DNA from: a virus
IMG/VR virus record: IMGVR_UViG_3300037296_000148
Span: 1-31,157 of that record
Direction: 5' to 3' (one strand)
DNA length: 31,157 bases
Shown: one piece after another, positions 1 through 31,157 of the stretch
How positions within the stretch are numbered: position 1 is the first letter of the stretch
Layout: the number at the start of each line of letters is the position of its first letter
Translations under genes and position numbers: made by a program
The notes under the pieces: generated by a model
Told to the model about the DNA's origin: nothing
Databases searched by the model: none
What the model saw: the letters and a program-made list of their open reading frames with translations, nothing else

Positions 1-14
1 GTGGTTCTGACAAG
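1..14. repeat. Terminal direct repeat, left copy
   Basis: The 14 bases GTGGTTCTGACAAG are identical to the last 14 bases of the window (31144-31157). This fits a circular or circularly permuted genome cut open at an arbitrary point, or a short assembly overlap. The joined sequence reads through an intergenic region upstream of the small terminase gene. Confidence 0.85.
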
Positions 15-70
15 ATCAGTTAATTTCTACGTGCGAAAAATAAAAACCGGGTTTGTTTAGGATTGATGAG

Positions 71-712
71 ATGGCAAGGAATCCACGCGCTAATGCGAAC
101 GACGATGACAAAATTATCACAGTTCTGCCGGGCGGAAATTTGACTCTCAAAGACGCAGCGGCGGTTCTTTCGTATACCGCCAACGGCTTGCGAGACTGGG
201 TCGCGCGGGGTGCGCCGCACACGCCGGGCCGCGCCGGCGGCCAGGCGATGACGGTCAATATTCGTGATCTCATGGAATGGAAAGTGGCCACCGCGGTTGA
301 AGGCATGATGGCTGACGACGGGGAAGAGCACAACGAGGGCCGGGCAAAAGCGGCATACGCGCACTACCGCGCGATCCGCGCCGAAGCCGACGTCCGGCGT
401 GAGCTGGGCGCGCTTGTCGCAGTCGACATGATAGCTGACGTTATTGAAGAAGATTATCAGCGCGTCAGAAGCCGGCTGAACAGCGTCGCTGGTCGCGTGG
501 CCGTCCGTGCCGCCGCCGAAACAGACGCATCAATCGTGCGCACGATGATATCCAAAGAGATAAATGCCGCCCTGGCGAACATGGCTGAAGCTGATGACAT
601 CACAGAGCGCGCGGCGGGCAATCCAAACGCATCCGTTCATGACGTCTTGATGATCGGCGGCGGTGAGCACGGCGCGTTCGATGAATACGAGGACGACTTA
701 GATGTTAATTGA
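71..712 (+). CDS. Terminase small subunit, Nu1-like
   Basis: This 213-residue protein probably recognises the packaging site (cos) on phage DNA and hands it to the large terminase. An N-terminal helix-turn-helix-like segment (about residues 22-50, containing LKDAAAVLSYTANGLRDWV) resembles the winged-helix part of lambda Nu1. The middle is a charged helical stretch and the tail is acidic (EYEDDLD), which may bind the large subunit. ATG at 71 is preferred over an in-frame TTG at 53 because AGGA lies 8 bases upstream. The gene overlaps the large terminase start by 11 bases, so translation is probably coupled. Family assignment rests on size, helix-turn-helix and position; I am fairly confident of the role. 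Confidence 0.85.
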   Translation: MARNPRANANDDDKIITVLPGGNLTLKDAAAVLSYTANGLRDWVARGAPHTPGRAGGQAMTVNIRDLMEWKVATAVEGMMADDGEEHNEGRAKAAYAHYRAIRAEADVRRELGALVAVDMIADVIEEDYQRVRSRLNSVAGRVAVRAAAETDASIVRTMISKEINAALANMAEADDITERAAGNPNASVHDVLMIGGGEHGAFDEYEDDLDVN

Positions 713-2786
713 GCTTCTAGCCAACCCCACCGCCCTGCGCAAAGCTATCGCAGTCAAGCGGGCCCGCGCATTTGCACCGACGCCGGACGTCACAGCAGAC
801 GAATGGGCTGATACATATCGCGTTGTTCCTTCTGAGACCTCCGCTGTTACCGGTCGCTGGGACACATCTATGTATGAAGTTGCGCGCGGACCAATGCGCG
901 CCATCACAGAACCTGGCGTCCGCATCATCAGCGGCGCTGCATCTGCGCAGATTTTCAAGACGTCGACAGGTGAGACGGCCATCGGATACTTTATGCATCT
1001 CAATCCACGACCCATTCTAGTATACCAGCCTACAGACACATCGGTTGCCGCTTTCGTTGACGCGAAGCTTGATCCTATGATCAAGTCTTCGCCTGTATTA
1101 GCGCAGCTCTGGGGTGGCCGGGCCGCGCTTGAGCGTAAGAACGACAAGTTTGTGCATGCAAAGAAGACATTTGCGGGCGGCTACGTCGAGATCCTGACAG
1201 CTAATAGTCCATCTAATACCGCGTCGCGCTCTGCCGGCGTTGTCTTCATGGACGAGATCGACAAGTTTGAGCTGACGCGAGACGGTGACGCGGTTGCGCT
1301 GATCGATGAGCGGCTGAAAGGCTTCACCGGCGAAGAGCTTAGCATCAGAATGAGCACGCCGACGATTGAGGGCGAAAGCCCTATCGCCGCGGAGTATCAG
1401 AAGTCAGACATGCGCAAGCCGTATGTTGAATGCCCGAACTGCAGCGAGTGGCATTACTTCAAATTTGAGCACGTGCATTATAAAGACGCGAGAAACAAAG
1501 CTGATCCATCAATCGCAGCTTACAATTGCGAGTCCTGCGGCGTCGACTGGACCGAGGCGGAGCGCGTCAAAGCATTGACGACGAAAGACGCAATCAGCTG
1601 GCGTCAGACAAAGCCTTTCAGATGTTGCGATGAGAAGCAGCATCCAGAAATCGAGAGACTTTGGGAGCACGATGGTCACGTAGAGCGCGCGATATGCAAG
1701 CATTGCGGCACCCGAGCCGTGGTGAACAGGCATGCCGGGTTCTGGGCTTGGGAGCTTTACCACCCGCGCCGCTCTTGCGAAGACTTGATCCGCGCCTGGC
1801 TGGATTGCGCTGGCAATAAAGGCAAGATGCAGAACTTCATTAACAGCAAGCTTGCAGAGACATGGAAGGTTCAGCAAGAAGACAGCGCTGACATCGATCC
1901 GGAGCAGTTTGCAGCACGCGTTGAGCCAACTTGGGACCTGTTGCCGTCTGACATCCATCTATTGACGATGGGCGTCGACGTGCAGCCGCGCGGCACGAAG
2001 AGCACCGGCCGGATTGAATTCGAAATAGTGGGCTGGGGCAGCGGCGAAGAAACTTGGTCCGTCGCATACCATATCATAGAGGGCGATCCGGACGACGGCG
2101 CAGTATGGTCTGCGCTTGATGACATCAGAAAAGCGGCATACGCAACGACGGACGGCCGACAACTGCGCGTCCAGGCAGCTTGCATCGACACTGGCGGGCA
2201 CAACATTGATGCAGTGATGAGCTACGCCGCGGCGCGCAAGCGTGAACGCGTCTGGGCTATCAAAGGCGCGTCAGAACAGAACGGCAATCGAAATCCGATC
2301 TGGCCGATCATCGCGCCGAAGACGATCCGGAACGGCGCTAAGCTTTTCATCATCGGCACGTCAGCTGCGAAAGACTGGGTTGCGTCATGCGTTGCGAAAA
2401 CGCAAGCAGGGCCCGGCTATATGCATGTTGGATCAGACCGCGACGAGTCTTGGTTCGCGCAGATGCTGAACGAGAAGCGCGTGTCATTCATGCACAACGG
2501 CAGGTCCAGAACCTCGTGGCGTGTGCGCGCGTCAGGCGCACGCACTGAAGCGCTTGACTGCCGCGTATATGCCAAGGCCGCTCTGGAGGGGCTGAAGCGT
2601 GCCGGCTTCAAGACTGGCGTGCATACTGCAGCAGAGATCGCCGCGCCGGCGCCTGCCCCGGCTCCCGCAGATCAGGAAGAGGTCAGCAGCGCGACCACGA
2701 CAGAAGCCGCACCGCAGCAGCAACCCCGCATCCGCCGGCCAAAAAAGCGCAGACCGCCCGTCACCCGTTCAAATAGCTTCTGGTGA
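702..2786 (+). CDS. Terminase large subunit, lambda gpA family
   Basis: The 694-residue packaging motor couples ATP hydrolysis to DNA translocation and cuts concatemers at cos. Visible motifs are a Walker A-like segment GAASAQIFKTS (residues 78-88, a deviant P-loop as in the gpA family), a Walker B VVFMDEIDKF (180-189), paired cysteines at 244/247 and 276/279 and again near 308-335 (CKHCG) suggesting zinc binding, and a nuclease-type aspartate in GVDVQ (D426). Length and motif order match the gpA/GpA_ATPase family. ATG at 702 overlaps the end of the small subunit gene, with GAGGA upstream. The C-terminus is Ala/Pro-rich, then basic, and may contact the portal. Confidence 0.95.
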   Translation: MLIELLANPTALRKAIAVKRARAFAPTPDVTADEWADTYRVVPSETSAVTGRWDTSMYEVARGPMRAITEPGVRIISGAASAQIFKTSTGETAIGYFMHLNPRPILVYQPTDTSVAAFVDAKLDPMIKSSPVLAQLWGGRAALERKNDKFVHAKKTFAGGYVEILTANSPSNTASRSAGVVFMDEIDKFELTRDGDAVALIDERLKGFTGEELSIRMSTPTIEGESPIAAEYQKSDMRKPYVECPNCSEWHYFKFEHVHYKDARNKADPSIAAYNCESCGVDWTEAERVKALTTKDAISWRQTKPFRCCDEKQHPEIERLWEHDGHVERAICKHCGTRAVVNRHAGFWAWELYHPRRSCEDLIRAWLDCAGNKGKMQNFINSKLAETWKVQQEDSADIDPEQFAARVEPTWDLLPSDIHLLTMGVDVQPRGTKSTGRIEFEIVGWGSGEETWSVAYHIIEGDPDDGAVWSALDDIRKAAYATTDGRQLRVQAACIDTGGHNIDAVMSYAAARKRERVWAIKGASEQNGNRNPIWPIIAPKTIRNGAKLFIIGTSAAKDWVASCVAKTQAGPGYMHVGSDRDESWFAQMLNEKRVSFMHNGRSRTSWRVRASGARTEALDCRVYAKAALEGLKRAGFKTGVHTAAEIAAPAPAPAPADQEEVSSATTTEAAPQQQPRIRRPKKRRPPVTRSNSFW

Positions 2787-2801
2787 TCACGGTTTCGTGA
2801 G

Positions 2802-2833
2802 GTGGACAAAATAATTTCACTTGTCCACTTGTT
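2802..2833. promoter_or_regulatory. Operator-like inverted repeat with shared TTGTCC motif
   Basis: GTGGACAA (2802-2809) and TTGTCCAC (2821-2828) form a perfect 8-base inverted repeat around an 11-base A/T-rich spacer. The right half extends to TTGTCCACTTGTT, which occurs exactly once more at 29597-29609 on the minus strand, upstream of the helicase gene. It lies in the 126-base gap between the large terminase and the Toprim gene, and probably controls the latter. A small TCACG/CGTGA hairpin (2787-2800) sits just before it. Confidence 0.6.
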
Positions 2834-2912
2834 CGCATGATGAGCAGGCCCCAATTGGGAGTCACAGGCGCAATCATGCAGCTTGTCAAGCACAGACGAC
2901 GAGGACGATATC

Positions 2913-4121
2913 ATGACGAACTACACAAACAGCGACGACGAGCTGAAGACATTCAAGACGGCGGACATCCGCGGGCTTCTGCCGCTGATGGGCTGGCACG
3001 TAGTGAGCCAGGCCGAAGCTGCGCGGGTTGACAAGCACCGCACTAAGCCGGGCTATTGCTTCACAAACGGGTCGCAGTTCATGAACGTATCACTTAGCAA
3101 CCAGGGTGACGGAACCTGGATGTGGTTCTCTGTGACCGGCTACATTTGCGGTAAAGCACACGGAACAATTATTGATATTGCGAAAGATCATGTGGGTGGC
3201 AACTTCGGCAAAGCCCGCGTCTTCTTGCGTGAAGCTCTGTCTATCTCCCGGCCCTCTACCCCCGTCCCCTCTGCCGCCGCCACCAATACCACTCCTCTCC
3301 AGAATCCTTCTGCAGTTGTGTGTTCCACCCGCCCCCTTCCTGCCCCCGTAGAGATCGACGAAAAGAAAACGCCGGACCAGCTTGAAGCTGAATACCGCGC
3401 TTTGTCGACAAGCATCAAAGCCGGCAAAGCTAAGCACTCTTTGTTTACGACCCGCGGCATCGATCTTGTTGACGATACGTTCAGCTACGCAATGCGCGAG
3501 ATGAACAACCACAGCGGTTACGTTTTTCCGTATTATAATTTTAATGAAGGATCTAACGGCATTTCGTTTGCTGGCTACGAGATCAAAAAAGAGAATGGCT
3601 TTAAGCAATATGCAAAAGGCGGCCGCGCCGGATTCTGGATCGGCGGGGACGTTGAGACGTCGACCGTCATCGTCTGCGAGAGCCCGCTCGACGCGATGGC
3701 ACATTCGATCATCACGCAATCCGGTGCGCTCTACGTCGCCGTGCGCAGCGGCTCTGAGGCTGACGTCGTGCGATTCATCGCACACAAGTTCAAGCGCGGC
3801 TACGCCGGTCACGTCAGGCTTGCGTGCGATCACGACGCCGCCGGATATGGTTACGTCAATAAGATCTGGTCCGGCATTGACCGCCTCGGCTTGAAAGCTG
3901 AAGGCATCGTTGTCACGCAAGAGAACCCGTTGAATGGTGAAAACGATCACTGCGACGTCTTGAAGAAGATCGTCAATATCAGAGATGATGAAAACGGTAA
4001 GGCCGCGCGGAACTACATGCGCACCCGCATTGCTGAACTGCAAGAAGATGCGCGCCGCATTGAGATGCCATTCCGCGAGACAGTGACGTTTCAGCAAGCG
4101 AGCGCAGAACTTGCGATGTAG
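2913..4121 (+). CDS. Toprim-domain primase-like protein
   Basis: This 402-residue protein is probably the phage primase or a primase-like replication factor. The N-terminal part contains a degenerate zinc-finger-like segment (TGYICGKAHGTIIDIAK, 75-91), reminiscent of CHC2 primase fingers. After a Pro/Ala-rich linker (about 110-147) comes a Toprim domain: VCESPLDAMA with E256, then ACDHDAAG with D306 and D308, and a later NDHCDVLKK resembling the KDxND tail of Toprim_2 proteins. ATG at 2913 is chosen over TTG at 2883 because GAGGA sits 7 bases upstream. Its place between terminase and connector genes is unusual; the only other replication gene seen is the VapE helicase at 27820. The linker is encoded by the dispersed pyrimidine repeat. 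Confidence 0.8.
   Translation: MTNYTNSDDELKTFKTADIRGLLPLMGWHVVSQAEAARVDKHRTKPGYCFTNGSQFMNVSLSNQGDGTWMWFSVTGYICGKAHGTIIDIAKDHVGGNFGKARVFLREALSISRPSTPVPSAAATNTTPLQNPSAVVCSTRPLPAPVEIDEKKTPDQLEAEYRALSTSIKAGKAKHSLFTTRGIDLVDDTFSYAMREMNNHSGYVFPYYNFNEGSNGISFAGYEIKKENGFKQYAKGGRAGFWIGGDVETSTVIVCESPLDAMAHSIITQSGALYVAVRSGSEADVVRFIAHKFKRGYAGHVRLACDHDAAGYGYVNKIWSGIDRLGLKAEGIVVTQENPLNGENDHCDVLKKIVNIRDDENGKAARNYMRTRIAELQEDARRIEMPFRETVTFQQASAELAM
3313..3347 (+). repeat. Dispersed pyrimidine-rich repeat, copy A (inside Toprim gene)
   Basis: This copy begins CAGTTGTGTGTTCCACC and ends in CCGCCCCCTTCCTGCCC-type sequence. It shares nearly every base with the copy at 10998-11035 and lies inside a longer C/T-rich stretch (3241-3350). 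It encodes part of the Pro-rich linker of the Toprim protein and lacks one T relative to the other copies. Confidence 0.75.
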
Positions 4122-4127
4122 CTAATC

Positions 4128-4157
4128 CCATCGTTTTTCCATGCCCGCCGGTAACGT
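4128..4157 (+). promoter_or_regulatory. Late-promoter-like element P1
   Basis: CCATCGTTTTTCCA, a 10-base spacer and TAACGT. This is the most divergent of five copies of a 30-base element with invariant spacing. It follows the Toprim stop codon and precedes the connector gene. Its -10-like box ends 21 bases before ATG 4179, which argues for that start rather than ATG 4164. Confidence 0.65.
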
Positions 4158-4178
4158 GCTGGCATGGATACTGCATCA

Positions 4179-4382
4179 ATGAACCTCGATCAGAAGCGGG
4201 CCGCTCTTGCGGCCCTTCAGTCCGCGATCGATCGCGGAGTTGAATACGTTTCGTATGACGGCAATCAGATCAAATACCGCTCTATCCCTGACATGATCTT
4301 AATCCGCAATATGATGCGGCTCGATCTCGGCATCGACAAGAATCCCCGCCGGCGTCCGCGCCGCGGCGTGGTGCGTGTCTGA
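4179..4382 (+). CDS. Head-tail connector, gpW-like
   Basis: A 67-residue basic protein that matches lambda gpW in length (68 residues) and pattern: an N-terminal helix of about 20 residues (QKRAALAALQSAIDRG), then EYVSYDGNQIKYRS forming a likely beta hairpin, then a second helix and an Arg-rich tail. gpW seals the portal after packaging and forms the landing site for the tail. ATG 4179 is chosen because the late-promoter-like element at 4128-4157 would start RNA at about 4164, the position of the only alternative ATG. It shares a TGATG overlap with the next gene. The assignment is by pattern and position. Confidence 0.75.
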   Translation: MNLDQKRAALAALQSAIDRGVEYVSYDGNQIKYRSIPDMILIRNMMRLDLGIDKNPRRRPRRGVVRV

Positions 4383-4897
4383 TGAGAATTGTGGGCATCG
4401 ATCCAGGATTGAAAGGCGCGATTGCTTGCGTCGAATATGAGGTGACCGGAAAGGCCGCGTCTTACGTCGACCACGACGTTTTTGACATGCCCGTTCGTAT
4501 ACTGCCAGATGGCCGAAAGTTCCCGGACGCACGCGAGATCCGGCACATGCTAGCATCAATGCAGCCTGACTTGATAATCTTCGAAGACAACAGTCCGCGC
4601 AACACAGATGCCCGCAGCACCCTTTTCCGATTTGGAATCGGCACCGGCATCACGCTGGGTGAATGCGTTGCGCACGGCGACGATGCGATTACGCACCTTG
4701 TCCCGCCGTCCGTGTGGAAAGCCCGCACGGGCTTGAGCGCGGATAAAGACAAGAGCCTTGACGCCGCGCGGAATATCTTTCCGGACGCGGCCGGCGATCT
4801 TTCACGGAAAATGGATGACGGCCGGGCGGAAGCTCTGTTGCTGACCGAATATTGGCGTGCGGTCTTACTGCCCGCCGGCGAAATGGAGTGCATTTGA
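4382..4897 (+). CDS. RuvC-like Holliday junction resolvase
   Basis: This 171-residue protein has the RNase H-fold signature of RuvC-type resolvases: GIDPGLKGAIA at the N-terminus (D7), LIIFEDN (E68), and KMDDGRAEALLL near the C-terminus (D145/D146, E150). Spacing is close to bacterial RuvC, whose catalytic acids are D7, E66, D138 and D141. It probably trims branched DNA so that packaging is not blocked, which fits its place between connector and portal genes. The start overlaps the preceding stop, and the stop overlaps the portal start (TGATG on both sides), so all three genes are translated from one message. Confidence 0.9.
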   Translation: MRIVGIDPGLKGAIACVEYEVTGKAASYVDHDVFDMPVRILPDGRKFPDAREIRHMLASMQPDLIIFEDNSPRNTDARSTLFRFGIGTGITLGECVAHGDDAITHLVPPSVWKARTGLSADKDKSLDAARNIFPDAAGDLSRKMDDGRAEALLLTEYWRAVLLPAGEMECI

Positions 4898-6339
4898 TGG
4901 GCATGTTTAGCTTTCTGAATCGCAATGCGAAAAAAACCAGACCAATCAAAACACGTTCGTATCACCCGCCCCGCGACCGCAACTCTGCGTATCGCGTGAC
5001 TGGCGGAGGAGTCGAGCGTGTTCCGTCTGGCTTGCGCAGCATCCGCGCCTTCGCGCGTGACCTGGCACACAACAACGCATACGCTGCCCGGGCCGTCAGC
5101 GTTCTGACAGCACACACGGTTGGTAAAGGCATTCGTTATGCGATCCGCGGTGACAGCGCTTACGAGACAGCATTTCGGAAGTGGTCGACAACAACCGCTT
5201 GCGACCACGACGGGCGGCTAAATTTATATGGCTTGCAGTCTGTAATGGTGCGCACGATGTTTGAAGCTGGCGAAGGCCTGGCTCTTGTGCGTGACGTGCA
5301 TGATGAAGCGAACGGCATCCTATTTCCGACGATCCAAGTCATTGATCCGGATTTGATCGATGACGGCGCATCACCGAAAACGAAAGACGGAAAAGTTTTT
5401 TCTGGCGTTGAAGTCGACGCTGACGGCCGCGTGATAGGCTATCACATCAAGCCAGACGGTCAGTCTTTCAGTTCTGAATACTGGGACGCGAGCGACGTCA
5501 TCCACTTTTTTGAAGCCCTCTTGCCGGGACAAGTGCGCGGCATCCCGCGCGGCTCTCAAGCGATCGATGGCGTAAACTCTGTCAGCGAACTCAAGAAGAC
5601 AGCGATGGCGCAAGCAAAGGTCCAGGCTTGCGTTACGATGTTTGTCACAAGCGAGACTGCAGAAGATGCACCTCTCCTCGGTGGCGGCTTTGATGATGAA
5701 TATGATGAAGACGGCTTCGCTGACGAGATCATGACGCCTGGCACGATCGGCTACTTGAAGCCCGGTCAAGACGTGAAAGCCGTCGTGCCGTCCGCGTCAG
5801 GCGGCCTCGGCGACCACATCCGCATCGGCTTGCAAGAAGTCGCATCAGCGTATCGCTGCACCTATGCACAGATTTCCAGCGATCTTGAGAAAGCCAACTT
5901 CGGCAGCGAGAAGTCCGGACGTCTTGAGTTCAATCAAGACATCGCAAGCACCCGCGAACATTTCATTATGCCGTCTTTACGCGAGATCGAGTTGCGCTAC
6001 CGCGTCGACTATGACTTGTCGCATGACGTTTCTGTTGATGTTGAAGTCAATATGACGCCGCCGGCGCGCGAGACAATCGAGCCGGCCAAAGAGGCGCTGG
6101 CGATCATGACATTGATGGCGGCCGGCTTGATGAGCTGGAGCCAAGCGGCCCGCAGCTTCGGTCACGATCCGGATGAACTGATTTTGGAAATTGCAAAAGA
6201 GCGCGCAGCTCTGTCGCTTGCGGGCATCGAAGTGAAGTTCGGAAGCCAGGCTCTTATCGCCGCCGGCGTCATCGAAGACACAGATCCGGAGACAGGCGAA
6301 AACATCGATCCCGAAACCGGCGAGGTCGTTGCGCTCTAA
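4897..6339 (+). CDS. Portal protein, lambda gpB family
   Basis: A 480-residue portal forms the dodecameric ring at the capsid vertex through which DNA enters and leaves. The N-terminal basic region is followed by the family pattern RSIRAFARDLAHNNAYAARAVSVLTAHTVGKGIRY, then by EAGEGLALVRDV, QVIDPDLI and GVEVDADGRVIGYHI, all typical of lambda-type portals. ATG 4897 overlaps the resolvase stop and has GGAG upstream; an upstream TTG would overlap the resolvase by 46 bases and is rejected. The C-terminus repeats a DPETGE motif (about residues 464-476). Length is slightly shorter than lambda gpB (533). Confidence 0.93.
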   Translation: MGMFSFLNRNAKKTRPIKTRSYHPPRDRNSAYRVTGGGVERVPSGLRSIRAFARDLAHNNAYAARAVSVLTAHTVGKGIRYAIRGDSAYETAFRKWSTTTACDHDGRLNLYGLQSVMVRTMFEAGEGLALVRDVHDEANGILFPTIQVIDPDLIDDGASPKTKDGKVFSGVEVDADGRVIGYHIKPDGQSFSSEYWDASDVIHFFEALLPGQVRGIPRGSQAIDGVNSVSELKKTAMAQAKVQACVTMFVTSETAEDAPLLGGGFDDEYDEDGFADEIMTPGTIGYLKPGQDVKAVVPSASGGLGDHIRIGLQEVASAYRCTYAQISSDLEKANFGSEKSGRLEFNQDIASTREHFIMPSLREIELRYRVDYDLSHDVSVDVEVNMTPPARETIEPAKEALAIMTLMAAGLMSWSQAARSFGHDPDELILEIAKERAALSLAGIEVKFGSQALIAAGVIEDTDPETGENIDPETGEVVAL

Positions 6340-6341
6340 TC

Positions 6342-6371
6342 CCATCGTTTTTCCGCGCAGCGATATATCGT
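6342..6371 (+). promoter_or_regulatory. Late-promoter-like element P2
   Basis: CCATCGTTTTTCCG, a 10-base spacer and TATCGT, immediately after the portal stop codon. The -10-like box ends 27 bases before the capsid fusion ATG at 6399. Upstream bases CTAATC are shared with P1 and P3. Confidence 0.75.
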
Positions 6372-6398
6372 GAACACATCAAGAAAAGGCAGAGATAG

Positions 6399-8417
6399 AT
6401 GACTGCGAAAATTGCAAATCCCACGGCCCTGACGCGCAGCTTGTCTGTGCGTTCGAAGTCGTTTGATGAGGCAGCGAATACCGTAGACATCGTCTATTCC
6501 ACCGGCGCCGCGGTTGACCGCGGCGGCTACATTGAAAAGCTTGTCATCTCTGAAGACGCAATTGATGCGACGCGCATCGATGCTGGCGCCGTTCATCTCA
6601 TCTGCGATCACAAGCACGAAGGCCCGCCGATCGGGCGGGTCATCGGGCACCGCATTGAGGGCGAAGAAGCCATCTTCGTTGTGCAGCTTGCTGAAGGTGA
6701 AGATCGTGCTGGCATCGTGACTGACATCAAGGCGGGCGTCATCCGGTCTGTGTCCGTTGGTTATTCAGTTCTCGAATGGGACGACGCCACAGACGACGCG
6801 GGCATTGTGACGCGCACAGCGACGCGGTGGCTGCCTTGGGAGGTTTCACTCACCGTCATCCCCGCCGACTATGTATCTTACATCAGATCGAATGGCGCGC
6901 CATTGCGCCGAACAGAAAAAACGAAACAGGATAAACAAATGCCAAAATTCAATAAGCGTGCCGCTGAAGACGCCGTCGATGCTGCAGTAAAAGCGATCGA
7001 AGACGAGACTGGCGAGACTGTCACTGAAGAGGATCTTGCGGTTGTGACTGCAGAAGCCGTCAAAGCTGTCGAAGCCGAAACTGGCGAGACGCTGACTGAA
7101 GAGCAGCTTGCTGAAGTCGCAGAAGTCGCAGAAGTGGCCGTCGCTACTCAAGAAGACGAAGACGAAGTCGACGCCGAAGCCGTGACGACCGCAGAGCGCA
7201 CCCGCGCCGGCGACATCCTGGCACTTGCTGCACGCTTCAATGCGCCGGCAACGCTGGTTGCACGCAGCATCACCGAAGGCCTGAGCGCCGAAGATTTCAA
7301 GTCCGCCGCAATGGACGCAAAAGCAAAAAGGACTGCAAAGAAAATGCCCGCACGCGCAACAGTATTGATCGACGAACGCGAGAAGTTCGTAGCCCGCGCC
7401 GAAAACGCGGTCATTTCGCGCATGACGCGCACAGAGCCAACTGCAGACGCGCGCGAACTGCGCAACCTGTCCATGGTTGAGCTGGCACGCCAGTTTGTTG
7501 GCGACAACGGCAGCCTGAGCCGCCAGGCCGCCGTGTCTGCCGCTCTGTCGCAGCGCTCTGGCTTCCACACAACTTCCGACTTCGCCCACGTGCTTGGCAA
7601 CGCCGGTGCTCGGACTGTCCGCCGCTCTTACGACGCCGTCAAGCGCACATATTTGCCGTTTGTTAATGAAACCGACTTGCCAGATTTCCGTTCTGTCGAG
7701 CGTGTGAGCCTTGGCGACGCGCCAAAGCTTATGAAGACAGCAGAAGGTGCAGAGATCACATACGGAACTATGGGCGATAGCGCAGAGATTTACAAGCTTG
7801 CGAAATACACGCGCGCTATTGGCATCTCCCGCGAGGCTTTGGTCAATGATGACCTTGGCGTATTCCAAAAAACAGCAGCAGCTTTTGGCGTGTCCGCTGG
7901 CACTACAGAGTCCGATGCGGTTTACGGCATCTTTACTGGAAACCCTAAGATGAGCGACGGCAACGCTCTGTTCAGCGCCAAGCACAACAACGTCATCGCA
8001 GAGCCGCTGACCGTTGCCGGCTTGTCCGTTGCTAAGTCGACCCTGCGCAAGCAGAAGTCCGCAGAAGGCAACGCGATGGACATCTACGCAGCGTTCTTGA
8101 TCGTAGGCCCGGACCTCGAGTTCGAAGCGTTCAAGATGGTTTCGCCCGTGACCGCCGCCCTGGCTGGCGACGTGAACCCGCACGCATCGACGCTGCAAGT
8201 CATCGTCGACAACCGCATAACCGGCACAGAATGGTTCCTCTCTTGTTCTCCTGATGGCTTCGACGTCATTGAAACCGGATATCTCGACGGCGCGCGCGGC
8301 GTGCAAGTTGAAACGTTTGACGCACCAGACCGCGACGGCGTGAAGATCATCGCGAAGCTGGACTTTGCGGCGGCACCCATCGACTGGCGCGGCCTGGTCA
8401 AGTCCACCGGCCAATAA
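6399..8417 (+). CDS. Prohead protease-major capsid protein fusion
   Basis: A 672-residue polyprotein. Residues 1 to about 165 resemble an HK97-type prohead protease: the His region ICDHKHEGPPIGRV (H71/H73) and the Ser region IRSVSVGYSV (S119). Residues about 175-290 are Glu/Ala-rich and acidic and could act as an internal scaffold. Residues about 350-672 resemble a Mu gpT-like major head protein (LAKYTRAIGISREALVNDDLG, then GNPKMSDGNALFSAKHN). The protease presumably cuts itself and the scaffold away during capsid maturation. Protease-capsid fusions are known in other phages. A late-promoter-like element precedes the gene and a hairpin follows it, so it could be an autonomous, highly expressed unit. 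Confidence 0.9.
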   Translation: MTAKIANPTALTRSLSVRSKSFDEAANTVDIVYSTGAAVDRGGYIEKLVISEDAIDATRIDAGAVHLICDHKHEGPPIGRVIGHRIEGEEAIFVVQLAEGEDRAGIVTDIKAGVIRSVSVGYSVLEWDDATDDAGIVTRTATRWLPWEVSLTVIPADYVSYIRSNGAPLRRTEKTKQDKQMPKFNKRAAEDAVDAAVKAIEDETGETVTEEDLAVVTAEAVKAVEAETGETLTEEQLAEVAEVAEVAVATQEDEDEVDAEAVTTAERTRAGDILALAARFNAPATLVARSITEGLSAEDFKSAAMDAKAKRTAKKMPARATVLIDEREKFVARAENAVISRMTRTEPTADARELRNLSMVELARQFVGDNGSLSRQAAVSAALSQRSGFHTTSDFAHVLGNAGARTVRRSYDAVKRTYLPFVNETDLPDFRSVERVSLGDAPKLMKTAEGAEITYGTMGDSAEIYKLAKYTRAIGISREALVNDDLGVFQKTAAAFGVSAGTTESDAVYGIFTGNPKMSDGNALFSAKHNNVIAEPLTVAGLSVAKSTLRKQKSAEGNAMDIYAAFLIVGPDLEFEAFKMVSPVTAALAGDVNPHASTLQVIVDNRITGTEWFLSCSPDGFDVIETGYLDGARGVQVETFDAPDRDGVKIIAKLDFAAAPIDWRGLVKSTGQ

Positions 8418-8423
8418 GAGACT

Positions 8424-8443
8424 GGCCCCGCGAAAGCGGGGCC
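8424..8443 (+). terminator. Hairpin terminator after capsid gene
   Basis: GGCCCCGC and GCGGGGCC pair perfectly around a GAAA tetraloop, 7 bases after the capsid stop. The T-tract that follows is weak (CCCTTTT), so it may attenuate transcription, or protect the 3' end of the capsid message, rather than fully stop transcription. Confidence 0.75.
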
Positions 8444-8485
8444 GTCACTCCCTTTTGAAATTCATCAATAAAGAAAGAATCGCAA

Positions 8486-8809
8486 ATGCGTAACTTTGTA
8501 TCCGACGGCATCGCGCCATCCATCACTGCAGAAACTGACGTCAAGTCTGGCGATCTGATCGTTGTCGGCGACCTGGTGGGCTTTGCCCAAGCAGACGCCC
8601 TGGCGGGCGAGCAGGTTGGTATCGTCACTGAAGGCATTTTTCGCGTCGACGTGAATTCGATTTCTGATATCGCCGTTGGCGACGTGATCTACGTCGATTT
8701 TGGCACTCTGACGACAGATGGCGCAGGCAAGCGCGCTGGCGTTGCGACCCAGGGCGGCACGTCTGTTAATGGCATCGCAGCTGACGTTCACGTCAAGCTT
8801 AACGCCTAA
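8486..8809 (+). CDS. Capsid cement protein, DUF2190-like
   Basis: A 107-residue beta-rich protein with the DUF2190 layout: MRNFVSDGIAPSITA at the start, GDLIVVGDLVGFAQADALAGEQVGIVTEG in the middle, and alternating small and hydrophobic residues to the end (VGDVIYVDFGTLT). Members decorate and stabilise the mature capsid and are usually encoded directly after the protease and capsid genes, as here. It is flanked by hairpins on both sides (8424-8443 and 8819-8839), which would set its own RNA level. The ribosome-binding site is a purine-rich AAAGAAAG. Confidence 0.8.
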   Translation: MRNFVSDGIAPSITAETDVKSGDLIVVGDLVGFAQADALAGEQVGIVTEGIFRVDVNSISDIAVGDVIYVDFGTLTTDGAGKRAGVATQGGTSVNGIAADVHVKLNA

Positions 8810-8818
8810 TCCCGAGAT

Positions 8819-8839
8819 CCTGCGGCCGCTCCCCGCAGG
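8819..8839 (+). terminator. Hairpin after capsid cement gene
   Basis: CCTGCGG and CCGCAGG form a perfect 7-base stem around a 7-base loop, 9 bases after the stop codon. No T-run follows, so it is at most a partial terminator or an RNA-stabilising structure. Confidence 0.6.
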
Positions 8840-8903
8840 CCCCGTCGCTGATTGCCGAAAACTCTTGGCGGCGGGAACCAACATAAAAAAATGAGGTCGC
8901 AGC

Positions 8904-9230
8904 ATGACGCCAACTTTTCAATCCGCACGCGACAGCTGGCATCAGAGCCTACCGATCGTCATGCTTGACTGCAGCCGCGGTCAGCGCGTCGCGATCGATG
9001 CGACAAACCCCGCAGTCAGTGATGCATTCGCAGACCTGACGGCCGTCATGATGACGTCGAGCGTCGACTGTTTCGTGACGATCGGAAGCGACCCCGTCGC
9101 GATCGATGATTCCGGTGCATTTCTTCTGACAGCCGGCTTGCCGTTCCACACGCTTGTCAAGTCAGGCAATTCGATTTCCGCGCTATCCGTCGCAGATGCC
9201 GGCGCGCTCTACATCGTGCCATTGGCGTAA
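8904..9230 (+). CDS. Uncharacterised head protein
   Basis: I do not recognise this 108-residue protein. It is predicted to be mostly beta strand (LPIVMLDCSRGQRVAID, SSVDCFVTIGSDPVAI, AGALYIVPLA) with few charges and no membrane segment. It sits between the capsid cement gene and the arginine-repeat gene, so it is probably a virion component such as a second decoration or head-completion protein. GAGG lies 9 bases upstream of ATG 8904. The sequence does not settle the function. Confidence 0.6.
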   Translation: MTPTFQSARDSWHQSLPIVMLDCSRGQRVAIDATNPAVSDAFADLTAVMMTSSVDCFVTIGSDPVAIDDSGAFLLTAGLPFHTLVKSGNSISALSVADAGALYIVPLA

Positions 9231-9234
9231 CGTC

Positions 9235-9585
9235 ATGCTAATTTCAGTCGCAACCCTCTTCAGCCAGCCGCGCCGCCGCAGCTTGCTGTCAGGCATTCCC
9301 GGCGGCGGCGGTGGCACCGTTATTTTGCCTTTGCCGTCGTATGACGCAGCACCTGCGACGCCGATTGACGCAACTGCGGCAACGATCACAGCCGCGCGCC
9401 GCGCAACGCGTCTTCAAACGCTGAGCGCATCTGCAGCGACGATCACAGCAGCGCGCCGCACAACGCGCTTTCAGACGCTGAGCGCATCTGCAGCAACGAT
9501 CACAGCAGCGCGCCGCACAGAGCGACAGCAGACACTCAAATCAACAGCGATGACGATTACTGTCGTCAGAAAGAGAGCAGCATAA
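9235..9585 (+). CDS. Arg-rich tandem-repeat protein
   Basis: A 116-residue protein of unknown function. After an N-terminal segment and a Gly-rich hinge (GIPGGGGGTVILPLP) it carries three full copies and one partial copy of a 19-residue unit, AATITAARRTTRFQTLSAS-like, each with three or four arginines. The DNA repeats with an exact 57-base period. The region is strongly basic, and arginines recur in a way that could form a charged helix face or bind nucleic acid or the capsid interior. No clear ribosome-binding site precedes ATG 9235, so translation may depend on coupling to the upstream gene, which ends 5 bases before. It overlaps the next start (TAATG). Confidence 0.6.
   Translation: MLISVATLFSQPRRRSLLSGIPGGGGGTVILPLPSYDAAPATPIDATAATITAARRATRLQTLSASAATITAARRTTRFQTLSASAATITAARRTERQQTLKSTAMTITVVRKRAA
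9376..9579 (+). repeat. 57-base tandem repeat (3.5 units)
   Basis: The anchor ACGATCACAGC and its variants recur at 9382, 9439, 9496 and 9553, exactly 57 bases apart. Units 1-3 differ by few substitutions; the fourth is partial and more diverged. The unit encodes a 19-residue Arg-rich repeat in frame. Confidence 0.9.
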
Positions 9586-10616
9586 TGAGCATTCTTGCAG
9601 CGGACGGACTCCAGCAATACACAGCTGACCCTACGTCAATGATCAAGCCATTCGGTCCGTGGGAGTGCAACTCCGGATCCTGCGTTCGCGCGAGTCTTGG
9701 CATCGACGGCGCGCTAGAATTCACAACGACTTCGACTGTGGGATCGTCCGTAATGGCCTTGCCATTCGTGGATTCGCCGGCCGCTGCAATGGCATGCTAT
9801 GTTCGCCTGCCAAATCTCGGCGGCGGTCCATCATTCGGTTTCACGAATGCACTATACAATGCGCGCAACACGGGAAGCTTCAGTCCAGTAATGGCTGTTT
9901 ACGTGAGGTTGTCAAACACCGGCGTCCCGTCTCTGTATTATGACATACCGACATCAGCGAGCGGCACAGCTGTAAACTCTATCATGCTTGCACAGCTTCC
10001 AGCATGGACTCAGGGTCAGACGTATCACGTCGAGATGTTCGTAGATCACAGCGCTCCCGTCGCGATCTGCAAGGTCTACGTAAATGGCGCTTTGCAAGCT
10101 GACGTGACATATGATCGTGACAGAATCACGAACGAGTATCGCGCTCTATCTTTTGACAGAGTTGCGTTTGCGGCGGGCACATCAACTGCATCTGCACGTC
10201 CGTTTTTTTCAAACATACTTGTTTATCTTGACAACCCTGCCGGCGGAATTGTCGTCCCCATCGGTCCTCACGTCGTCGACAAAATGGTCACGCCGGACGC
10301 GAATTTAACTGCGGGTCCAGCTGACGACGCGACGCGTGTGACGATCAGCGGTCAAGCATGGACGCCCTTCGACGTGTCTGACTTGGCAGCCGGCGGAGAA
10401 ATTCTGGGTGCTTTTGCACACGTGCGACTCGCAGGCGTAGACGGACAGCAGCAGTCAGATGTTGGTTTTGGTCTCGAGCTGAGCGGTGTAGCGGCATTTG
10501 AAGAGCAGATCACTATCACGCCGGGTCAGCCGACTCTCTTGTTTACGCGCGGCATCGGCGTGCGGAGTCTTGCAGAATTGAATAGCGCAGTTCTGAAACT
10601 GCGGAGCGTCAGCTGA
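9585..10616 (+). CDS. Structural protein with lectin-like domain
   Basis: A 343-residue protein of unproven function. Residues about 35-215 look like a concanavalin A-like (LamG-type) beta sandwich: ALEFTTTSTVGSSVMALPF, MACYVRLPN, GQTYHVEMFVDHSAPVAICKVYVNGALQADV, then FDRVAFAAGTSTASARPFFSNILVY, a pattern common in sugar-binding domains. A second beta-rich part (about 225-343) may be an attachment domain. Its place among head genes suggests a capsid-bound fibre or decoration that could bind cell-surface or environmental glycans. The start overlaps the previous stop (TAATG) and the stop overlaps the next start (TGATG). Confidence 0.6.
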   Translation: MSILAADGLQQYTADPTSMIKPFGPWECNSGSCVRASLGIDGALEFTTTSTVGSSVMALPFVDSPAAAMACYVRLPNLGGGPSFGFTNALYNARNTGSFSPVMAVYVRLSNTGVPSLYYDIPTSASGTAVNSIMLAQLPAWTQGQTYHVEMFVDHSAPVAICKVYVNGALQADVTYDRDRITNEYRALSFDRVAFAAGTSTASARPFFSNILVYLDNPAGGIVVPIGPHVVDKMVTPDANLTAGPADDATRVTISGQAWTPFDVSDLAAGGEILGAFAHVRLAGVDGQQQSDVGFGLELSGVAAFEEQITITPGQPTLLFTRGIGVRSLAELNSAVLKLRSVS

Positions 10617-10963
10617 TGAGCGGCGCTTCATTCTTTAACAGCATGTTTGCAGACGCCGGGCGGATCTTCACAGATTCGTTTGGCGACACATACGCTATCA
10701 CCCTGCCTGATGGCCAGATCGTCAATGTTGGCGGCATCTTGTCGACGCAAGAAGACCCGGTAATGGTGAACGATGATGGGATGGCGGTCATGAGCACATC
10801 GATCAGGCTTGACTTGCGACGTGATGAAGTGCGCGCCGCGGGTATTGAGTATTACGAAGATGTTGGCGGTTCATTCGTGACTGTCGAGAATAGAGACTAC
10901 CGCATTGGACATGTCGACGATGACATGAAAGCATTTCTTCGCTGCAAACTCCATACTGCCTAA
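10616..10963 (+). CDS. Head-tail joining protein, gpFII-like
   Basis: A 115-residue protein matching lambda gpFII in size (117) and in its central pattern: an N-terminal helix (FFNSMFADAGRIF), strands AITLPDGQIVNVGGIL, an STSIRLDLRRDEVRAAGIEYYED segment comparable to the PSLFVRTDEV region of gpFII, and a C-terminal FVTVENRDYRIGHVDDDMKAFLRCKL. It would bind below the gpW ring and join the tail. It is coupled to the preceding gene through a 1-base overlap. The assignment rests on pattern and order, not on a search. Confidence 0.65.
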   Translation: MSGASFFNSMFADAGRIFTDSFGDTYAITLPDGQIVNVGGILSTQEDPVMVNDDGMAVMSTSIRLDLRRDEVRAAGIEYYEDVGGSFVTVENRDYRIGHVDDDMKAFLRCKLHTA

Positions 10964-11046
10964 ACCATCCCTCCCTCCCCCCTTCCCTCTTTCTTCCGCA
11001 GTTGTGTGTTTCCACCCGCCCTCTTCCTGCCCTGCATGCGCTAATC
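10964..11046 (+). repeat. Polypyrimidine tract with dispersed repeat copy B
   Basis: This gap is almost entirely C and T for about 70 bases. Positions 10998-11035 are the clearest copy of the dispersed repeat (GCAGTTGTGTGTTTCC followed by ACCCGCCCTCTTCCTGCCC). The transcript of the preceding operon would be C-rich and G-poor here, as expected for a Rho utilisation site. A late-promoter-like element follows directly. Confidence 0.7.
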
Positions 11047-11076
11047 CCATCGTTTTTCCGCGCGACGCAGTATCGT
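11047..11076 (+). promoter_or_regulatory. Late-promoter-like element P3
   Basis: CCATCGTTTTTCCG, a 10-base spacer and TATCGT (followed by TG), ending 25 bases before ATG 11102. It would drive the tail genes. Confidence 0.75.
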
Positions 11077-11101
11077 TGTTTTAACGCAACTGGAGATCCG
11101 C

Positions 11102-11503
11102 ATGCATCCGCGCACGCAAGTTCGAAACGAATTGAAAGCTCTACTTTCAGAGCTTCCAAGCGGTGCGCCCGTTTTCATGACGCACGTGCGTGAGTTGCGT
11201 CGTGATGAGAAATTTGCGGTTGGCGTCTTCGTGCCCAACGAGTCATTCGCAGCAACCGCTGGCCGACCGATTGAGCGGACGATGAATTGCGAAATTGTCG
11301 TTGTGACGCAGACGGCTGGCACTGGCGAGGACGCAGTCGCATTCGCTGATACGATCTGCCGCGATATCGAAATGCGCATCGCAGACGGCGTTGAGCGCTT
11401 CGAATTCCTGGGGTCTTCGCAAGATCTGACGGCAGGCAGCGATATCACGTGCGTGTCTACGATCACAGTCGCAATTACATATTTCGATAACTTGGAAAGC
11501 TAA
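11102..11503 (+). CDS. Tail terminator, gpU-like
   Basis: A 133-residue protein of the size of lambda gpU (131). Its start MHPRTQVRNELKALLSEL and the layout of one helix, an extended strand, VAFADTICRDIEMRI (helix) and a final strand pair TCVSTITVAITYFDN fit tail-terminator folds. These proteins cap the tail tube and set the interface with the head. It precedes the tail tube gene by 5 bases, the order seen in lambda (U then V). GGAG lies upstream of the ATG. A late-promoter-like element and the polypyrimidine tract separate it from the head genes. Confidence 0.7.
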   Translation: MHPRTQVRNELKALLSELPSGAPVFMTHVRELRRDEKFAVGVFVPNESFAATAGRPIERTMNCEIVVVTQTAGTGEDAVAFADTICRDIEMRIADGVERFEFLGSSQDLTAGSDITCVSTITVAITYFDNLES

Positions 11504-11508
11504 ATAAA

Positions 11509-12276
11509 ATGGCAACAATTCTGAAAGAACTCGGCTCTGAAAATTACGTCATCGGCAAGATGGTTTTCAATTTTTATGAGCATGACAGCGCCGGCGGCTA
11601 CAAGCCCGGGCAACGTCTTGGTTCGATGAACTCTTTCGCGCTGACTGTGACAAACACAGAGACCGAAGTTTTCTCAAACGAGCACGACAACAAGCAAGTC
11701 GTTCTGAAGCTTGTCGACTCGACAAAAGTCGACGTCACGATGACAGCTGCGCAATTGAGCCTGTTCAACAGCGCCGCTGCGGTGCAAGGCAAGATCGACG
11801 TCATCGTGCAAGACGCGGCCACGGGCTTGACGCGCACTATGGTTGCGGCAGGCATCTACAAGCTAGACGGCTACGCAGTCAAAAACGTCACAGTTATGAC
11901 CGGCACTGCCGACCCTGCAGTAAACAACACTGATTACACGATCGACAAAGTCTCGGGTCAGATTGAGACATTCGTTCCCGATTTGACCGTCACTTACGAC
12001 GTGCCAGAGCTTCTGCGCGACGGCATCGGCTTTGCAAGCTCTACGGGCATCCGCGGCATGATCGTAGGCCGCGGCATTAATGCTCAGGGCAACAAAGTAA
12101 TGGTCGAGCTCTGGGACGTCGAGCTGCGACCGTCCGGTGCGCGTGAATATGTTTCTGACGCGCTGCAGACTGTCACGCTTTCGGGGTCCGCTTACCCCGT
12201 GACGGGCAAAGAAGAAGGTTACGCAATCGGCGTGCAATCTGAGATCACTGACGAGATGCTTGACGGCGGCATTTAA
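11509..12276 (+). CDS. Major tail tube protein
   Basis: A 255-residue protein in the position of lambda gpV, with the expected beta-rich composition: repeated strands such as NSFALTVTNTETEVFSNEHDNKQVVLKLVDS and TKVDVTMTAAQLSLFN, and a C-terminal part (VMVELWDVELRPSGAREYVSD, LQTVTLSGSAYPV) shared by siphophage tail tube subunits. It polymerises around the tape measure to form the tail tube. A strong hairpin directly after the gene suggests that high expression is separated from the downstream chaperone genes. No close SD; the gene lies 5 bases after the preceding stop. Confidence 0.85.
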   Translation: MATILKELGSENYVIGKMVFNFYEHDSAGGYKPGQRLGSMNSFALTVTNTETEVFSNEHDNKQVVLKLVDSTKVDVTMTAAQLSLFNSAAAVQGKIDVIVQDAATGLTRTMVAAGIYKLDGYAVKNVTVMTGTADPAVNNTDYTIDKVSGQIETFVPDLTVTYDVPELLRDGIGFASSTGIRGMIVGRGINAQGNKVMVELWDVELRPSGAREYVSDALQTVTLSGSAYPVTGKEEGYAIGVQSEITDEMLDGGI

Positions 12277-12282
12277 CAGAAT

Positions 12283-12304
12283 TGGCGCGGCTTCGGCCGC
12301 GCCA
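12283..12304 (+). terminator. Hairpin after tail tube gene
   Basis: TGGCGCGGC and GCCGCGCCA form a perfect 9-base stem closed by a TTCG tetraloop, 6 bases after the stop codon. No good T-run follows, so partial read-through into the chaperone and tape measure genes is expected. Confidence 0.75.
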
Positions 12305-12340
12305 CACGGCTACTCAATAAATTAACATTCGGAGCACACG

Positions 12341-12772
12341 ATGACTGAAGACCGCGAATATACACTTTCCGACCTGATTCAGGAGCGCACAATCATTGAC
12401 GTCAAGCACGGCAAGCTAGAAGTCTACCCCATCGGGCTTGGCGATATCGCGCATCTTTTAGCGATGTTCCCAGCATTGCTTGAGTTCATGGACGGCAAAA
12501 GTGACTCCAAGAAGATTGCGAGAATTGCAGCAATCGCACCTAAAGCCATTCCGACGGTCATCGCCACGGCGTGCGGGGATAATTCGCCGTCTTCCGTAGC
12601 CATGGCGCGACGCCTCAACGCATCTGATCAGCTGAAATTGATTAATGCTATTTTTGAGACCACGTTTTCGGGGGGGGTCAGCGATTTTTTCGACGAGGTC
12701 GCCGCGATGATGGGCCAGGCGGCGGGGGAGATGGATGCGAAGACAGAGGAGTGGGTAAACGCAGCTCCATAA
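12341..12772 (+). CDS. Tail assembly chaperone, gpG-like
   Basis: A 143-residue protein placed between tail tube and tape measure, the usual site of tail assembly chaperones, which coat the tape measure before tube polymerisation. The N-terminus (DREYTLSDLIQERTIIDVKHGKLEVYPIGLGDIAHLLAMFP) is typical of this family in siphophages. Near codon 112 there is a run of eight Gs (12670-12677) whose first seven form the slippery heptamer G-GGG-GGG in the correct phase. A -1 slip there leads into the downstream frame. GGAG lies 8 bases before ATG 12341. The start of the following frame overlaps its stop (TAATG). Confidence 0.85.
   Translation: MTEDREYTLSDLIQERTIIDVKHGKLEVYPIGLGDIAHLLAMFPALLEFMDGKSDSKKIARIAAIAPKAIPTVIATACGDNSPSSVAMARRLNASDQLKLINAIFETTFSGGVSDFFDEVAAMMGQAAGEMDAKTEEWVNAAP
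12670..12676 (+). promoter_or_regulatory. -1 frameshift slippery heptamer
   Basis: In the frame of the upstream gene the sequence reads TCG GGG GGG GTC, so the seven Gs at 12670-12676 have the X-XXY-YYZ arrangement. The -1 frame has no stop from 12676 to 12978. A GCGA/TCGC hairpin with a T-rich loop lies just downstream. Confidence 0.75.
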
Positions 12773-12978
12773 TGAGCACTCTTGCGGAGATTGCTGAAGA
12801 GGTGGCGCAGACACACGGTTTGGACGCCACAATGGCCATGCCGCCCAGAAAGATAATGGCATTAGCGCATTTTATCGGCAAGCGAAGAAAACGGGCCCTG
12901 ATAGATACAGCCATTGCCGGCAGGCTTGCACAGTCTGACAAGTCTTCATGGCAAGAATTCATTAAAGAAAGCAATTAA
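12676..12978 (+). CDS. Tail chaperone frameshift extension, gpT-like
   Basis: This frame is -1 relative to the gpG-like gene, open from the slippery site to the TAA at 12976-12978. Fusion gives about 212 residues: 112 from the first frame, a Gly/Arg-rich joint, and MSTLAEIAEEVAQTHGLDA onward to QEFIKESN. The role matches lambda gpGT, whose T part binds the tail tube subunit while G binds the tape measure. An ATG at 12772 overlapping the upstream TAA could alternatively give a free 68-residue protein by re-initiation. The T part has a basic central stretch (GKRRKR) and helical ends. It ends 3 bases before the tape measure start. Confidence 0.75.
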   Translation, partial: GQRFFRRGRRDDGPGGGGDGCEDRGVGKRSSIMSTLAEIAEEVAQTHGLDATMAMPPRKIMALAHFIGKRRKRALIDTAIAGRLAQSDKSSWQEFIKESN

Positions 12979-12981
12979 GTC

Positions 12982-15312
12982 ATGGCACAGCCGCAGGATA
13001 TCACAGTAGAGATTGGCTCAACGGGCGGCGGTGATGTTGTTGATCGTCTTCGTGATATTCAGCAGTCCGCACAGCGACTAAACAGGCCATTTGCGGCGCT
13101 TGGCGGCAGCATTAAGAAGAGCTTCTCTTCGATGAGTTCCGCCGTGACTGCCAATATCGGCAAGATCGGAGTTGCGGCCGCAGCCCTGACTCTTGCGGCC
13201 CCCGCTTCTCTTATTGCAGGTCTTGAGAAAGCTAAAACCATCGCTGGTGAGGTCGCTGATGAGCTTGATCGAATCAAGACATTTAGTGACGGCGTATCTA
13301 TTAAAGAAGCAGCTGAAGCTGGGGCGATCATTTACGCCGGACAGTTGAACGGTATGCCGAACGCTGAAGCCGTTCAGGGCATGCTTGTAAAAATGGTTGA
13401 GGTCGCAAAAGGCGCAGCAGAGCAGAACGACGTCATGCTTGGCGGGCTTGCGCGACTTGGCTTTAAGCCATCCGACTTCTTTAACTATGCAGCAAATTCA
13501 TCTCTTGTGAATCTAGAAGATATCAAATCTGGATCAGAGATAATGCTGGCTTATATGGAACGCATCAAGAATGCGCCAGAAGGCACCAACTTAAACTCAG
13601 TGATGACGCAGCTTTTTGGAGCGGCCGACGCGATGAAGACCGCGCGCCTCTTGAGCACTGATATTGACGCAGTCACTGCGTCAATGGAAGAGTATTACAG
13701 GCTGACTGGATACGATCAAGCCCAAGTCAATAGTGCCCTTGCCTACGCAGACTCTTTAACTGCAAACGCAGCGGCAATTCTTGGCGTCAAGACAGCGTTT
13801 ACGACAGACCTGTTCCCCGCATTGACACAAAACAATAAGCTATTCCAAGAATTCACTGTTAGAAATCGCGAGATCTTTGAAATACTTGGTGGAGTTGTTG
13901 CTGATTTCGCATCTCAATACACGCCTATACTGATTGGTATCGGCGATAAGTTGCTTGCGTTTATCACAACTGATAATGGCGTATCTGGGACGCCAATTGA
14001 GCGATTCTTCGAGCGCGTCAGTGGATTGATTACGACTGTGGGGAAAGGGATTGAAGGCCTTTTAGTCTTCATGACTTCCGGAGACATAAATTCCGACTTC
14101 GTTGCCGGCGTCGTTAATTTCTTGAATGACACAAAAGAGAAAGCTATTGAGTTTATTGAAGTCATGAAGTTGCTGGCAACTGACTTGACTGAAACAATCA
14201 TTCCCGCGATCGATAAAGCGATCACCGTGTTCTCAAATCTACTCGACAAGCTTGGCGTAGAGGGTCCCGGCACGAAAATTGCGATCGGCGGCGGACTTTT
14301 GATTTTTGCGGGCACGCTAACGTCAGTGATCGGACTTGTTGGAACCGTCGTGAGCGGTATTGCGACATTGACCGGCGGCATCATCGCCGGTTCCGGAGCT
14401 GCCGCGGCCGCCGCGGGCTTGTTGTCTTCTGCCGCGGCTCCACTTGCAGCAATTGCAGTGACTGGACTGGCGGTTAAAGGAACGGCGGATGTTGCTTCTG
14501 GCGTTGATGACATAGTTCGGCGCGCAGAAGAGCTCGGGAAGACAAATAGCGAAGCATTCGTCGCGGCTTATGCAAGCGCAGCACTCAAAAAACTAAAAGA
14601 AGACAACAAGATTGGAACGTTCTTCCAAGACGCTTTGGGCGGCGTATTCGGAGACACAAACGCGGAATTTGTTGCTAAATTTGACGTTATTTCAAAAGAG
14701 GGTTCGTCAGAAGAAGCTATCGCCGGCGTCATGCAGGCGGCGAAAGACTACGGCTGGGTGGTTGGCGATGATGGCCGCGTGGAAATCTATGCTGGCTTTA
14801 CAGTCGACGGCGTGAAGTTTGACGAAGCCGTCAATAAAGACACACAAGACGCAGCAAACGCATATTTCGACAAGCTGGACGCGGTCCAAGTCGCAGTAGA
14901 CCCCGCTTTCGCGGCGCTGGAAGTTGGCATTGATGCGAAAGTCAAAATGCCGTCGATCGACCGCATCCGTTCCGCGCTTCAGATAGACGAGATCTACGGA
15001 CTTGATGCTATACGCTTGAAAGTTCAAGAAACGCTAAGCGCCGTTGGCTTGAGCGTCACCGCGCTTGTTGATCTGAAGATCGGCAACCTGGACGGTTTGC
15101 GGTCGCAGATCGAAGGCGCGCTAGACAACATCATTGTCAATCTGACGCCCGACATCGCAGCGTTCTCTTTCGATGCCCCGCAGAGCGGCCCGCAGCTCCA
15201 GCCCGTCATTATCAACATGCCTGGTGCTGGTGAATTTGCGTTCCATGGCACGCCGGACGAAATCAAGCGGCTTGGCCGCGCAGTCACACAGAGCCGGAGA
15301 TCCACGCCATGA
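12982..15312 (+). CDS. Tail tape measure protein
   Basis: A 776-residue protein that sets tail length. It has the usual layout: N-terminal VGSTGGGDVV-type strand and helix (DRLRDIQQSAQRLNRPFAALG), long helical stretches, a hydrophobic Gly/Ala-rich membrane-like region (about residues 435-505, with IAIGGGLLIFAGTLTSVIG and SGAAAAAAGLLSS), and a C-terminal part with repeated short strands. By the usual rule of about 0.15 nm per residue it predicts a tail near 115 nm. The last 4 bases overlap the next start. The hydrophobic region is a candidate for membrane penetration during DNA ejection. Confidence 0.92.
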   Translation: MAQPQDITVEIGSTGGGDVVDRLRDIQQSAQRLNRPFAALGGSIKKSFSSMSSAVTANIGKIGVAAAALTLAAPASLIAGLEKAKTIAGEVADELDRIKTFSDGVSIKEAAEAGAIIYAGQLNGMPNAEAVQGMLVKMVEVAKGAAEQNDVMLGGLARLGFKPSDFFNYAANSSLVNLEDIKSGSEIMLAYMERIKNAPEGTNLNSVMTQLFGAADAMKTARLLSTDIDAVTASMEEYYRLTGYDQAQVNSALAYADSLTANAAAILGVKTAFTTDLFPALTQNNKLFQEFTVRNREIFEILGGVVADFASQYTPILIGIGDKLLAFITTDNGVSGTPIERFFERVSGLITTVGKGIEGLLVFMTSGDINSDFVAGVVNFLNDTKEKAIEFIEVMKLLATDLTETIIPAIDKAITVFSNLLDKLGVEGPGTKIAIGGGLLIFAGTLTSVIGLVGTVVSGIATLTGGIIAGSGAAAAAAGLLSSAAAPLAAIAVTGLAVKGTADVASGVDDIVRRAEELGKTNSEAFVAAYASAALKKLKEDNKIGTFFQDALGGVFGDTNAEFVAKFDVISKEGSSEEAIAGVMQAAKDYGWVVGDDGRVEIYAGFTVDGVKFDEAVNKDTQDAANAYFDKLDAVQVAVDPAFAALEVGIDAKVKMPSIDRIRSALQIDEIYGLDAIRLKVQETLSAVGLSVTALVDLKIGNLDGLRSQIEGALDNIIVNLTPDIAAFSFDAPQSGPQLQPVIINMPGAGEFAFHGTPDEIKRLGRAVTQSRRSTP

Positions 15313-15878
15313 TCCGCAAAAAGCATACCCGACTGGATATTTCAGGGCTCTTGATCGTTGGGGGTTCTGATACAGATATCGCAGTCTCCATCGCGCCCAT
15401 TCCTCAAGCGTCCGACATCCGCCGGACGGTAAACGGTGACGCCGTAAACCTGGCACGGACGGTTTTTCGCAAGTATAGCGTCAATGTTTCCGGTTCCGGC
15501 TTCCGCCCGCCGGCCCTCCTGAACTTGAATATCGGCGACTACTGCGAAATTCTTGTGCCGGATCTTTTGACGTTTTCCAACAGTCCGACAGTAGCCCCCA
15601 TTCTGCCCCGCGCCGGCGTGGACGTGCGCGGTATCACCCAGGACGGCGAGACCGTTCGCCCCTTCGATCAGCCCGCAGACCCCCGGCCTTTGCAAAAGTC
15701 ACGAACAGCGGCGCGACTGGCGGCCCTGCGCAACCCCGGCGAATATATGATGTTCGAAAACAACGTTGTTGCGTTGCGCTTTCAGCCGGTTTTCGCATGC
15801 ATCATCACCGGCACATCAATCAGTCAGAGCGAGCGCACCGCTGATAGCTCATGGACTATTTCAATGGAGGAAATATAA
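15309..15878 (+). CDS. Tail protein, distal-tail position
   Basis: A 189-residue protein in the position of distal tail or minor tail proteins. It starts with a basic segment (MIRKKHTRLDIS) and is otherwise strand-rich (GLLIVGGSDTDIAVSIAPIP, YSVNVSGSGFRPPALLNLNIGDYCEILVP), ending in VFACIITGTSISQSERTADSSWTISMEEI, a pattern seen in beta-sandwich tail proteins. I cannot assign it to a family with confidence. ATGA overlap with the tape measure stop means translation is coupled. GGAGG close to its end serves the next gene. Confidence 0.6.
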   Translation: MIRKKHTRLDISGLLIVGGSDTDIAVSIAPIPQASDIRRTVNGDAVNLARTVFRKYSVNVSGSGFRPPALLNLNIGDYCEILVPDLLTFSNSPTVAPILPRAGVDVRGITQDGETVRPFDQPADPRPLQKSRTAARLAALRNPGEYMMFENNVVALRFQPVFACIITGTSISQSERTADSSWTISMEEI

Positions 15879-17609
15879 ATGCTTGGCAAGTTTTTCGCCG
15901 CCCGTGTATCGGGTCCGGACGTGACGTTTAATGCGGTCACGCATGCACGCGAAGATCTGCAGGTTTTCAGCGGTTCTTTGACGCAAGTGCGCAACGAGAC
16001 TGCAACGATCGAACTCGAGATCAAAGCGCCGGACGGCGGCTTTTTCACATCGGACCGCTGGTTGATCTTATCAGCTGAAGTGAACGGCATTGCGCGCGAG
16101 CTTGCGCGCGGCGAGATCATCGCATTTCCGCTATCGCTGGCTGGCGCGACTGTCAGCGTCGAAGCCGTATGCCGCCGCGCAGACGTGAGCGCGCTTGTTG
16201 ATGCGCTTTATGCTGCACGTGACAGCGAAGTGCCGACGGAGCTTGAAGACCCTGCAAATACGCGGCGCGGAGAGCGATACTTTTCTGATTTCGTCTATCA
16301 TAATCCGATAACGTTAGCGCCGTCATTCGACCCTATCGCCGGCGCGTCCGCGCCCGTTATGACGCTATACGGCGAAGGCGCATCTGATCTGGCGGACATC
16401 TTCGATATCGGCATTTCTCTTGTTAACGACCCCGCAAATCGCGTGACAGTGCGCGCGACGACGTCGCTAGAGCAGTCAGAATGGAACAAGATCAATGCAG
16501 CTGTGCGCTTCATTGATATTCCGCTGCAAGAGCGCACAACGCTGACGCCGAACGCGCTGGTTTCCGCGGCGTCAAAGCTGACGCTTGGCGGCGGATTTGA
16601 GCACCTGGGCTCTGACGTCAAAACGACAGTGATAGGATCTGAAAAGATCTGGACGAAGACGAAAGTCACAGACCCTTTTACGTGCATCATCAAGCGCGGC
16701 GAGAGCGCGACGCAGCCAATCCATCGCATCGACAGCATAGATGTGACGTGCATCGTCAATGCATTGCAGCCGCGCACAGAAGAGCTTTCAGTCAGCGTCG
16801 CTGCACTAATCGGTTCGATTGGCAGCGCATCGGCAGATGTCGACGAAGACTATGTGAGCGTTTTTGACGGTCAGAAATTAGCACGCTACACGAAGACGTT
16901 CACTTATATCCCGCGCAACATCAATGCATCAAAGTCTGTCCGCCGCACGTCAGTTGGTTCCAGCGTCTTTTTCTCAAACGGCGATCTGCGAGACACAACG
17001 CATGACATTGTGAGAGCGATAGTGCGCCGCGCCGCGCGCGAAGCGATCATCAGAGCGCATTGCGTTGAGCTGACAGTGACAGTTCGTGCAGATATTGCAG
17101 CAGCTTTGACGCTGAAAGACCGCGTGACGATCATCGACCTGCGGCTGCCCGGCGGCCGCGCAACCGGCCGCGTAGTGGGGATCGATCTGAACTTCGGCAC
17201 GCAGACTGACGGCGTCATCATCTTGTCTTGCCCTGTTCCGTCAGGCGCCGGGATCCCTGCTGGTGAAGTCATCGACGCCGGTCTTGCTAAAATTTGCATT
17301 CCGGAATTTTCGCTGCAGTCGTTCGACAGCTTGATTATTCCCGCAGCGATCGACGCCGTTGACTCTGCAGATGCACGCTTTCTTGCGCCCGTCTTTGAGT
17401 TGACAGACGCGGGCACAACGCAACGATCAGCGATTGCGGGCACAGATGAAACTGGCCCTATCGTCGCAGACCCGGCCGCCGCTATCCCGCAAACGGGTAT
17501 CAGTATCGACTTCGCAGACTTGAGCGCGGCGATCCCGGAAGATGTTCCTTTGCGAAATTTCAAGCTGAAAACATGCTATGTTGAGCTACCGACAGGAATT
17601 TCGATATGA
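15879..17609 (+). CDS. Tail tip or baseplate hub protein
   Basis: A 576-residue, beta-rich protein directly after the distal-tail gene. The N-terminal part (VFSGSLTQVRNETATIELEI, GEIIAFPLSLAGATVSVEAVCR) resembles the opening of tail hub proteins. The middle alternates strands and helices, and the C-terminal third contains RVTIIDLRLPGGRATGRVVGIDL followed by a low-complexity region (about 480-576). The position suggests a hub like gp27 or lambda gpL/gpJ N-terminus. No peptidase or glycosidase motif is seen. The start has GGAGG 8 bases upstream, and the end overlaps the next start by 4 bases. Confidence 0.6.
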   Translation: MLGKFFAARVSGPDVTFNAVTHAREDLQVFSGSLTQVRNETATIELEIKAPDGGFFTSDRWLILSAEVNGIARELARGEIIAFPLSLAGATVSVEAVCRRADVSALVDALYAARDSEVPTELEDPANTRRGERYFSDFVYHNPITLAPSFDPIAGASAPVMTLYGEGASDLADIFDIGISLVNDPANRVTVRATTSLEQSEWNKINAAVRFIDIPLQERTTLTPNALVSAASKLTLGGGFEHLGSDVKTTVIGSEKIWTKTKVTDPFTCIIKRGESATQPIHRIDSIDVTCIVNALQPRTEELSVSVAALIGSIGSASADVDEDYVSVFDGQKLARYTKTFTYIPRNINASKSVRRTSVGSSVFFSNGDLRDTTHDIVRAIVRRAAREAIIRAHCVELTVTVRADIAAALTLKDRVTIIDLRLPGGRATGRVVGIDLNFGTQTDGVIILSCPVPSGAGIPAGEVIDAGLAKICIPEFSLQSFDSLIIPAAIDAVDSADARFLAPVFELTDAGTTQRSAIAGTDETGPIVADPAAAIPQTGISIDFADLSAAIPEDVPLRNFKLKTCYVELPTGISI

Positions 17610-18367
17610 GCGCGTCAGATAGATTAATTGCGAATAACTTATTCACGCCGTCAGTGGCGCAAGAGCAGCGTGAAACCCTTGTCGCTGATACGTATTACAA
17701 GGCGACGCCGGTCGATGAAGTCGAAGAAAAGCCGGACCCCATCATTTATGATGAACCGGTCAGCGGCACGGTGACGTCCGGTGTTATAGCCGCGACGGTT
17801 TCGACAAACGGCCTTATGCCAGTCAGCGTCTACCCCGGCGCGTGGGACGTGCTTGCGTGCGGCATGGCATACATCGACGCAAGCTTCGTAAGCTTCAAGC
17901 TGCCCGCGCCAGGCTACAGCATTGCAGACTACGCAACAGGATTAGCTGAAGCGGAGTTCGACGAAACAGCTATCGCTGCCGGCTCCAGCGTCCCGGCACG
18001 GCAGAACTTGCGTGACGTGCGCTTCAATGAATCGTTCATGATGCAAGCGACTGCGATCTGCGACGCAGAGGGCCTGGCACAGCTTGCGCTGGCGACGGGT
18101 GCCGCGGTGGAGCCGCTACGCTGGGCGGGCCCGTTCGGCGCGTCAGAAGCGTTCATGCTTGATGTTAATATAGCTGATCACGTCATTCCTGGCGCCAACG
18201 GAAATCCGGACACGGTTCTTGTCCACGACACGTCAAACGTGTCTTATCAAGTGCCAGACGTTCTCGATGTGACAATGAATACTGACATGCGCGCCACCGT
18301 CGATCTGACGTTTTTGCTCTTGCCCGGCGCGACGGGCTGGACGGTTTCGATAGTGAGGATCAGATGA
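17606..18367 (+). CDS. Tail-tip protein, paralogue 1
   Basis: A 253-residue protein of unknown fold. It begins MSASDRLIANNLF and contains DTYYKATP near residue 30. The following gene begins MSAEDRLRAAGLV and contains DEYFKLRP, so the two share an N-terminal anchor that may dock on the same tail component. The rest is strand-rich and acidic. The C-terminus ends with a likely strand pair (ATVDLTFLLLPGATGWTVSIVRI). It overlaps both neighbours by ATGA. It may be a tail fibre or receptor-binding component. Confidence 0.55.
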   Translation: MSASDRLIANNLFTPSVAQEQRETLVADTYYKATPVDEVEEKPDPIIYDEPVSGTVTSGVIAATVSTNGLMPVSVYPGAWDVLACGMAYIDASFVSFKLPAPGYSIADYATGLAEAEFDETAIAAGSSVPARQNLRDVRFNESFMMQATAICDAEGLAQLALATGAAVEPLRWAGPFGASEAFMLDVNIADHVIPGANGNPDTVLVHDTSNVSYQVPDVLDVTMNTDMRATVDLTFLLLPGATGWTVSIVRIR

Positions 18368-19236
18368 GCGCTGAAGACAGACTCCGCGCCGCAGGTCTTG
18401 TGCGCGATGAATATTTCAAGCTACGACCGCCGGCGGCGGACATCGCGACTCAGCAGCCGGCCGCGCCGAAGGCGGCTTTCGCACGGGTCTATGATAATTT
18501 TGCAGAGCCGCAAGAGACAGAAGCTGCACGGATCAAGCACGGCGGATATCTGCGCCCGTCCGTGCGGCTAAACGCATTGCGCCCCCTGCAGAGCCATCTG
18601 CAAGACGACAAGCGCGGCATGGATTGGCATATGCGCCCGCAGCCGGCCCTGCACGTCGCCATTGGCGCGCAAGAGTTTAACAGCGTCCAGCGTCCCGAAT
18701 TTCGGATAAAAGTGGGAGACCCGTTTGATTCAGTCTACGTCGACAAAGGTCCGGAGTTCAGACTCACGACGCCGTTCATTCTGTCACAGCCTTTCGATCA
18801 TATCGACGTCAACGCATCGATAGATGCAGAATGCAATCCGCTTGAGATCCCGCGCACCCGCTTTAGCGCCCGCGGCCGGGCGGTCTTGCGCGCGCATCCC
18901 GACAGGCTTTTCACGACATTCATTTTTGACTTTGGTCAGACGAGCGCCATCGGCGGTTTTGCCGCGGCGAACGTGTCATTGCTTGCGTCTGCAAATCAGC
19001 CCATCCCCGCGCATAGCAGCCTTGAGCACACGACGAAGGAAACCGACGGCGTAAACCTGCGCGCGATCGGTCGCTATCGTGATAACCGTTTCTCGACGAA
19101 CGAAAGTGAAGGGCTGGACACAATTGTTACCTATGTAGCGCCCGGCGCGTCAGCGGTCATCGACATCATTGCGACGTGCGAAATCGTGAGTGGAAGCGCG
19201 ACAAACAAGATCATGACGTTTCAGCGCCTGGCTTGA
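18364..19236 (+). CDS. Tail-tip protein, paralogue 2
   Basis: A 290-residue protein whose N-terminal MSAEDRLRAAGLV matches that of the preceding gene, after which the two diverge. It contains a Pro/Ala linker (ADIATQQPAAPKAA), an aromatic central part, and a C-terminal beta-rich domain (AVIDIIATCEIVSGSATNKIMTFQRL). As the last gene of the structural block it is a good candidate receptor-binding protein. Its stop codon lies inside the -35 box of the repressor promoter at 19233-19238, so tail transcription may run into the repressor-integrase genes. Confidence 0.55.
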   Translation: MSAEDRLRAAGLVRDEYFKLRPPAADIATQQPAAPKAAFARVYDNFAEPQETEAARIKHGGYLRPSVRLNALRPLQSHLQDDKRGMDWHMRPQPALHVAIGAQEFNSVQRPEFRIKVGDPFDSVYVDKGPEFRLTTPFILSQPFDHIDVNASIDAECNPLEIPRTRFSARGRAVLRAHPDRLFTTFIFDFGQTSAIGGFAAANVSLLASANQPIPAHSSLEHTTKETDGVNLRAIGRYRDNRFSTNESEGLDTIVTYVAPGASAVIDIIATCEIVSGSATNKIMTFQRLA

Positions 19237-19262
19237 CATTCCGCGGTATTCAGCGGAATAAT
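19233..19262 (+). promoter_or_regulatory. Repressor-integrase promoter with operator
   Basis: TTGACA (19233-19238), an 18-base spacer and AATAAT (19257-19262) resemble a sigma70-type promoter. Inside lies the perfect inverted repeat ATTCCGC (19238-19244) and GCGGAAT (19253-19259) with an 8-base spacer. A repressor bound here would cover both promoter boxes, so the downstream helix-turn-helix protein probably controls itself. Confidence 0.7.
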
Positions 19263-19290
19263 GCGAAGAAATAGTATTTCGGAGCATCAA

Positions 19291-19665
19291 ATGAACGACG
19301 AAGAGTTGCTGGCGCATATCGCAGAGAAGCTTGCTGAACTCACGAAGAAGTCAGGATTGACGCAAGCAGAGGTTGCGCGCCGGGCCGGTCAGCAGCGCGA
19401 CGCATACGGCCGCTACGTTCTCGGCAAGACGATGCCACCGACGTTCAAGCTTGCCGCTATTGCGCGCGTTTTTGGCGTTGAGCCCGGCGACATAGATCCT
19501 GTGCGCGACTATTCGACAGTTCTGATGCAGCCGGACAAGCACAACGCGTTCAAGATCACGCCGTCAGACGACGGCGATATGGTTCATCTTGCGCTTGATA
19601 TCGATCTGCCGATCGAAGTCGCGGGCAACGTCATGAAGCTTGTGAATCCGTATCGGATCGGGTGA
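19291..19665 (+). CDS. Helix-turn-helix repressor, XRE type
   Basis: A 124-residue protein with an N-terminal XRE-type helix-turn-helix (ELTKKSGLTQAEVARRAGQQRDAYGRYVLGKTMPPTFKLAAIARVF, about residues 15-60), followed by a small C-terminal part without peptidase residues, so it is not a LexA-cleavable CI. It probably regulates lysogeny and its own operon through the operator at 19238-19259. ATG 19291 has GGAG 7 bases upstream; ATG 19261 is less likely because it would coincide with the transcription start. The stop overlaps the integrase start, so repressor and integrase are made together. Confidence 0.85.
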   Translation: MNDEELLAHIAEKLAELTKKSGLTQAEVARRAGQQRDAYGRYVLGKTMPPTFKLAAIARVFGVEPGDIDPVRDYSTVLMQPDKHNAFKITPSDDGDMVHLALDIDLPIEVAGNVMKLVNPYRIG

Positions 19666-20711
19666 TGGCGAAGGGCCCGTATCTTATCCGCGTCGTAAAC
19701 TCAAAATACTGGTATATTCGTGAAGCTGGCGGCGGGAAGCATAGCACAAGAGAGACTGACAGGGGTTTAGCGTCTGCAGTTCTTGCGCGCTACATCGACA
19801 GCAAGACCGCCGCAAAATCGACGGCGGGCGTGACGTTCGGCGACGTGCTGAACGCATATGAAGAAGACCGGCGCACGCTGAATGAGAAGACATATCTGAA
19901 CAAGTGGCAATACGTGATTAAGCGCTTGCGGCGGCGCGACGGGCACCGGCCGCTTGAAGAGATCACGACGGATTGGGCGAAGACATACGTCAAAGACCGG
20001 CTTGAAGAGGTCCAAGAGCCGACGATCAGGCAAGAACTGGCGTCAGTGATGGCGGCTTGGAATGTTGCAATTCGCAACAGTATCACAACCATTCCCGTGC
20101 CCGTCTTCGCGCTGCCGGCCGCGTCCGATCCGCGTGACGACTATCTTATGCGTGATGAAGCTGATCGATTGATTGCAGCTGCAGATAAGCCGCATGTGCG
20201 TTTATTCATCAGATTAGCGCTTGCGACAGCCGGCCGGCATGAAGCTATTTTGCAGCTGACATGGTCGCAGATAGATCTAGAACAGAATATTGTAGACCTG
20301 CGCCGCCGCGCCGCGCCGGTGCCGCGCAAACATCGCGCAGGTCCGAAGTCAGCAGAGCCCAGACAAAAATTGCGGGGTCATGTTCCGATCAGCGGCGCGA
20401 TCGTCGAAGAGCTGCACGAAGCCCGCGCGCGGGCCGTCACGGATCACGTCATTGAATACCGTGGTCAGCCGATAAAATCGATCAAGAACGGCTTCAGAGC
20501 GGCGGTTATCGCTGCAAAGCTAGATCCAGACTTCATCACGCCGCACGCGCTGCGTCACACAGCAGCGACTTGGGCGATGCAAGCCGGCGTTGATGTGATC
20601 AAAGTCGCAGGCATGATGGGTCACAAAGACACGAAGATGATCCTTGCTGTCTACGGTCACCATCACCCAAAATTCATGGCGGGGATCTCTGACGCGCTAC
20701 GCATTGACTGA
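19665..20711 (+). CDS. int: Tyrosine integrase
   Basis: A 348-residue site-specific recombinase. The catalytic domain (about 160-348) has R191 in ATAGRHEAI, H294 and R297 in HALRH, H320 in MMGHKD and the nucleophile Y330 in AVYGHHHP. A core-binding domain (about 55-150) precedes it, and the N-terminus (YWYIREAGGGKHSTRET) looks like an arm-binding or short beta-sheet region. ATG 19665 overlaps the repressor stop (GTGATG). It most likely acts at the tRNA-Thr fragment at 22908-22957. The last 15 bases overlap a convergent gene on the other strand. Confidence 0.95.
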   Translation: MAKGPYLIRVVNSKYWYIREAGGGKHSTRETDRGLASAVLARYIDSKTAAKSTAGVTFGDVLNAYEEDRRTLNEKTYLNKWQYVIKRLRRRDGHRPLEEITTDWAKTYVKDRLEEVQEPTIRQELASVMAAWNVAIRNSITTIPVPVFALPAASDPRDDYLMRDEADRLIAAADKPHVRLFIRLALATAGRHEAILQLTWSQIDLEQNIVDLRRRAAPVPRKHRAGPKSAEPRQKLRGHVPISGAIVEELHEARARAVTDHVIEYRGQPIKSIKNGFRAAVIAAKLDPDFITPHALRHTAATWAMQAGVDVIKVAGMMGHKDTKMILAVYGHHHPKFMAGISDALRID

Positions 20712-21260
20712 TAATCGGCGCGGTGCGGTTGCGGTGAATGCGTATGCGCAATCATCAGAGAAGTGATTTTCGCAAATCAGTTGCGCGTCGCCCTGCGCAT
20801 CGCCTGACAAGTCAAGGCCCACGACATTTGCAAAGGTGGGATTGTGCATTCCGCCGGCGTTCATCGACAGCATGAGCAGCGCAAAGCTTTCTTTTGCAGC
20901 TGAACGTGTTCGCTTGTTGGTAACGAAGTCGCGGACATCAAGCCGTCGCGAGATAAGCTTTGATCGAAGCGCGTGAAGTTGTGAGGTGAGGTGAGCGCCC
21001 TTGGCGCTATCAGCGTCGCACTGATCGAACCGCCACGGCTCATCGCATCTCAAAAAGCCGGTCAGGCTGGCAGTTGATGCGACGCTAATAACGCGGTCGC
21101 ATAGTTCTTCTGAAACGTGTTCGCGTCGCTTGAGTGATAGTGAGATTGAACGCTCTATCGTATCTGCGCTTGTCATCATCGTGATCAAGTCACGAATTTC
21201 AGCGGTATGTGTTTCAGACATCGGCGCCGGCGAAATTTCTTCAAGATATGCGTTTCTCAT
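20697..21260 (-). CDS. Uncharacterised leftward protein
   Basis: I do not recognise this 187-residue protein. It is largely helical, has a basic central part (SKLISRRLDVRDFVTNKRTRSAAKES) and a C-terminal HFSDDC; no membrane segment is seen. It lies between integrase and lysis genes in the opposite direction, where lambda-like phages often carry lysogenic-conversion or regulatory genes. ATG 21260 is chosen because GTGGAG lies upstream, and a TATAAT box (21276-21281) precedes it. That box overlaps the half-site ACAAC of an inverted repeat (21281-21308), so expression may be repressed in lysogens or controlled by the phage repressor. Confidence 0.6.
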   Translation of the reverse strand: MRNAYLEEISPAPMSETHTAEIRDLITMMTSADTIERSISLSLKRREHVSEELCDRVISVASTASLTGFLRCDEPWRFDQCDADSAKGAHLTSQLHALRSKLISRRLDVRDFVTNKRTRSAAKESFALLMLSMNAGGMHNPTFANVVGLDLSGDAQGDAQLICENHFSDDCAYAFTATAPRRLSVNA

Positions 21261-21275
21261 GTTTGCTCCACGTGC

Positions 21276-21308
21276 ATTATACAACATGAACATACAGCTA
21301 TAAGTTGT
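21276..21308 (-). promoter_or_regulatory. Promoter and operator for leftward gene
   Basis: Read on the minus strand, a perfect TATAAT (21276-21281) lies 15 bases before ATG 21260. ACAAC (21281-21285) and GTTGT (21304-21308) are inverted halves 18 bases apart around it. The -35 region is weak, as expected for a regulated promoter. Confidence 0.5.
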
Positions 21309-21345
21309 TAAAATCGCTACAAAGTTTCAGACAATCCACATGTTT

Positions 21346-21375
21346 CCATGGTTTTTCCGACACGGGCTGTATCGT
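21346..21375 (+). promoter_or_regulatory. Late-promoter-like element P4
   Basis: CCATGGTTTTTCCG, a 10-base spacer and TATCGT (followed by TG), ending 26 bases before the endolysin ATG at 21402. It differs from the consensus 14-mer at one base. Confidence 0.75.
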
Positions 21376-21401
21376 TGAAAAAACGGCGCAGGAGCGGCAG
21401 G

Positions 21402-22055
21402 ATGGATCTTAAAATTGGCGATACACAACTGATCATAGCGACTGCGCGCGCTGAAAATCTGTTGCGCAATGAGCTGGCTTACGCACTTGCTACGACGTAT
21501 CACGAGACCGCTTTCACAATGAAACCGGTCAGAGAAACGCTTGCGAAAAATGACGCCGAAGCCATCCGGATCCTGGATAAATCCTGGTCCGCCAAAAAAT
21601 TGCCCTGGGTGAAGATCCCATATTGGCGCTATGACGATGCTGGCCGGTCGTGGCTGGGTCGTGGATACGTGCAGCTGACTTGGTATGTGAATTATCTTGC
21701 GATGACGCGACGCCTCGGCGTGGACCTGATGACTGACCCGAACGCGGCCCTGCGGCCCGACGTGGCGGCCCGGATCTTAATCATCGGCATGAAAGAGGGC
21801 ACGTTCACCGGTAAGCGGTTGAGCGACTATATCACTCTGAAGAAGAGTGACTTCAAAAGTGCGCGGCGGATCATCAACGGCACAGACAAAGATGATCAGA
21901 TTGCAGCTTATGCGCGTGCGTATGACGCTGCGCTGACCACGGCCGGCTACGGCGTCGACCCTGCTCTGCCTGTCAAGATCGAACATCAGAAGCCTGCGGC
22001 GTGCCTGTTCGGCCCCTTCCTGCCCTCGAGCTGGCAGAAGATCTGGACGCGCTGA
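21402..22055 (+). CDS. Endolysin, glycoside hydrolase 19-like
   Basis: A 217-residue muralytic enzyme. TTYHETAFTMKPVRE carries the probable catalytic Glu (E35), and SWLGRGYVQLTWYVNY (about 83-98) is the signature seen in family 19 chitinase-type endolysins that cleave peptidoglycan. No signal peptide or membrane anchor is visible, so it needs a holin to reach the wall. The C-terminus (PFLPSSWQKIW) is aromatic. ATG 21402 has GGAG upstream; a GTG start 54 bases earlier would lie inside the promoter element. The stop overlaps the inner spanin start. Confidence 0.9.
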   Translation: MDLKIGDTQLIIATARAENLLRNELAYALATTYHETAFTMKPVRETLAKNDAEAIRILDKSWSAKKLPWVKIPYWRYDDAGRSWLGRGYVQLTWYVNYLAMTRRLGVDLMTDPNAALRPDVAARILIIGMKEGTFTGKRLSDYITLKKSDFKSARRIINGTDKDDQIAAYARAYDAALTTAGYGVDPALPVKIEHQKPAACLFGPFLPSSWQKIWTR

Positions 22056-22372
22056 TGATGGGCCTGTTCTCAAATGTGAAGCTGATCCTGTCCGCCGGGG
22101 CCGTCGTTGCCGCGGTGATTGGCGGTCTATATGTGCGTGCGCTATCCGCTGAAGCAGACGCCGCCAGACTTTCGGCAGAGCACCACAAAGCCAGGGTTCT
22201 GGCCGTCGAGGCTGCGGCTGAGGAGATGCAGCGGCAGTTCCAGGCGATCGAAGCCGTGAGAAAGAATATCGCAATTGAAAAAGATGCGTCGCTGAAGCGA
22301 CTCGGGGCGTCTAACGACGCGTGCCTCGACATGGGCCTGCCGGCCGGCGTCTTCGGAAAAATGGGAGGGTAG
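22055..22372 (+). CDS. Inner-membrane spanin, Rz-like
   Basis: A 105-residue protein with one N-terminal membrane helix (about 9-27: KLILSAGAVVAAVIGGLYV), followed by a long charged helix (about 30-80: ALSAEADAARLSAEHHKARVL, QRQFQAIEAVRKN) that would span the periplasm. With the lipoprotein encoded next it would form a two-part spanin that disrupts the outer membrane. The start overlaps the endolysin stop (TGATG); a second ATG follows immediately. The end lies 5 bases before the outer spanin. Confidence 0.8.
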   Translation: MMGLFSNVKLILSAGAVVAAVIGGLYVRALSAEADAARLSAEHHKARVLAVEAAAEEMQRQFQAIEAVRKNIAIEKDASLKRLGASNDACLDMGLPAGVFGKMGG

Positions 22373-22393
22373 TGGGGTGGTGGAATATAAGCC
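22361..22393 (+). repeat. G-rich repeat copy with GGTGGAATATAAG
   Basis: ATGGGAGGGTAGTGGGG followed by GTGGTGGAATATAAG. The 13-base string GGTGGAATATAAG recurs at 29828-29840, in both places followed 8 bases later by CAAAAGT. It looks like the dispersed pyrimidine repeat read on the opposite strand. It overlaps the end of the inner spanin and the start of the outer spanin. Confidence 0.55.
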
Positions 22394-22658
22394 TTTCTTT
22401 CAAAAGTGGACGCGTCCTTTCTTCTTCGCAATTTGTGTGTTTCCACCTGCCCTTTTCCTGCCCTCTTGCTCCTCCAGCCAAATAAAAATGGCTGAATATC
22501 AAAATCTTCCAGAATCCAAAATTTCCTGCCCCCTGCCCTCCCAAGCGCAAATCTTGACTGATCAATCGACGTATCGGGACTTAGCAGAGAGCCGGATTGA
22601 AGCGCTGGCGGGGTGGCGTGATTGTCACGCTGCCCTGACCATCGTGAACGGCGATTAA
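22377..22658 (+). CDS. Outer-membrane spanin lipoprotein, Rz1-like
   Basis: A 93-residue protein starting at GTG, with GGAGG upstream. The basic N-terminus (YKPFFQKWTR) is followed by a hydrophobic segment (FFFAICVFPPALF) and a lipobox LPSC with C31, so it should be lipidated and sent to the outer membrane. The mature part is Pro-containing (LPESKISCPLPSQAQI), then helical. Order and overlap with the inner spanin fit a two-component spanin pair. Part of the signal peptide is encoded by dispersed repeat copy C. A strong hairpin terminator follows 4 bases after the stop. Confidence 0.75.
   Translation: MVEYKPFFQKWTRPFFFAICVFPPALFLPSCSSSQIKMAEYQNLPESKISCPLPSQAQILTDQSTYRDLAESRIEALAGWRDCHAALTIVNGD
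22421..22464 (+). repeat. Dispersed pyrimidine-rich repeat, copy C (in spanin gene)
   Basis: TTCTTCGCAATTTGTGTG then TTTCCACCTGCCCTTTTCC then TGCCCTC. It aligns with copy B with few changes and encodes the hydrophobic part of the outer-spanin signal peptide. Confidence 0.7.
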
Positions 22659-22662
22659 TAAA

Positions 22663-22685
22663 AAGGGCGGGATATCCCCGCCCTT
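22663..22685. terminator. Terminator after lysis genes
   Basis: AAGGGCGGG and CCCGCCCTT form a perfect 9-base stem with a 5-base loop, 4 bases after the outer spanin stop. A and T runs flank the stem, so it may work in both directions. Confidence 0.85.
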
Positions 22686-22805
22686 GTCGTCATATATAAA
22701 TGTCTGTCCAGTTGTTCGCTACCGCGAATTAAGGGTGAGCACGTGGGTTAAATTTACCGCAAAATTTGTAGATCTATTCCCCAACCGCCCCTACGTCACC
22801 CCGTC

Positions 22806-22893
22806 ATGCGAACCCTGTCTTGCCACAGTTGTGACACAGTCTACTATCTGGACGTGTGAAAAGCATTGTCCAGTTGGTCGACAGGGTTCGCAT
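22806..22893 (+). repeat. 14-base inverted repeat with nested hairpins
   Basis: ATGCGAACCCTGTC (22806-22819) and GACAGGGTTCGCAT (22880-22893) are perfect inverted copies around 60 bases. Inside lies a second hairpin, CTGGAC (22848-22853) with GTCCAG (22868-22873). As RNA this would fold into a branched structure; as DNA it could form a cruciform or a paired protein site. Confidence 0.75.
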
Positions 22894-22898
22894 ATATT
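22866..22898 (+). promoter_or_regulatory. TTGTCC-N21-TATATT promoter-like site
   Basis: TTGTCC (22866-22871), 21 bases and TATATT (22893-22898), the arrangement also seen on the minus strand at 23807-23839 and, with one more base, at 29576-29609. It overlaps the inner arm of the inverted repeat and points towards the tRNA fragment; no coding gene follows. Confidence 0.4.
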
Positions 22899-22907
22899 CT
22901 ACAGTCA

Positions 22908-22957
22908 CACTTTTGGTAAGGGTGAGGTCGAGAGTTCAATCCTCTCTCACAGCACCA
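22908..22957 (+). other. 3' part of tRNA-Thr(GGT), attachment core
   Basis: The sequence folds as the 3' two-thirds of a tRNA: anticodon stem CACTT/GGGTG with loop TTGGTAA (anticodon GGT, Thr), variable region AGGTC, T-arm GAGAG-TTCAATC-CTCTC, acceptor strand TCACAGC, then ACCA. No D-arm or adjacent 5' acceptor strand precedes it. Such fragments in phages mark the core at which integrase recombines and rebuild the host tRNA after insertion. Confidence 0.85.
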
Positions 22958-23040
22958 TCTGAACCCCTTATTTTTAACGCTATCCTACAATAAGACAGAT
23001 GATTTGGGGTGCGGGCGTGAGGTAAATTTACCTTTTCCGA

Positions 23041-23280
23041 TCAATTCATGTTCCATTTCTCTTGCGTGACGACGCCCGTCTTTATTGTGTCGAGCGGGTC
23101 GCGGCCGAAAATGCCGTTGCACCAGATGCGGGCCCAAGCTGCAGCATGCCCGGCCGTCTTAACTTCAGAATAGATCTGATGAACATTTGCAGCAACCTGC
23201 GCTTCTACCGCGTCGACTTCCGCCCCTGTGGAGGCCGCCAGGGCGGCGGCCTTTGCGTCTTTGAACGAAAACTTACTCAT
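23041..23280 (-). CDS. Small early protein, unknown
   Basis: A 79-residue protein of unknown function, MSKFSFKDAKAAALAAS at the start, helical and Ala-rich up to about residue 55 (EVDAVEAQVAANVHQIYSEVKTAGHAAAW), with a C-terminal FGRDPLDTIKTGVVTQEKW. No membrane segment is evident. ATG 23280 overlaps the stop of a 17-codon upstream reading frame (23273-23326), indicating coupled translation. It is the last gene of the leftward set beside attP, a place where excision or lysogeny accessory genes occur. Confidence 0.55.
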   Translation of the reverse strand: MSKFSFKDAKAAALAASTGAEVDAVEAQVAANVHQIYSEVKTAGHAAAWARIWCNGIFGRDPLDTIKTGVVTQEKWNMN

Positions 23281-23326
23281 CAGCGTCATCCGTCTTAATC
23301 GTGAATTCTTTGATTTCATTTTTCAT
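23273..23326 (-). CDS. 17-residue upstream peptide
   Basis: MKNEIKEFTIKTDDADE and stop, with GAGGA 8 bases upstream of its ATG. The stop overlaps the next start as ATGAGTAA. Both the good ribosome-binding site and the tight overlap suggest it is translated, either as a leader that controls the downstream gene or as a tiny functional peptide. A TTGTCT-N21-TACATG promoter-like pair lies upstream (23360-23392, minus). Confidence 0.5.
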   Translation of the reverse strand: MKNEIKEFTIKTDDADE

Positions 23327-23407
23327 GTTGTAGTCCTCGGTTTGTGTTTCTGTGATTATCATGTAAGAACTCGATGCTGCATTACAAGACAAGTTTCGCA
23401 TTATTAT

Positions 23408-23626
23408 TCACAAAGCATCTTTTTGCTGCAAGTAAGCAATGTAGCTCATGACTAAGCCCCGGTCCAAGCTGTGCTTCCACGCCGGTCCGGCCGGCCGCTC
23501 TGCCGTAAATTCTGCGATCGTGACGCTACCTACTGTCACACGCTGCAGCACGTCACCGCGCTTGTGCAGCGCCGCGGTGAAGCCGTTCATCTTGATTTTA
23601 CGGATGGTTTTCTTCTCGTTCATCAT
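23408..23626 (-). CDS. Small early protein, unknown
   Basis: A 72-residue basic protein: MMNEKKTIRKIKMNGFTAALHKRG, then a strand-rich part (VLQRVTVGSVTIAEFTA) and a C-terminal DRGLVMSYIAYLQQKDAL. I cannot assign a function. The frame is open up to a GTG at 23749, but that extension contains a GC-rich hairpin (23659-23684) and reads as an unlikely leader, so ATG 23626 or 23623 is preferred; the ribosome-binding site is weak for all of them. A promoter-like TTGTCT-N21-TATATA lies upstream at 23807-23839. Confidence 0.5.
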   Translation of the reverse strand: MMNEKKTIRKIKMNGFTAALHKRGDVLQRVTVGSVTIAEFTAERPAGPAWKHSLDRGLVMSYIAYLQQKDAL

Positions 23627-23658
23627 GATCAGCTCTGAAAATTTGAGGGTTGTGGTAG

Positions 23659-23684
23659 TGGCCCGGAGGTCTCCCCCCGGGCCA
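23659..23684 (-). other. GC-rich hairpin in 5' leader
   Basis: TGGCCCGG (23659-23666) and CCGGGCCA (23677-23684) form a perfect 8-base stem around 10 bases. On the minus strand the loop contains GGGGAGACC, a hidden GGAG. It lies 33 bases upstream of ATG 23626 and could attenuate that gene. Confidence 0.55.
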
Positions 23685-23806
23685 TTTGCTCGATCATCCA
23701 GCGAGGACCAGACTCGAACTGCGGCGGTTTTGTCATGTGCAGCACTCACCGCTTATCTGCATCGCACTTATCCGCTACCGGGCCCGTGCGCAGGGCTTAT
23801 GCTGTA

Positions 23807-23839
23807 TATATAGCATAGATTTTCACAACATGTAGACAA
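23807..23839 (-). promoter_or_regulatory. Early-promoter-like site
   Basis: On the minus strand: TTGTCTACATGTT (23839-23827) with TATATA at 23812-23807, 21 bases after TTGTCT. It is upstream of the 23408-23626 gene and just past the end of the 23843-24289 gene. Confidence 0.55.
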
Positions 23840-23842
23840 AAA

Positions 23843-24289
23843 TCACCAGATTTCGCATGAAATCAATTTATTTTCGTAGCGCGCGCCGGGCAAGTCATAG
23901 ATCCCGGGGTGGCCGCCGCAGGCATGGGCGCGCTCACAGATCATCAGCATGACGTAATTCACAAGCTCATCGTAGCGAGGTTGCCGGATCACAGAAACAT
24001 GCGCTTTATGGACGTCTACAGTGATGCACGGCTTACGCGGATCTCGAAGGGTGCCGGTCGCGTCTGGCACATCGAAGTCAAGGTCACCATTTTTCGCAAT
24101 GAAGAACTGGAACGTGTATCGATTGCGGTGCAGTAAGACGCCGGCGGCGGTCTGGGCCGCTTCGTGGATCATGGAGTGGAATTGATCAGCGATGCCGAAG
24201 AACAGTTTTTGATTCAAGGCCTCGGCTTCTTCATAGACGTCGTGGACGCCGGGCACGGGGATTTCTAAGTAGTCAGCGCGGATCATCAT
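23843..24289 (-). CDS. Early protein, unknown
   Basis: A 148-residue protein with no recognised family. It has an acidic N-terminal helix (HDVYEEAEALNQKLFFGIADQFHSMIHEAAQTAAG), a strand pair (RYTFQFFIAKNGDLDFDV), a second pair (PCITVDVHKAHVSVIRQ) and a helix with LVNYVMLMICERAHACGG. The alpha-beta layout could be an enzyme or inhibitor fold, but no catalytic motif stands out. Two ATGs in tandem (24289, 24286) follow GAGGATAAC, so the second has the better spacing. The upstream gap has tandem 10-base repeats and a hairpin. Confidence 0.55.
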   Translation of the reverse strand: MMIRADYLEIPVPGVHDVYEEAEALNQKLFFGIADQFHSMIHEAAQTAAGVLLHRNRYTFQFFIAKNGDLDFDVPDATGTLRDPRKPCITVDVHKAHVSVIRQPRYDELVNYVMLMICERAHACGGHPGIYDLPGARYENKLISCEIW

Positions 24290-24300
24290 GTTATCCTCAA

Positions 24301-24320
24301 TTCGCGTTACTTCGCATTAC
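24301..24320. repeat. Tandem TTCGC(G/A)TTAC repeat
   Basis: Two 10-base units, TTCGCGTTAC and TTCGCATTAC, lie head to tail just upstream of the 23843-24289 gene. They may be an operator. A weak promoter GTGACA-17-TTAAGT can be read leftward across the region. Confidence 0.5.
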
Positions 24321-24357
24321 TTAATGACATTTAATAATCGTTGTCACGTTTACAAGT

Positions 24358-24397
24358 GGTGCAGCGATATTATTTCAAGAGATGCCAGCGCTGCACC
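24358..24397 (-). terminator. Hairpin between early genes
   Basis: GGTGCAGCG (24358-24366) and CGCTGCACC (24389-24397) form a perfect 9-base stem around 22 A/T-rich bases, 21 bases after the stop of the 24418 gene. The long loop and lack of a T-run make it a weak terminator or a processing site. Confidence 0.5.
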
Positions 24398-24417
24398 GCG
24401 GCGCAGGCGTCACGCGA

Positions 24418-24786
24418 TTATGCGGTGCGCAACTGTTCAAAGATGCTGTTGACGCGCTCTTCCGGCATTTCGATATTGATTGTCATGCTGGTCCAAAGGG
24501 CGCGATTGATCAGCTGTATTTCATCGCAGCGCGTAACCAAATGTGCTTTCTCGTCCGGCGCATAATGCGCTTCGTCGACGCCGTGCGTGATGAAGCGCGT
24601 GACCACCTCAGCATGTAGGTTCAGCGTGTGCGCAACGGCCTCTGCCTTGGTCGTCGACATACCGATGCCATGGGTGCCGATCTCGAAGCCCGGGCCGCTG
24701 ATCTCAAGCGACACAGAGTTGCGAAAGGGGCTATCGACTGGCGTTAGGACGGCTGTCAGATGTGACATGTTGATAGTCGTGATCAT
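24418..24786 (-). CDS. Early protein, unknown
   Basis: A 122-residue protein with no recognised family. It opens MITTINMSHLTAVLTPVDSPF, has a strand-rich middle (SVSLEISGPGFEIGTHGIGM) and a helix (TKAEAVAHTLNLHAEVVTRFITHGVDEAHYA), ending SIFEQLRTA. ATG 24786 is chosen over an upstream start that would overlap the preceding gene by 178 bases, because GGAG is 8 bases upstream and ATG overlaps the previous stop (ATGA). It pairs with the preceding gene in a coupled two-gene unit. Confidence 0.55.
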   Translation of the reverse strand: MITTINMSHLTAVLTPVDSPFRNSVSLEISGPGFEIGTHGIGMSTTKAEAVAHTLNLHAEVVTRFITHGVDEAHYAPDEKAHLVTRCDEIQLINRALWTSMTINIEMPEERVNSIFEQLRTA

Positions 24787-25241
24787 GCTGAAAACTCCAT
24801 CTCGATTGCGCCCCAAGCGTTTGCGGACTCCGTCTCGAAGTCCACGAAGTCGGGCGTTACGATTGGCAAGTGGATCGATGCACCGGTAGCGCTGTTCATG
24901 ATTGAAAGCGATGTGCCCGTGATATCGAGCTTTGCGAAGACATCGTTTGATGTGCTGCACGACAGAAGCTTTGCGATGCTGTCCGCTTTGTCAGTGATCG
25001 ACGCGACAACGCCGCGCATTGTCTCGACTGAATGCATGTATGACGGCTTCGCGAAGAGAGTAAAGATGCCGGCTTCGATGACCGCGAATTTCACGTCTTT
25101 GTTGTCATTCAAGACAAGCAGCGCGGTTGCGTCAGGTCCGACAATCCAGACCGGCTCACCGCGGGCGGCAAGGTCATTGACTTTGTCGATGACGGACATT
25201 TTGCGCTCAAAGGCGGCGCGGTTTTTCTCTTTGTTTGTCAT
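24783..25241 (-). CDS. Early protein, unknown
   Basis: A 152-residue protein, basic at the start (MTNKEKNRAAFERKMSV), then alternating helix and strand (PVWIVGPDATALLVLNDNKDVKFAVIEAG), a helix with Asp/Ser (SITDKADSIAKLLSCSTSNDVFAKLD), and an acidic end (ETESANAWGAIEMEFSA). The function is unknown. AGGA lies 10 bases before ATG 25241. It is translationally coupled to the next gene through ATGA and follows a hairpin that separates it from the 25302-25511 gene. Confidence 0.55.
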   Translation of the reverse strand: MTNKEKNRAAFERKMSVIDKVNDLAARGEPVWIVGPDATALLVLNDNKDVKFAVIEAGIFTLFAKPSYMHSVETMRGVVASITDKADSIAKLLSCSTSNDVFAKLDITGTSLSIMNSATGASIHLPIVTPDFVDFETESANAWGAIEMEFSA

Positions 25242-25271
25242 TGCGTTTCCTATGTTCCTTCGTGTGATTTA

Positions 25272-25293
25272 GGGCTGCGGCCATCTGGCCGCA
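25272..25293 (-). terminator. Hairpin between early genes
   Basis: GCTGCGGCC and GGCCGCAGC form a perfect 9-base stem with a 4-base loop (25272-25293), 9 bases past the stop of the upstream leftward gene. The T-run is poor on both strands, so it probably only reduces transcription into the genes downstream. Confidence 0.65.
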
Positions 25294-25301
25294 GCAGTTT
25301 A

Positions 25302-25511
25302 TCAGCTGGCAGTGATGGACTGATACGCGAGTCGAGTAGGCTTCTGGATCTCGTTGGAAAAAGGTTCGCGACGCATGATGCCGCGGGTCTCGGCAGCTTT
25401 GGCTTCATCGACAGACACGAAGCGGCGGTTGCCGTCGGCATCGATGACGTATGCGGAGCGCTCGTTGGTGTAAGGCTTGCGAGCGAACTGGATATCGTTG
25501 CGGTTCGTCAT
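25302..25511 (-). CDS. Small early protein, unknown
   Basis: A 69-residue basic protein: MTNRNDIQFARKPYTNERSA, then a short hairpin-like core (YVIDADGNRRFVSVDEAKAAE) and a basic tail. The function is unknown; its size and its place as the first gene after the divergent control region suggest an early regulator, antirepressor or host-takeover protein. AGGA lies upstream of ATG 25511. A TTGTAGACAA palindrome (25556-25565) lies about 45 bases upstream. Confidence 0.55.
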   Translation of the reverse strand: MTNRNDIQFARKPYTNERSAYVIDADGNRRFVSVDEAKAAETRGIMRREPFSNEIQKPTRLAYQSITAS

Positions 25512-25806
25512 CGTGTATTCCTTCGGGGTTCAGGCTTCGCATGATTGCTCGGCTCTTGTAGACAAATGGGTATCAAACTGGACATCACAAGGGGCAGGCA
25601 CAAAAAAAAGTGCCCCCTGGCCACTTTTTTTTCCGCACATTAGTTCCGGCGCACGCTGCTATCTGGCAACACTACTTCGCCAGTCTCGTCTCATGATGAT
25701 ATGTTGTAATTTCTTTTTCCTATTCCGATTGACGCCATGCGAAATATTAGACAACTATCTCATCATGTGGACACGAATGTGTCTTGATCAAGTCAGGAGC
25801 TTAAAA
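25512..25806. promoter_or_regulatory. Divergent control region with A/T hairpin
   Basis: No gene lies here. The region separates a leftward gene from the rightward helix-turn-helix gene. It holds TTGTAGACAA (25556-25565), a CTGGACATC element (25578-25586), an 11-base inverted repeat AAAAAAAAGTG/CACTTTTTTTT (25602-25632), and a minus-strand GTGTCCACATG (25764-25774) that resembles the shared TTGTCCAC motif. A TTGACG (25729-25734) lies 71 bases before the GTG start of the rightward gene. Confidence 0.55.
25602..25632. terminator. A8/T8 hairpin
   Basis: AAAAAAAAGTG (25602-25612) and CACTTTTTTTT (25622-25632) pair perfectly around a 9-base C-rich loop. Each strand has a T-tract at its 3' side, so it can act as a terminator in both directions. 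It sits upstream of both flanking genes, where it would block read-through. Confidence 0.55.
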
Positions 25807-26397
25807 GTGGATGGAAAACAAGTGGAGCAGCGGCTCCAGGCCCTGGTGGGCACCGGGGCAAAGGGTTGGCAGTCACAAGCTGCGGATCTTCTCGACGTGT
25901 CGCAGCGCACAATCGCGCGCAACATCGCAACGCCCACGCATGAGTTCCTCAAACGCTTGGCGCAATATGATACGGAGTTCGGCATGATGCCACTTGATGC
26001 CATGGCCGCCGGTGCCCGTGACTGGATTATCGGACATTCAGCAGCCGAAGTTGACACGACTGACATCTTCCTCACGCACTTGCCGAAGCCCACGTTTTTT
26101 GTGCGTGCATCGCGCAGCATTGATGACGTCGGACTTTACGTGACTTGGCTGGACGCGCCTACGCCTGACCAGTCGCGAGAGCTCTTAGCTGAAGCGAAGA
26201 AGATCGTCATGGACTTCATCGACAACCCGGACCGGACGATGGATGCGGATGACATCGCAAAAGCGGTCATTGCAAGCGGAAAGCCTGCAAATCAAAGTGC
26301 GCCGATTTTAAAGCTAATTGCAGAAAGCCGGACGGAAAAGCTGGCAGAGGTCATGCGCATGCTCAAGTTGTATAAGTATAACCCGCCGCCACGCTGA
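25807..26397 (+). CDS. Helix-turn-helix regulator
   Basis: A 196-residue protein beginning at GTG 25807 with AGGAG 7 bases upstream. WQSQAADLLDVSQRTIARNIATP (about residues 23-45) has the form of a helix-turn-helix. The middle contains TDIFLTHLPKPTFFVRASRS and the C-terminal part is helical (QSRELLAEAKKIVMDFIDNPDRTM). It is the only rightward gene in a long leftward region, and the shared TTGTCCAC-like motif lies in its control region, so it could be the regulator that reads that motif. The end overlaps a convergent gene by 35 bases. Family not identified. Confidence 0.7.
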   Translation: MDGKQVEQRLQALVGTGAKGWQSQAADLLDVSQRTIARNIATPTHEFLKRLAQYDTEFGMMPLDAMAAGARDWIIGHSAAEVDTTDIFLTHLPKPTFFVRASRSIDDVGLYVTWLDAPTPDQSRELLAEAKKIVMDFIDNPDRTMDADDIAKAVIASGKPANQSAPILKLIAESRTEKLAEVMRMLKLYKYNPPPR

Positions 26398-26578
26398 CGG
26401 CGCGCTGACGTGCATCATAGAGCACGACGTAGGCATTGACGCCGGTCCAAGCGATCCACGCGACCAGCGCGCATAGGCTCAGGACCGCGGCAATCTCGAC
26501 GGCCTCAATGCGGCCGTCGTCGTCGATATCGAAGAGGTCACGCAGCACTATGTTAGTCTGACTTTTTCGCAAAGCCAT
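26363..26578 (-). CDS. Membrane protein with EF-hand loop
   Basis: A 71-residue protein. Residues 17-28 read DIDDDGRIEAVE, a full EF-hand calcium-loop pattern (D-x-D-x-D-G-x-I-x-x-x-E), followed directly by a membrane helix (about 29-50: IAAVLSLCALVAWIAWTGVN). The helix before the loop (IVLRDLF) would be the entering helix. It is the last gene of a leftward operon of small membrane proteins under a late-promoter-like element. Overlaps the upstream gene by 26 bases and the convergent regulator by 35. No strong ribosome-binding site is seen. Confidence 0.6.
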   Translation of the reverse strand: MALRKSQTNIVLRDLFDIDDDGRIEAVEIAAVLSLCALVAWIAWTGVNAYVVLYDARQRAVSVAAGYTYTT

Positions 26579-26987
26579 TCAGCATGCGGGAGAGGAATTT
26601 CGTTGTGTCCGGGTAGAGGGTCATGCCCAGAACGGAGTAGCGCCGGCGCTCAGCGGCGGGCAGCGTCATGTGCCAGCTCTTCATGTGCAAGTAGACGCTG
26701 ACAGCGGACGCACCTTTAAAAACCACGTCACAATAAAAGCCGATATTGCGCATCGTTGCGTAAGTCGCCAAGTCGTTCCACTCGACGATTTTGACGGCGA
26801 TTTGCCAGTATGCCGAATTGCCGGCGGCAGCGGCGAAGCCAAGGCAGATAGCAATTGCGAAGACGCGGGATGCTGGGTCAGAACCGTATTTGATACGCGG
26901 TGCGAACGCGCGGATACCCATCGCGCAAATGACGATCAGGACCAGGCCCGCGGCGAATGAGAGATAGTAGCCGATCGGCATGGTCAT
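26553..26987 (-). CDS. Polytopic membrane protein
   Basis: A 144-residue protein with at least two clear membrane helices (about 5-25 YLSFAAGLVLIVICAMGI and 41-62 VFAIAICLGFAAAAGNSAYW) and a possible third near 85-100, then a basic, polar C-terminus. No enzyme motif is seen. As a member of the same operon as the small membrane proteins at 27152-27591 it may belong to lysis, superinfection exclusion or membrane remodelling. ATG 26987 overlaps the stop of the preceding 55-residue gene (ATGA). Confidence 0.6.
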   Translation of the reverse strand: MTMPIGYYLSFAAGLVLIVICAMGIRAFAPRIKYGSDPASRVFAIAICLGFAAAAGNSAYWQIAVKIVEWNDLATYATMRNIGFYCDVVFKGASAVSVYLHMKSWHMTLPAAERRRYSVLGMTLYPDTTKFLSRMLNGFAKKSD

Positions 26988-27151
26988 GAGATATTACCTT
27001 TTTCATGTTGGTCTTTTAAAAATGCGAGAAGAAAGTCACTCTGATAAACGGATTCAGAAATAGCTTTACGCGACTCGTCAAACGCCTTTCGTGCGTCGAC
27101 GACTTCTGACTTTGAGGGATCTTTGATTTTGGTTTTGGTGAAGGGCCACAT
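26984..27151 (-). CDS. Small acidic-basic protein, 55 residues
   Basis: A short gene encoding MWPFTKTKIKDPSKSEVVD at the start and LAFLKDQHEKGNIS at the end. It is charged, probably helical, and has no membrane segment. ATG 27151 directly abuts the TAA of the preceding gene, and its own stop overlaps the next start (ATGA), so it is embedded in a translationally coupled chain. The tight packing supports a real gene despite its small size. The function is unknown. Confidence 0.65.
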   Translation of the reverse strand: MWPFTKTKIKDPSKSEVVDARKAFDESRKAISESVYQSDFLLAFLKDQHEKGNIS

Positions 27152-27427
27152 TTACTGTGCGCCACCATTATTATTGCGATAGATCACCTGAGTGATCAGT
27201 TCGTTGTTTTTCTCGACGACGCGCGATACTTCTTTTTGCGCAACAGATGCTTCAAGCAGAGCCCTGACGACTTCGCCGCGATCCTCTCGAGAGAGTGAGT
27301 GCAGGGCTTGATTCTGTCGGTAGACCATGACAAGGCCGAACATCGCAATGACAAGCAGCGCGCCAAGAAGGCCGCTGCCGGCGATGGTCCCGATGGCGCT
27401 AGATGCGCCCGTTGCGAGGTCTTCCAT
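27152..27427 (-). CDS. Small membrane protein, holin candidate
   Basis: A 91-residue protein starting MEDLATGASSAIG, with one membrane helix (about 15-36: IAGSGLLGALLVIAMFGLVMVY) followed by a long charged helix (RQNQALHSLSREDRGEVVRALLEAS, SVAQKEVSRVVEKNNEL) of coiled-coil character. ATG 27427 follows an AGGA-like site; an ATG 30 bases earlier would overlap the preceding gene. Late-type promoter control and small membrane character make it a candidate holin, antiholin or membrane scaffold, but no family signature is seen. Confidence 0.6.
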   Translation of the reverse strand: MEDLATGASSAIGTIAGSGLLGALLVIAMFGLVMVYRQNQALHSLSREDRGEVVRALLEASVAQKEVSRVVEKNNELITQVIYRNNNGGAQ

Positions 27428-27429
27428 TT

Positions 27430-27591
27430 TTAATCCTTGGTGTCGGCATCGTTGCAATTGGAACTAAACTGGAAGTTAAGAGCATATGTTGCAGCCATTG
27501 CGACGATAGCCGCCACTTCAACGCCAATGCCGGCTTCTAAAAGCTCTACGCCGACAAGGACGCCCAGTGCGATTGCTGTTAAACTTGCCAT
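27430..27591 (-). CDS. Two-helix membrane protein, holin candidate
   Basis: A 53-residue protein with two hydrophobic helices (about 3-20 SLTAIALGVLVGVELLEA and 24-44 GVEVAAIVAMAATYALNFQF) and a polar tail (SSNCNDADTKD), the layout of small two-helix holins. ATG 27591 is chosen because the late-promoter-like element ends at 27620 and would place RNA start near the alternative ATG 27618; AGG precedes 27591 at a suitable distance. It is first in the leftward membrane-protein operon. No holin gene is seen in the rightward lysis cassette, so the holin may be encoded here. Confidence 0.65.
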   Translation of the reverse strand: MASLTAIALGVLVGVELLEAGIGVEVAAIVAMAATYALNFQFSSNCNDADTKD

Positions 27592-27619
27592 TTTGCGACC
27601 TGCGTAAGTTGTTTTCATG

Positions 27620-27649
27620 AGAGTATCAGCCGGAACGGAAAAACGATGG
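27620..27649 (-). promoter_or_regulatory. Late-promoter-like element P5
   Basis: On the minus strand CCATCGTTTTTCCG (27649-27636), a 10-base spacer and TACTCT (27625-27620). The -10-like box is less conserved. It lies 28 bases before ATG 27591. Confidence 0.7.
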
Positions 27650-27671
27650 GAGTTAGAAGCTGATCGAATGC

Positions 27672-27702
27672 GGGGCAGGAAAGGGGCGGGTGGAAAACAA
27701 CT
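27672..27702 (-). repeat. Dispersed pyrimidine-rich repeat, copy D
   Basis: On the minus strand: GTTGTTTTCCACCCGCC then CCTTTCCTGCCCC. It is located between the helicase terminator and late-promoter-like element P5, the same arrangement (repeat then promoter) as copy B with P3. The leftward transcript is C-rich and G-poor here. Confidence 0.7.
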
Positions 27703-27770
27703 CTTAAAGAGAATGGGGCAAGGAGGCGCTGCAAGAGGGCACAGGGGGCGTTGGGTGGCAAGAAGTAGAA

Positions 27771-27798
27771 AGGGCCGCCGGCTTTCACCGGCGACCCT
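27771..27798 (-). terminator. Terminator after helicase gene
   Basis: AGGG-c-CGCCGG (27771-27781) pairs with CCGGCG-a-CCCT (27788-27798), 10 base pairs with one mismatch. On the minus strand TTTCTACTTCTT follows. It lies 22 bases after the helicase stop. Confidence 0.75.
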
Positions 27799-27819
27799 GT
27801 GTGGGCAGGTTTAGGCAGG

Positions 27820-29535
27820 TCAGAACGGGGCGTCGTTCATCGCCTCTTCCAGCAACTTCTGGAAGTCTTTCGAATTGAACTGAAGGTCGTGGATCAGACC
27901 GCGGATGCCGTGACGGTTCAGGTTTTTCGACGTCTTCGTGAGATATCCAGTGCGGCTTGCGGCTTCTCCCATATCAGCAACTTCGCGACCTTTGTAAGCG
28001 TCCGGTGGGTTACCGGTCGCGTTGTTGTAGAGCGACTTCAGATTGAAGCTGGACTCGACAGAGTAATGATCACCGCCATGCTTGAAGTTGTGATACAGTT
28101 GCGGGTCGCGCTTGCCTGGCTGGATCGTGTTCAGAATGTATTGATCGATTGCGTTCTTCATTACGTCAGCGCTGTCTTCAGTGCGGCGGCCGCTGTAAAG
28201 CGTCTCTGCATACTCTTCCGCTTCGGGTGACAAAGAGAGGTTCAGAGAACCGTCGGGCTCTGCAGACGTGCGCAGCATCTCGTGATAGATATGTTCAGCT
28301 TCGGCCCAGACTTGATCAATGATGCTGTCAAGCTTCGCAATATCGATGCGCTGCCGCTCTTTCAGGCCGATAAGGATTGGCCAAAAACGGCGGTTGTTGT
28401 TCGGGTCCGTCAGATAGTCCATCTTGTCTGCCGTTCCGGCTGCAATGAAACCCCGGTAGTATGTGCGTGTGCAGTTTCCGTAAGCGAGGCGCACGCTGTC
28501 TTCGTCTTGCGTCAGAAGGCCTTTGATGCGCTTGCTAGAGTGACCTGTGAACGCCTCCATCTCGGCGAACTCGACAACGTGAAGGTGCTTTGTCGCCTCC
28601 ACCCACTTTTCCAGGCTATCAATATTAAAGCTGGAAACGTTTCCGTGAAACCCGCGGCCAAGCTTTTTCACAAAAAGCGACTTCGACTGACCGCCCTTCT
28701 GACCACCATCAAAGACTACCATGTGGTCAAACTTGGTGCCGGGGTTTTCCATGCGCATCACGCCCGCAACGAACCACTTGATGGCCGTTTCGCGATGGTA
28801 GAGATTATCTTCTGCACCCAGCATATCGATCCAGAAAGTCGATAGACGCTCGACGCCGTCCCATTCAAACTGTGCGAAGAGGTCTTTGAGTGGATTGAAC
28901 TTGTTCTTGTCAGCTGCCATTTTCAGCGCAGACCTGATTACCTTGGCGTCCGGCGACATGCCGTAGCCGCCGATCGACTGTGGCGCGGAGAGCAAGCCCT
29001 CCAGCAGCGCGAAGAAGGCTTCATCGAAAGGGCGCATGCGTCCGCGCTCCAGTTCGAGTTTCGGAAAACCCGCGATGCGCGTATCGAAGTCACAGCACAT
29101 TTGCTCTGTATTAGTGAACTCATTGTGTGCGATCAGTCTTGTGAAACGCGGATCGTTCGTCATGATCTGGAAGACGTTGTTGACAGTCGGCTTGATCTCA
29201 CCAGAGCGAGGTGCGGTATCCATGTTCAAGCGCCATTCGCCATGGATTGCGGCAAACATGGCTTCGTCGCTGTCAAAACCATCATCAAGCAGATCATCGA
29301 TGTTGGGCAGTTCGGCAACGCCGTTGATCTCTTCGATCTGCGCAAGTGGCGCAACATCTGAAAAGGTCAGCGCGAAATTGTCGTTGTTCTCTATCGATGG
29401 CAGGACGTCAGCCACGATATCGTTGATCATCTCAGCTGTCGCAGGGGTGCCGCTCAAGTCATCATTGATACGGACCATTTCGGTTGTGTCGATCGTCGTC
29501 GCATCGTTCTCATGCGCGCTTGCTGTGTTCGTCAT
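27820..29535 (-). CDS. VapE-type replicative helicase/primase
   Basis: A 571-residue protein of the virulence-associated E (VapE) type, probable superfamily 3-like helicase. Visible are a P-loop GGQKGGQSKS (277-286), a Walker B VVEFAEME (320-327), an RTYYRGFIAAGTADK segment and the FLTDP-type YLTDPNNNRRFWPI (374-387) arginine region that typifies the family. The N-terminal third is acidic and variable. It would unwind the origin and move the fork, with the Toprim protein as partner. ATG 29535 has GAGGA 7 bases upstream; a longer start at 29664 would include untranslated iterons. The origin-like region lies directly upstream. Confidence 0.9.
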   Translation of the reverse strand: MTNTASAHENDATTIDTTEMVRINDDLSGTPATAEMINDIVADVLPSIENNDNFALTFSDVAPLAQIEEINGVAELPNIDDLLDDGFDSDEAMFAAIHGEWRLNMDTAPRSGEIKPTVNNVFQIMTNDPRFTRLIAHNEFTNTEQMCCDFDTRIAGFPKLELERGRMRPFDEAFFALLEGLLSAPQSIGGYGMSPDAKVIRSALKMAADKNKFNPLKDLFAQFEWDGVERLSTFWIDMLGAEDNLYHRETAIKWFVAGVMRMENPGTKFDHMVVFDGGQKGGQSKSLFVKKLGRGFHGNVSSFNIDSLEKWVEATKHLHVVEFAEMEAFTGHSSKRIKGLLTQDEDSVRLAYGNCTRTYYRGFIAAGTADKMDYLTDPNNNRRFWPILIGLKERQRIDIAKLDSIIDQVWAEAEHIYHEMLRTSAEPDGSLNLSLSPEAEEYAETLYSGRRTEDSADVMKNAIDQYILNTIQPGKRDPQLYHNFKHGGDHYSVESSFNLKSLYNNATGNPPDAYKGREVADMGEAASRTGYLTKTSKNLNRHGIRGLIHDLQFNSKDFQKLLEEAMNDAPF

Positions 29536-29575
29536 CTTCGTATCCTCGTGTGTTGTGTCGTTGTGACAGAACCGA

Positions 29576-29609
29576 AATATACACGACATCTGATAAAACA
29601 AGTGGACAA
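29576..29609 (-). promoter_or_regulatory. Helicase promoter with TTGTCC motif
   Basis: On the minus strand TTGTCCACTTGTT (29609-29597) and TATATT (29581-29576), 22 bases after TTGTCC. The 13-base motif is identical to that at 2821-2833 upstream of the Toprim gene. TATATT lies 40 bases before ATG 29535. Iterons begin within 5 bases of it. Confidence 0.65.
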
Positions 29610-29800
29610 ATTGCGTTTCCAACGATGATTTTTTCGTTTCCAACGTTTCCGCGCGGTAACCCACTGTAAACGCACGTTATTTTTCTATATTGGAAACGGC
29701 ATATTTCTCATTTCCAACGATAATACATTGCAACCTGCTGATTTTAAACACTTTTCACTCGAAATTGGAAATGGGAGCATTGGAAACGGGGTTTAGCCCC

Positions 29801-29840
29801 CAGTTGAAGAGGGGAAGGATGGGGGTGGGTGGAATATAAG
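29801..29840 (+). repeat. Dispersed repeat, inverted copy F
   Basis: CAGTTGAAGAGGGGAAGG then ATGGGGGTGGGTGGAATATAAG. It is the G-strand version of the pyrimidine repeat and shares GGTGGAATATAAG with 22378-22390. With copy E it makes an inverted pair inside the origin region. Confidence 0.55.
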
Positions 29841-29982
29841 AATTTACTACAAAAGTATGGTTTCTTCTCTTCTCATTTCCAATAATGCTCTTTCAGCTAT
29901 AAAAATAAGGGGTTTGGTCTTGGAAATGGGGTTGGAAATGGGCTGGAAATGGGCTGGAAACGGAAACGTCATTTCCACCGGC

Positions 29983-30012
29983 TTGTCGTATTCCACCCGC
30001 CCCCTTCCCTAC
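29983..30012 (+). repeat. Dispersed pyrimidine-rich repeat, copy E
   Basis: TTGTCGTATTCCACCCGCC then CCCTTCCCTACC. It aligns with copies A-D from the TTCCACCCGCCC core onward. Confidence 0.65.
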
Positions 30013-30060
30013 CATCTGGCCGAAGGCCGTCCACGACGCTGGAAACGTTGGAAACGTGCG

Positions 30061-30118
30061 CTTGCGAAAAATGGTAGAACAGTTGTGATATATAAGACGT
30101 AACGGCCGCGCCAGCGGC
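30061..30118 (+). promoter_or_regulatory. Rightward promoter-like region and leader hairpin
   Basis: A TATATA box (30089-30094) precedes the 30124 gene; TTGCGA lies 21 bases before it (30062-30067). The leader holds a perfect GGCCGC/GCGGCC hairpin (30103-30118) with a 4-base loop, immediately before the start. It could drive the packaging operon across the window join. Confidence 0.5.
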
Positions 30119-30123
30119 CATCC

Positions 30124-30435
30124 ATGACACGGGTCTACGGCATGCCAAAGCAGCGCGCGGGTATTAAATCGGTCACGAAAGATCAGCGCCGGAAGGTGCT
30201 GACGATGTTGCTTGCAGGCGCAAGCCGCACGTCTGTGACGATGGAGTTGGGCTGGACGGCGAAGAAGCTTAGCGAAGTCAGCAAAGAGCTCTGCGCATCG
30301 AATATCGATATTAGCAGCATTGACGATGTAAATGCACGCGTGCGCGACTGCGTTACTTGTGCAGAGCCATTCGCATCGCACCACCGCGGGCACCGCATGT
30401 GCAACTACTGCAAGTATGAAGCGGAGCAAGTATAA
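30124..30435 (+). CDS. Zinc-ribbon helix-turn-helix regulator
   Basis: A 103-residue basic protein. The N-terminal half looks like a helix-turn-helix (KDQRRKVLTMLLAGASRTSVTMELGWTAKKLSEV, about 19-52). The C-terminal part has C-VTC (residues 75 and 78) and MCNYC (92 and 95) around a His/Arg loop, a likely zinc ribbon of the kind seen in GcrA-like and phage regulators. It may control transcription of the late genes downstream. The start codon lacks a good ribosome-binding site; ATG 30142 is an alternative. It ends in a TAATG overlap with the next gene. Confidence 0.65.
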   Translation: MTRVYGMPKQRAGIKSVTKDQRRKVLTMLLAGASRTSVTMELGWTAKKLSEVSKELCASNIDISSIDDVNARVRDCVTCAEPFASHHRGHRMCNYCKYEAEQV

Positions 30436-31073
30436 TGGCCGGCGGCGTCGACACGTCAGCGCTTGACCGGCGCATCGCACAAGCAACACACAAGCTGCGC
30501 CGGGTTGTTCGGAACGCTGCAAACGATACTGCGTTTCAAGTGCGCAAAGACACGCCGGGCTTGCTTGCTGATGGTCGCATTGACAGGCCGAAGCCATTCA
30601 CTGTTGCGTCAGCTGTTGCGAAAGTCGATCGGGCTTCGACGGACACAGACAGAGTTGTTGCGACGCTATCGATAACAGAAGCGCGGGCACGTTATCTCGT
30701 CAAGCTTGAGAAAGGCGTAAACGAACGAAACAAGATGATGCCAATCAGTGCGCAGGCAGGTGACAAACATGGCAACGTAAAGAAGGCGTTCAATCTCGGC
30801 CCGGCAACAAAGCAGGTCTTGCTGTCTAAGACAGATAGCAAAGGCCGTAAGAAGTATTTCGCTGGCAAGCCTGTGGGCGGCAATCGACCCGCGGGTATCT
30901 ATGAACGCAAGTATGCACGGGGCGGCAATACGCTGAAGTTGCACGTTCTCTTTATTAAGCGCCGCCGCATGGAGCCAAGGCTGGGACTGCGTGACCGGTG
31001 GAAGCGAGATGGTGCAAGCTTGCTTGCTGACAAAATCCGCGAGCAGCGCGCACGTCCGGAAAATCAGCTATGA
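30435..31073 (+). CDS. Minor tail protein, gpZ-like
   Basis: A 212-residue basic protein that resembles lambda gpZ (192 residues) and HK97 gp10 tail-completion proteins: an N-terminal helix (ALDRRIAQATHKLRRVVRNAANDTAFQVRKD), strands with TVASAVAKVD and VVATLSITEARARYLVKLEKG, and a basic C-terminal part (YFAGKPVGGNRPAGIYERK, LKLHVLFIKRRRMEP). It would complete the tail end that binds the head. In lambda the gene lies between FII and U, whereas here it lies just upstream of the terminase genes. It overlaps the regulator stop. Confidence 0.7.
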   Translation: MAGGVDTSALDRRIAQATHKLRRVVRNAANDTAFQVRKDTPGLLADGRIDRPKPFTVASAVAKVDRASTDTDRVVATLSITEARARYLVKLEKGVNERNKMMPISAQAGDKHGNVKKAFNLGPATKQVLLSKTDSKGRKKYFAGKPVGGNRPAGIYERKYARGGNTLKLHVLFIKRRRMEPRLGLRDRWKRDGASLLADKIREQRARPENQL

Positions 31074-31157
31074 AAAATTATATGCACTTGAAAAATAACG
31101 CAGAAAATTCACGGGTCCTCCTGCACCCCCCCCACCCTATGAGGTGGTTCTGACAAG
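31074..31157 (+). other. Intergenic stretch upstream of terminase, cos candidate
   Basis: The last 84 bases, joined to bases 1-70, make a non-coding stretch before the small terminase gene, where cos is usually found. It contains a run of eight Cs and a CCACC/GGTGG hairpin (31132-31147), then the 14-base terminal repeat. A/T-rich bases 31076-31110 may be a protein site. Confidence 0.5.
31144..31157. repeat. Terminal direct repeat, right copy
   Basis: Identical to bases 1-14. See the left copy. Confidence 0.85.

Follow-up and report, generated by a model that had tools for sequence, protein, structure and literature searches.

The stretch at 22913-22957 of the window, i.e. the whole virus record of 31157 b (GC content 54.9%), is almost certainly the attP of a temperate phage whose host is Loktanella or a close relative, and which would integrate into the tRNA-Thr(GGT) gene of its host by means of a tyrosine integrase. 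The sequences themselves show the identity to the host gene, a site occupied by an element with a related integrase, the gene restored in a joined sequence, and repeats whose box recurs among relatives; from these we infer the exact cut positions, the arm binding and activity of the integrase, and the host genus. What had been an anonymous viral contig can thereby be described as a temperate phage, with its insertion gene named and its host genus probable. The mechanism itself is ordinary and textbook; the phage is new, and what is added here is the start of host identity at the anticodon loop, a host fingerprint past the CCA end, probable arm sites and a shared target gene.

In the proposed mechanism, the integrase would recombine attP with the tRNA-Thr(GGT) gene of the host, the crossover lying in the loop TTGGTAA. 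The phage would bring an identical 3' half (45 bases) as well as 12 bases of the host 3' trailer, so that attL would regain a whole gene and attR would keep a dead fragment. The direct repeats on the two sides of the core (Table 1) would be held by the N-terminal domain of the integrase, with its catalytic domain on the core.

Table 1. Features around the proposed attP, and window ORFs that have relatives in the prophage of L. salsilacus DSM 16199 (percent identity).
Feature	Position	Strand	Basis or remark
ORF with relative on the integrase contig	2883-4121		38%
HTH regulator, overlaps integrase start	19261-19665	+	relative on the integrase contig, 62%
Tyrosine integrase, 349 aa	19662-20711	+	phrog_1, 2.2e-51; PF00589, 5.4e-20
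Endolysin, between integrase and attP	21348-22055	+	phrog_181, 1.5e-29
Small ORF 3' of endolysin	22377-22658	+	relative on the integrase contig, 60% over 43 aa
P-arm repeat: box RGGGTGNGNNCGTG (22732-22745) + GTTAAATTTACC	22728-22758	+	probable integrase arm-type site
14-nt perfect inverted repeat, P arm	22806-22819 / 22880-22893	.	right arm ends 19 b before core
Left core arm CACTT, the phage's own (hosts: CACCC)	22908-22912	+	comparison with host genes
Proposed attP core, 45-mer TTGGTAAGGGTGAGGTCGAGAGTTCAATCCTCTCTCACAGCACCA, equal to the anticodon-loop-to-CCA part of the host tRNA-Thr(GGT) gene	22913-22957	+	exact genome matches
Anticodon loop TTGGTAA, probable 7-bp overlap for strand exchange	22913-22919	+	identity edge
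Host trailer TCTGAACCCCTT, probably taken over with the tRNA end	22958-22969	+	12-nt match in L. salsilacus
P'-arm repeat: box GGGGTGCGGGCGTG (23006-23019) + GGTAAATTTACC	23002-23032	+	probable integrase arm-type site
ORF with relative on the attL contig	23843-24289		37%
ORF with relative on the attL contig	25477-26397		40%
ORF with relative on the attL contig	27820-29664		40%
ORF with relative on the attL contig	30124-30435		33%

The tRNA-Thr(GGT) end and the likely host

The 45-mer is present as a single copy in the window and comprises the loop TTGGTAA (anticodon GGT), the 3' anticodon strand GGGTG, the variable loop, the T-arm GAGAG/CTCTC, the acceptor strand TCACAGC, A and CCA. In the window, ARAGORN gives no tRNA gene call; thus, the fragment has no 5' half, and the full tRNA gene elsewhere in the phage that the earlier note had named as possible counter-evidence is absent. 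The 50-base fragment that it described (22908-22957) is CACTT followed by the 45-mer, with T-arm, acceptor strand and CCA as reported. Its anticodon stem had been called correct, which holds for the host-like 3' strand GGGTG but not for the 5' strand: since hosts have CACCC where the phage has its own CACTT, host identity starts at the loop and not in the stem.

An exact scan with the 45-mer of a collection of 84,980 species genomes matched at least 118 stretches, and a complete tRNA-Thr gene (5' half GCTGTGGTAGCTCAGTGG...) is found in 114 of the 118 matches listed, numbers that exclude chance as the origin of the 45-mer. The four matches listed that are without a complete gene are L036, L052, L094 and L122, the last being cut by a contig end. 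The proposed search of bacterial genomes for the tRNA end has therefore returned the exact 45-mer at the end of a complete tRNA-Thr gene in at least 114 stretches.

By NCBI name, 116 of the 118 matches listed belong to the Rhodobacterales, and the other two carry no order name. TCACAGC therefore narrows the host to the order only. The idea that this acceptor strand may identify the host thus stands for the order Rhodobacterales; the genus comes instead from the 12 bases past CCA. Among the 118 matches listed, the trailer TCTGAACCCCTT is matched in full only by L094 and L108, both of L. salsilacus DSM 16199, while the next-best match is that of L. fryxellensis (7 bases) and the other 115 share at most 5. 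TCTGAACCCCTT also follows one of the copies in G400, a genome of the same genus group as L. salsilacus. Because the full match is confined, among the matches listed, to L. salsilacus, the host is likely Loktanella or a near relative within the Rhodobacterales. The bases carried past CCA hence allow a finer placement of the phage than the tRNA fragment does.

A related prophage at the tRNA gene of L. salsilacus

L. salsilacus DSM 16199 encodes an integrase that is 67-68% identical to that of the window. The 45-mer lies 2092 b from this integrase and is preceded by ACACTT, as in the window, where the host gene has ACACCC, which sets the edge of identity at the loop; the stretch of the L. salsilacus attR that includes ACACTT and the 45-mer matches the window at 98.5% over 66 b. 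On a second contig, a complete tRNA-Thr gene (attL) is followed by relatives of window ORFs (Table 1). By coordinates, the window gene order is kept on both sides, with partial synteny. These features indicate that L. salsilacus carries a relative of the phage seated exactly at tRNA-Thr(GGT), with the fragment as attR and the complete gene as attL on two unjoined contigs (L133/L135). The occupied site, flanked by the complete gene and by the displaced fragment, is thus seen in a relative and not for the window phage itself.

Of the systems compared, this prophage is the closest to the window: the two have in common the tRNA gene, the left edge, the box described below at -181, a distance of about 2.1 kb from integrase to core and a Proteo-phage-1 RNA on the right side. 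Unlike the window, it is integrated and spread over two contigs, shares only part of the window genes (33-71%), has a terminase remnant on the integrase contig (first 48 aa only, 71%), and contains IS-like genes as well as a DNA-methyltransferase-like ORF near attL (both seen by eye). The Rfam Proteo-phage-1 RNA scores 51.1 bits at 23717-23796 (-) of the window, with a T-arm-like stretch seen by eye, and 42.6 bits at L135 4402-4485 (-). We found no published description of this prophage.

The sequence to the right of the L. salsilacus attR has no match in the other 117 listed 45-mer stretches (E 1e-8); a match came from the genus search of 9 genomes, where it resembles the 3' flank of the complete gene in G396 (L140), at 84% over 112 b, core included. 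As this flank is what directly follows the complete gene there, the G396 site is apparently empty, with only ~500 b following in the contig, whose position suggests that G396 is probably L. fryxellensis (L073). When the window attP was joined by script to L140 at the loop, attL was called as tRNA-Thr(GGT), as is attB, and attP and attR gave no call. Both the related integrase seated at the gene and the complete tRNA of the joined attL support the earlier prediction that the phage inserts into a tRNA-Thr(GGT) gene of its host and rebuilds the tRNA.

It could be argued that the fragment is a relic, namely a tRNA end taken up long ago and no longer used for integration, given that no lysogen of the exact window phage was found among the genomes examined and that 2202 b, with lysis genes and small ORFs, separate the integrase from the core. 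A distance above 1 kb is seen in 3 of the 47 distant relatives with a detected fragment (among the best 80 of 414 loci). We consider a relic very improbable, however, since the integrase is encoded in an open frame with a PF00589 match, the core and the 12-nt trailer are exact, and the left edge and arm position are common to the prophage seated at tRNA-Thr; a functional attP remains the preferred reading. In the integrase alignment, R192, H295, R298, H321 and Y331 are invariant, residues which we take to belong to the catalytic signature of tyrosine recombinases.

Direct repeats on both sides of the core

The paired TAAATTTACC sites that had been noticed flanking the tRNA fragment are both present, at 22749-22758(+) and 23023-23032(+), with a mean of 0.00 occurrences in 100 shuffles; a further occurrence at 23021-23030(-) arises because the second copy is a palindrome. 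Each site is the second half of one copy of a direct repeat, 31 nt long, whose copies lie at -185 and +45 of the core. In the window, the P and P' copies are identical at 24/31 positions, a value reached by 0/200 shuffles. G400 has a strong pair at -172 and +82 (26/31; 0/200 shuffles), and L. salsilacus a pair at -184 and +58 that is weak taken alone (20/31; 13/200 shuffles).

The box RGGGTGNGNNCGTG was defined on the window alone, where it lies at -181, and was then sought in the relatives. With one mismatch it is found in L. salsilacus at -181 and +61, in G400 at +72 and in G357 at -170, and with two mismatches in G400 at -182 and -178; the P arms of G617 and G627 contain none. Of six viral contigs in which other integrases adjoin this tRNA end (see below), none has the box within one mismatch in its P arm, and one (L008, +102) has it in its P' arm. 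The window itself holds a further one-mismatch fit, in the core at 22919-22932. Since the box lies at the same core distance in L. salsilacus and recurs in two more distant relatives, the repeats are probable integrase arm-type sites. Direct repeats on both sides of the core together with a shared box would, as putative sites, give a lambda-like arm arrangement.

As GGTAAATTTACC is a perfect palindrome and an HTH regulator is encoded ahead of the integrase (Table 1), the TAAATTTACC pair may instead be a repressor operator, which would leave the attP reading unchanged. This explanation keeps some weight but is the less favoured one: the 31-nt repeat is longer than the palindrome and flanks the core with a direct copy in either arm, and what the relatives share is the box half (-181, -181, -182/-178, -170) and not the palindrome. 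We thus retain the arm-type assignment. By eye, the 14-nt inverted repeat of the P arm was not seen in L. salsilacus or G400, and ATAAGAC motifs were seen in the att arms.

Target choice among related and unlike integrases

The exact 45-mer is carried by six other viral contigs, in which integrase ORFs lie 10 to ~350 b from it (called with PF00589 for the five scanned, and by tblastn for L005). Four of these integrases are 25-32% identical to that of the window, and those of L004 and L006 fall below detection. The end of tRNA-Thr(GGT) thus appears as a target common to unlike tyrosine integrases. In L006, a second integrase-like ORF (2-577) was seen by eye to begin across the 45-mer from its integrase, a possible tandem element. 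Phages do carry tRNAs, and Roseobacter phage CRP-810 is reported to have a tRNA-Thr gene beside its site (PMC11288001), so the fragment could in principle belong to a tRNA gene of the phage, or to a small RNA that derives from a tRNA and acts in trans. With no 5' half, no ARAGORN tRNA and unlike integrases adjoining the same 45-mer, the probability of this is negligible next to that of an attP.

G400 points to repeated hits on one tRNA-Thr gene. Its complete gene has the core at 2395695-2395739, a 45-mer copy at 2283894-2283938 lies near an integrase 43-45% identical to that of the window, and a third copy at 2254472-2254503 begins only at GGTCGAGAG, which is what a crossover closer to the T-arm should leave. 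About 112 kb separate two of these copies (G400:C1:2283894-2395739), and with the third, partial copy beyond, the arrangement reads as a large or tandem island at tRNA-Thr.

Published systems are consistent with this target. Rhodobacteraceae prophages sit in tRNA-Thr among other tRNA genes (PMC8224337), and integration of CRP-810 (OR671924) into tRNA-Thr was PCR-verified (PMC11288001). CRP-810 resembles the window in this site and in a stretch that matches 22913-22957 at 91%, but its integrase is only 24% identical over 255 aa and directly adjoins the core. Rhizobium phage phiU (AB004561) has an annotated 'core sequence for lysogenization' overlapping a region that shares 85% identity with the core of the window, although its host is Rhizobium. 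The Islander tDNA islands of anticodon subsite A (PMC4383910) likewise have a 3' tDNA fragment, a tyrosine integrase, a restored tDNA and an anticodon-centred crossover; of these subsite A features, the window has the tyrosine integrase gene and an attP tRNA end that restores the gene in the joined sequence. It differs from them in that it represents a free phage, whose attP is uninterrupted, and not an integrated island. Microcystis phage Mae-Yong1326-1 (OP028995.1, 22971-23018) has an unannotated stretch 91.7% identical to the tRNA-Thr end, and its true host may be an alphaproteobacterium.

Close relatives of the window integrase are rare: 2/394 family genomes (E<=1e-50), 2/9 genus genomes (1e-30) and 4/390 order genomes (1e-60), L. 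salsilacus itself being one relative in each count. The G357 integrase (49% identical) adjoins 58/58 bases of tRNA-Ser(GCT) from loop to CCA, with the identity edge likewise at the anticodon loop and a complete tRNA-Ser(GCT) gene on another contig. The G617 and G627 integrases (44-47%) are also at tRNA-Ser(GCT), and ARAGORN calls a complete gene in G627; the G617 frame (G617:C10:101205-102272) has one in-frame TGA and is possibly a decayed gene. Prophages of the same type at another locus had been named as a finding that would count against the proposed site, and here the outcome is divided: the closest relative (67-68%) and G400 use the same gene as the window, whereas G357, G617 and G627 (44-49%) use tRNA-Ser(GCT).

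Among viral contigs, a single-sequence integrase scan gave one relative (33%), and a search with a four-row alignment gave 414 loci, of which the best 80 were kept, near-identical contigs included. In 44 of these best 80 of 414, a tRNA 3' fragment that spans the loop to CCA lies no more than 1 kb away, against 0 in a shuffled control; by tRNA, these are Pro 18, Val 14, Thr 5, Gly 2, Met 2, Arg 2 and Tyr 1. No fragment within 1 kb was found in 36/80, and a looser regex found none in the whole fetched stretch in 33/80; both regexes are blind to fragments that start elsewhere, because they require the shape of an anticodon loop. A quick tree was built from 85 rows, of which six are near relatives and 79 come from the 80 distant ones, one being dropped for its short frame. 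The six form one group (SH-aLRT 100), within which G400 (Thr) lies outside and the window and L. salsilacus (Thr) stand beside the three Ser rows. When Val and Arg are divided by anticodon, a minimum of 18 changes on this tree accounts for the tRNA labels, compared with a mean of 29.4 after shuffling.

These comparisons indicate that related integrases switch tRNA (Thr, Ser(GCT), others) but keep the place, the anticodon loop. That integrase subfamilies keep to one place within the tRNA gene is established (PMC4383910 and an archaeal review). A tentative explanation, which we hold to be somewhat doubtful, is that the integrase subfamily reads the anticodon stem and not a particular tRNA, with the loop as an interchangeable overlap; Thr(GGT) would then have given way to Ser(GCT) via the shared CACCC/GGGTG, with the arm box kept. 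In G357, CACCC-N7-GGGTG occurs at 7 places, and the only tRNA genes among them are tRNA-Thr(GGT) and tRNA-Ser(GCT). The stems of G617 and G627, of the same tRNA-Ser branch, speak against stem reading, as they are CTCCC/GGGAG. A strict CACCC/GGGTG stem as a general rule is ruled out by these two and by the many stems that the 44 labelled relatives show. Together, the arm box and the split of close integrases between Thr and Ser offer a small, testable set for studying how tRNA integrases change target.

A megablast of window positions 1-25000 found no match in the phage collection. For the terminase relatives L163 and L164 (71-72%), the stretches covered contain neither an integrase match nor a tRNA, so that they are uninformative on the attachment site. 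Finally, the window ends in a 14-base direct terminal repeat, GTGGTTCTGACAAG (1-14 / 31144-31157), which is short compared with an assembly overlap and perhaps represents a cos end beside the terminase genes.

Follow-up and report, generated by a model that had tools for sequence, protein, structure and literature searches.

Where does this phage keep its holin? Holins are difficult to identify from sequence, and to our knowledge many phages of marine and soil alphaproteobacteria have genomes in which none is annotated. The window, i.e. the whole stretch of 31,157 bases analysed here, is a virus record with a siphovirus-like gene order. It carries endolysin and spanin genes on one strand and a compact operon of five small genes on the other.

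Genomic context and relatives

The rightward genes code for terminase, portal, capsid and tail proteins, followed by an integrase-like gene and an endolysin-Rz-Rz1 cassette (21402-22658). Beyond Rz1 come a leftward early block, a rightward rep-like gene, the five-gene leftward operon, a leftward VapE-type gene (PF05272, E=2e-52) and a rightward tail gene. In the sister phage L009, homologues of the last two rightward genes of the window directly precede TerS. Thus, the record is probably near-complete and circularly permuted.

Based on the terminase, the nearest cultured phages are the Roseobacter phages CRP-406, CRP-811, CRP-823 and CRP-831 (33-35%). Closer relatives are a prophage of Luteovulum azotoformans (L010/L109, 71%), L097 (72%) and L009 (54%), and these sequence affinities point to a Rhodobacterales host. 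No match at the DNA level was found in the phage collection, and searches of viral contigs with VapE or g4 peptide patterns or with the exact promoter sequence identified no relatives. A tRNA scan of the window found none. Within the ORF at 9154-9585, three 57-nt tandem units (9369-9560) generate a 19-residue protein repeat (TITAARRTTR.QTLSASA). A leftward gene of unknown function, coding for 198 residues (20697-21293 (-)), lies between the integrase and endolysin genes, with a counterpart (36%) before the lysis cassette of the sister phage L088.

A lysis cassette without a visible holin gene

The rightward cassette comprises the following genes:

21402..22055 (+): GH19-like endolysin (phrog_181, E=1.5e-29), no membrane segment, promoter box at 21344
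22001..22372 (+): Rz-like inner-membrane spanin (phrog_5151, E=0.008; 30% to Rz of L088, E=5e-7)
22377..22658 (+): Rz1-like lipoprotein spanin (45% to L088 Rz1; 44% to Rz1 of the L. azotoformans prophage)

The endolysin matches PF00182 at E=2e-4, below the cut-off. Read from its start at 21402, it has no N-terminal membrane (SAR) segment, which distinguishes it from pinholin/SAR-endolysin systems. Being devoid of a membrane segment, it needs a holin. A preliminary description of this DNA had reported none in the cassette. We likewise saw none there, nor any plausible extra membrane ORF outside the called genes of the window, in which the only small membrane genes are Rz, Rz1 and the operon genes g1, g2, g4 and g5 (see below).

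Two phages with head genes homologous to those of the window, L088 and the L. azotoformans prophage, have a gene for a 2-TM membrane protein between endolysin and Rz (L088 13320-13532; L114 17616-17837 for the prophage). This protein is absent from the window and has no sequence relation to g1-g5. Its identification with g1 was considered and rejected on sequence comparison.

Five small genes on the opposite strand

The minus strand of 26363-27591, opposite to that of the endolysin and between the rep-like and VapE genes, holds five tightly packed ORFs:

27430..27591 (-): g1, 53 aa, small membrane protein, first in the operon (from ORF, hydropathy and best-scoring frame)
27152..27427 (-): g2, 91 aa, N-terminal membrane helix, then a charged coil; predicted N-out/C-in
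26984..27151 (-): g3, 55 aa, small soluble charged protein starting with MWPF
26553..26987 (-): g4, 144 aa, three membrane helices and a basic C-terminus; best holin candidate
26363..26578 (-): g5, 71 aa, EF-hand-like loop DIDDDGRIEAVE, then one membrane helix

The preliminary description had proposed an operon of five small leftward genes, closely packed with zero-gap or overlapping junctions, four of them for membrane proteins, and including a 55-residue gene. Our analyses agree with this picture. With a codon model trained on the long genes of the phage, each ORF scores best in its own frame, although the margin is small for the 55-residue g3 (0.138 vs 0.075). The g1/g2, g2/g3, g3/g4 and g4/g5 junctions are a 2-nt gap, 0, -4 and -26 nt, respectively. 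Hydropathy detects membrane segments in g1, g2, g4 and g5 and none in g3. The two-helix character ascribed to the 53-residue g1 holds in part: one clear helix (6-24) passes the 19-residue threshold used for membrane helices, and a probable second one (25-41) is weaker.

A late-type promoter in common with structural and endolysin genes

The following promoter elements were identified:

4126..4140 (+): late promoter box upstream of the gpW-like gene
6340..6354 (+): late promoter box upstream of the protease/capsid gene
11045..11059 (+): late promoter box upstream of the tail genes
21344..21358 (+): late promoter box with 2 mismatches, upstream of the endolysin gene
27637..27651 (-): late promoter box, leftward operon
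27620..27625 (-): -10-like hexamer TACTCT, 11 nt past the box of the leftward operon
27671..27696 (-): GC-rich upstream element TTTCCACCCGCCCCTTTCCTGCCCCG, also at the tail operon promoter (11009-11036)

The 15-base box TCCCATCGTTTTTCC is present in four exact copies, at 4126, 6340 and 11045 (+) and at 27651-27637 (-), and in the fifth copy at 21344. With up to 3 mismatches allowed, 5 matches were found against 1.0 expected, and none of 100 shuffles reached 5. As the boxes precede the gpW-like, capsid, tail and endolysin genes as well as the leftward operon, the late-type promoter assigned earlier to the latter is supported; no copy was found before VapE. Four of the five copies show a common layout, with a TATCGT/TACTCT hexamer 11 nt past the box and then a leader of 25-28 nt to the ATG. 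At 4126, the hexamer is TAACGT, and the leader is 6 nt long if translation starts at 4164 or 21 nt long if it starts at the next ATG, 4179.

The promoter that precedes the gpW, capsid and tail genes of L009 and L097 is analogous, though not the same (GGCC..TTTC..TATAGT). One variant of this element also stands ahead of a leftward operon at the same place (L009 7602-, L097 846-), whose first gene in L009 codes for a membrane protein of phrog_6420. Thus, the group characteristically has a leftward late operon at this position, and the content of this operon varies. In the sister phages (L009 5462-7562 (-); L010 6866-7189 (-)), a C-terminal-anchor membrane protein (phrog_6420, of unknown function) and a metallophosphoesterase-like exonuclease replace g1-g5.

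The g4 family

Window g4 strongly matched 2 of 394 genomes of the L. azotoformans family. Among 390 genomes of the order, a three-sequence profile then detected homologues in nine (E<1e-5). Ten prophage loci carry g4 sequences that align over their full lengths, giving an 11-member alignment with the window. We also used a window-free profile, composed of the ten prophage members from Rhodobacteraceae-type loci. It retrieved window g4 among 356 ORFs with E=2.9e-25, with none of 2000 shuffles scoring as high, and the g4 of Sulfitobacter phage M39 at 1e-17. M39 was also found by tblastn with the g4 of the prophage locus L130; the weak Achromobacter phage hits obtained similarly with that of L126 were rejected by the g4 profile. 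The tblastn searches of cultured phages with window g4 gave no match, and those with window g2 and g5, as well as with two g4 homologues, gave nothing useful. The g4 alignment A5 identified no relatives in viral contigs, and a class-wide search outside the order yielded, besides G150 itself, one marginal hit only. No significant match to the family was found in Pfam (window, L123, L124 and M39 members), PHROG or NCBIfam, and that of a g4 homologue to a PHROG holin was not significant (E=0.21).

The members are 128-153 residues long (144 in the window). A simple predictor based on hydropathy and a positive-inside count gives g4 three helices and an N-out/C-in topology, with 0/3/2/8 K+R per loop in the window protein, i.e. 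no K or R ahead of helix 1 and eight after helix 3. Not all members show three clear helices by hydropathy. An AlphaFold2 model from the single sequence had a mean pLDDT of 50 and was discarded.

With its three helices, predicted N-out/C-in topology, basic C-terminus and late-type expression signals, g4 resembles the class I holins of the lambda S type, and like those its relatives are encoded beside endolysin and Rz/Rz1. It differs from them in having no sequence relation to them detectable in Pfam, PHROGs or NCBIfam, in the length of the family (128-153 aa), in its constant position behind two coupled small genes and, in the window, in its location on the other strand from the endolysin.

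Linkage of g4 to lysis genes in prophages

All ten prophage loci contain g2-like, g3-like and g4 genes in this order, with ends that overlap or nearly touch. The g2-like proteins (66-89 aa) have one N-terminal membrane helix followed by a coil, and the g3-like proteins are 54-67 aa long. Window g2, g3 and g4 have the same order and similar sizes, with junctions of 0 and -4 nt. An endolysin gene directly follows g4 in nine of the ten loci, and the enzymes belong to five unrelated types:

Amidase_3: L123, L129
muramidase: L124, L130
Amidase_2: L126, L128, L132
GH19-like: L127
phage lysozyme: L133

The tenth locus, L131, has no adjoining endolysin gene. The GH19-like endolysin behind g2-g3-g4 in L127 is 42% identical over 156 aa to that of the window (blastp, E=1e-35). 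In L123, L127, L128, L129 and L130, Rz/Rz1-like genes come next, and no other obvious small membrane gene is found between endolysin and spanins. In L124, L126 and L132, the endolysin gene is followed by that of another membrane protein, and thus g4 may not be their sole holin. In phage M39, the order is an endolysin-like gene (no Pfam match; assigned by reading), g2, g3, g4, Rz-like and Rz1-like genes, and terminase. The window differs from these arrangements, with its endolysin gene about 4.5 kb away from g4 on the other strand.

As the same membrane gene set pairs with unrelated endolysins and occupies the holin position, g2-g3-g4 is best read, from gene order and sequence, as a putative holin module. 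Its association with five endolysin types would make the g4 family a recognisable holin candidate for phages annotated without one. No description of the g2-g3-g4 set was found in a limited literature search. The novelty lies in the g4 family and its three-gene context, and in the module being cleanly separated into an opposed operon under the same promoter.

Two additional arrangements were observed. The bacterial genome G163 carries g2-g3-g4 twice, in nearly identical copies with no adjacent endolysin (L131 1031-1878; L139). In L130, an ORF for a three-helix membrane protein (417-869 (+)) lies ahead of g2; it may be an extra lysis gene in a position comparable to that of g1.

The other genes of the operon

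Window g2 and g3 are the positional counterparts of the g2 family and of the 54-70 aa g3 genes of the other cassettes. The prophage and M39 proteins make up a coherent g2 family, with leave-one-out E values from 5e-4 to 1e-18 (3e-15 for M39). Within its set, window g2 diverges most, and the family profile did not recognise it (E about 1; hhalign P 0.015); g3 sequence similarity is weak even between cassettes. Sequence homology of window g2 and g3 to the family could not be established, and their membership in the conserved set is thus a positional claim.

g1 and g5 are additions peculiar to the window phage. No relatives of either were found, and g1 had no hit among 14,558 ORFs of related loci. 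The g5 loop fits the 12-residue EF-loop motif; its EF-hand_6 match (E=0.022, score 14.9) is below the Pfam cut-off of 25, and calcium sensing by g5 is therefore only a possibility.

Proposed role of the operon and alternatives

Based on the homology of g4, the linkage of its family to endolysins and the absence of another holin candidate, the leftward operon is most likely the holin module. We are fairly confident that it represents the membrane half of the phage lysis system, split from its endolysin. The preliminary description had suggested that a separate late operon supplies the missing holin and its partners, and the g4 homology and the gene order in nine of ten prophages and M39 speak for this. 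It had emphasized the 53- and 91-residue proteins, and the conserved member turned out to be the 144-residue g4 instead. g4 is most likely the holin, given its position, its topology and the elimination of other candidates.

We infer the following course of lysis. Late transcription of the operon would start at a promoter of the class that also serves the capsid, tail and endolysin genes. The three-helix g4 would most likely accumulate in the inner membrane and then open it, giving the GH19-like endolysin, itself devoid of an export segment, access to the cell wall. Rz and Rz1 would then disrupt the outer membrane. g2, with its N-terminal helix and predicted cytoplasmic coil, and the small soluble g3 would most likely act in timing or as helpers, as a co-holin or antiholin pair. 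In related cassettes, g2-g3-g4 is directly beside the endolysin; in the window phage, the module would have moved to the opposite strand. Such a split, in which two opposed operons carry the same late promoter, may be a simple way to swap membrane and cell-wall modules independently. A more elaborate version, which we regard as unlikely, is that Rhodobacteraceae-type phages have a new holin made of three components, g2, g3 and g4, the last of them founding a holin family, and that in the window phage the operon adds the hairpin g1 and a calcium-sensing membrane regulator, g5, the separate operon setting lysis timing and being able to respond to ions.

The hole-former might instead be g1, as a 53-residue hairpin, or a g1-g2 pair, with g4 as regulator or partner. 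This possibility deserves some attention but is doubtful. g1 is small, comes first in the operon and has one clear and one probable membrane helix, and the g2 family is conserved beside g4 elsewhere. In the mycobacteriophage system documented in PMC13056207, LysF1a (two TMDs) and LysF1b (one N-terminal TMD, N-out/C-in) jointly lyse efficiently, and g2 has the predicted topology of LysF1b. However, related cassettes that keep g4 have no relative of g1, and the divergence of window g2 also argues against such a pair. Alternatively, g2-g3-g4 might condition the envelope or time lysis without forming the pore, the holin being an unrecognised gene. The additional membrane proteins after the endolysins of L124, L126 and L132 would fit this idea, which is nevertheless improbable: between endolysin and spanins, L123 and L127-L130 offer no obvious alternative, and the window has no other small membrane ORF, even if the record could lack a short end piece. 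The exclusion system suggested earlier, or another membrane-protection function, would be in line with small membrane proteins encoded on the strand opposite to the structural genes. It is very improbable, as the promoter is of the late type common to capsid, tail and endolysin genes and g4 is found inside lysis cassettes of other phages; this reading would also leave the phage without a holin candidate.

Comparison with paired and dispersed lysis systems

Mycobacteriophages are known to have pairs of holin-like proteins in which one member is single-helix and N-out/C-in (PMC13056207). Like the genes of the window operon, those of LysF1a and LysF1b in F1 mycobacteriophages are tightly coupled, and g2 has a LysF1b-type layout by hydropathy and charge, with a single N-terminal TMD, a predicted N-out/C-in topology and a long cytoplasmic helix. 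The likeness to g2 is one of predicted topology. The mycobacteriophage system differs by its Gram-positive host and its two-helix partner, and the part of the article consulted describes no g3-like third gene.

Lysis genes outside a single cassette are found in Campylobacter Fletchervirus, in which holin, endolysin and spanin genes lie apart in the genome (PMC7692668). No lysis parts are clustered in these phages. In contrast, the window keeps endolysin, Rz and Rz1 together and displaces only the membrane module, to the opposite strand, with the promoter class kept.

A GC-rich repeat

Six copies of a GC-rich repeat, made up of TTCCACCCGCCC and a subsequent pyrimidine-rich TTCCTGCCC part, occur with at most one mismatch, some of them intragenic (3323-3334, 11010-11021, 22441-22452 and 29991-30002 (+); 27684-27695 and 29823-29834 (-)). 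Two copies are directly upstream of the tail and leftward late promoters, and the repeat may be a regulator or replication site. Within 22420-22470, the copy inside Rz1 encodes the signal peptide and lipobox of this protein (...CVFPPALFLPSC), an example of a DNA element reused as protein sequence.

Follow-up and report, generated by a model that had tools for sequence, protein, structure and literature searches.

A putative iteron origin of replication 5′ of the VapE helicase gene in a temperate phage

How does a phage begin to copy its DNA when no initiator gene is evident next to its helicase gene? This question is raised by the virus record IMGVR_UViG_3300037296_000148, whose entire length of 31,157 bases is the window analyzed here. 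An earlier note on this DNA had described 14 TTGGAAAYG iterons beside a VapE helicase gene, had taken them for an origin of replication and had stated that no Rep-type initiator gene was visible.

Bases 1-14 and 31144-31157 of the window are identical (both GTGGTTCTGACAAG), and because of this direct terminal repeat the genome is probably circular and essentially complete with a length of about 31.14 kb. Judged from its genes, which include a tyrosine integrase, TerS, a gpA-type TerL, portal and capsid-protease genes, the virus, a small one of marine-type bacteria, is a temperate phage. Among the best TerL matches are CRP-406 and related Roseobacter phages, with about 34% identity.

A dense iteron array in a divergent intergenic region

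The array comprises ten exact copies of TTGGAAAYG and four copies in which the first base alone is altered (starting at 29943, 29954, 29970, and 30039), and the sites are found in both orientations. Fourteen of the 15 copies of the core TGGAAAYG present in the genome fall into 443 bp. When 300 shuffles under a dinucleotide model were inspected, the richest 443-bp stretch held two copies and a whole genome contained 2.4 copies on average, confirming that the density of the motif is far above chance. To the left (29614-29788) and to the right (29920-30056) of an AT-rich stretch the iterons form two groups, and one further iteron falls into the stretch itself (Table 1). The phased central group pointed out in the earlier note is present as well, at the start of the right group. 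Likewise the cluster proved to be gene-free: the intergenic region 29536-30123, flanked by VapE on the minus strand and a 103-aa gene on the plus strand, holds no annotation-quality gene, and an 81-aa open reading frame (29857-30102) is coded by the iterons and is not of such quality either. Also the palindrome noticed near 28630 within the helicase gene was recovered; post hoc, it may be considered a possible extra site.

Table 1. Features of the putative origin and of other parts of the phage genome
Feature	Position	Strand	Remark
Whole iteron cluster, putative replication origin	29614-30056		14/15 TGGAAAYG; shuffle maximum 2
Iteron TTGGAAACG	29614-29622	-	
Iteron TTGGAAACG	29635-29643	-	
Half-iteron GGAAACG	29644-29650	-	abuts iteron 29635-29643
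Iteron TTGGAAACG	29690-29698	+	
Iteron TTGGAAATG	29709-29717	-	
Iteron TTGGAAATG	29765-29773	+	
Iteron TTGGAAACG	29780-29788	+	
AT-rich stretch, candidate unwinding element	29826-29915		up to 72% AT
Iteron TTGGAAATG	29874-29882	-	within AT-rich stretch
14-bp box ATAAAAATAAGGGG	29899-29912	+	in AT-rich stretch; identical in Loktanella locus
Phased iterons at 29920/29932/29943/29954	29920-29962	+	spacing 12/11/11 bp
Bare GGAAACG	29962-29968	+	
Iteron GTGGAAATG, inverted	29970-29978	-	
Abutting iteron pair CTGGAAACG TTGGAAACG	30039-30056	+	
Palindrome GGAAACGTTTCC, possible extra site	28633-28644		within VapE gene; post hoc
VapE (PF05272), 571 aa, initiator-helicase homologue by sequence	27820-29535	-	Pfam 178.6 bits; no primase domain
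103-aa protein, HTH-like N-terminus and CxxC-x13-CxxC zinc finger	30124-30435	+	divergent from VapE
Toprim_2 protein	2883-4121	+	PF13155, E 1e-4; late gene block
Proteo-phage-1 sRNA, Rfam RF03044	23717-23796	-	51 bits, exceeds gathering score

VapE as a homologue of Rep-type initiator helicases

The VapE reading frame starts with an ATG at 29535 which is preceded by a GAGG Shine-Dalgarno sequence. The protein consists of an AAA+ core (residues about 222-446) followed by a predicted C-terminal winged-helix domain (about 455-553). At the sequence level the staphylococcal PriRep1 in complex with dsDNA (PDB 7pds) is the sole solved relative (E 5e-35). An AlphaFold model based on an alignment of 66 sequences (mean pLDDT 83.8) could be superimposed on 7pds over 427 residues spanning 99-564 with a Z score of 33.4, the runner-up entry reaching 15, and the fold match to SaPI5 Rep (7ola) is weaker (Z 14). 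The winged helix, a predicted fold only, is modeled mostly with a pLDDT of about 88-93, its wing with about 57-76. By sequence and model VapE is hence a homologue of the Rep-type initiator helicases and this includes the C-terminal domain. On this point the earlier note, which saw no Rep-type initiator gene, therefore has to be corrected. A separate Rep- or O-type initiator without helicase activity was not found among the subset of open reading frames scanned.

VapE does not possess the N-terminal primase part which is present in its phage relatives, and none of the neighboring open reading frames scanned matched a primase domain. By its sequence the Toprim_2 protein is a candidate for a separate primase; its gene sits between TerL and portal, an odd location for a primase. 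The P-loop of VapE (GGQKGGQSKS, residues 277-286, about 28678-28707) is two residues longer than is usual in the family and has no glycine before the lysine. This is not an error since the P-loop of the Loktanella protein described below (GSREGGQRKS) has conserved the length. Given the elongated P-loop, the ATPase activity of VapE is putative, which counts against our best explanation.

Conservation of the array

The earlier note had proposed to look for the cluster next to VapE genes in related phages. In the one close relative available, a prophage remnant of Loktanella salsilacus (L353), it is retained, and the loss of the cluster which the note had named as a refutation is not seen there. 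The VapE protein of this remnant is 40-41% identical over the full length including the C-terminal domain, and nine TGGAAAY sites (L353:4123-4458) are likewise located 5′ of the gene. The 14-bp box of the AT-rich stretch is identical, and the divergent neighbor is homologous to the 103-aa HTH/zinc-finger protein of the phage (33%, E 3e-16). Single-protein scans of viral contigs and genomes with VapE found no relatives, which were reached by alignment-based scans alone; single-protein scans with the HTH/zinc-finger protein did not find relatives either. A scan of viral contigs yielded no further members of the phage-Loktanella clade. By eye, L353:10036-10638 and L353:10798-11268 appear to encode homologues of the phage open reading frames 25477-26397 and 23843-24289, transposase-like genes are close by, and a fragment of TerL (69% over 49 aa) is located on another contig.

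A DNA search of phage records totaling 2.3 Gb gave a single convincing match to this region, Roseobacter phage CRP-406 (E 3e-4), whose array is identical to part of the right group (29920-29962 region) at 33 of 35 nt. The CRP-406 helicase is, however, of the Toprim-RepA type with another C-terminal domain and without detectable similarity to VapE, so the word of the array is not diagnostic of VapE. The array is situated between the helicase and the minor tail/TerS/TerL side in both genomes, in CRP-406 at the 3′ end of the helicase gene, and the 212-aa gene of our phage (30435-31073) is the counterpart of the CRP-406 minor tail gene by position only. The gpA-type TerL proteins are related (34.6%), and no TerS common to both phages was detected. 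Three explanations of the shared array can be considered: the independent origin of a similar word in the presence of winged-helix readers, the exchange of a module, and a reader other than the helicase. This complication raises the question of the reader's identity and lowers our confidence in VapE as the sole reader more than our confidence in the origin function.

The Roseobacter phages CRP-811 (L154:4398-4540) and CRP-831 (L155:3884-4027) carry arrays of ACTACAAA and TGTATAAA, respectively, at the 3′ ends of their helicase genes; the words differ and the RepA-type helicases are very similar. We also observed twelve copies of TGGAAACG with near-mirror-symmetric spacing inside an AEP-TOTE primase gene, in its 3′ end (L141:934-1239), and a cluster of the same word directly after a DUF3987 helicase bearing a C-terminal HTH_23 (L104:1449-1563), the latter on an element of 13.2 kb, the two ends of which code for overlapping stretches of protein. 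These two clusters were discarded as a sign of a shared reader, being too few cases.

Iteron-like clusters at other VapE genes

For a broader view 80 viral VapE loci (L168-L247), gathered by the VapE protein alone, were surveyed by comparing the top 8-mer cluster of each locus with shuffles. A significant iteron-like cluster was present in 60 of the 80 loci, always 3′ of VapE (54 within 700 bp) and never on the 5′ side. Six of the 60 clusters lie farther away, and a few (e.g., L174 and L191) resemble coding or simple tandem repeats. Named phage and plasmid loci gave the same picture, with a significant cluster in 11 of 18, each 3′, and a looser test added RcPacific and a Paenibacillus plasmid. 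Both tests are conservative, since the SaPI-like locus L165 itself scored below the threshold. The 3′ side of our phage VapE has no cluster above chance. Leuconostoc vL_291, considered as a second case of 5′ iterons, failed on the looser test. Because all 60 significant clusters lie 3′, the phage-Loktanella clade, with its iterons 5′ in the divergent promoter region, is by sequence a positional variant of the SaPI/PICI-type origin with a self-loading helicase.

The iteron words vary from locus to locus, and the pooled profile resembles TGNNACA. Against the motif obtained by pooling 42 iteron sets of other VapE genes, TTGGAAAYG gave no significant match (p about 0.18), and the idea that it is the plain word of the VapE family was rejected. 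Broad searches for TGGAAAYG clusters were also abandoned as they returned mostly coding repeats at multiples of 3 bp.

Proposed mode of initiation and alternative explanations

The stretch 29614-30056 is very probably the start site of phage DNA copying. The iteron origin proposed in the earlier note finds good comparative support in the conservation in Loktanella, the two groups flanking an AT-rich stretch and the 3′ clusters of 60 of the 80 surveyed loci; the GC-skew analysis suggested there gave no support, the skew rising near-monotonically across the genome and being uninformative. The adjacent VapE is likely the protein that recognizes the iterons, if the SaPI systems are a guide. By analogy to the SaPI family we infer the following sequence of events. 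The C-terminal winged-helix domain of VapE would bind both groups of TTGGAAAYG sites, and the protein, as an AAA+ helicase resembling SaPI Rep, would load itself and assemble on the iterons. It would then melt the AT-rich stretch with the ATAAAAATAAGGGG box, and theta replication would start from there with priming left to a separate primase, for which the Toprim protein and host DnaG are possible candidates. To this joint reading we assign a probability of roughly 0.7. Three observations speak against it in addition to the P-loop: the position of the array 5′ of VapE as opposed to 3′ in all significant relatives, the deviation of the iteron word from the pooled profile, and the CRP-406 array beside an unrelated helicase.

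The promoter region between VapE and the divergently oriented HTH/zinc-finger/terminase-side genes is filled with iterons, so that binding of VapE may additionally repress its own gene; such autoregulation and any role for the HTH/zinc-finger protein are speculative. Going further, one could imagine that in this lineage of Rhodobacterales phages an origin of the SaPI type has been relocated to a divergent control region, where joint reading by VapE and the HTH/zinc-finger protein would couple origin firing, autoregulation, and a late-gene switch, but this we consider doubtful.

An alternative would be that the origin is real and that the HTH/zinc-finger protein reads the iterons, as the initiator or as a loader of VapE in a two-protein system. 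Its gene is the only other one conserved at the iterons in Loktanella, and the phage-Loktanella clade is the sole clade with this gene at the iterons and also the sole one with 5′ iterons. The zinc finger is accompanied by an HTH-like N-terminus, although the latter stems from a low-confidence model (single-sequence fold, pLDDT 54). On the other hand, among other genomes of this bacterial family, zinc-finger relatives of the protein mostly lie where there is no TGGAAAY cluster within about 1.5 kb, which argues against a dedicated reader, VapE retains its predicted winged-helix domain, and in annotated relatives the iterons adjoin VapE without an evident HTH/zinc-finger gene. We therefore regard a two-protein system as unlikely.

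The chance is smaller still that the cluster serves chiefly as a set of operators, through which a phage regulator would switch VapE as an early gene and the HTH/zinc-finger, tail, and terminase genes as late ones. It is true that the sites fill the divergent intergenic region, that in Loktanella the genes on either side also point away from each other and that there is a weak promoter-like pair at 29748-29720 on the minus strand. However, promoter-like matches are about as numerous in shuffles, 14 sites forming two groups with an AT-rich box between them look like an origin rather than an operator, and VapE relatives have comparable arrays 3′ of the gene, away from its promoter. Finally, a cosB-like packaging site bound by TerS, whose gene lies at a distance of about 1.15 kb if the circle junction is crossed, is highly improbable: the TerL is of the gpA type and the probable circularity given by the 14-bp terminal repeat places TerS downstream of the array, but two genes separate the two, CRP-811 and CRP-831 have their own differing arrays next to helicases and not to TerS, and CRP-406 has the same array yet no shared TerS was detected.

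Initiation by VapE would explain how replication starts in a phage without an O/Rep-type initiator, as VapE is itself a homologue of such an initiator. The survey suggests that a PICI-style 3′ placement of iterons, with one word per locus, is common in VapE-encoding plasmids and full phages; it yields testable pairs of protein and word and points to likely origins in many uncharacterized phages. In the phage-Loktanella clade the origin appears to have been able to switch sides of the helicase gene.

Comparison with known replication systems

In phage P4 the C-terminal domain of a replicative helicase, the alpha protein, reads short iterons in both orientations at ori and crr. The short iterons in both orientations and the helicase C-terminal domain as the putative reader are common to P4 and our phage. 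The alpha protein is a fused primase-helicase, whereas VapE carries no primase domain and is thus not a fusion of the P4 type.

SCCmec Cch2 and SaPI5 Rep are self-loading helicases which bind dsDNA through a C-terminal domain and have a repeat region next to them, as proposed here for VapE, and the isolated C-terminal domain of Cch2 binds its putative origin specifically (PMC7581432). Unlike VapE these proteins belong to the D5/Primase_Cterm family and have the origin downstream of the gene, with only three iterons in the case of Cch2.

Closest are the SaPI/PICI systems. The C-terminal domain of SaPI Rep reads the iterons of an origin which follows immediately after the rep gene (PMC7581432), and in PICI origins two sets of iterons flank an AT-rich region, an organization which was termed unique to PICIs (PMC6092414). 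Our phage differs in being a complete phage and not a satellite, in its word TTGGAAAYG, in the longer P-loop, and in having a Toprim protein instead of an adjacent AEP primase, for which the neighboring open reading frames scanned gave no match. The phage origin would work in a similar way, but because its iterons are not directly 3′ of the rep gene and no fused or adjacent primase was detected, we do not file it as a member of the SaPI/PICI group. It shares with this group, in particular with PriRep1, the homologous helicase with a C-terminal DNA-binding domain (here a predicted fold) and without a primase fused to Rep, the two iteron groups around an AT-rich stretch and the location of the putative origin next to the helicase gene.
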